In this document: piece by piece, positions 1-33,675 of the stretch
Position numbering within the stretch: the first letter of the stretch is position 1
Layout: the number at the start of each line of letters is the position of its first letter
From: Bacteroidota bacterium
Lineage (GTDB): Bacteria > Bacteroidota > Bacteroidia > Chitinophagales > LD1
Assembly (NCBI GenBank): GCA_025963485.1
Contig: JAOQAO010000066.1
Span: 1 to 33,675, forward strand
Length of the DNA: 33,675 bases
Direction of reading: 5' to 3'
Notes under the pieces: model-generated
Told to the model about the DNA's origin: nothing
The model's database searches: none
What the model saw: only the letters and a program-made list of their open reading frames with translations
Made by a program: the position numbers and the translations under genes

Positions 1-252
1 TCTAAAGGTCAGCATACCTTTACAGCTGCTTAGGGAGGAATCGGCTCCCATCCCTTTCTCTTTTCATCTTTGATAAAATTCTGACTTTTTGCCTGATTTC
101 TATATCCAAAGCAAACATACGAGGGAGTTTGAGGACGGGCCAGCAGCTCGGCTAGCTCACTTATCCATGTTGGAATTCAATCCACCCGCTTGCTGGAAAG
201 CAGACTCGTAATTTATTTTCAGCTACTTCCTTTTTGCCGTACTTTTTTCAGG
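1..252. other. 5' flank without a recognisable gene
   Basis: No reading frame here looks like a gene. The plus-strand frames entering from the left edge stop early, by about position 33 in frame 1 and about 114 in frame 2. A small hairpin (GGGAG, 7-nt loop, CTCCC, at 33-49) followed by a pyrimidine-rich stretch could be the weak terminator of an upstream plus-strand gene, but this is not convincing. The promoter of the first gene lies just downstream. Confidence 0.4.
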
Positions 253-260
253 TAGTTTTG
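253..260 (+). promoter_or_regulatory. -7 promoter motif of the 289 gene
   Basis: TAGTTTTG fits the Bacteroidota -7 consensus TAnnTTTG and sits 28 nt before the ATG at 289. A TTG at 234-236 could be the -33 element, although the 16-nt spacing is a little short for this class. Transcription would start near 265-268. Confidence 0.45.
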
Positions 261-288
261 CGTTATAGTTTTTTATTTCTCCTATACC

Positions 289-1335
289 ATGTTGCGGGCC
301 TCTCTGATCGCCTTTTGTGCTTTCGTCCTGATGTGTACCTCCTGCAGGCACCACGGCCATAGGTATGTCACCATGGGCTTTTATCATTGGAAAACAGCAG
401 TCAACCTCACAACAGAGGACCACACCATGCTGAAGGAAACCAGCTGCAAAAAAATGTACGTCAATTTCTTTGACGTGGTGCCAAATGCTGACGGGCATTT
501 CGACTATCCCGCAGTGCCCGGCTCTCAGACGGCAAATCTGAATGCACTCCCTCACGGTATGGAGATAATTCCCGTGATTTATATTACCAACGAAGCTATG
601 AAAGCCATGGATTCATCTACCATCCCGCTCATAGCGGACAAGATCCATCATAAGGTCGCTCGTTTCGTCACCGCCAGTGGTATCGATAGCATTCATGAAC
701 TCCAGATCGACTGCGACTGGACCAATAGCACACGGGACAAATACTTCTACCTGCTTTCCCAGATCAAGCAGCATTCGCATATACCTATCCTTTCTGCTAC
801 CATCAGGCTTTACCAGTACAAGTACTTCAAAAAAGCGGGTGTGCCTCCGGTAGATAGAGGTACCCTCATGTTCTATCACATGAACTCCGTGCGCGACATA
901 GAGTCCAAAGAGCTGATACTCGACGTGGCAGAAGGCAAAAAATATCTGGACGGCGAGCCGTATCCGCTACGATTGGATTATGCATTGCCCTTATTCTCCG
1001 AGATGCTGGTGGGTGATGAACGGCATGGTGTTAAATTTTATTCTCCTAAAACATTTGCCAAACTGATGGAGGACACAGCACTGTCCAGGATCGACTCTCT
1101 GCCCGGCCGGTATAAAGTTGTAAAGGACACACATATCGGCGATGAGTATCTCGGCACATGGGATAAGGTCCGGATGGAGACGGTCAAACTGGCCGACCTG
1201 CAGCAGGCTGCCGACCTGCTGAGTGCGCGGGCCAATAGTGATACTTTCAGTGTTATCTTTTTTCATCTCGACAGAGATGCCAATAGCTCATTCACCACCC
1301 ATGAAGTCAAGGATATTATTCACCGGTTTGATTAG
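289..1335 (+). CDS. Hypothetical lipoprotein, possible TIM-barrel (DUF3142-like)
   Basis: The 348-residue protein opens with a lipoprotein signal (hydrophobic residues 4-16, candidate lipidated Cys19 in the context CTSC), so it is probably anchored in the periplasm or outer membrane. The body alternates strands and helices with segments such as YVNFFDV, EIIPVIYI, LQIDCDW, LSATIRLYQY and GTLMFYHM. This resembles the barrel strands of glycosidase-like TIM barrels, and the pattern recalls the uncharacterised DUF3142 family. That resemblance is from memory and is not proof. No catalytic pair can be assigned safely; the Asp residues of the LQIDCDW strand are the likeliest active-site positions. 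The 3' end overlaps the next gene by 35 nt, so the two are probably translated together. A promoter motif lies at 253-260. Confidence 0.7.
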   Translation: MLRASLIAFCAFVLMCTSCRHHGHRYVTMGFYHWKTAVNLTTEDHTMLKETSCKKMYVNFFDVVPNADGHFDYPAVPGSQTANLNALPHGMEIIPVIYITNEAMKAMDSSTIPLIADKIHHKVARFVTASGIDSIHELQIDCDWTNSTRDKYFYLLSQIKQHSHIPILSATIRLYQYKYFKKAGVPPVDRGTLMFYHMNSVRDIESKELILDVAEGKKYLDGEPYPLRLDYALPLFSEMLVGDERHGVKFYSPKTFAKLMEDTALSRIDSLPGRYKVVKDTHIGDEYLGTWDKVRMETVKLADLQQAADLLSARANSDTFSVIFFHLDRDANSSFTTHEVKDIIHRFD

Positions 1336-3703
1336 CATCATTCTGCTATTCTACTATACGACCGACACCCGCGCCTGTTTCCCATCTCCACTGGAGGGTA
1401 CAGAGTGTCGCTTTGGTCTCTTTGTGCCATATACCACTCACATGCGCACCATGGACGGCATGTACTTCTCGTTTTTCAATATGAAAGACGTGGACAATGC
1501 CAAAGGCGTAGAGGCTGATCGCCAAATCAACGTCGATGAGTGGTATGCCTATACGCATCACCGGATTGACAAAAAATCCATTTACACGTTGCTTTACAAT
1601 ACTGACCCCGTAGCTTTTCTGGGTGCTGCGGACCACGACACTTCTTTCACCAATGTGTATCACAATGCCTTCTTCCGCTATCTCATCCGTCCGGAAAATA
1701 AAAAGCTCCTCGACTACATGGCTATCGCCAAGCATGGCGAATTCTTTACACACGCCGACCCTGTCGATCCCTGGGATAATGACTTCAATAAGCCCAAACC
1801 CATCAATAGTCTCCATGATCCGATCACAGCAGCCCTCGCTGATTCAGGCATGGATGCTTTCCTGCGGGCCAGGTACTTGTATCTGGATATTCGCTATAGC
1901 TACTATTATCCTCCGTACGAGAGGGACACGATACTTTACGGTTTTTCCCAAGTGGATGAAGAGTATACGGAGCTGCAGCGGTTACCCATCAAAACTGTAG
2001 TAAAAGGCTGGGCGGCATACTTCAACGCGCTCTATATATCGATGCTGGGAGATACGGCACGTGGCAATTATCTCCTGGCGCAAGCCTTCAATATGTCTAA
2101 CGACAAGAAGTCCCCCATATTCAGGCATTTCTCCGTGGACCTGCTGGGCCAGTCATCCCGCTATGTGCAGAATAACAGTGAGCTCGCCAATCTCTATGTG
2201 CTGGCTGCTATGCACAGGGCAGGAGACGCGATCCCTCATATAGAAAAGATATACCACCTCGATCCCTCCAATCAGAATCTCAGCTTTCTCATGACACGCG
2301 AGATAGCCAAGCTCGAGGACAGGATGTGCACTCCGAAATACACTGGCATCGATGCTCAGATCGGCTATGGCTATCCGCGATATCGCTATGAACCCTTCAA
2401 CTATACTACCAATGACCATGCACATATGGAGAAATGGAAAGCTTTCCTGAAAACTGCGCTGGCTGACTCTGTTCCTAAGGATAAATTTTTCTTCAACCTC
2501 TGTATGGCGCATACCCTCCTCATCGATGAGAAGCCCGATGAGGCCAGGACATACCTGACAGAAGCGAAAAACTATACACCTTCTGACCGGGAGCTGGTTT
2601 ATCAGTACAGGCTTACTGATCTCGCAGTGTTTATCTCTCAGGCTACGGTACTGGATACTAAATTTGAAAATGAAACAGTCGCCGCCTTCCGCTGGCTCGA
2701 TCGCAATAGAGATCATTTCGAGAATGCAGATCTCGCTCTCCGCCAGATTCACCTCTTACTGTCATATAGATATGAGAAGACCGGAAATATCCCCCGAGCT
2801 ATTCTCGTCCGCGCTGGTTACAATGGCTATTCACAATACAACACTGTTGCGACAGGCTATTACTTTGATCTTGACACCTCCCTGTATCTCTACATACAGG
2901 AGCGTGCGACAGGCGCCGACGCAGAGGCTTTTATAAAAACAGTAAAGGGAAAAACAAAAACCCCCTTCGAGAAATATTATGCAGATGTGGTCGCCGCTGA
3001 TACAGCCGAATGCAGCGCAGCCTTCGATGCTGCGGGTTCCAACTATCTCAGGGAGGCAGATTGGGTATCTGCATTGCGTATGTTTTCGCGGATACCAGAC
3101 AGCTATTGGGCTGACGATTATCGTTCTAATAAGATGCTTACCTATCTCAATGCCGACCCCTTCGTTGCCCACCCTTTTGACAACCACGCTCTTTCTCATT
3201 CGATGGACAGCACAAAACGCTATAGCAAAAAAGCATTTACCCGCCATCTCGTCAAACTGCTCACCAATGACATAAATACCCCCGACAGCCTTCTCAAAAT
3301 AGCCGATGCCATGTACAATATGACCTACTTTGGCAACTCGTGGATACTGGTACGCAACTCATGGAGTGCTTTTGATAATGTGTTTGGCAGAAATGAGTGG
3401 GGCGGAAGCAATATATTATCACCCAGATACTATGACTATTATGCCTGTCGCCGTGCCCGGCAATGGTACCAGCGCGCTTACGATACCAGTCAAAACAAAG
3501 AGATCAAAGCAAAGGCAATGCTCATGATGGCCCAGTGTGACAAAAATTTCTCCTACCTGCTATCTGCCGGCAAAAAACCTGGTAGCAAAGCCCTCTTTGA
3601 CCGTTTCGCCAAAAACTACGCAGATACACGCTATTATGCGGATCTCGTCAGCACCTGCGATATATCCGATGTCAAAAAGCAATTTTTCTATTTCACACCT
3701 TAA
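1301..3703 (+). CDS. Large exported helical-repeat protein, unknown function
   Basis: The open frame extends back to 1223, but ATG 1301 is the better start because it begins a clean Sec signal peptide (MKSRILFTGLIS..., cleavage after about TRA, residue 25) and trims the overlap with the upstream gene to 35 nt. The mature protein of about 775 residues is rich in Tyr, Asp and Ala. It contains many helix pairs with alternating aromatic and Ala positions, such as the stretches with NLYVLAAMHRAGDAIPHIEK and AYFNALYISMLGDTARGNYL, which suggests a TPR-like solenoid. No enzymatic motif, TonB box or membrane segment is visible. A lipoprotein of unknown function lies directly upstream and overlaps it, so the two probably act together at the cell envelope. 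I do not recognise the family. Confidence 0.75.
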   Translation: MKSRILFTGLISIILLFYYTTDTRACFPSPLEGTECRFGLFVPYTTHMRTMDGMYFSFFNMKDVDNAKGVEADRQINVDEWYAYTHHRIDKKSIYTLLYNTDPVAFLGAADHDTSFTNVYHNAFFRYLIRPENKKLLDYMAIAKHGEFFTHADPVDPWDNDFNKPKPINSLHDPITAALADSGMDAFLRARYLYLDIRYSYYYPPYERDTILYGFSQVDEEYTELQRLPIKTVVKGWAAYFNALYISMLGDTARGNYLLAQAFNMSNDKKSPIFRHFSVDLLGQSSRYVQNNSELANLYVLAAMHRAGDAIPHIEKIYHLDPSNQNLSFLMTREIAKLEDRMCTPKYTGIDAQIGYGYPRYRYEPFNYTTNDHAHMEKWKAFLKTALADSVPKDKFFFNLCMAHTLLIDEKPDEARTYLTEAKNYTPSDRELVYQYRLTDLAVFISQATVLDTKFENETVAAFRWLDRNRDHFENADLALRQIHLLLSYRYEKTGNIPRAILVRAGYNGYSQYNTVATGYYFDLDTSLYLYIQERATGADAEAFIKTVKGKTKTPFEKYYADVVAADTAECSAAFDAAGSNYLREADWVSALRMFSRIPDSYWADDYRSNKMLTYLNADPFVAHPFDNHALSHSMDSTKRYSKKAFTRHLVKLLTNDINTPDSLLKIADAMYNMTYFGNSWILVRNSWSAFDNVFGRNEWGGSNILSPRYYDYYACRRARQWYQRAYDTSQNKEIKAKAMLMMAQCDKNFSYLLSAGKKPGSKALFDRFAKNYADTRYYADLVSTCDISDVKKQFFYFTP

Positions 3704-3718
3704 TGTTTTGAGCATTTG

Positions 3719-3758
3719 GCAATGTATTAAAGCCCCACTTTAGGCCGGTTTGTTTTAT
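3719..3758 (+). repeat. Dispersed intergenic repeat A, copy 1 (degenerate)
   Basis: The 16-nt word GCAATGTATTAAAGCC (3719-3734) recurs exactly at 13625-13640, and the following ...AGGCCGGTTTG is a decayed version of the hairpin seen in full at 13636-13661 and 20011-20037. The element sits just after the stop of the 1301-3703 gene. Confidence 0.55.
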
Positions 3759-3816
3759 TCTTGATTTGGAACTCTTCAGCTAGCCGAGTAACAATCTGAT
3801 ATTTGGGGTCGTAGGT

Positions 3817-3844
3817 TCTTCCCTCTCCCGCGGGAGAGGGAAGA
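3817..3844. repeat. 28-nt perfect palindrome (REP-like)
   Basis: Two 14-nt arms (CTCTCCCG meets CGGGAGAG at the centre) form a perfect, loopless palindrome. It is followed by GATGCCGAAGGCAGATGGG. This arrangement looks like a dispersed REP-type repeat rather than a terminator, because no T-run follows on either strand. Confidence 0.6.
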
Positions 3845-4007
3845 TGCCGAAGGCAGATGGGTGAGGACTATCTGGCGACAGCAATGGATTTCAAACACAT
3901 AAAATTAAAATGAACCAATCCCGCCATTGGAGAGAAACGATACCTGAACACCCGCCATTGCCCCTTCTTCAAAAATTACGTTCTTTGCGTCCATAAATCA
4001 TACTACT
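3845..4007. other. Rest of the rpiB upstream gap
   Basis: This part of the 304-nt gap between 3703 and 4008 holds no convincing gene. It contains a direct repeat of CCCGCCATTG at 3920-3929 and 3951-3960. A weak -7-like GTTCTTTG precedes rpiB, with two mismatches to TAnnTTTG, so no promoter is called. Confidence 0.4.
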
Positions 4008-4436
4008 ATGCTCATCTCCATAGGTGGCGACCACGCCGGATACGCACTCAAATCTGAACTACGCACTTACCTTCTCGAAAAAGGCTACGAGACAGACGAC
4101 CTCGGTCCATTTTCAGCTGAGTCAGTAGACTACCCGGATTTCGCTCATCCTGTGGCTCGTCAGGTAGAGTCCGGCAAAGCTGACTTCGGCATCCTCATCT
4201 GTGGCAGCGCCAATGGTGTAGCCATGACTGCGAATAAGCACGAAAAAATACGCGCTGCCATCGCCTGGAAAAAAGAGATCGCTGAACTCGCCCGCCAGCA
4301 TAACGATGCTAATATCCTCTGCCTCCCTGCCCGCTATATCACCTTGGAAGAGGCCAAAGAAATGGTAGATGTATTTATCGCCACTCCATTCGAAGGCGGC
4401 CGCCATGAACGTCGTGTAGAAAAAATAGCCTGCTAA
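4008..4436 (+). CDS. rpiB: Ribose-5-phosphate isomerase B
   Basis: RpiB interconverts ribose 5-phosphate and ribulose 5-phosphate in the non-oxidative pentose phosphate pathway, in the cytoplasm. The 142-residue length is normal for the LacAB/RpiB family. Visible family landmarks are GGDHAGY (residues 6-12), DYPDFAHPVA (41-50), the catalytic Cys65 in GILICGSANG with its anion-hole loop, ANKHEKIRAA (75-84), and His98 in ARQHNDAN. These match the Cys66 and His99 positions of the E. coli enzyme with a one-residue offset. A C-terminal HERR closes the phosphate site. The gene is followed after 44 nt by the E1 dehydrogenase gene on the same strand, so the two may share a transcript. The stop is TAA. 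Confidence 0.95.
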   Translation: MLISIGGDHAGYALKSELRTYLLEKGYETDDLGPFSAESVDYPDFAHPVARQVESGKADFGILICGSANGVAMTANKHEKIRAAIAWKKEIAELARQHNDANILCLPARYITLEEAKEMVDVFIATPFEGGRHERRVEKIAC

Positions 4437-4480
4437 TAGTACGCTGGAGCATACTTGAACCTTTGCTTTCTAGCGGTTAA

Positions 4481-6469
4481 ATGATTTTCAAAATGAATTT
4501 TGACAGAAAAGACCTCACCAACGAGCAACTCATAAAACTATACCAGCGCATCCTCAAGCCGCGCGTGATCGAAGAGCGCATGCTCAAACTCCTCCGCCAG
4601 GGACGTGTCAGCAAATGGTTCTCCGGTATCGGCCAGGAAGCAATCTCGGTAGGTGTCACAGCCGCACTACATGCCGACGAATATGTCTGTCCACTTCACC
4701 GGAATGTTGGCGTCTTCACTACACGTGACTGTGACCTCCAGCAGTTGTTCGAGCAATTTCAAGGCAAACAAAACGGCTTCTCTCAGGGCCGCGAACGCAG
4801 TTTCCACTTCGGTACCAATGAGCACCATATTGTCGGCATGATCTCTCATCTCGGTCCGCAACTCTGTGTAGGAGATGGCATCGCTCTGGCAAGCAAACTC
4901 AAAAAGGAAAGGAAGATCACCGTAGCCTTCACCGGAGACGGCGGCACCAGCGAAGGCGACTTCCATGAAGCATGCAATATTGCCGCAGTCTGGGATCTCC
5001 CGGTTATCATCCTTATTGAAAACAATGGTTACGGCCTCTCTACGCCGACCAATGAGCAGTTCCGCTGCGCACAGCTCGCCGACCGTGCCATAGGCTATGG
5101 CATGAAGGGCCTCACCATTGACGGCAATAACATCCTCGAAGTATACCATACCATCACCAAACTCGCCGCAGAGATGCGCGAGAACCCGCATCCGGTGCTC
5201 CTGGAGTGTATGACTTTCCGTATGCGCGGGCATGAGGAAGCGAGTGGTGTGAAGTATGTTCCTAAAGAACTTTTTGAAATATGGGAGAAAAAAGACCCTG
5301 TCATGAACTACGAGAACTGGCTCATCGACAGCGGTATCATCTCCCCCGACTATCCCAATATGCTCCGCGAGGACATGGACGCCGAGGTCCGCGCCGCCTT
5401 CGACGCAGCTGACAAACAACCCGAAGTATCACCTGACACGGCTAAAGAAGAAAGAGAAATATACGCACCTTTTGAACCATCGTCATCTGGCGATACAGGA
5501 GGTTCAACCTCCACTAAAAGACTCGTCGACGCCGTCTCCGACGGCCTCCGCCAAAGCATGCAGAAATACGACGACCTCATCATTATGGGTCAGGACGTAG
5601 CAGAATATGGTGGAGTGTTCAAGATCACCGACGGCTTCGTAGCAGAGTTCGGTAAAGAGCGCGTACGCAATACACCCATTTGTGAAAGCGGCGTGCTAAG
5701 CGCAGCTTTGGGTCTTAGTGTGAAAGGCATCAAGAGCGTCGTAGAGATGCAGTTCGCAGATTTCGTGAGTACTGGTTTCAATCCTATTGTAAACAACCTC
5801 GCCAAGTCCTATTGGCGCTGGGGGCAGAATGCCGATGTCGTCGTCCGCATGCCTACAGGTGCAGGCGTAGGTGCAGGTCCATTCCACTCGCAGAGCAACG
5901 AGGCATGGTTTTGCCATGTGCCGGGACTAAAAGTAGTCTATCCATCCAATCCCGCAGATGCCAAAGGCCTCCTCTGCGCAGCGATAGAAGATCCCAATCC
6001 CGTCATGTACTTCGAACACAAATTTCTCTACCGCAGCGTAGAGGGCGAAGTGCCGGATGCCTACTATACCACGCCTATCGGCAAAGCAGTGCTGGCGTCG
6101 GAAGGCGACGAAGTAAGCATCATCACCTACGGCCTCGGTGTACACTGGGCGCTGGAAGCAGTCAAAGAATCCGGTATCTCTGCCGATGTTCTCGATCTCC
6201 GCACGCTTTTACCATACGACAAAGAAGCCATCGAAACCACTGTCCGCAAAACGGGCAAAGCCATCATCCTCCATGAGGATACGCTCATCGGCGGTATTGG
6301 CGGAGAGATAGCAGCTTATATATCAGAGCATCTATTCAGCTCTCTTGATGCACCTGTCATGCGTATTGCTTCATTGGATACTCCTGTGCCTTTTGCATTA
6401 TCGTTAGAGAGAAACTTCCTGCCTAAGGATAGGTTTAAGGAGAAGTTGAAGGAATTGGTAGAATATTGA
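4481..6469 (+). CDS. 2-oxo acid dehydrogenase E1, fused alpha and beta chains
   Basis: This is the thiamine-diphosphate-dependent E1 component that decarboxylates a 2-oxo acid and acylates the lipoyl group of E2, most likely in the branched-chain 2-oxo acid dehydrogenase complex. Residues 1 to about 310 are the alpha part. They carry the ThDP-binding signature GDGGTSEGDF (152-161) through NNGYG (181-185), and the FRMRGHEE loop. Residues from about 345 on are the beta part (LIIMGQDVAEYGGVF, PICESG, EMQFADF, and the C-terminal LHEDTLIGGIGGEIAAY). The 662-residue single chain is the fused form common in Bacteroidota. Most other bacteria have two genes. A second ATG at 4493 is an alternative start. 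The E2 and E3 genes are not in this window. Substrate preference (branched-chain, pyruvate or acetoin) cannot be settled from sequence alone. Confidence 0.9.
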   Translation: MIFKMNFDRKDLTNEQLIKLYQRILKPRVIEERMLKLLRQGRVSKWFSGIGQEAISVGVTAALHADEYVCPLHRNVGVFTTRDCDLQQLFEQFQGKQNGFSQGRERSFHFGTNEHHIVGMISHLGPQLCVGDGIALASKLKKERKITVAFTGDGGTSEGDFHEACNIAAVWDLPVIILIENNGYGLSTPTNEQFRCAQLADRAIGYGMKGLTIDGNNILEVYHTITKLAAEMRENPHPVLLECMTFRMRGHEEASGVKYVPKELFEIWEKKDPVMNYENWLIDSGIISPDYPNMLREDMDAEVRAAFDAADKQPEVSPDTAKEEREIYAPFEPSSSGDTGGSTSTKRLVDAVSDGLRQSMQKYDDLIIMGQDVAEYGGVFKITDGFVAEFGKERVRNTPICESGVLSAALGLSVKGIKSVVEMQFADFVSTGFNPIVNNLAKSYWRWGQNADVVVRMPTGAGVGAGPFHSQSNEAWFCHVPGLKVVYPSNPADAKGLLCAAIEDPNPVMYFEHKFLYRSVEGEVPDAYYTTPIGKAVLASEGDEVSIITYGLGVHWALEAVKESGISADVLDLRTLLPYDKEAIETTVRKTGKAIILHEDTLIGGIGGEIAAYISEHLFSSLDAPVMRIASLDTPVPFALSLERNFLPKDRFKEKLKELVEY

Positions 6470-6480
6470 TTCGAGCAAAA

Positions 6481-7296
6481 TTAGCCTTCAATCCACAGTT
6501 TTCTATGTATTTCTAAATTAGCTGCGTCTGGTAAATGGTTGATATCCTTGGGCAAATTCAACTTCTTACTATGCAGATTTATAGTCATTAGACGATCGTA
6601 CTCAGTGTGCTTGCCTTCTTCTTCTTTCATGTCAAAATAATCTATTGAGTAATTATTGTTGACCGTGATATACCCTTTATCGAAAAGTTTGTGATGAGTG
6701 GAGCAAAGTAAAAGCCCATTTTTTATATCTAGTTTTTGAGCTGGACCACATTCCGAGTATGGAATTATATGACAAGCCTCAAGTGCTTCTGGAAATGAAA
6801 ATCCACACATTGCGCAACTATATTTATACGCTTTAAGTAGTGCTTGTCTGAAAATACGTTGTTGTATTCCCCTTACCTTGACTTGAGCAAAAACATCAGC
6901 TGATTGGTCGGGAAAATTCAATAACCTAGAAGCTAACTCATTTTGATTTGTCCCTGTTCGAGCATATTCGAATGGATTTTCAATTATTCGCCAATTAAAA
7001 TCATATACAAAGTCAAAGACTTTTTGTGGATTTAGCGGATCATAATCTGTAAACCCACTTCCTGGCAATCCAGTTAGCTTGTTAAGAACCAGTATTGTTA
7101 ATGGTGGCAAATTGTTGTTTACACAATGATCATAGATAATTCCTAGAATTATTCGGATAGGCCGAGGATGGATATTTAGCAGTTTTGCCAAGTCACCATA
7201 AGTAATCGTTCCTCTTTGAAATGAAACTTCCGTCAATATTTTCCAAGCTGAATATGCTCTTTGTTCATGGTTGGGTTTCTCTGTCATAATTTGCAT
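6481..7296 (-). CDS. HNH endonuclease with N-terminal wHTH-like domain
   Basis: The C-terminal part is an HNH nuclease of the HNH_2 type. It has a CAMC zinc pair (161-164), ACHIIPY with His176, and NGLLLCSTHHKLFDKG with Asn193, His201/202 and Asp206, the usual metal-binding and catalytic set. The N-terminal part (TITYGDLAKLLNIHPRPI, then LPPLTILVLNKLTGLPGSGF) resembles the winged-helix fold of alkyltransferase-like proteins; that assignment is from pattern memory only. Such proteins usually act as restriction or defence nucleases, but no partner methylase is adjacent. The gene is visibly AT-richer than both neighbours, which suggests recent acquisition. Its ATG (7294-7296) directly abuts the stop codon of the upstream glycosidase gene (7297-7299). 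A second ATG at 7287 is possible. It ends 11 nt from the convergent E1 gene. Confidence 0.85.
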   Translation of the reverse strand: MQIMTEKPNHEQRAYSAWKILTEVSFQRGTITYGDLAKLLNIHPRPIRIILGIIYDHCVNNNLPPLTILVLNKLTGLPGSGFTDYDPLNPQKVFDFVYDFNWRIIENPFEYARTGTNQNELASRLLNFPDQSADVFAQVKVRGIQQRIFRQALLKAYKYSCAMCGFSFPEALEACHIIPYSECGPAQKLDIKNGLLLCSTHHKLFDKGYITVNNNYSIDYFDMKEEEGKHTEYDRLMTINLHSKKLNLPKDINHLPDAANLEIHRKLWIEG

Positions 7297-8355
7297 TTAA
7301 AGGTTGCAGTTATTCTTATCCTTCACAATCTTCTTTATCAGTTCCACCTCCGCAATATCATACGCAGTATGATCCGCCCGGAATATCTCATGGAACCAAA
7401 CCTTCGGTTCCTCCGTCATCGGCACCTTGCCCGTTGACCAGGGATAGATCGTCTGCGTCTTCCCATTTACAAATCCCCAATTGATCGCACCCACATTCTC
7501 ACTCGCCAGTACCGGAAGGCTACCCTGGAATGTACTGCCATTCGTCCTTGCCATATACTCCGTACATATCAGTGGCCGGCCGAGAGCCTTTAACTTCTCT
7601 ATCTGCTTCTTCATCTTATCGCCATCCCCATAGTTGTGAAAACTGATCACATCAGAGTTCTTGAGTTGTGTCGCACTACATCTGCCTGGCGTGTATACCC
7701 CCGATGTCAGCGGCTGCGTCGGATGCTGGCTCCGCGCCCATTGGAAGACATTTATCAGCAGTGGTGTCGTATACGTACCTATACCCGAGTTGCCCGGCTC
7801 ATTATAGACATCCCATATCAGCACCCGCTGGTCATTGGCAAATGTGCGCACGATGTCCTCCGTATATTTTTGCAGGTCGCTCCAGCGCTCTTGGCTCAGC
7901 ACATCTTTCTTGCCGGGGCATTGCACCCATTCCGAGTTGTGTACACCTGGCCTTGGCGGCCGCTGAGGGCCCGGATGCGGATCTGCCATCCAGCAGTCAT
8001 CAAAGAGTACAAACATAACCTTGATCTGATTGCGGTCTGCGATGGACAGGAACGTCTTGATGCGTTGCTTATAAGCGATGCTGTCATAACGGTAGACCAC
8101 CTCATGCAGGAATACCCGCAACGTATTAAACCCAATACTATGGGCCAGTGACAGCTCACTTGCTATAGTCGCTGTGTCAAATGTTGCCGCCTGCCACATC
8201 TCTATCGGATTGATCGCCGTAGCAGGGATATAGTTGCAGCCCGCCGACCATGGATGCGAGTCAAACCATTTATTAGTTTTGTCCGCAGACCACCGCTCGT
8301 CCTGGGCATTTGCCTCCAGACCAGCGAAAACCAACAATATGAATAACATGCGCAT
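7297..8355 (-). CDS. Secreted GH5-like glycoside hydrolase
   Basis: The protein has a Sec signal peptide (residues 1-18, ending ANAQ) and a cellulase-type TIM barrel. Markers are FNTLRVFL (76-83), the acid/base Glu186 in WDVYNEP (181-187), SFHNYG (239-243), and the nucleophile Glu266 in LICTEYMAR. These match clan GH-A, most likely family GH5. The enzyme should cleave beta-linked plant or microbial polysaccharide in the periplasm or outside the cell. The substrate (cellulose, mannan or glucan) cannot be read. At 352 residues it is a single catalytic domain without a visible carbohydrate-binding module. The start at 8355 shares an 8-nt palindrome with the start of the divergent lipoprotein gene. 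A second Met (8349) would also give an intact signal. The SusC/SusD pair lies about 20 kb away, so they do not form one locus. Confidence 0.88.
   Translation of the reverse strand: MRMLFILLVFAGLEANAQDERWSADKTNKWFDSHPWSAGCNYIPATAINPIEMWQAATFDTATIASELSLAHSIGFNTLRVFLHEVVYRYDSIAYKQRIKTFLSIADRNQIKVMFVLFDDCWMADPHPGPQRPPRPGVHNSEWVQCPGKKDVLSQERWSDLQKYTEDIVRTFANDQRVLIWDVYNEPGNSGIGTYTTPLLINVFQWARSQHPTQPLTSGVYTPGRCSATQLKNSDVISFHNYGDGDKMKKQIEKLKALGRPLICTEYMARTNGSTFQGSLPVLASENVGAINWGFVNGKTQTIYPWSTGKVPMTEEPKVWFHEIFRADHTAYDIAEVELIKKIVKDKNNCNL
8274..8281 (+). promoter_or_regulatory. -7 promoter motif for the divergent lipoprotein gene
   Basis: TAGTTTTG fits TAnnTTTG and lies about 60-70 nt upstream of the plus-strand lipoprotein start, inside the 5' coding part of the glycosidase gene. 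No clear TTG at -33 is present. Confidence 0.3.
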
Positions 8356-9199
8356 ACGACCAAATATAACAAGCAGATCTTATCCGGTTCTGTTTTTGGC
8401 AGTTTTTCTCGCGATGATCGTAGTACCTGGCTGTCGCCATAACGCAGATGCAGGTGTCTCGCCTGCTCAGAGTATTGCCCTTCGGCATATTGATACAGCT
8501 GCATTTATATCTTCATTCTGCCTGCTGAGTTTTGATACTCTGGTCCTCTATACTGACTACGCAGCCATGCAACACGCAGGCCATCCTATGATCGGTACTT
8601 TGCTCGATACTTCACTTATCACAGTTCTTCCTGATACTTTTTATAACGATGCACATGCCGTCGGTCGTTTTGATCTTTCGCTTGACCATGAGGGTTTTCT
8701 TGTACGTCACTGGGGGCCGGATGACTATGACGCCAGCCGCATCAGTTTATTTGTTTTTGACAAAAAGGCCGGGCACTTTCTGCCAAACCATATGCTCCTT
8801 GCCGAAAGTTGGGGAGACGCAGGGGATTACTTTAGCCTGAGAACAGTTATCAGAATGTCGCCCTCCAGCGAGGTTCGTTTATATCTGCAGAGTTCATTTA
8901 ATTATTACGACCCCACGGACAGTTCCTCCTATCGATATGCCAATATAGATTCCTTCAAGGTATATACCGCAAAGCAAGGGGGTCTTGGTTCTCGATTCTG
9001 CCATAGAACTCAAAAAATGGTACAACGAACCCATGAAACCTCTCAAGGACAGCCTTGCAAACCCTTAATCTACTGGTACTCTTCCCTTTTTTCGTTGAAA
9101 ACCGCCTCTTTTTGTGGATATTTTCGTTTTTCCCCCGAAATCCTTTATTTTGCGCTCCCTTTAAATAAAATCATAATAGACTTTAAAATATGGCAGTAA
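8339..9199 (+). CDS. Hypothetical lipoprotein, probable 3' frameshift
   Basis: The frame is open from 8234, but the lipoprotein signal (hydrophobic PVLFLAVFLAMIVV, then PGC) points to a start at ATG 8339 or ATG 8348. The body has no recognised domain. It has short strands typical of a small beta-rich envelope protein. After a run of five G (8978-8982) the frame turns into an unlikely basic tail that runs through the AT-rich intergenic zone and 10 nt into the next gene. Removing one G instead gives ...KQGVLVLDSAIELKKWYNEP... ending at TAA 9066-9068, a natural 242-residue product when started at 8339. The gene is therefore probably frameshifted, or the base is a sequencing error. The start overlaps that of the minus-strand glycosidase gene. 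Confidence 0.65.
   Translation: MNNMRIRPNITSRSYPVLFLAVFLAMIVVPGCRHNADAGVSPAQSIALRHIDTAAFISSFCLLSFDTLVLYTDYAAMQHAGHPMIGTLLDTSLITVLPDTFYNDAHAVGRFDLSLDHEGFLVRHWGPDDYDASRISLFVFDKKAGHFLPNHMLLAESWGDAGDYFSLRTVIRMSPSSEVRLYLQSSFNYYDPTDSSSYRYANIDSFKVYTAKQGGLGSRFCHRTQKMVQRTHETSQGQPCKPLIYWYSSLFSLKTASFCGYFRFSPEILYFALPLNKIIIDFKIWQ
8361..8368 (-). promoter_or_regulatory. -7 promoter motif of the GH5-like gene
   Basis: Read on the minus strand this is TATATTTG, an exact TAnnTTTG match ending only 5 nt before the ATG at 8355. Transcription would start at or just before that ATG, so the mRNA would be leaderless or would use the second Met at 8349. No -33 TTG is clear. Confidence 0.35.
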
Positions 9200-11364
9200 T
9201 AGGTGAGATCAGAAAACGTCCGGGCTTATTAGTAGGCATTATAGCATTGAGTATCGTACTATTCCTTTTGGGAGTAGCGGTCAATGACCAGTTCAGTGTG
9301 TTGCGCCCGGGCCACGGGACAGATGCCGCCTCGGTAGACGGGCAGAGTATTTCTTATTCCGAGTTTAGCACGGAGGTCAGTGACAATATAAAGAATATTG
9401 AGACCCAGCGTCGCATCAGCCTCAATGACGTCATGCGCAATGGCGTGAACAAACAGACCTGGGACGATATGATCAATAAGATATTGATGGACCAGGCTTC
9501 TCAGAAGACAGGTGTCGTGGTTTCTGATGATGAACTGGTGTCGCTCACTATGACCGAGAACCTGCACCCGATCATCAGGCAGCAATTTTTTGGCAATGGC
9601 CCGGTAGATGTGGTAGGCCTCAACGGATGGATCAAAAACATTAACGTCGATGAGAAGGGACAAGAGCCCGGCTTCAAAAGGAAGATATGGAACAACCTGA
9701 ATAAGGAGGTTAAGAAATCCCAGCTCCAGGCTAAATACAGCATGCTCGTCCTAAAGAGCGTAGGCAATGTACCTAAATGGCTGGCCGAAGAGATCTATGT
9801 AGAAAACAGCAAGACCGCTGACTTCCGTTATGTGGCGTTGCCTTATAATGAGGTCAATGATAACGACATCAAATACACGGATGCCGACCTCAAAGAATAC
9901 CTTAACAAGAATGCTGCGAAATTTACCTCTACCGAGGAAACCCGCAGGATACAATACCTCGCATTTGATGTCGTCCCTTCTTCTGCAGACTCGGCGGCTA
10001 CCCTCAAGGGGCTCACTGACAAGCTCGATGAATTTACCAAAGGTGCTACGAAGTCAGATGATTCACTTTTTGTGAAACTATCGTCTGAAACGCCGATGGT
10101 CGATCTGTATACACTCAAAGACCCTGCACTTGGTAGCCCGAAACTAGCGGATTCTTTATTTGAACTGCCATTGAAAACGGTGATCGGGCCATATGTAGAG
10201 AATGGCATGTACAAATTTGCCAAGATCTCAGCGCGTAAGATGCTGTCAGACTCGGTGAAAGTAAAAGAGATCATATACTCTTTTGCCAATGTCCAGAACG
10301 AAGCGGATCAAAAAGCAAAATTTGTCCTCATAGATAGCGTGCTGAAAGCGGTTGATTCTATGCATACGGACTTCAGTACTGCCGCTGCTGCATTCAGCGA
10401 TGATCCGCAGGCCAAAACTACCGGAGGACTGGTAGGATGGGTTAAACTTTCCGATCCTTCCCGCGATGAAACATACAAGGGCATCGTATTTCACAATGCA
10501 GAAATAGGAAAGGCATACAAATACCTCGATATACAGAATAACCTCATCAAACTTGTACAAGTAGTAGAAGATAAGCCAAGCAAGCTGGGCATCAAAATGG
10601 CCTATCTCACGAGGTCACTCGCTCCTAGCCAGGAGACAGAGAGGGATATCTACGGCGAGGTGACACAGTTTGCTTCTAACAATTCTACAGAAGCTAAGTT
10701 CAAGAAGTATGCTGCTGACCATGCGGCGCAGGTCAAGACAGCTTCCAGCATCACAAAGGAAAGCTACGATATCAATCAGCTGAGCGCACGCGCGCTGGTC
10801 AAATGGGTATTTGAAGCCAAGAGAGGGGATGTATCTTCTATCAAGACCCTGGACGACGGCAGCGGCGTCAATGGCAGGAAGTATGTCATAGCATACCTCG
10901 AGTCTGTCACAGGCGAGGGCACACCAGACCTCGAGTCCGTCAAGGACCAGGTGAAACTTCAGTACCTCCGTGAAAAAAAGTATGAACTGCTCGCAAAGAA
11001 GATAACAGACGCTAAAGCGGCTAATATAGATGACCTCGCTACCAAGCTCGGCAAAACAGCAGAGGAGGCCGACAGGAGCATCTTTGCCAATCCTAATATA
11101 CCTGCGGGTATGGAGCCGGCTGTAGTGGCTGCCGGGGTGTATATCGCTCAGGGCAAAGTGTCTGCTCCTATCAAAGGCAATAAAGGAGTATACGCAGTAC
11201 AGAAGATCACCGGTACAGATCCACCGGCAGCTACCGACCTCACGCGTCCGGTCATGATGGCACAGCAAGAGGCGATGGGCAAGATCCGCAACGGAGACAT
11301 CCAGAAGGCTCTCAGGGACCTCTCTAAGGTCCGTGACAATCGTTTCAATTTTGAAACTAACTAA
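9190..11364 (+). CDS. PpiD-type periplasmic peptidyl-prolyl isomerase/chaperone
   Basis: The 724-residue protein has one N-terminal membrane anchor (about residues 12-30, after MAVIGEIRKRPG) and a long periplasmic part, the architecture of PpiD. After the anchor comes a SurA-N-like helical chaperone region starting at about residue 48 (VDGQSISYSEF). A parvulin-type rotamase domain occupies about residues 350-460, with the marker FSDDPQAKTTGGLVGWV. A second helical region and a divergent parvulin-like tail (KGNKGVYAVQKI) follow. It should assist folding of outer-membrane proteins after Sec export. The gene is followed at once by a strong terminator, so it is probably monocistronic. The lipoprotein frame upstream overlaps its start by 10 nt only if the frameshift there is ignored. 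Confidence 0.88.
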   Translation: MAVIGEIRKRPGLLVGIIALSIVLFLLGVAVNDQFSVLRPGHGTDAASVDGQSISYSEFSTEVSDNIKNIETQRRISLNDVMRNGVNKQTWDDMINKILMDQASQKTGVVVSDDELVSLTMTENLHPIIRQQFFGNGPVDVVGLNGWIKNINVDEKGQEPGFKRKIWNNLNKEVKKSQLQAKYSMLVLKSVGNVPKWLAEEIYVENSKTADFRYVALPYNEVNDNDIKYTDADLKEYLNKNAAKFTSTEETRRIQYLAFDVVPSSADSAATLKGLTDKLDEFTKGATKSDDSLFVKLSSETPMVDLYTLKDPALGSPKLADSLFELPLKTVIGPYVENGMYKFAKISARKMLSDSVKVKEIIYSFANVQNEADQKAKFVLIDSVLKAVDSMHTDFSTAAAAFSDDPQAKTTGGLVGWVKLSDPSRDETYKGIVFHNAEIGKAYKYLDIQNNLIKLVQVVEDKPSKLGIKMAYLTRSLAPSQETERDIYGEVTQFASNNSTEAKFKKYAADHAAQVKTASSITKESYDINQLSARALVKWVFEAKRGDVSSIKTLDDGSGVNGRKYVIAYLESVTGEGTPDLESVKDQVKLQYLREKKYELLAKKITDAKAANIDDLATKLGKTAEEADRSIFANPNIPAGMEPAVVAAGVYIAQGKVSAPIKGNKGVYAVQKITGTDPPAATDLTRPVMMAQQEAMGKIRNGDIQKALRDLSKVRDNRFNFETN

Positions 11365-11384
11365 GTAACGTCCAATCTTATTAT

Positions 11385-11422
11385 GAAAGCCCTTCGGTCA
11401 CACCGAAGGGCTTTCCGTTTTT
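11385..11422 (+). terminator. Rho-independent terminator after the ppiD-like gene
   Basis: A perfect 14-bp stem (GAAAGCCCTTCGGT, loop CAC, ACCGAAGGGCTTTC) is followed by CGTTTTT, 20 nt after the stop codon. Confidence 0.92.
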
Positions 11423-11640
11423 AGGAAGGCCCAGCTCAATCAACCATGTTTTTTGACTTTGAGGCTGCGCTAGATATAAAATACTAAAGCGCTCATATAG
11501 CGGCAAATGCGAAGAATAAACCGGAAAGACACGATGTCGTATAAATGATTGTATTACACCCTGTCCCTCGCCGTTTATCCCCGCCTCCTCAGTCTTCCCT
11601 GCCAAAATGTCCTCTATGCCCCTATTGGCAAGTATTTTGA
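11423..11640. other. Intergenic region upstream of grpE
   Basis: No gene can be supported in the stretch between the terminator and the grpE promoter. A minus-strand frame (11381-11605, 74 codons) runs through the terminator and has no recognisable features, so it is not called. Confidence 0.45.
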
Positions 11641-11648
11641 TATGTTTG
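11641..11648 (+). promoter_or_regulatory. -7 promoter motif of grpE-dnaJ
   Basis: TATGTTTG is an exact TAnnTTTG match 22 nt before the grpE ATG. Transcription would start near 11653. No TTG sits at the usual -33 distance; the nearest, at 11625-11627, is 13 nt away. No CIRCE-type heat-shock inverted repeat was seen. Confidence 0.45.
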
Positions 11649-11670
11649 CGCCGGAGAATTATGCCTAATT

Positions 11671-12246
11671 ATGGAAGAAAATAAAGACCAAAACCCGGAA
11701 TTGCCACAGGAAGGCGCCGATGATGAGACCCTGTCACATGAGGATACCCAGAAGGTGTTTGACGAGATCAGCGACTCTACGATAGACCCTCGCGACGAGG
11801 AGATCATATCGCTGAAGAAGCAACTCGATGAATACAAGGACAAGCACCTGCGCCTCTATGCCGATTTTGACAATTTCAAAAAACGCAATGCGAAAGAAAG
11901 GCTAGAGCTCATACTCACGGCTGGCAAGGATGTGATCATGGAGCTGCTTCCCATCATAGATGATTTCGAGCGCGCACTCAAGTCAGCTGAAACGACCAAA
12001 GATGTGGAAGCTGTCAAAGAAGGCATGAACCTCATCTACCAGAAGCTCGTCAGGAATATGGAGGCCAAAGGCCTCAAAGCCATCGAGGCCAAAGGCAAGG
12101 ACTTCAACGTAGAGCAGCACGAAGCGATCACAGAGATACCTGCACCCACGCCCGATATGGTAGGCAAGGTCATCGACGAAGTAGAGAAAGGATATTATTT
12201 GAATGACAAGCTGATACGCTTCGCAAAAGTCGTAGTAGGCAAATAA
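11671..12246 (+). CDS. grpE: Nucleotide exchange factor GrpE
   Basis: GrpE releases ADP from DnaK and so resets the Hsp70 cycle in the cytoplasm. The 191-residue protein has an acidic disordered N-terminus (residues 1-45). A long coiled coil follows (about 46-100, with LKKQLDEYKDKHLRLYADFDNFKKR), which carries the family signature DFDNFKKRNAKER. The C-terminal beta domain has HEAITEIPAPTPDMVGKVIDEVEKGYYLNDKLIRFAKVVVG-type sequence; its key pieces are the conserved GYYLNDKLIR and the terminal AKVVVGK. dnaJ follows after 68 nt on the same strand, the usual Bacteroidota grpE-dnaJ order. dnaK is not in the window. Confidence 0.96.
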   Translation: MEENKDQNPELPQEGADDETLSHEDTQKVFDEISDSTIDPRDEEIISLKKQLDEYKDKHLRLYADFDNFKKRNAKERLELILTAGKDVIMELLPIIDDFERALKSAETTKDVEAVKEGMNLIYQKLVRNMEAKGLKAIEAKGKDFNVEQHEAITEIPAPTPDMVGKVIDEVEKGYYLNDKLIRFAKVVVGK

Positions 12247-12283
12247 ATTGAGAACGCGAGACCGGCTGTTTTGTATTCCCAGC

Positions 12284-12311
12284 CAACCGCCAACTGACAA
12301 CCGACAACTGA
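12284..12311 (+). repeat. Two 14-nt tandem copies just before dnaJ
   Basis: CAACCGCCAACTGA (12284-12297) is followed directly by CAACCGACAACTGA (12298-12311), with one mismatch between copies. It ends 3 nt before the dnaJ ATG and occupies the place of a ribosome binding site. Confidence 0.6.
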
Positions 12312-12314
12312 TTC

Positions 12315-13502
12315 ATGGCAAAAAGAGATTATTACGAAGTACTGGGAGTGCCCAAGGGAGCCTCGGCAGATGAGATCAAAAAAGCATACCGCAAGGAAGC
12401 GCTCAAGTATCACCCTGACCGCAATCAGGGCAATAAGGAAGCGGAGGAAAAATTCAAAGTAGCTGCGGAAGCCTATGAGATCCTCGGCGATGATCAGAAG
12501 CGTGCCCGCTACGACCAGTATGGCCATGCAGCTGACAATATGGGCCAGGGCGGTGGTTTCCACGGTGGTGGTATGAATGTCGAGGACATCTTCCGCAACT
12601 TCGGCGATATATTTGGCGGCGGCAACAGAGCCGGCGGCGGTGGATTTGATCCCTTTGAAAGTTTCTTCGGCGGCGGATCATCTGGCGGCCAGCGTCAGCG
12701 CGGCCGCAAAGGCAGCAACCTGCGCATACGCATCAAGATGTCACTCAGCGAGGTGGCCAACGGAGCTAAAAAAACCATCAAGGTCAAGAAGCACGTGCCA
12801 TGTCATACCTGCCACGGTAGCGGTGCCAAGGATGCCAGCTCAGTGACCAAGTGTACCATGTGCGGTGGCAACGGCGTCGTAAGAAGGACAACCAATACCA
12901 TACTCGGCCAGATGCAGACCCAGACCACCTGCCCTCAGTGCAATGGCTCAGGAGAAATGATCACCAAAAAGTGCGCGACCTGCAATGGCCTCGGCACAGA
13001 ATATGGCGAAGAAACACTCACCATCGATATACCTGCAGGTGTGCAGGACGGCATGCAGCTCTCTATGAGCGGCAAAGGCAACGCGGGAGAGCAAGGCGGC
13101 CCTGCAGGCGACCTCATCATGTCCATAGAGGTAGAGGAGCACGCAGAGCTCGAAATAGACGGACAGAATGTGATACACAATCTGTATATCAATTTCGCCG
13201 ATGCGGCGCTCGGATGCAGTCTGGAGGTGCCTACCGTAGATGGCAAGGCCAAAATAAAAATACCCGCAGGCACACAGGCCGGCAAAGTACTCCGCCTCAA
13301 TGGCAAAGGGATACCATCTGTCAATAGCTACGGCAAAGGTGACCAACTGATAGTTGTCAATATATACACGCCTCAGCATCTTAGCCCTGAGGAGCAAAAG
13401 CTCATGGAGAAACTAAGGCAGTCACCCAACTTCAAACCAGCCCCCAACCACAAAGGAGAAAAGGGTTTTTTTGATAGGGTGAAAGATGTCTTTAAGGACT
13501 AG
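12315..13502 (+). CDS. dnaJ: Chaperone DnaJ (Hsp40)
   Basis: DnaJ delivers unfolded clients to DnaK and stimulates its ATPase. All type-I features are present. The J domain spans about residues 4-70, with the essential HPD at 33-35. A Gly/Phe-rich linker covers about 75-125. The zinc domain (163-227) has four CxxCxGxG repeats: [24 protein letters not shown] and CATCNGLG. Two C-terminal client-binding beta domains follow, with [11 protein letters not shown] and [19 protein letters not shown]. The 395-residue length is typical. The ATG at 12315 has no Shine-Dalgarno sequence. It is preceded by a short tandem repeat and lies 68 nt after grpE, so co-transcription is likely. Confidence 0.97.
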
Positions 13503-13528
13503 TAATTGTCCCCGGCATCCTATGTTTG

Positions 13529-13611
13529 TCTTCCCGAGAAAAATAGAAATGATAAAAGTCGAAGCAATCGGTATCCAATAATTACAATCCTTCAGTAGTG
13601 AAGTCGGGATA
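13529..13611 (+). repeat. Dispersed intergenic repeat B, copy 1
   Basis: The segment TTCCCGAGAAAAAT..., followed by AAAAGTCGAAGCAATC (13554-13569) and TTCAGTAGT, lines up with 24271-24354 over about 80 nt. The core AAAAGTCGAAGCAATC is identical in both copies. Confidence 0.65.
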
Positions 13612-13624
13612 ACCAGAGTCTTTA

Positions 13625-13661
13625 GCAATGTATTAAAGCCTCCTTCAGGAGGTTTGGAGGC
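13625..13661 (+). repeat. Dispersed intergenic repeat A, copy 2
   Basis: GCAATGTATTAAAGCC is followed by a hairpin of CCTCC-TTCA-GGAGG with the trailing TTTGGAGGC. It matches the element at 20011-20037 with compensating C-to-T and G-to-A changes and shares 16 exact nt with 3719-3734. It lies between the convergent dnaJ and DHOR genes. Confidence 0.65.
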
Positions 13662-13763
13662 GAGAGCAGCAGCACAAAACAAGAACATTTAGATGTTGAA
13701 ATGCTATTGCGGTCAGGAATTGATTGCGAAATTATTTGTACCCTTCGTCCCTCGCACCCCTCC

Positions 13764-15191
13764 CTACAGCGACTTCAAAAAAGCGATCAATGCATCCCGA
13801 TCCGCCTTACCCAAATGGCTCACATAGTCCTTTGCCTGAAAGGCCTCACCTCCGTGCCACATGATAGCCTCGATAAGCGTACGTGCACGGCCGTCATTGA
13901 GGAAGTGTGCAGGATAGCTCACGCGTTCATAGAGTCCCACACCCCACAGCGGCGGCGTGCGCCATTCCTGGCCGGTAGCTTCAAAGTCCGGACGGTTGTC
14001 GGCCAGGTCCGGGCCCATATTGTGTAGCAGTAGGTCGGTGTATGGATGGATCCTTTGATTGGAAATAACCGGAAAAGCCACATCCGTCGCGGTCGTCATC
14101 GTTTCCACATGGCAGCGTATACATTTCGCCTGCGTAAATATTTTTTTACCCTGTACTACCTGCGCCTCTGTCACATCCCTGCGTGCAGGCACCGCGAGCG
14201 TATGTATATAGAAATCCAAAGCAGTCAATATGCTGTCCGGCATTTCGTTTTCATCATTTAGTCCGTCGTACTGCGGTTGGCCGAAGCTCGTTTCCACAGG
14301 TTGTATCCTCGTGGTCACACCCATGTCTGCACTCGCAGCGCCTGCTATTTGGTTTATGATGGTCGGCACACTTGCCTTCCAGCCGAACCTTCCGAGCATC
14401 GTAGTTTGCGATACGGGGTCCCATGCATAGTTGGGCTTGCCGCTGATACCATCGCCATCTGCATCATTAGGGTCGGAGTTAGCGAGGATCGCACTTTCAG
14501 GTATACTCTCCAGCAGCCCAAGTCCGAAGACTGGCAGCGGCACTCTCGCAGACAGCATATAGCCTCCCGGTAGTGGCGCGTATAGACTGCTTAGAGAATA
14601 CGTTGGCCTCCGCAGTTCATATGTTTCGCCGTCGGGGAAAGAATACGTTTGATAAGAATACGTGATGTCGACCTTTGCCTCCGGCAGTTTGCCCAACGTT
14701 GCTTTATCCTCTATCTGTAGCCCATATCCCGGCACTGGCACAGGGCCGCCGTGAGAGTCGATGCCCGGCATACTGATACGCATCAGCAGCGATGAGTGCG
14801 CATCGCCTGCGGTAGGTACGCCATTGCCATCATTATGATGGCAGCCAGAGCATGAGACATTATTATACAAAGGCCCCAGTCCACTATTGACAGGAGCAGG
14901 TGCGGTGACGAAGGTCGCATCAAATTTGCTGTCACCCAGGTCATGCAGTTGTGACTCCCCGGCATCCAAGCCTGGATACGCATTGGCAAAGGCATGAGAG
15001 GTGGCGTCAAAGACCGTATTTTGCCCGCCACTCAGCCGCTCGTCATATCCCGAAGCGGGAAACGGCTCCGGCTTCCTGCACATAGACAATAAGAACAGCA
15101 CCCCAAACGATACCACGATCGCAAGTGTCCTGTTCCTATATGTCTTTAGTTTTAGCATGGTGTCTATAGCGCCTTTGTATTTCATTTTCAA
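13764..15191 (-). CDS. Di-heme oxidoreductase (DHOR/DUF1111), c-type cytochrome
   Basis: This is a periplasmic lipoprotein-like di-heme protein, probably moving electrons for metal or peroxide chemistry. Two heme c sites are visible, CSGCH (114-118) and CIRCH (357-361). The family signature TPPLWGVGLYE comes near the C-terminus after MGPDLADNRPDF. A DPNDADGDGISGK loop (240-252) looks like a calcium site. The 475-residue length fits the DHOR (thiol oxidoreductase-like, DUF1111) family. The N-terminus has a hydrophobic signal ending LLSMC (Cys38 if started at 15191). ATG 15158 is an alternative start that leaves a more compact signal. It follows the imelysin gene by 29 nt, a pairing known from other bacteria. 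No CcmF/H-type maturation gene is nearby. Confidence 0.88.
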   Translation of the reverse strand: MKMKYKGAIDTMLKLKTYRNRTLAIVVSFGVLFLLSMCRKPEPFPASGYDERLSGGQNTVFDATSHAFANAYPGLDAGESQLHDLGDSKFDATFVTAPAPVNSGLGPLYNNVSCSGCHHNDGNGVPTAGDAHSSLLMRISMPGIDSHGGPVPVPGYGLQIEDKATLGKLPEAKVDITYSYQTYSFPDGETYELRRPTYSLSSLYAPLPGGYMLSARVPLPVFGLGLLESIPESAILANSDPNDADGDGISGKPNYAWDPVSQTTMLGRFGWKASVPTIINQIAGAASADMGVTTRIQPVETSFGQPQYDGLNDENEMPDSILTALDFYIHTLAVPARRDVTEAQVVQGKKIFTQAKCIRCHVETMTTATDVAFPVISNQRIHPYTDLLLHNMGPDLADNRPDFEATGQEWRTPPLWGVGLYERVSYPAHFLNDGRARTLIEAIMWHGGEAFQAKDYVSHLGKADRDALIAFLKSL

Positions 15192-15220
15192 ATTAGCACA
15201 TCAGCACATTTTCAAATTGA

Positions 15221-16291
15221 TTAATCAGTTATATTCTGCTGTATAAATGGTGTCAGTTCATCATCCAGTATATCCTTCAGGTCATTGATCGCCTGTTGTA
15301 CTGCTATGATCTGCGTACGTTGTGTATAGATGGCTATTTCATAGTTCACATTGATCGTACCGAAAGCAGCCACCGCAGCATTTATCTTGCTGGTGATCCT
15401 GTTGTCCAGTGAAGTATTCTTCTGAGCGATGAGATTATGCAGACTTGCTCCTGTAGTACCATTGTATTGGCAGGTGTATGCGTTGAGCACACCTTTGATG
15501 TTATTGGTGAAATCCGTCGTAGAGTTGTGCGAGAAACTCGACTCGTCCAGTGTAGAATCCGGTCCGCCCGATGCATTCAGGGGCTCTTCCATTTTACCGT
15601 TGGCGACCTCATCGCAAATGCCCGACATAGCCGTCGTGATAGCTACGAAAGCTGCCTTCTTTGTGGTAAAGCGCACGCTGCCCGATCCCGCTGTGGTGAC
15701 CTGTGCTGTGAAGTTGCCCTGTGCCGGGTCCCAGCTATTGCGTAGCGCAGTAGTTGTATTGTACAGGCTTTGCGTGAGCGACGCGAGATATAGTTTCTGG
15801 CGGGGAGTGACCTGCGCAGCGGTCTTAGTGCCGCCTACACCAAATATCACATACTCTATAGCATGAAAACCTTTCAATGATTCAGGCAGCGCATCTATGT
15901 CTGATACGGTCAGTGCATTGCTGCTTGCCAGCAGTGAGTCCAATTGTGTTTTGTCGAGCGGCCATGTGTCCATAGACGGATCATAGTTGTCATCCTCTAC
16001 CGGCCCAAAGAGATACCCTTCACAGCTTTCCCATGCAGCGCGCGTAGTGCGCCATGCGCTTTGCGCCGTTGCGAGATTGGCATCCGTCGCATTGCTATTA
16101 AATGCCACTACTGCAGTGTTGAGGTCGTTTGCTTTCGATTGTATATCCTGATAGTTTGGATTGGCCAGCTTTCCGGCAAAGTCGGTCAGCACTTGCTGCT
16201 CAGTGACAATAGTCGCCGTAGTATCCGGCTTCTTGCAGCCTGCTATGGCCATTATAGTGAGTGAGAGAGAGATGATAAATGCTTTTTTCAT
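15221..16291 (-). CDS. Imelysin-family lipoprotein (iron-regulated)
   Basis: Imelysins are periplasmic or outer-membrane helical-bundle proteins linked to iron uptake (IrpA, ICMP and EfeO-like). The 356-residue protein has a lipoprotein signal with lipobox AIAGC (Cys19). It carries the defining GxHxxE motif as GFHAIE (Gly141, His143, Glu146), and a conserved WxxxRxxWE-type region at AWRTTRAAWESCEGYLFGPV. Despite the family's origin in a reported peptidase, most members lack demonstrated protease activity and are thought to bind iron or heme. The gene heads the imelysin-DHOR pair. The 235 nt upstream, towards the 71-aa gene, hold no exact -7 motif on this strand, so it may be read from the operon promoter at 18940-18969. 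Confidence 0.92.
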   Translation of the reverse strand: MKKAFIISLSLTIMAIAGCKKPDTTATIVTEQQVLTDFAGKLANPNYQDIQSKANDLNTAVVAFNSNATDANLATAQSAWRTTRAAWESCEGYLFGPVEDDNYDPSMDTWPLDKTQLDSLLASSNALTVSDIDALPESLKGFHAIEYVIFGVGGTKTAAQVTPRQKLYLASLTQSLYNTTTALRNSWDPAQGNFTAQVTTAGSGSVRFTTKKAAFVAITTAMSGICDEVANGKMEEPLNASGGPDSTLDESSFSHNSTTDFTNNIKGVLNAYTCQYNGTTGASLHNLIAQKNTSLDNRITSKINAAVAAFGTINVNYEIAIYTQRTQIIAVQQAINDLKDILDDELTPFIQQNITD

Positions 16292-16389
16292 GTGAGATAT
16301 TGGTTTATAGTTGTTTGCTGTTTTGTCATCATAGTGTCATGAGATGCTGCTCTTTATATTTTCTTTTTCCTTGCTGCGACCGTCGTTTT

Positions 16390-16397
16390 TACATTTG
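16390..16397 (+). promoter_or_regulatory. -7 motif in front of a small plus-strand ORF
   Basis: TACATTTG fits TAnnTTTG, with TTG at 16371-16373 as a possible -33 (16-nt spacer). It ends 3 nt before ATG 16401, so any transcript would be nearly leaderless. Confidence 0.3.
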
Positions 16398-16400
16398 ATC

Positions 16401-16535
16401 ATGTCTATGCGCCGGCGCTTCATTCGTTATTTTCATCAGGATCCTTTAGGTTCATTCTTTTGGATCATTTTTATCATGTTGCTTATCGGTGTCCTGATCC
16501 TGATCACCGATGTGTCTTTTTGGTTCTTACTTTAG
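16401..16535 (+). CDS. Possible small membrane protein (44 aa)
   Basis: From ATG 16401 this frame codes for a basic head (MSMRRRFIRYFHQDPLGS) and one strong hydrophobic span (FFWIIFIMLLIGVLILI), ending WFLL. The charge pattern fits a single-pass inner-membrane microprotein. The frame is open back to 16344. It runs against the surrounding operon, sits in the only sizeable gap of that operon, and overlaps the 3' end of the convergent 71-aa gene by 9 nt. A -7 motif directly precedes the start. No family is recognised and the call rests on composition and position, so it may be spurious. Confidence 0.4.
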   Translation: MSMRRRFIRYFHQDPLGSFFWIIFIMLLIGVLILITDVSFWFLL

Positions 16536-16742
16536 GACTGCCATTTCCCTGCGTTTCTTTTTTGTGGCTTCCATGAGCTCGAGGTATTCGATAGCCCTGT
16601 CGACCTCGCGTATCTGCCTCTGGTAGCGTATGACAGCGTCGGGATTAATAAACATCCCCGGCACGCCCTTGATATTAGACTCCAGCACAGCCCTGCTTTT
16701 CAGCAGTACTTCGATCGGGTAGTAGGTGTTGCTTTTTATCAT
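16527..16742 (-). CDS. Small conserved-looking protein (71 aa), unknown
   Basis: The 71-residue product is soluble and probably helical, with charged heptad-like stretches (VIRYQRQIREVDRAIEYLEL and a basic tail MEATKKKRREMAVLK). It has no signal peptide. Its ATG lies 16 nt after the stop of the 50-aa membrane protein, and all neighbours upstream are on the same strand with tight spacing, so it belongs to the Rieske/HmoA operon. The function is not recognised. A regulatory or scaffolding partner of the small membrane protein is one possibility, by position only. Confidence 0.65.
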   Translation of the reverse strand: MIKSNTYYPIEVLLKSRAVLESNIKGVPGMFINPDAVIRYQRQIREVDRAIEYLELMEATKKKRREMAVLK

Positions 16743-16758
16743 ATGCTTCTGTCATTTT

Positions 16759-16911
16759 TTATTTGCGCAGGCCCATCCAGACCGCAGCGGCCAGGCCGAC
16801 CCATACCAATCCTTTGATGAGAAAGAAAAGGAAGACCGCTATGCCCGATTTTTTGAGCCAGCCGATTCGCTTTGCTTTTTTAGCCTCATCCGTTTGGGTT
16901 GCCTCTTCCAT
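16759..16911 (-). CDS. Small single-pass membrane protein (50 aa)
   Basis: The frame starts at ATG 16911-16909 and ends at TAA 16761-16759. It codes for an acidic head (MEEATQTDEAKK), a basic KRIGWLKKSG stretch, and then a hydrophobic helix (IAVFLFFLIKGLVWVGLAAA) ending MGLRK. The -IGWLKK-(S/A)GI-FLFFLIKG- pattern looks like a small membrane protein I have met in Bacteroidota genomes, usually unannotated. Its start overlaps the stop of the HmoA-like gene by one base (TAATG), so translation is probably coupled. The next gene begins 16 nt downstream. The likely place is the inner membrane, and the function is unknown. Confidence 0.75.
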   Translation of the reverse strand: MEEATQTDEAKKAKRIGWLKKSGIAVFLFFLIKGLVWVGLAAAVWMGLRK

Positions 16912-17249
16912 TATCTGGCCAGTACCGAATATGTTTTGAAAGAAGACTTCATCGGTGGCTCTTTGCCCTCTTGCTTTGCTTTGGCTATATCTTCGAATCC
17001 CCTCTTATGCCCTTCGCGGAATTCCGGGGAACCGGTCCATGCCTTAAAAGCCTCTTCCGAGTCCCAGTAACTGACGATCAGGAAAGCGCTGCCGTCTGCT
17101 GGTTTTAGCACCTCCATGTTTTTGAATCCCGGCATCTTGTCTATTGCTTTCGCGCGGCTTGAGAATAGTTCTTCGAACCTCGGCTTGTATGATTCTTCGC
17201 AGTCTATGTAGTTGATCGCGACAAAAGAATGTTCTGTATTTGCTGTCAT
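16911..17249 (-). CDS. HmoA/IsdG-like antibiotic-biosynthesis-monooxygenase domain protein
   Basis: The 112-residue protein has the ABM ferredoxin-like fold pattern of heme-degrading monooxygenases. It has an N-terminal strand FVAINYIDC, the helix with RFEELFSSRAKAIDKMPGF, strands NMEVLKPADG and SAFLIVSYWDS, and the characteristic EAFKAWTGSPEFREGHKRG with a candidate heme-ligand His. Family members (HmoA, IsdG) open the heme ring and release iron, but many ABM proteins act on other substrates, so heme is inferred mainly from context (Rieske, imelysin and cytochrome neighbours). It has no signal and is cytoplasmic. The ATG is 3 nt after the Rieske stop, and the stop overlaps the next start. 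Confidence 0.82.
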   Translation of the reverse strand: MTANTEHSFVAINYIDCEESYKPRFEELFSSRAKAIDKMPGFKNMEVLKPADGSAFLIVSYWDSEEAFKAWTGSPEFREGHKRGFEDIAKAKQEGKEPPMKSSFKTYSVLAR

Positions 17250-17252
17250 GTG

Positions 17253-17681
17253 TTATAATTGATCTATGGTGATGATAATATCTGTTGTGTTTGTAGTCGT
17301 AGCATAGCGTTTCAGGCTCTGCTCCGCCGGTCCCTGCGTCACAGCCCCTTCTTTATCAAAGGTGCTGCCATGTAGCGTGCATACAAATCCGTCTCCCGTT
17401 GAGTTGAGTTGATTGTCAGCATGCGTACACCGCATCAGCAGTGCCGTATAGCTACCGTTCTTTTCCTTGCGTACCGAGAGGTCATAGTCGAGCCCTTTCA
17501 CGCTGATGATCTGCGCATCCGTATTGGCAAACATCGTCAGCGGCACTGCTATCTTATGGTCTCTCACCTCAGTCTTGTAGATAGGAGTATGTGCACAGGC
17601 GGCCAGCTCGGTAAGCATCCATCCTGCGCTGATAGCGAGGCAGGCGTTACATGATTTTTTTATGAACTCTTTTCTATGCAT
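17253..17681 (-). CDS. Rieske 2Fe-2S lipoprotein
   Basis: The 142-residue protein carries one Rieske [2Fe-2S] cluster. The ligands are Cys85 and His87 in CTHADNQ, and Cys101 and His104 in VCTLHGSTF, followed by the family's G-x-A-x-x-GPA-x-x-L-x-Y motif (GAVTQGPAEQSLKRY). The N-terminus HRKEFIKKSC resembles a Tat signal with RK in place of twin Arg. A later AAC may be the lipidation site. It is likely an exported electron carrier like QcrA, but no cytochrome b gene is next to it, so it is not an obvious bc1/b6f subunit. It begins 2 nt after the barrel-protein stop and ends 3 nt before the HmoA-like start. Confidence 0.9.
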   Translation of the reverse strand: MHRKEFIKKSCNACLAISAGWMLTELAACAHTPIYKTEVRDHKIAVPLTMFANTDAQIISVKGLDYDLSVRKEKNGSYTALLMRCTHADNQLNSTGDGFVCTLHGSTFDKEGAVTQGPAEQSLKRYATTTNTTDIIITIDQL

Positions 17682-17683
17682 GA

Positions 17684-18907
17684 TCAGAAGCTATATCCTA
17701 CGCCGAGGTTTAAGAAAATATTATTTTGCTGGTATGGCAGCGCTACAGGGCTTGGATTGAAGACGAGCGCAGGATTCTGTGCTCCCGTATGCTGAAATCT
17801 CACATCTGTTTTGATGATCACATTTTTGATAGGCAGGTAGCTCAGGCCGGTCACGATATGCTGTTGGTCCAGTGTACCATCTATGACACCATTGTCTGGG
17901 ATCACAACATTCATATTCAGCTTCTCATACCTGACGAATACCACGAGCTGATGGCCATTAGCTTTTTTGATCTCTGTCAGGATATCATAGCCCACCTCTC
18001 CATACACACCATACTCCGTACTTGGCGTATTGTTCGCAAAAGCCCTGTTGACAGCCGCTGCATCATTTATATGCAGGATGGTACCCATGATCTTTGCGTT
18101 GAATCCTCTGATTCTATACTGCACATCCGCCTCACCTACGATCACCGGTGTACCAAATATCCCGGAAGTCAGTCCCAAGCTATCGGCTTCTTTGGGTGCG
18201 GCACCCACCGTGCCACCATAGTAGCCGCTAATCTGTGCTTTGAAGTTTCCCTTATTGATCTGTAGTGCCGCAGCGATAGCCATATTATTAAAGGTCGCAT
18301 GCCTGCCCTCAAACCGTCCTTCCCTGATGCCGCTTCCATGCTCGAAGGCAGAAGCATTCAATCCGTTTATCACTGCCAGTGACCAGGTCAGCGGAAATTT
18401 CTTCAGGCTGCCATAATATCCGACACCAAGTTCTCTCCACGTAGAGGGTATGATATTGGTCTCTACCTGTGTCCTTTCATTTCCATTAAAACTTGTCGGC
18501 AAGTGGTTCTCATTTAATATACCGATCCTCGGCAGGAAGAGTCCCACCACAAAGTAGTTCCTTGGATTCACATCAAATTTCAGGTAGGCCTGCTCTAGCG
18601 CTATTTCTCCTCCATGTGCGCCGCTGCTATTTACTACTGCGTCTTCTACTTCCAGTTCGCTGAATATGGAGATGTTTTTATTAAACTTATGCCCGATGAA
18701 AAGCACAAAACGTTCGAGGTCGCCCTCCGAGGTTTTTCTGTTAAAATCCCTTTGATAAAAGGCATTACCATAGCCGCCTATGGTAGTTCCTTTGAGAAAG
18801 GCTTTGAAGCCTGATTGCAATGAATCTTCCTTTGTCCCACCAGTTTGCTGGGCTGAAAGGCCAACAGATAAAAGCAGGAATAATCCAATCGTAAACGATC
18901 TTATCAT
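17684..18907 (-). CDS. Outer-membrane beta-barrel (porin O/P-like)
   Basis: The 407-residue protein has a Sec signal (residues 1-19, SVGLSAQ) and then alternating amphipathic strands with aromatic girdles. It ends in GVGYSF, a terminal aromatic typical of Bam-inserted barrels. The segment GGYGNAFYQRDFNRK, together with SELEVEDAVVNS and AYLKFDVNPRNYFVVGLFLPRIG, resembles phosphate-selective porin O/P-type proteins of Bacteroidota. In this operon it would give a substrate, possibly an iron or metal chelate, passage across the outer membrane; that role is inferred from neighbours. It is the first gene of the locus, 11 nt downstream of the nearer Fur-type box. No TonB box is seen. Confidence 0.82.
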   Translation of the reverse strand: MIRSFTIGLFLLLSVGLSAQQTGGTKEDSLQSGFKAFLKGTTIGGYGNAFYQRDFNRKTSEGDLERFVLFIGHKFNKNISIFSELEVEDAVVNSSGAHGGEIALEQAYLKFDVNPRNYFVVGLFLPRIGILNENHLPTSFNGNERTQVETNIIPSTWRELGVGYYGSLKKFPLTWSLAVINGLNASAFEHGSGIREGRFEGRHATFNNMAIAAALQINKGNFKAQISGYYGGTVGAAPKEADSLGLTSGIFGTPVIVGEADVQYRIRGFNAKIMGTILHINDAAAVNRAFANNTPSTEYGVYGEVGYDILTEIKKANGHQLVVFVRYEKLNMNVVIPDNGVIDGTLDQQHIVTGLSYLPIKNVIIKTDVRFQHTGAQNPALVFNPSPVALPYQQNNIFLNLGVGYSF

Positions 18908-18917
18908 GATGTGTTAT

Positions 18918-18932
18918 TTGGAATGATTCTAA
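18918..18932. promoter_or_regulatory. Fur-type operator, box 1
   Basis: TTGGAATGATTCTAA is a 7-1-7 imperfect palindrome with one mismatched pair and the AATnATT core of Fur/PerR-family operators. It overlaps the predicted transcription start of the barrel-protein gene and ends 11 nt from its ATG. Confidence 0.6.
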
Positions 18933-18939
18933 TTAAGCG

Positions 18940-18969
18940 CAAAGAAAGCTTTATTTAGAATGATTCCAA
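18940..18969 (-). promoter_or_regulatory. Promoter of the iron/heme operon
   Basis: Read on the minus strand, TTG (complement of 18967-18969) is followed after 19 nt by TTTCTTTG (complement of 18940-18947), one mismatch from TAnnTTTG. The spacing is ideal for the Bacteroidota class. The -33 lies inside operator box 2, and the start site falls next to box 1. Confidence 0.5.
18955..18969. promoter_or_regulatory. Fur-type operator, box 2
   Basis: TTAGAATGATTCCAA is a 7-1-7 imperfect palindrome and a near-perfect inverted copy of box 1. The longer 19-nt arms 18914-18932 and 18955-18973 are inverted repeats with one mismatch, separated by 22 nt. It covers the -33 element of the operon promoter. 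Confidence 0.6.
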
Positions 18970-19092
18970 ATAAGACTTTAAATAAAATTTTATCCCTTGC
19001 GTCTATTAGATTGGTCTGTTAAAATGTCGCGCAAGATAGAAGCAAAAGGGTAGCGGAAAAATGATTTAGTACATTTAGTGGCAAAACATGAG

Positions 19093-19992
19093 ATGAATCA
19101 GTTGTCCTTAGCACATATAGAGAAGAAATACGGCGACTATGTAGCATCGGGCGATGTGAGCTTTGATATACCTAAAGGCTCCATATTTGGTCTCCTCGGT
19201 CCCAACGGTGCCGGCAAGACTACTCTTATAAGGATGATCACCCGCATTACTTTTCCGGACAGCGGGACTATCCTTTTTGGCGGCGAACCGCTCCGGGAGT
19301 CACATACCAACCGTATCGGCTATATGCCCGAGGAGCGGGGCCTCTATAAAACAATGAAGGTCTATGAGCATCTTATCTATCTCGCCCGCCTCAAAGACCT
19401 CTCTGCTTCGGAGGCGGCAAAACGTGTCAACCATTGGCTCGATAAATTTGACATAGCCAGCTGGAAACAAAAAAAGATAGAAGAACTGTCCAAAGGCATG
19501 GCTCAGAAGATCCAGTTCATAGCCACCGTCCTGCATGACCCTGAGCTGCTCATCCTCGACGAACCATTCTCTGGCCTCGATCCCATCAATGCCAAACTGA
19601 TCGAAGACGAGATATACGCCTTGCGGCAAATGGGCAAGACCATCATCTTCTCTACGCACCGCATGGAACAGGTAGAGGATATATGTGATGAGATAGTCCT
19701 GGTACACAAAGGCCACAAGATACTCGAAGGCAAGGTCGCAGAGCTCAAGCAACAGTTCAAAGAAAACAAATATAGTATCCTCTACGATGGCGTGATCAGC
19801 AATGGCTTTGCAGATAAATTTGAAGTGGAGTCTGTCGAAAATCAACAGGCGATAGTCTTGGCCCACGCATCCAACAATGAGATACTGCGTTATTTCCTCG
19901 ATCACAACATCACAGTCCGCGCATACAACGAGATATTACCAAGCCTCAACGAAATATTTATCAAAGCAGTAAACGAACAAAACATAAAATAA
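19093..19992 (+). CDS. ABC-2 exporter ATPase (NatA-like)
   Basis: This is the ATP-binding subunit of an ABC-2 type exporter. From ATG 19093 the motifs are Walker A GPNGAGKTT (36-44), the signature ELSKGMAQKI, Walker B LLILDEP with the following FSGLDP D-loop, and the H-loop STHRM. After the ATPase domain (about residues 1-215) comes a C-terminal regulatory domain typical of Nat-like ATPases. An in-frame GTG lies at 19078, but the ATG fits the domain start (MNQLSLAHIEKKYG) better. The permease gene follows after 65 nt that contain a repeat-A hairpin. The substrate is unknown; NatA-type systems extrude Na+ or drugs. It is divergent from the iron operon, so box 2 could also influence it. Confidence 0.93.
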   Translation: MNQLSLAHIEKKYGDYVASGDVSFDIPKGSIFGLLGPNGAGKTTLIRMITRITFPDSGTILFGGEPLRESHTNRIGYMPEERGLYKTMKVYEHLIYLARLKDLSASEAAKRVNHWLDKFDIASWKQKKIEELSKGMAQKIQFIATVLHDPELLILDEPFSGLDPINAKLIEDEIYALRQMGKTIIFSTHRMEQVEDICDEIVLVHKGHKILEGKVAELKQQFKENKYSILYDGVISNGFADKFEVESVENQQAIVLAHASNNEILRYFLDHNITVRAYNEILPSLNEIFIKAVNEQNIK

Positions 19993-20010
19993 ACTTCAGT
20001 CCTTGGCTGT

Positions 20011-20040
20011 TAAAGCCCCCTTCGGGGGTTTGGGGGCCGC
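20011..20040 (+). repeat. Dispersed intergenic repeat A, copy 3
   Basis: TAAAGCCCCCTTCGGGGGTT followed by TGGGGGCC contains a CCCCC-TTC-GGGGG hairpin. It sits between the ATPase and permease genes of one exporter, so it should not fully terminate transcription. Confidence 0.65.
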
Positions 20041-20057
20041 TTGGAGCGATTGTTATT

Positions 20058-21347
20058 ATGAATAAAATACTCATCATCATCCGCCGCGAGTACATTACCC
20101 GCATACGCAAGAAGTCGTTCATCATATCGACGCTCCTCGCGCCGCTGGGCTTTTTTGCGCTGATCATGTTCTCCATCCTGATGTCAAACTACTCCGGTAG
20201 CAGCAAACAGGTAGGAATTATAGACGACTCAGGCCTGTTTGCTGCGGTCACTTTCCCTGATGCCGCAGACGGATCTGTGGTCTTCCACTATGAAGACGGG
20301 ACTAAGACCAAAGAGCATAAAAAGTATGATGCCATCATAGAGATCCCGGCCAACTATGATATCGACAATCCTAAAAAGGTAACGATCAACTGTGTCTCCG
20401 AGAAAAGCGTAGGTATGATAGCCAGTACTTATATCAATAAGACCTTCTCGGAAAAGGTACGCAAGCTGCGCGCCTCCAGGATGAATATCAGTCAGGACCA
20501 GCTGGATAATCTCAACACAGATATAGAGCTGACCTATCAGAAACTATCTGAGGACAAAAAGAAAGGGACTAATAGTATGGTAGGTATGATCTTCGGATAT
20601 ATGATCGGCCTGGCCATATACGCCCTGCTGCTCGTCTACGGCACCATGATCATGAAAGGCGTAGCAGAGGAGAAGACCTCCCGTATCATGGAGGTACTCG
20701 TATCGAGTGTCAAGCCCATACAGCTCATGCTCGGCAAGATCATAGGCATCGCAGCAGTGGGCCTGACGCAGTTTGCCCTGTGGATCATATTGATGGGTAT
20801 ATCTATCTTCCTTATTATTCCGGCATTGGGGTTCGCTCATATGCCATCTGCACCCGCTGTTCCGGTTTCGGGCGGATTTGATCCGGATACTGCCCAGCAG
20901 TGGGTGAATGTCCTGAGGTCTTATCACTACGGCCCTATGGTCATTGTGCTGATCATCTTTTTTCTCGGCGGGTTCCTTTTATATGGTTCCCTGTTTGCGG
21001 CGATAGGAGCGGCAGGTGGAGACGAGACAGACTCTCAGTCGCTTACCTTTCCCGTGATTCTGCCCATCATCATTACAGTAGCTATGATGTCCAATGTGCT
21101 CGGCCAGCCCGAAGGCAAGCTCGCCATGTGGGCCTCCTTCATACCGTTTTCATCACCGATCATCATGCCCGCATTGATGCCGACCAATCCGCCTTTCTGG
21201 CAGATACTGGTCTCTTTCCTGTTTCTTTTTGGCGGATTTATGTTTTGCGTCATGTTAGCCGCCCGGATCTACCGCACAGGCATATTGATGTATGGCAAAA
21301 AGACAACTTTCAAGGAAATAGGAAGATGGTTATTTACAAAAAACTAA
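20058..21347 (+). CDS. ABC-2 exporter permease (NatB-like)
   Basis: This is the membrane subunit paired with the ATPase just upstream. It opens with the cytoplasmic helix MNKILIIIRREYITRIRKKS, typical of ABC2_membrane_3 permeases, then a first membrane span (FIISTLLAPLGFFALIMFSIL). A large extracytoplasmic domain follows (about 50-175). At least five more spans come in the C-terminal half, including MIFGYMIGLAIYALLLVYGTM and IGIAAVGLTQFALWIILMG, with the conserved EEKTSRIMEVLVSSVKPIQLMLGKIIG coupling helix region between the second and third (EEKTSRIMEVL is the clearest signature). The 429-residue length is usual. The transported compound cannot be read. Confidence 0.92.
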   Translation: MNKILIIIRREYITRIRKKSFIISTLLAPLGFFALIMFSILMSNYSGSSKQVGIIDDSGLFAAVTFPDAADGSVVFHYEDGTKTKEHKKYDAIIEIPANYDIDNPKKVTINCVSEKSVGMIASTYINKTFSEKVRKLRASRMNISQDQLDNLNTDIELTYQKLSEDKKKGTNSMVGMIFGYMIGLAIYALLLVYGTMIMKGVAEEKTSRIMEVLVSSVKPIQLMLGKIIGIAAVGLTQFALWIILMGISIFLIIPALGFAHMPSAPAVPVSGGFDPDTAQQWVNVLRSYHYGPMVIVLIIFFLGGFLLYGSLFAAIGAAGGDETDSQSLTFPVILPIIITVAMMSNVLGQPEGKLAMWASFIPFSSPIIMPALMPTNPPFWQILVSFLFLFGGFMFCVMLAARIYRTGILMYGKKTTFKEIGRWLFTKN

Positions 21348-21352
21348 TTTTG
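21345..21352 (+). promoter_or_regulatory. -7 promoter motif of the coiled-coil protein gene
   Basis: TAATTTTG fits TAnnTTTG. It starts at the stop codon of the permease gene and would place transcription start about 55 nt before the ATG at 21412. No -33 TTG is evident. Confidence 0.35.
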
Positions 21353-21411
21353 GCACTTGATTTGCAAAGACTGAACCGATCTGAATTTATCAACTCAAAA
21401 ACCCACAGAAT

Positions 21412-22299
21412 ATGATTTTCAAAAAAATGATAGCCGTCGCAGCGATTGCTATGCCCTCCATTCTTTTTGCACAAAAGGACATCACCGTCACCGAATCCGA
21501 CAAGGAAATGAGCCTTGGCACTAAAAACGCCTACGTGATGCTCATCCCCGAAGCTAAGGCACCAGACATAAACGGCGACTGGCAGAAATTGCTGAAGAAA
21601 GATGCAAAAGGAAAGATAGAAGACAACAAAGTAGAAGTAAAAACATCGCTCATCACTATCAAAAACGTTTCGCAGGTTCCACTCACCATTTATAGCCGGA
21701 CAGTTGAGACCAAAGAAGGTGTCCAGGTATCCGCATGGTTCGTAGAGGGCGATTCGTTTATCTCTACGCCGGTGTCTACAGACAAGAGTCTTGCAATACA
21801 AAAATACCTCCACGACTTCGGCGTACAGGAATACAAATCTATAGCACAGGCTCAACTGGAAACAGAGCAAAAAACACTCAAGGACCTCCAGAAAGTGTAT
21901 GACGGTTTCGTCAAAGACCAGAAAAAGGCAGAGAACGCTGTGAGCAGTGCAGAGAAGGACATAGTGAAGCTCCAGGAGAAAAACAAAGATGAAGAAGGCA
22001 ATATCAAACAGGCTATCGCCAATAAAAACGCCAACAAAGCTATCTCAGAGCAGCAGAAAGACCTCGCAGCCGAGAAAAAACATACAAAAGAACTCCAGGG
22101 ATATATCCAGGACCAGCAGAATGCAGAAAACAATATCAAAAGCAACAATAAAAGGATAGAAAGGCTCCGTGACAAGATCAAGGAAGAAAATGCCAATGCT
22201 GACAAAGCACGCCAGAATCAAGGGCCTGCTTCGTCCAATGTCGAGGCGCAAAAAACGCATGTAGCTGCCGCCCAAGACAAATTAAATAATATCAAATAA
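21412..22299 (+). CDS. Exported coiled-coil protein, unknown function
   Basis: The 295-residue protein has a Sec signal (MIFKKMIAVAAIAMPSILFA, cleaved before QKD). A small globular domain follows (about 21-140, with KNAYVMLIPEAKAPDINGDW and VSAWFVEGDSF). Then comes a highly charged Lys/Glu/Gln/Asn-rich coiled coil of about 145 residues (about 145-290). The shape resembles periplasmic adaptor or spacer proteins. No enzymatic motif is visible. It has its own -7 motif and is followed by a strong terminator, so it is probably expressed alone. I do not recognise a named family. Confidence 0.8.
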   Translation: MIFKKMIAVAAIAMPSILFAQKDITVTESDKEMSLGTKNAYVMLIPEAKAPDINGDWQKLLKKDAKGKIEDNKVEVKTSLITIKNVSQVPLTIYSRTVETKEGVQVSAWFVEGDSFISTPVSTDKSLAIQKYLHDFGVQEYKSIAQAQLETEQKTLKDLQKVYDGFVKDQKKAENAVSSAEKDIVKLQEKNKDEEGNIKQAIANKNANKAISEQQKDLAAEKKHTKELQGYIQDQQNAENNIKSNNKRIERLRDKIKEENANADKARQNQGPASSNVEAQKTHVAAAQDKLNNIK

Positions 22300-22324
22300 G
22301 AAATTGCCCTTATAAACAAGAGAG

Positions 22325-22356
22325 AATGCCGTCTGCGAAGACGGCATTTTTGTTTT
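22325..22356 (+). terminator. Rho-independent terminator after the coiled-coil gene
   Basis: A 10-bp perfect stem (AATGCCGTCT, loop GCGA, AGACGGCATT) is followed by TTTGTTTT, 25 nt after the stop. Confidence 0.9.
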
Positions 22357-22412
22357 CAGGACGCTTGCACAAAAAATGAATTTAGCTAACTTGCGGGTAG
22401 ATAAATATATAC

Positions 22413-23273
22413 ATGAAAGGAATTATACTCGCAGGAGGCTCGGGTACACGCTTATACCCGATCACTTATGCTATCAGCAAGCAGATCATGCCTATCTATG
22501 ATAAGCCCATGATCTACTATCCGCTGTCTGTACTCATGAAGGCCGGTATCAATGAGATACTGATCATATCCACGCCTACCGATCTGCCCAATTTCGAAAG
22601 GCTGCTCGGTGATGGCAAAAAATACGGTTGCAAATTTTCTTACAAGATACAGGAAGTACCAAACGGCCTCGCACAGGCATTTGTATTGGGTGCAGAGTTT
22701 ATCGGTACTGACGAGGTGGCCCTGATACTCGGGGACAATATTTTCTATGGCACAGGCCTGGAGCAACTGCTACAGGGCAATAACAAACCAGACGGTGGTG
22801 TGGTATTTGCCTATCACGTTTCCGATCCGGAGCGTTATGGAGTCGTTGATTTTGATAAAGACGGCAAAGCGATCTCTATCGAGGAGAAACCCAAAGAGCC
22901 AAAATCAAACTACGCAGTTCCCGGCCTCTATTTCTACAATAATGAGGTAGTGAAGATCGCGAAAGACCTCAAACCTAGTCCACGCGGAGAATACGAGATC
23001 ACAGATGTCAATAAGGAATACCTCGAGCGGGGCAAACTGAAGGTAGGTATACTCGACAGAGGCACCGCATGGCTGGATACAGGTACTTTTGATTCGCTCA
23101 TGCAGGCGTCACAGTTTGTGCAGGTCATAGAGCAGCGCCAGGGATTGAAAGTGGGTTGTATCGAGGAGGAGGCATTCAGGCAGGGCTTTATCAGCCGTGA
23201 GCAGCTCAAGGCACTCGCAGAGCCGCTGATGAAAAGTGGATATGGCAAATATTTAATGGATCTTTTATCTTAA
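22413..23273 (+). CDS. rfbA: Glucose-1-phosphate thymidylyltransferase
   Basis: RfbA/RmlA makes dTDP-glucose from glucose 1-phosphate and dTTP, the first step of dTDP-sugar (for example dTDP-rhamnose) synthesis for surface polysaccharides. The 286-residue protein has the nucleotide-binding signature [13 protein letters not shown] near the N-terminus. It also has [27 protein letters not shown], the sugar-binding [19 protein letters not shown] region, and the [10 protein letters not shown] motif. Length and motif order match the family closely. It opens a block of sugar-modifying genes on the same strand and follows a terminator, so it has its own promoter. rfbB, rfbC and rfbD are not in the window. 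Confidence 0.96.
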
Positions 23274-23307
23274 AAACATAAAAGTGCCAAACAGAAAGAA
23301 AAGTTAC

Positions 23308-24246
23308 ATGAAAAGAAAAATACTCGTCACAGGTGGAGCAGGATTCGTGGGAAGTTGCATGATAGACAAGCTGATCGAAGACGCCGACAACTTTGTAGTA
23401 ATACTAGATGATTTGTCTACAGGAAATATATCGCGTCTCCCTGAGACGCATCCCGACAGGTGGAAGTTTATCAAGTGTGATGTAAATGCATACCGGGATA
23501 TCGCCGCAGTGATGATGGCCTATCAGTTTGATTATGTATTTCACTATGCTGCTGTGGTCGGTGTGCAGCGTACCCTCATGCAGCCAGTATCGGTGCTCAA
23601 TGATATCAATGGTTTCAAATACCTGCTCGACCTTTGCAAAAATACTGGTGTCAGCCGGGTGTTCTTTTCATCCTCATCCGAAGTATACGGAGAACCATTC
23701 GAGCATCCGCAGAATGAGCAAACCACCCCGCTTAATTCAAGGCTGCCTTATGCAGTGGTGAAGAATGTAGGCGAGGCTTTCCTCCGCTCGTACAAACAGG
23801 AATTTGATCTCGACTATACGATCTTCCGCTTCTTCAATACTTATGGCCCTAAACAAAGTCAGGACTTTGTGATGTCCAAATTTATCAATGCTGCGCTCGC
23901 TGGCCGTGACATTACCATCTACGGCGATGGCATGCAGACGAGAACATTCTGCTACAAAGACGACAACATTGACGCCTGCTATAATGCCTTTATCAATGAT
24001 GACTATGTAAACGACACGGTCAATATCGGCAGCGATTTTGAAACGACGATCATCGACCTGGCCAAAATAATCATCGAAGTGACTGAGTCGAAATCCAAGC
24101 TCGTCTACCTCCCGCCGCTGAAGGAAGGTGATATGACCCGCCGCAAACCTGACAATACGAAGATGCGCGAACTGCTCGGCCGTCCACTCATACCGATCGA
24201 CGCAGGTATCAGGCTTACCATTGCTTCAGGCAAATACAATTTCTAA
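23308..24246 (+). CDS. NAD-dependent epimerase/dehydratase (extended SDR)
   Basis: This is a nucleotide-sugar-modifying enzyme of the extended short-chain dehydrogenase family. It has the Rossmann loop GGAGFVG (9-15), a DDLSTG adenosine-binding turn, HYAAVVGV, the Ser cluster SSSSEVYGE and the catalytic YAVVK (Tyr and Lys spaced by three). A C-terminal sugar-binding half follows, with RFFNTYGP and GDGMQTRTFCY. The frame is open from a GTG at 23284, but ATG 23308 starts right at the Rossmann strand and has a purine-rich AAAGAAAAG upstream, so it is preferred. Start-to-stop gives 312 residues. The gap to rfbA is 34 nt. It could be a UDP-glucuronate decarboxylase-like, 4,6-dehydratase or 4-epimerase enzyme; the exact activity is not resolved. 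Confidence 0.9.
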   Translation: MKRKILVTGGAGFVGSCMIDKLIEDADNFVVILDDLSTGNISRLPETHPDRWKFIKCDVNAYRDIAAVMMAYQFDYVFHYAAVVGVQRTLMQPVSVLNDINGFKYLLDLCKNTGVSRVFFSSSSEVYGEPFEHPQNEQTTPLNSRLPYAVVKNVGEAFLRSYKQEFDLDYTIFRFFNTYGPKQSQDFVMSKFINAALAGRDITIYGDGMQTRTFCYKDDNIDACYNAFINDDYVNDTVNIGSDFETTIIDLAKIIIEVTESKSKLVYLPPLKEGDMTRRKPDNTKMRELLGRPLIPIDAGIRLTIASGKYNF

Positions 24247-24254
24247 AACAGTAC

Positions 24255-24354
24255 GTCATTGCGAGATCTTTTTTCCCGAAAAAAATAAAAATGAAAAAAG
24301 TCGAAGCAATCCGTAACTATAGATATAAAGGATCATCAGTAGTAAGTGATAGGG
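24255..24354 (+). repeat. Dispersed intergenic repeat B, copy 2
   Basis: This copy opens with GTCATTGCGAG and continues with TTTTCCCGAAAAAAAT and the core AAAAGTCGAAGCAATC (24296-24311). It aligns with 13529-13611. CATTGCGAG at one end and a CGAAGCAATC core form the type of intergenic repeat common in Bacteroidota. Confidence 0.65.
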
Positions 24355-24398
24355 TACGCTGTGCATTTTATTGCGAAATGAAATAAAATTCATACAGC

Positions 24399-25349
24399 AT
24401 GTCTATTCGCAAAAAATTCATATCGCTTACATCACCATTTACATCGATACTGCCATTAGATGCGATGGCTTCTTTCACCGGTCAGGACTTTGTTATTCCC
24501 TTTTATCATATAGTGAGCGATGAGCCATGCCCTCACGTCCAGAATCTCTACAAGTATAAAAACATAAAGGAGTTTGAGGCAGACCTCAACTATCTCACTA
24601 AGCACTATCAACCCATCAGCGCCGGAGATATGCCGGACGTTCTGGCTGGCAAATACAAAGGGAAAAAGATCATGCTGCTCACCTTTGATGACGGGCTTCG
24701 TCAGATGTATGATGTAGTGGCTCCCATTTTACTTCGGAAAGGGATTCCCGCCATATTTTTTATCAATAATGATTTCATAGATAATAAGGCGCTAATGTTC
24801 CGGTATAAAGTGAGCCTGGCCTGGAATTTGAATTTGGATCAGTTTAGATTGGCCAATTCGGAAAAGGATGCAGAAGTGATGGAAGAAGTAGCGGGTGTCA
24901 TCACCACTGAGTTTGACGATTTCCTCCGCGATTACAAACCATACATGACTTCGGACCAGATCAGGTCGCTCATAGGCCAGGGTTTTTCTATCGGAGCGCA
25001 TAGCCTAAGCCATCCGTTTTATTCAGAGATACCTTTTGGAGAACAGCTTCACCAGACACTGGCATCAGTCGATGGATTGCAACGGGAATTTGGATTGCAG
25101 CAGCGATTATTTGCTTTCCCTTTTACAGATGATGGAGTGTCAAAGGCTTTCTTTGATAAGGTATTTAATGAAGGTAAATTGGATTTCACTTTCGGCGGGG
25201 CTGGTATAAAAAATGATGTGCACCCGCGTCAGTTTCAGCGCATACCGATGGAAGGATGGAAAGCTACTGCACAGCAAACCCTCAAATCTGAGTATCTTTA
25301 TTACCTGCTGAGGATGCCCTTCGGCAAAAATACTATCCAGAGGCAATAG
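24399..25349 (+). CDS. Polysaccharide deacetylase (NodB domain)
   Basis: The 316-residue protein belongs to carbohydrate esterase family 4. Visible are the metal and catalytic motif TFDDG (95-99), and GAHSLSHP near residue 200, which supplies the metal-binding His pair. The context FVIPFYHIVSDE before the domain is typical of WbmS/PgaB-like deacetylases. It would remove N- or O-acetyl groups from a surface glycan or sugar precursor. No cleavable signal is obvious, though the N-terminus is moderately hydrophobic. It precedes the GNAT gene by 20 nt, and deacetylation followed by re-acylation of an amino sugar is a plausible joint job (inference). Confidence 0.88.
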   Translation: MSIRKKFISLTSPFTSILPLDAMASFTGQDFVIPFYHIVSDEPCPHVQNLYKYKNIKEFEADLNYLTKHYQPISAGDMPDVLAGKYKGKKIMLLTFDDGLRQMYDVVAPILLRKGIPAIFFINNDFIDNKALMFRYKVSLAWNLNLDQFRLANSEKDAEVMEEVAGVITTEFDDFLRDYKPYMTSDQIRSLIGQGFSIGAHSLSHPFYSEIPFGEQLHQTLASVDGLQREFGLQQRLFAFPFTDDGVSKAFFDKVFNEGKLDFTFGGAGIKNDVHPRQFQRIPMEGWKATAQQTLKSEYLYYLLRMPFGKNTIQRQ

Positions 25350-25369
25350 CCGTTTTCTCTGACAGATCA

Positions 25370-26476
25370 ATGCAGATAAAGACATACAATAGCGCCCAAC
25401 TCAATGACCTGATCCTGTCGGATGAGTTTCGCACTATGCCCGTGATTCCTATCAGCACACATCGTGCTATATCGCATATCCGCAATCCCAGAGTGGACCC
25501 GGATGATGTGCTTATGATCATCATGTATGACTATACAGGTATGGTCGGCTATCTCGGTGTGCTGGCTGACAGGATATACAATTCCGCCGGAGAAGAATTC
25601 AAATGCGGATGGCTAAGCTGTATGTGGGTCGACCCTGAGCAGCGTGGCAAAGGTATCGCAAAGCAGCTGCTCAATACCGCATTCAAATCATGGAATGACC
25701 ACATCCTTGTTACTGAGTTTACGCCGGAGGCTAAGGGCCTGTATGATCGCTCTGGCAATTTCAATGCCCTGAGATCGAATGACGGCCTGCGCTGTTACCT
25801 CCGTTTTAATCTTCACGAGGTGCTGCCTAAAAAGAATGAGAAGTATAAACCGTATTCGTCTCTGTTAAAACTGGTAGATGCTGTAGCGAATATACCAGTT
25901 GACGTGAAGTTGAAACGTTTGCCGCCGCTTAAATATTCTCAGCACAGATTTGAGCCCGTCTCAGGCCACGTGCGCGATGATGTCGATCAGTTTATTCGAT
26001 CCTTTCAGGCTTATAGTTTTGAACGCCGGGATGTCCGGGATCTCAACTGGATCATGGAGTATCCCTGGCTCGTTCAGTCAGGTACTACGGAGGAGAGCCA
26101 CCGGTATCATTTCTCTAGTGTGGCCGATAGGTTCCAAAACCTCTCCGTCAAAATGATGGACGGCGATCGTATGATAGGCTTCCTTCATCTCACCATTCGC
26201 GACAATCATCTCAAGATGCCTTATGCTTTTATATCAAAAGAGAATGTAAGGGATGTGATGGAGTATATTTACGACGTGATGCTAACCCTGCGCCTGAATA
26301 TGCTCACCGTTTTTCACAAAGACATAGTAGCTTATTTGCAACAGAACTCAAACTCTTTTATCTACAAACGTCCGATCAAAAGAAACTATATCATCACCAA
26401 AAAACTTGATGCTCATTTCGCTGACAAAGACAAGCTCATCATACAGGACGGGGACGCTGATTGTGCTTTTACTTAA
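25370..26476 (+). CDS. GNAT-family N-acetyltransferase, two-part
   Basis: The N-terminal half is a GNAT domain. It has strands around VLMIIMYDYTGMVGYLGVL and WLSCMWVDP, and the acetyl-CoA pyrophosphate loop EQRGKGIAKQLL (about 89-100). The second half (about 200-368, with FQNLSVKMMDGDRMIGFLHLTI) may be a degenerate second GNAT fold. At 368 residues it is about twice the usual GNAT size. The gene lies directly after the deacetylase and closes the polysaccharide block, so a sugar amine is the likely acceptor, but a peptide or lipid substrate is not excluded. Its 3' end overlaps the convergent barrel gene by 8 nt. Confidence 0.82.
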   Translation: MQIKTYNSAQLNDLILSDEFRTMPVIPISTHRAISHIRNPRVDPDDVLMIIMYDYTGMVGYLGVLADRIYNSAGEEFKCGWLSCMWVDPEQRGKGIAKQLLNTAFKSWNDHILVTEFTPEAKGLYDRSGNFNALRSNDGLRCYLRFNLHEVLPKKNEKYKPYSSLLKLVDAVANIPVDVKLKRLPPLKYSQHRFEPVSGHVRDDVDQFIRSFQAYSFERRDVRDLNWIMEYPWLVQSGTTEESHRYHFSSVADRFQNLSVKMMDGDRMIGFLHLTIRDNHLKMPYAFISKENVRDVMEYIYDVMLTLRLNMLTVFHKDIVAYLQQNSNSFIYKRPIKRNYIITKKLDAHFADKDKLIIQDGDADCAFT

Positions 26477-27728
26477 CTGGCTTATCCTTCGTCAGTGGAA
26501 ATCCATAGCGGAAAGTAAGGTTGAGGCTATGAGGAGTGCTGAGGACTATAAATCTATGGGATATACTGCTGCCGAGAAAATAGCGAAGTTCAACACCCAG
26601 ATTTTTCACAGTGATGCCGGCACCTGCTATGACTGCCCATTGAAATTGTACAAAAGGGATGGCTTCCTGATTGGTGTTGAACGTATTAGTATAGGCTACA
26701 GCACTTCCCAATGACCCACCCAATGAGAAAACCGGCTTGACCTGCCCGGTAGGAAGTGAGTACCTGAACAATACATCGCCCCTTACTATATGTGCAGCTA
26801 TTTCTACTGTATTGACATCACTGCTGGTGCCGAACGTAAATTTCTTTTTTTGATCGAAGTAGTTCCATTCAAATTCACTGCATATCTCCAGGGCCCTTTT
26901 TGTCCTGGGTAAAACTATACTGAACCAGATACCTGCATCTACATTCGGTGATGGTCCCAGAGAGAGACCTGTTAGGGGATGGTAGTCCAGAGATTGACGT
27001 AGTTTATCCTTCCTGAATCCTGCTCCTGCTATTATGCCGAAGGCTACTTGCACCTTTTCCTTATTTTGCGAATAGTGTGTTTTCGTCTCAGTTGGTTTGG
27101 CGGGCATGACGTAGTTGTTATAGTAGCTTACGAGACTCCTTATCTCTTTCTCGCCGTAGGGCAGATCTCCGAGCTTCATGATCACTCCGGGGCAATCCGC
27201 CATCAATTTATTAAGCTGATTTTTATAAATGTCCGTTGATTTTATTTTCGTGTCATCTATGTACCGCTGTATTCCCATATCTTGTATCCCGGTATCATTC
27301 TTCTCCACTATATAGTGATAGCGAGAGGTCTCGTCTTTGAGAAAGTATAGATTGATCGTACCAGATTCATATAACGTGGCGAAGACGGTGTCCCTGAATA
27401 TCTGTGGCATAGGATAGCTGAGAAGATCCTTCACTTCATATGGACCTTTATCCAGATCGAGTACTTTGGTCCTGTAGACCTCTGTCACACGTCCCTGTAT
27501 ACAAAACTCCTTTATATCGCGATAACCCAGTGATTCTATTTTGCCATTATCACTTTTGAAGGTGATCTTTTTAGGATTAACATCCCAGTTCTGATCATCA
27601 ATAGTCCCGCGCGCAGTATCATTGGAGCTACGGATTATGTATCCGGTTACAAATTCTTTTTGGGCCTGGGTCCGGGAGAGCAAAAAAAAGAAACTCAAAA
27701 GTAAGAGGAGTGGTTTACGCGTTTTCAT
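26469..27728 (-). CDS. Outer-membrane beta-barrel protein with extra N-terminal domain
   Basis: The 419-residue protein has a Sec signal (residues 1-22, ending TQAQ). Next is a soluble domain of about 200 residues (ITFKSDNGKIESLGYRDIKE and similar strands, mature N-terminus KEFVTGYI). A C-terminal barrel follows (about 225-419), with strands such as VAFGIIAGAGF, VFSLGGSLGSAVAY and GVELRYFLGSS. The barrel resembles the PorT/OmpA-like outer-membrane_beta-brl family of Bacteroidota. The N-terminal part recalls uncharacterised domains often found before such barrels. The function is unknown. It lies behind the terminator of the Sus operon on the same strand, so it needs its own promoter or read-through; none was found. 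Confidence 0.75.
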   Translation of the reverse strand: MKTRKPLLLLLSFFFLLSRTQAQKEFVTGYIIRSSNDTARGTIDDQNWDVNPKKITFKSDNGKIESLGYRDIKEFCIQGRVTEVYRTKVLDLDKGPYEVKDLLSYPMPQIFRDTVFATLYESGTINLYFLKDETSRYHYIVEKNDTGIQDMGIQRYIDDTKIKSTDIYKNQLNKLMADCPGVIMKLGDLPYGEKEIRSLVSYYNNYVMPAKPTETKTHYSQNKEKVQVAFGIIAGAGFRKDKLRQSLDYHPLTGLSLGPSPNVDAGIWFSIVLPRTKRALEICSEFEWNYFDQKKKFTFGTSSDVNTVEIAAHIVRGDVLFRYSLPTGQVKPVFSLGGSLGSAVAYTNTFNTNQEAIPFVQFQWAVIAGAGITVKNLGVELRYFLGSSISHRFIVLSTPHSLNLTFRYGFPLTKDKPVK

Positions 27729-27742
27729 CCGGTGAAAATAAA

Positions 27743-27770
27743 AAAGCTCCCTGGCAATACAAGGAGCTTT
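27743..27770 (-). terminator. Terminator of the SusC-SusD-lipoprotein operon
   Basis: An 8-bp stem (AAAGCTCC / GGAGCTTT) with a 12-nt loop is followed on the minus strand by TTTATTTT. It lies 21 nt after the lipoprotein stop. Confidence 0.75.
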
Positions 27771-27791
27771 CAGTAATTGTTTAGTTATTAT

Positions 27792-28262
27792 TTATTTCTC
27801 TGTCTGGTTGACCGTGGCAGTCAGGTCCGCGTGGTCTGTACCATCAGCCACATTTGCAAAGTCTGTAGCAGGGACTGTCACTTTCATGATGCCGTTTGCT
27901 ACTGTCACATTTGCCGTAGTATTAGTTGTGGGCGCATAAGCCGTGGATACATAGGTAGATCCTGTGGTCAGCGTCAGAGCCACTCCTACTTGGGTACCTG
28001 TGCTATCCGGAGCGCCAGCTACCACCGTATAGCTACCATCTGCTGATGGCAGTGTGGTGAAGGAGAAGAACAGCTGGTTGTATGTATTATTGCCCGAACT
28101 GATCACGACGAATGCATTGTCTGCAGTGTTCGTGATAGCTGAGGTCACCGTATAGCTTTTGGATTTGAATGACCATGAGCCACCTGATACAGTATCCTTC
28201 TTTTTGCAGGAAGTGATCATCAGCAAACTCATAGCCAGGATTCCGATTAATATATTTTTCAT
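27792..28262 (-). CDS. Small lipoprotein of the Sus operon
   Basis: The 156-residue product has a clear lipoprotein signal (MKNILIGILAMSLLMITSC, Cys19, then KKK). The mature part is rich in Thr, Ser, Ala and Val and is predicted to be all-beta (VALTLTTGSTYVSTAYAP and similar). No catalytic motif is seen. It starts 22 nt after the SusD gene and is followed by a terminator, so it is the last gene of the SusC-SusD operon. By position it may be an accessory surface-exposed glycan- or ligand-binding lipoprotein like those that often follow SusD. Sequence alone does not prove this. Confidence 0.8.
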   Translation of the reverse strand: MKNILIGILAMSLLMITSCKKKDTVSGGSWSFKSKSYTVTSAITNTADNAFVVISSGNNTYNQLFFSFTTLPSADGSYTVVAGAPDSTGTQVGVALTLTTGSTYVSTAYAPTTNTTANVTVANGIMKVTVPATDFANVADGTDHADLTATVNQTEK

Positions 28263-28284
28263 GTTGTTTTTTAGTTTAGATTGA

Positions 28285-29811
28285 TCAATGTGTATCCCAC
28301 CATACCTTGGTAGTCAGGTTGTCAGCTGCCTGGACTGAGGAATAACCGCTGGGATTTAACGAAGCCTCACTGTATGGATATTTCATGCGCACGGGCACTC
28401 CGTTACCTTGCAGCTGTGGATCAGCCGTAGCTTGCAGTATACCAAAGTCGAGCCTTCTGTACTCTATCCATCCTTGTATCCCCTGCATATAGAGGGCCAG
28501 CCATTTTTGCTTACCTATAGTATGCTGCCAGTCAGCGTCTGCTGTCGCATATGCCACTGATGGCTGAGACAGATAAGGCGTCGGTGCATCTGCTCCGGTC
28601 CAGAAATTGAACGATGCATTGATACCTGCCAGGTAGTGTGTTTCTGGATCAGAGACGCCGCCCATTCCGCGGGCTGCAGCTTCTGCCAGGATAAACTCTA
28701 CCTGCGCATAGTCCAGGTAGACACCCGGAGAGGTGGCGCTGATTGTAGCATTGCCCTGCTGAGATACGTCACCAAGTGCGGTATTGCCCGCATTAGACGA
28801 GCTCTGGCCATACGGACGCCCTACGAAGGTCCCGGTATTACCAGCTCTGTTAAAATACACTGCCAGGCGGAGAGTATCATTGAGGGTATTCATCACATCT
28901 ACTATAGTATTAGAAGAGCTGAAGTCTCTTCTGCCGGTGATACGGCGGTCATAATAGAGTGGGTTATAGTTAGGCGATCCATCTATGTACTGGAAGAGTG
29001 CATTGTCATCGTTCGACGTGAAGACCCCGCCTGCTACTGCCTCTTGTATCTTGGTAGAGGCCAGGGTAGGAAGGACATCTGCTATACGTATAGCTACGCG
29101 TAGTTTCAGTGAGTTGCCGAACTTTTGCCATTTCATCATATCGCCGTTATAGATCAGGTCGCCCGTCAGGTCTGTTTTAGATACATCTATCATACCTATA
29201 GCAGTATCGAGCCTCGCTAGGAGAGCAGGGTAGATGTCGCTTTGCTTGTCATATTTCGGTTGCGTGTTTTTTATGTCCTTCAAGGCTTCTGAGAATGGGA
29301 TATCGCCCCATGTATCAGTCATATTCTGATAGGTCCATACCTCGAGGATGGTAGCTACTGCTATCTGGTTTTTGAAATATCCTGATCCCGATGCGTTCGC
29401 CTTAGCACTATCAGCTTTGCAGTTATCGATGATAGTTTGCAGTTCCTTCAGTCCTCCCTCCGGGAAAAAGGTATTGCTTTGTGAGTATTGATCAGGCACG
29501 GCACCTGCGTAGAAAGCGTTCCAGTAATCTTTTATGACTGATTCCCTGAATTGGTACTGGCTCTCATCCGTATATTGGTTTTCTGCATAGTATTGTGCCA
29601 GTAGCATACCTACCGAGCCATTCCACCAGCGGTCCCAGGTATTATCCATGAGGCCTTTTTGCGCACCGCTGAGCAGATAGCTGTTTGGTACAGTCTGTGG
29701 ATTATTCGGGTCTGTGTTTAGTTTATCGAATCCCTTTTTGCAAGCGGACAATGCCAACAGCACACCCGCTACACTCAGGATCATGAGACTTTTTATAGTT
29801 ATCTTTTTCAT
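28285..29811 (-). CDS. SusD/RagB-family surface lipoprotein
   Basis: SusD-like lipoproteins sit on the cell surface over their SusC barrel and capture the nutrient. The 508-residue protein has a signal with lipobox ALSAC (Cys24, then KKGFDKLNTDPNNP), the classic SusD start. Helical TPR-like stretches follow, and the sequence fits the SusD-like_2 subgroup (for example AVATILEVWTYQNMTDTWGDIPFSEAL, where NMTDTWGDIPFSEAL is the recognisable part). The C-terminal half has QKWLALYMQGIQGWIEYRR, another family landmark. It is 23 nt downstream of the SusC gene. This subgroup often serves substrates other than starch, and no glycosidase lies in the operon, so the ligand is unknown. Confidence 0.94.
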   Translation of the reverse strand: MKKITIKSLMILSVAGVLLALSACKKGFDKLNTDPNNPQTVPNSYLLSGAQKGLMDNTWDRWWNGSVGMLLAQYYAENQYTDESQYQFRESVIKDYWNAFYAGAVPDQYSQSNTFFPEGGLKELQTIIDNCKADSAKANASGSGYFKNQIAVATILEVWTYQNMTDTWGDIPFSEALKDIKNTQPKYDKQSDIYPALLARLDTAIGMIDVSKTDLTGDLIYNGDMMKWQKFGNSLKLRVAIRIADVLPTLASTKIQEAVAGGVFTSNDDNALFQYIDGSPNYNPLYYDRRITGRRDFSSSNTIVDVMNTLNDTLRLAVYFNRAGNTGTFVGRPYGQSSSNAGNTALGDVSQQGNATISATSPGVYLDYAQVEFILAEAAARGMGGVSDPETHYLAGINASFNFWTGADAPTPYLSQPSVAYATADADWQHTIGKQKWLALYMQGIQGWIEYRRLDFGILQATADPQLQGNGVPVRMKYPYSEASLNPSGYSSVQAADNLTTKVWWDTH

Positions 29812-29834
29812 AATATTAATTGTGTTTGGGATGA

Positions 29835-32800
29835 TTAGAATTTCACTTGTACATTAAAACCCAGGGACCTTTCAGTCGGCTTTGTTCCTCCCTCAAAACC
29901 CTGCACATTACCTGAATTGGTCGCCGCTTCCGGATCTATATTAGGCACGTTCTTTTTGAGGATAGCGATATTACGCGCTATGAAACCGATCGAGATACCG
30001 CGTATAGGTGTATTCTCAAACATCTTCGAAGGCAGTGCATACATCAGCCTTAGTTCCCTGAACTTCACAAACGATGCATCATATATGTTTTGCTTTACCG
30101 CACCGAAATATCCGTTACCAGATCCATTTTGGAAATAGTCTATCGCCGATATACGTACGTCATTCTTGGTACCATCGCTCGTAGGGTTCCCATCTGCATC
30201 TGTACCTGTCTGCTTGACACCTGGCACTATCAGCCCGTTTTCCCTCACACCATTTGCGGCTGTATTGGCCAGGGTACCATCATACGTACCCCACATATTT
30301 GTGATAGAGAAAAGATTGCCACCTTTTTGAAAATCAAAAAGAGCATACAAGGAAAGTCCCTTATAAGAAAGCGTAGTAGACACACCACCGGTAAAGTCTG
30401 GAAGTATGGATCCCAGCGGCTTAACCGCGGCAGTTTGGAGATAGTTGCCATCTGGCCCTACTATCTTATTGCCATGGGCATCATATACGAAGTCCGTACC
30501 TACGATCTGGCCATATGCCATACCAGGGCGCGCTTCCAGTGTTGCCGCAAATGGTGCCGTACCGAGGTTCAGGCTCGTTACCTCATTTCCTCCGGCATCT
30601 TTATACAGTTCCTTTACTATGTTATAATTTTTTGCCCAGTTGAATCCGATGCTCCATTCAAATCCGCTTTTGGTCCTGACCGGAACGAAGGTTGTAGCGA
30701 GTTCCACACCTTGATTTTGCAGTACACCGGCATTGGTATATCTGAATGCATTGCCGGCAGCGCCTGTTACTTCTACAGGGAAGATGTTATCTGCGGTCAC
30801 TGTATGATAGTAAGTTGCATCGATCTTGACCCTGTCCTGGACGAAGCCGACCTCAAGACCGACTTCCCATGAAGTGACCTTCTCAGGTTTGAGGTTTGGA
30901 TTATTAAAAGTATTAGGTATCACATACATAGGCTGGCTGCCATAGCTAGGTCCTACAGCCGGCAGGTTCGATGTCTTGTATGCGGCCGGTTCGTTTTGAG
31001 CTACTGTCCATCCACCGCGTATTTTGCCGAAGCTCAACACTTTTTTATTCTTGATCAGCTCGCTGAATACCCAGCTGCCTGATACAGATGGATAGAAGAA
31101 GCTAACCTTATTGGTTGGAACGGTAGGTGAGTATAAGGTCGATGCCCAGTCATTTCTCATGGTCACGTCTATATATACCATATGTTTGAATCCAAGAGAT
31201 AGGCTACCGAAGACTGAGTTTACCCTTGTTTTGCTCTGGAAGTTGTTTACTGCTACCTTATCCTTTGAGTTCTCCAGTGTATACCATCCTGGTATATTGA
31301 TACCGCCTTGTGTGGCACTGATATTGTCCCTGGTATTGTGGTCGCGCCTGTTCATACCGATCATAGCTGCGATATCAAATACATCGCGGAATGCCTTCTG
31401 CGCATTCAGTGTGCCTTCATAGTTATTTTCCATTATAGCGATCTGCTCGAGGCTGTAGCCCGGTGTACTGCCGCTGGCAGAAGCCGCTCCCACAGCCACT
31501 CTTTCTTCCCTTATTTCATTGTAAAAGTCGGTTGTGAATTTGCCTTTCGCAGTAAGCCATTTTGTAAGTTTCCATCCCAGCTCTGCATTGCCAAAGACGC
31601 GGTCGCGGTGATCATTTTCGTAGTTCTCATATTGTCTCCAGTATGGATTGTCCCAAAAGTATGGACTGTAGGTACCATTGAAATTGTCATTGACGTCAAA
31701 ATTAGGAGCTAGATTCCAGGCACGCTGTGTGCCATCCGGATTCTTATAGTTCCTCAGGTCCTTGACATCCAGTTGGCGCTGCCACCATTGTGTGAAGTTT
31801 GAGAAGATACTATTGTATCCTATCTGAGGCCTCCCCGTACCTTCATTGTGTACATAGGTCGCAGTGATATTTGCAAATATCTTATCTGTGAAATTGTACC
31901 CGCCGTTAAAGCTGATCGTATTTCTTTTCAGGTTTGAGTTTGGTACAGTGCCTTTTTGAGTGAGGTTAGAGAAGGAAGCGCGGAAGCTGCCCTTGTCATT
32001 AGCCCCGTCAAAAGCCACATTTGTATTGGCCATGTAGCCTGTTTCAAAGAAATCCTTTACGTTATTTGGATGAGCTATATATGGAGTAGCTTTACCATAG
32101 GTAGGATCTGTAGGATTATAGCTACCGTATTGCCTTACGAGCCTGCCGTCCAGCCTTGGTCCCCAGCTGGCATCATCCTCCAGGCGCACACGCTGCTGTG
32201 TAGGATCTGCCTCGTCCGGCACGAAAGAAGGGCCATAGCCACCGCCGTATTGATTCTGATATTCTGGCAGGTTATAGACCTGATTAAACATCATGTTCTC
32301 AGTCACAGTGACTCCTATAGGAGATTTGCCTTTTTCTCCCTGTTGTTTATGGCCTTTCTTGGTAGTGATGAGTATCACGCCGTAGATACCCCGGTTGCCA
32401 TAGAGTGCTGTAGCTGGGCCGCCCTTGAGTACGTTGATAGACTCTACATCATCGGCGTTGAGATCTGACACGGCATTGCCATAATCATATCCCTGAGCGC
32501 CACGGTCCACCTCTACAGTAGAGTAGTTCGAGTTATCTACCACGATACCGTCTATGACGAATAGCGGCTGGTTATTGCCGGTCAGTGACTTGATACCGCG
32601 TATAGTGATACGCGATGAGCCGCCTATATTGCTATTGCCGTTGATCTGTACCCCTGCGATCTTACCTGACAGGTTATTGACGAGGTTAGCGTCTTTAGAT
32701 GTATTGATATCATCACCACTGATCTGCTGAGTGGCATATCCGAGTGCTTTCTTTTCACGCTTGATACCTAGTGCCGTCACGACCACATCTTCCAGCAGTT

Positions 32801-33095
32801 TTTCATTTTCTTCCAGTACCACATCGAGCACCAGGCCGGTGATGACTACCGTCTTGGGTTTCATTCCCGTGTATGATACGATCAGGTTTTTAGCATCATC
32901 CGGTACGGATAGGCTGTACTTGCCGTCGATATCGGTCGTAGTGCCGATGGCTGTTTTCTCGACGAGTACGACTGCGCCTATGACAGGCTGTTTGTCCTTG
33001 GCCGACGTCACTACCCCCGTTATAGTCCGTTGACTATAAGCGAAATGGGTGGTAGCAAGCAGCAGGACAAAAACGGAGAGTAGTTTTTGTTTCAT
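29835..33095 (-). CDS. SusC/RagA-family TonB-dependent outer-membrane transporter
   Basis: This is the active outer-membrane importer that works with the SusD protein encoded next to it. It has a Sec signal (1-21, FAYSQ). A carboxypeptidase-regulatory-like domain follows (about 22-95, with ITGVVTSAKDKQPVIGAVV). The SusC linker and TonB-box region DVVVTALGIKREKKALGYAT comes next. The plug spans about 120-240, with ISGKIAGVQI-type and IRGIKSLTGNNQPLFVIDGI elements, and a 22-strand barrel runs to the end (GFNVQVKF, terminal Phe). The 1086-residue length is normal. There is no STN domain, so no direct sigma/anti-sigma signalling is expected. A -7 motif lies at 33142-33149. Confidence 0.95.
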   Translation of the reverse strand: MKQKLLSVFVLLLATTHFAYSQRTITGVVTSAKDKQPVIGAVVLVEKTAIGTTTDIDGKYSLSVPDDAKNLIVSYTGMKPKTVVITGLVLDVVLEENEKLLEDVVVTALGIKREKKALGYATQQISGDDINTSKDANLVNNLSGKIAGVQINGNSNIGGSSRITIRGIKSLTGNNQPLFVIDGIVVDNSNYSTVEVDRGAQGYDYGNAVSDLNADDVESINVLKGGPATALYGNRGIYGVILITTKKGHKQQGEKGKSPIGVTVTENMMFNQVYNLPEYQNQYGGGYGPSFVPDEADPTQQRVRLEDDASWGPRLDGRLVRQYGSYNPTDPTYGKATPYIAHPNNVKDFFETGYMANTNVAFDGANDKGSFRASFSNLTQKGTVPNSNLKRNTISFNGGYNFTDKIFANITATYVHNEGTGRPQIGYNSIFSNFTQWWQRQLDVKDLRNYKNPDGTQRAWNLAPNFDVNDNFNGTYSPYFWDNPYWRQYENYENDHRDRVFGNAELGWKLTKWLTAKGKFTTDFYNEIREERVAVGAASASGSTPGYSLEQIAIMENNYEGTLNAQKAFRDVFDIAAMIGMNRRDHNTRDNISATQGGINIPGWYTLENSKDKVAVNNFQSKTRVNSVFGSLSLGFKHMVYIDVTMRNDWASTLYSPTVPTNKVSFFYPSVSGSWVFSELIKNKKVLSFGKIRGGWTVAQNEPAAYKTSNLPAVGPSYGSQPMYVIPNTFNNPNLKPEKVTSWEVGLEVGFVQDRVKIDATYYHTVTADNIFPVEVTGAAGNAFRYTNAGVLQNQGVELATTFVPVRTKSGFEWSIGFNWAKNYNIVKELYKDAGGNEVTSLNLGTAPFAATLEARPGMAYGQIVGTDFVYDAHGNKIVGPDGNYLQTAAVKPLGSILPDFTGGVSTTLSYKGLSLYALFDFQKGGNLFSITNMWGTYDGTLANTAANGVRENGLIVPGVKQTGTDADGNPTSDGTKNDVRISAIDYFQNGSGNGYFGAVKQNIYDASFVKFRELRLMYALPSKMFENTPIRGISIGFIARNIAILKKNVPNIDPEAATNSGNVQGFEGGTKPTERSLGFNVQVKF

Positions 33096-33141
33096 ACTTA
33101 TTACTTTTGGATTAAATAATTGTGACTAGGATCACTACCCC

Positions 33142-33149
33142 CAAAGATA
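33142..33149 (-). promoter_or_regulatory. -7 promoter motif of the SusC operon
   Basis: On the minus strand this reads TATCTTTG, an exact TAnnTTTG match about 46 nt before the SusC ATG. No TTG is present at the -33 distance, so an activator may be needed. The rest of the 225-nt divergent gap (33096-33320) holds no further clear element. Confidence 0.45.
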
Positions 33150-33320
33150 GTGTGCAGAAAGGATATATTTTATAATTTTAACAGAATATTCCCCGTTCAT
33201 TATAAACTTTACTATCTACTGACAATGTCATACTGAATGTATTAGCCGCACATGATCCTGTTTATAAGTCACTTTATCAGTACCATCCTTTAGTCTTTGA
33301 TTTGCTGGAAATACCAAAGG

Positions 33321-33675
33321 ATGGGCAGTGCCCTGATCTTATCTATAGTAGCGCTCTACTTTGTTGTATTGCTCATCATCGCCTGGATCACATCGCGTGG
33401 TGCCGGCAATAGCTCCTTTTTTATCGGTCAGCGAAATAGCCGTTGGTACCTGGTAGCCTATGGTATGATCGGTACTTCGCTTTCGGGTGTCACATTCATG
33501 AGTGTCCCCGGCAAGGTGCACCCCGATCACTTCTTCTATTTCCAGCTCATCATTGGCAATTTCATTGGCTACATGATCGTGGCATTCGTGCTGTTGCCTT
33601 TATACTATCGGATGCAGCTCACTTCGATATACAGCTATCTCGGTGAGCGTTTCGGCGATGTGAGCCACAAGACAG
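33321..33675 (+). CDS. Sodium:solute symporter, N-terminal part (cut by window edge)
   Basis: From ATG 33321 the frame is open to the window end (118 complete codons, no stop). It codes for a membrane protein of the SSS family. A first span is SALILSIVALYFVVLLIIAWI, then SRGAGNSSFFIGQRNSRWYL. The family hallmark YGMIGTSLSGVTFMSVPG follows, where the unwound first core helix forms the Na+ site. The next spans are FQLIIGNFIGYMIVAFVLLP and the YRMQLTSIYSYLGERFG loop. The family imports sugars, amino acids, sialic acid or similar with Na+. The SGVTFMSVPG form is frequent in Bacteroidota SSS proteins next to glycan genes. It is divergent from the SusC operon, suggesting a linked uptake pathway (inference). 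Confidence 0.9.
   Translation, partial: MGSALILSIVALYFVVLLIIAWITSRGAGNSSFFIGQRNSRWYLVAYGMIGTSLSGVTFMSVPGKVHPDHFFYFQLIIGNFIGYMIVAFVLLPLYYRMQLTSIYSYLGERFGDVSHKT

What the first reader, a model, noticed from the sequence alone, without database searches (positions are those of the whole stretch)
289..3703. Unrecognised overlapping pair: barrel-like lipoprotein and 800-aa exported solenoid
A lipoprotein with TIM-barrel-like strand pattern overlaps by 35 nt a very large exported helical-repeat protein. Neither matches a function I know. The tight coupling, own promoter motif and envelope targeting of both suggest a two-protein surface or periplasmic machine, perhaps acting on a glycan.
Basis: partly seen in the sequence, partly recalled or inferred. 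Interest (0 to 1): 0.55.

Follow-up and report, generated by a model that had tools for sequence, protein, structure and literature searches.

The report
Obligate GH18-barrel and TPR-solenoid envelope pair
Two unnamed neighbouring genes of a Bacteroidota genome encode a chitinase-shaped lipoprotein and a large exported helical scaffold that are nearly always found together, even in genomes where they sit far apart, so they very probably form one unstudied cell-envelope machine that handles a sugar polymer.

Summary
ORF 289-1335 (348 aa) is a lipoprotein; ORF 1301-3703 (800 aa) is an exported helical protein; they overlap by 35 nt. AlphaFold2 gives a confident (beta/alpha)8 barrel for the first (pLDDT 91.6) and an all-helical solenoid for the second (pLDDT 83). 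The barrel has the GH18 (chitinase) fold: the 50 listed VIA-align rows are all chitinases, chitinase-like proteins or SleL, Z 17.6-19.1. Neither window protein reaches a Pfam or NCBIfam cut-off. The pair is tightly tied: among 298 genomes of the order, 104 hold a strong first gene, 102 a strong second, 102 both; copy numbers match in 100 of those 102. In about a third of the 102 no adjacent pair was found, yet both genes are present. Of 13 genomes chosen because the first gene had no partner right beside it, all 13 hold the second gene. The best sequence register, which is weak, puts Thr/Ser at the GH18 catalytic Glu, so the barrel may be a glycan-binding pseudoenzyme; an active enzyme using Asp143 is not excluded. 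Likely reading: an obligate membrane-anchored complex of a GH18-fold glycan-binding subunit and a TPR-type scaffold. My paper searches found no description of it.

The parts
233..260 (+). candidate Bacteroidota promoter: TTTG 233-236, TAGTTTTG 253-260
   Evidence: consensus recalled; weak on its own
289..1335 (+). gene 1: 348-aa GH18-fold lipoprotein
289..345 (+). signal sequence and lipobox of gene 1, Cys19
   Evidence: C19 in 46 of 46 homologues found without the motif pattern, preceded mostly by S/A/G
709..723 (+). end of strand beta4, residues D141-C142-D143-W144-T145, the place of the GH18 motif DxxDxDxE
   Evidence: D141 and D143 46 of 46, C142 and W144 45, residue 145 T in 40 and S in 6; register
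994..1182 (+). alpha+beta insertion, residues 236-298, between beta7 and alpha7
   Evidence: secondary structure of the model; same place as the GH18 insertion domain described in PMC12090808 (passages)
1301..1335 (+). 35-nt overlap of gene 1 end and gene 2 start
   Evidence: overlap of 29-44 nt in 37 of 60 pairs
1301..3703 (+). gene 2: 800-aa exported TPR-like solenoid
1376..1378 (+). codon of Cys26 of gene 2, invariant, right after the signal sequence
   Evidence: 45 of 45 rows of A3
3656..3658 (+). codon of Cys786 of gene 2, invariant
   Evidence: invariant in the 45 rows of A3

Best explanation
The two genes encode the subunits of one obligate cell-envelope complex. Gene 1 is a membrane-anchored lipoprotein whose body is a GH18 (chitinase) barrel with its insertion domain; it most likely binds a GlcNAc-type glycan in the GH18 groove, facing the periplasm, where peptidoglycan or an envelope glycan is the natural ligand. 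In the best-supported register the GH18 proton donor is replaced by Thr/Ser while the two preceding Asp and the beta6 Tyr are kept, so it probably senses or holds the glycan rather than cutting it by the usual GH18 chemistry. Gene 2 is an exported TPR-type solenoid that is never found without gene 1 and serves as its scaffold, clamping the barrel and recruiting or positioning other envelope proteins, as NlpI does for peptidoglycan hydrolases in E. coli. Shown: reading frames, overlap, predicted fold of each, conservation, co-occurrence. Inferred: physical complex, which membrane and which side, glycan ligand, lack of catalysis, scaffold role.
For: Pairing: 102 genomes with both, 2 with gene 1 only, 0 with gene 2 only, of 298, with matching copy numbers in 100 of the 102 ('strong' means the rows I kept, above 100 bits). 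In a phylum-wide sample 12 of 148 genomes have a strong gene 1, the same 12 a strong gene 2, and all 15 gene-1 loci there have gene 2 beside them (compared by hand; at least G000, G045 and G075 are in both samples). Pairing without linkage: about a third of the 102 have no adjacent pair (33 after a correction, 34 as printed), some on one long contig hundreds of kb to megabases apart (G442, G364, G420); and of 13 genomes picked because gene 1 had no partner right beside it (11 with none in the fetched flank, 2 with one about 4.5 kb away), 13 hold gene 2. Congruent trees: distance correlation 0.81 for 60 pairs against at most 0.15 in 2,000 permutations. Fold: VIA Z 19.1 (4wiw_D, 290 aligned, rmsd 4.2), the 50 listed rows all chitinases, chitinase-like proteins or SleL; Foldseek best SleL 4.4e-11. 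Register: GH18 profile position 114 is the catalytic Glu in a calibration fragment, and a family consensus fragment starts with I140 at position 109, hence T145 at 114 if the next five residues align without a gap. Residues kept: D141, D143, M194, Y196 in 46 of 46 homologues. GH18-fold proteins without activity that bind GlcNAc are known (PMC3662789, passages). Scaffold analogy: NlpI (PMC7049810, abstract and outline).
Against: No complex was modelled and no direct contact is shown; the tree correlation has no control gene, so shared species history alone could give much of it. The 298 genomes are related, so the Fisher value overstates. Drafts can break adjacency at contig ends. The register rests on a weak Pfam match of an artificial consensus (E 2.6e-4, 21.2 bits, below the cut-off of 29.6). 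Unrelated families also appeared: on the full-length consensus at E 0.0012-0.027, and DUF3194 at 4.2e-4 on another fragment. Two consensus fragments covering the motif and one covering beta5 to beta7 gave no GH18 match. Profile-profile comparison with eight GH18 domains was not significant. R173 and T171 are almost invariant, which also fits an enzyme. No conserved third gene gives the pathway.
Confidence: 0.45

Rival explanations
1. Gene 1 is an active glycosidase of the GH18 superfamily with Asp143 in place of the catalytic Glu and Asp141 as helper, cutting a GlcNAc-type glycan, perhaps peptidoglycan, and gene 2 activates or targets it.
For: Best Foldseek matches are the spore cortex-lytic enzymes SleL. 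D141, D143, T171, M194, Y196 are in 46 of 46 and R173 in 45 of 46 homologues, which is enzyme-like. In the model strand beta4 ends at C142; in one GH18-fold structure the motif is described as located in strand beta4 (PMC12090808, passages), which would put the Glu near D143.
Against: The Pfam register puts T145, not D143, at the Glu. In another GH18-fold structure the equivalent of the Glu (Val130) lies three residues after the strand (124-127; PMC3662789, passages), which fits T145.
Confidence: 0.35
2. The pair is a nutrient-glycan system of the surface, like a polysaccharide utilization locus.
For: GH18 fold and lipoprotein; Bacteroidota use GH18 enzymes in chitin loci (PMC5127042, passages).
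Against: I recognised by eye no SusC/SusD or sugar-enzyme family among the recurrent neighbours printed (neighbours were not run against Pfam); the window's own SusC/SusD pair is about 25 kb away; few acidic residues after the lipobox; no GH18 match in the window genome.
Confidence: 0.08
3. The two proteins are merely co-transcribed and need not touch each other; they serve one pathway in parallel.
For: Direct contact is not shown; in many genomes the genes are unlinked.
Against: Copy numbers match in 100 of 102 genomes, and order and short overlap are kept across many lineages.
Confidence: 0.12

Closest known systems
GH18 chitinases, SleL and chitinase-like lectins (chi-lectins)
   Same: (beta/alpha)8 barrel, alpha+beta insertion between beta7 and alpha7; Z up to 19.1. 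By eye and recall: Asp-rich end of beta4, Met-x-Tyr on beta6, conserved Pro on beta7
   Different: Sequence below the Pfam cut-off; the motif reads QIDCDW[TS] instead of DxxDxDxE; nearly invariant Arg173 and Thr171 on beta5; obligate TPR-type partner
DUF3142 (PF11340)
   Same: The DUF3142 protein of L147 has the string LQIDFDA where gene 1 has LQIDCDW (compared by eye); 12 of 78 homologues match PF11340 at E up to 1, best 4.9e-4
   Different: No match for the window protein; consensus and fragments stay below the 30-bit cut-off (bits of single homologues not shown); its partners could not be studied
NlpI, adaptor lipoprotein of peptidoglycan hydrolases in E. coli
   Same: Envelope adaptor that binds glycan-active enzymes (PMC7049810, abstract and outline); TPR fold recalled
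   Different: Here the barrel, not the solenoid, clearly carries the lipobox; one dedicated partner rather than several; no sequence relation shown

Membership tests
GH18 superfamily fold | (beta/alpha)8 barrel matching solved GH18 structures over most of the domain | tested here: met
   Z 17.6-19.1 for the 50 listed rows, all chitinases, chitinase-like proteins or SleL; best row covers model residues 24-348
GH18 (Pfam PF00704) | Score above the curated cut-off of 29.6 bits | tested here: not met
   Window protein: none; family consensus 21.2 bits; 1 of 78 homologues matches at E up to 1, with E 0.015
GH18 catalytic family | Motif DxxDxDxE with catalytic Glu | tested here: not met
   Sequence reads QIDCDWT; T in 40 and S in 6 of 46 at the Glu place in the Pfam register, D143 in the other register
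GH18 catalytic family | Hydrolysis of GlcNAc linkages | not testable with these tools
   needs assay
DUF3142 (PF11340) | Score above the curated cut-off of 30 bits | tested here: not met
   none for window protein; 17.0 to 19.7 bits for consensus and fragments
TPR protein | Helical-repeat solenoid | tested here: met
   all-helical model; single TPR models hit up to 11 of 45 homologues, best 7.5e-8
TPR protein | Score above a TPR cut-off in the window protein | tested here: not met
   TPR_6 16.4 bits against 26.3, TPR_14 11.4 against 23.5
Bacterial lipoprotein (gene 1) | Lipobox Cys after a signal sequence | tested here: met
   C19 in 46 of 46; loose lipobox pattern in 52 and strict in 29 of 76
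Bacterial lipoprotein (gene 2) | Lipobox Cys after a signal sequence | tested here: inconclusive
   Cys26 in 45 of 45 but loose lipobox in 20 and strict in 7 of 45

The most novel reading that the evidence does not exclude
An undescribed, obligate two-protein envelope machine of Bacteroidota: a GH18-fold lipoprotein whose active site has been rebuilt around Asp141-x-Asp143, Thr/Ser145, Thr171 and Arg173 works only together with a dedicated giant TPR solenoid, either as a glycan sensor for the cell wall or as a glycosidase with non-GH18 chemistry.
Probability: 0.5. Interest if true: 0.72.

Novelty: new variant of a known kind. Interest (0 to 1): 0.56.

Why it matters
Yet NCBIfam has no model for either family at E up to 0.001 and Pfam knows them only through sub-threshold or generic TPR matches. 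A partnership that survives loss of gene linkage is a strong pointer to an obligate complex, and the GH18 fold gives a ready, testable ligand class.

Tried and rejected
DUF3142 membership: tested with Pfam on the window protein, 78 homologues and consensus fragments; only sub-threshold. A search for DUF3142 in 395 Bacteroidota genomes gave one hit, on a 3.6-kb contig that may be a contaminant, so its neighbours could not be studied. Its weak GH18 match (E 0.24) was not used.

Guilt by association: flanking genes of the 80 loci plus five further regions were clustered (the largest recurrent neighbour family covers 8 loci), and those of 10 genomes with unlinked genes listed. Shared neighbours are lineage-specific by eye; no third component.

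Gene fusion: L083 reads as one 1,151-aa frame, but it differs from its relative L076 (75% identical) by a one-base gap near the junction, so I do not count it as evidence of fusion.

Profile-profile comparison of gene 1 with eight GH18 domains: not significant (probability 0.8%), used only as a hint on the register. Solved-structure sequence search: no GH18 chain for gene 1 at E up to 10 and only weak generic or designed repeat proteins for gene 2. Plasmids: no match for gene 1. Defence systems: no PADLOC match for the two window proteins. A close fold relative of gene 2 was not found: its rows are assorted solenoids with Z up to 9.6, within the level expected for helical repeats.

Rejected as evidence: invariance of E-x-Q-x-DCD-W-T in alignments A2 and A4, because the collection scan used the pattern [EC][IVL]Q[IFL]DCD[WY][TS]. 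I re-measured it on 46 distinct homologues found by profile or plain protein search; the profile itself was built from A4, and at least one species (Edaphocola flava) is in both sets.

Rows dropped before the count: 11 of 133 rows (weak matches and second pieces of one frame), 12 of 134 rows (10 weak, 2 second pieces). Dropping the N-terminal piece in G423 made its pair look 1,055 nt apart; it is adjacent, so 69 rather than 68 genomes have an adjacent pair. The two genomes with 1:2 copies are G209 and G320; in G320 the second gene is in two pieces on two contigs. Only 6 or 3 candidates per genome were scored, so higher copy numbers could be missed. At least three of the 13 genomes (G692, G693, G695) look the same as genomes (G249, G209, G402; identical places), so the two results are not independent.
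Full report
What is there. Gene 1 (289-1335, +) encodes 348 residues and gene 2 (1301-3703, +) 800 residues; the two overlap by 35 nt. Gene 1 has a lipoprotein signal ending at Cys19. Gene 2 starts with a hydrophobic segment followed by Cys26. A Bacteroidota-like promoter box lies upstream (consensus recalled). The window is contig 42 of a 4.5-Mb draft genome. That genome holds a second, diverged copy of the pair on contig 161 (gene 1 37% identical; gene 2 found by profile).

Not in the libraries. Pfam gives nothing for gene 1 and only sub-threshold TPR hits for gene 2. NCBIfam gives no family for 78 gene 1 homologues and none for 45 gene 2 homologues at E up to 0.001. PADLOC gives none for the two window proteins. 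Paper searches for DUF3142, for tetratricopeptide with 'glycoside hydrolase family 18', Bacteroidetes or 'conserved gene pair', and for GH18 with tetratricopeptide, lipoprotein, Bacteroidetes and periplasmic listed no paper on the pair; I saw listings and a few passages, and the families have no name to search for, so this is weak evidence of absence.

Fold of gene 1. AlphaFold2 with 78 sequences gives mean pLDDT 91.6 and pTM 0.89, with eight barrel strands alternating with helices and an alpha+beta insertion at residues 236-298. Foldseek finds 40 solved chains at E up to 0.001, most of them GH18 proteins, best SleL of Bacillus cereus (4.4e-11, TM-score 0.54 by the query). VIA-align lists 50 entries with Z 17.6 to 19.1, all of them chitinases, chitinase-like proteins or SleL. 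The insertion sits between beta7 and alpha7, as described for GH18 proteins with the insertion domain (PMC12090808, passages).

Active site. On 46 distinct homologues found by profile or plain protein search, D141, D143, T171, M194 and Y196 are in all 46, R173, C142 and W144 in 45, E137 and Q139 in 44, and residue 145 is T in 40 and S in 6. A GH18 calibration fragment puts the catalytic Glu at Pfam position 114, and a family consensus fragment starts with I140 at position 109; without a gap this puts D141 and D143 on the two conserved Asp and T145 on the Glu. Two other consensus fragments that hold the motif, and one from beta5 to beta7, gave no GH18 match, and the longest gave a weaker one (E 0.0016). 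The other register, two residues on, would put D143 on the Glu. Published strand limits do not settle it: in one chi-lectin the Glu equivalent lies three residues after strand beta4 (124-127 and Val130; PMC3662789, passages), in another protein the motif is placed in the strand (PMC12090808, passages). In our model the strand ends at C142.

Fold of gene 2. The model is all helical (pLDDT 83). Single TPR models match up to 11 of 45 homologues (best 7.5e-8). Solved-structure matches are assorted solenoids, best Z 9.6. Cys26 and Cys786 are invariant in the 45 aligned rows. Because only 7 of 45 have a strict and 20 a loose lipobox at Cys26, a disulfide between the two is a reasonable guess, not shown.

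The pair travels together. In the 80 loci kept from the genome collection, gene 2 is right downstream (gap under 400 nt or overlap) in 67, one of them as a single frame; about 4.5 kb downstream in 2; and not in the fetched flank in 11. In a phylum-wide sample, 12 of 148 genomes have strong gene 1 and the same 12 strong gene 2, all 15 gene-1 loci adjacent (compared by hand); remaining matches there are weak (G091 for gene 1; G064 and G128 for gene 2). In 298 genomes of the order, 104 have strong gene 1, 102 strong gene 2, 102 both; the two gene-1-only genomes carry a diverged form. Copy numbers are 1:1 in 83, 2:2 in 16, 3:3 in 1 and 1:2 in 2. One search printed 68 genomes with an adjacent pair (within 600 nt) and 34 with both genes but no adjacent pair; correcting G423 gives 69 and 33. 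Some of the 33 may be contig breaks or near neighbours (G312, G446 lie 0.8 and 3.1 kb apart), but in G442, G364 and G420 the genes lie on one contig 0.4 to 3.8 Mb apart. Of 13 genomes chosen because gene 1 had no partner right beside it, 13 hold gene 2. For 60 adjacent pairs the tree distances correlate at 0.81 (2,000 permutations, maximum 0.15), and 37 of 60 overlap by 29-44 nt when the first start codon of each frame is taken. Relatedness inflates these statistics, but unlinked co-retention with matching copy number is hard to explain without mutual need.

Distribution. In the window's own genus and family none of the 29 other genomes in the first sample matched by plain protein search, nor did the 20 listed at 90% completeness or more by profile. 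Yet the window genome has two pairs, so horizontal gain or widespread loss is likely.

No third partner. Clustering the flanks of the 80 loci and five further regions gave only neighbour families shared by at most 8 loci; ten genomes with unlinked genes gave none common to all (by eye).

How it probably works. Shown: the frames, the overlap, the predicted folds, the conservation, the co-occurrence. Inferred: the lipoprotein is anchored facing the periplasm (6 of 76 homologues have two or more acidic residues among the five after the Cys; the surface-export signal is recalled); the barrel binds a GlcNAc-type glycan; the solenoid clamps it and acts as adaptor, by analogy with NlpI (PMC7049810, abstract and outline). 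Whether the barrel cuts its ligand is open; I hold lectin-like slightly likelier than enzyme.

Noticed in passing
window 28285-33095 (-): A SusD-like lipoprotein and TonB-dependent receptor pair (Pfam PF12771, PF00593/PF07715), about 25 kb from the finding.
   Followed up: no
window 13764-16291 (-): A di-haem peroxidase-like protein next to an imelysin (Peptidase_M75).
   Followed up: no
window 17684-18907 (-): A 407-aa ORF without a Pfam match at 1e-5.
   Followed up: no
window, both strands: TAnnTTTG occurs 34 times against 20 expected, 0 of 100 shuffles reaching it, consistent with Bacteroidota promoters.
   Followed up: no
L083 5944-9399: In Sphingobacterium multivorum NCTC11343 the two genes read as one 1,151-aa frame; a one-base difference from a relative near the junction may be an assembly error.
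   Followed up: partly
L006 / L014 (G047) and G204: A diverged gene 1 form (DCDYS in L006) without a detectable gene 2; in L006 it lies next to an oppositely oriented gene whose sequence looks like a helical-repeat sensor kinase (by eye).
   Followed up: partly
L150, L154, L156, L158, L168: In one lineage with unlinked genes, gene 2 sits beside a patatin-like protein (VGLVLSGGGAKGYAHIG in L156, L158, L168) or a similarly sized ORF at that place (L150, L154); name recalled from the motif.
   Followed up: no
L147 1330-1884 (-): A DUF3142 protein (60 bits) on a 3.6-kb contig of a Bacteroidota draft genome, possibly a contaminant, with the string LQIDFDA like gene 1.
   Followed up: partly
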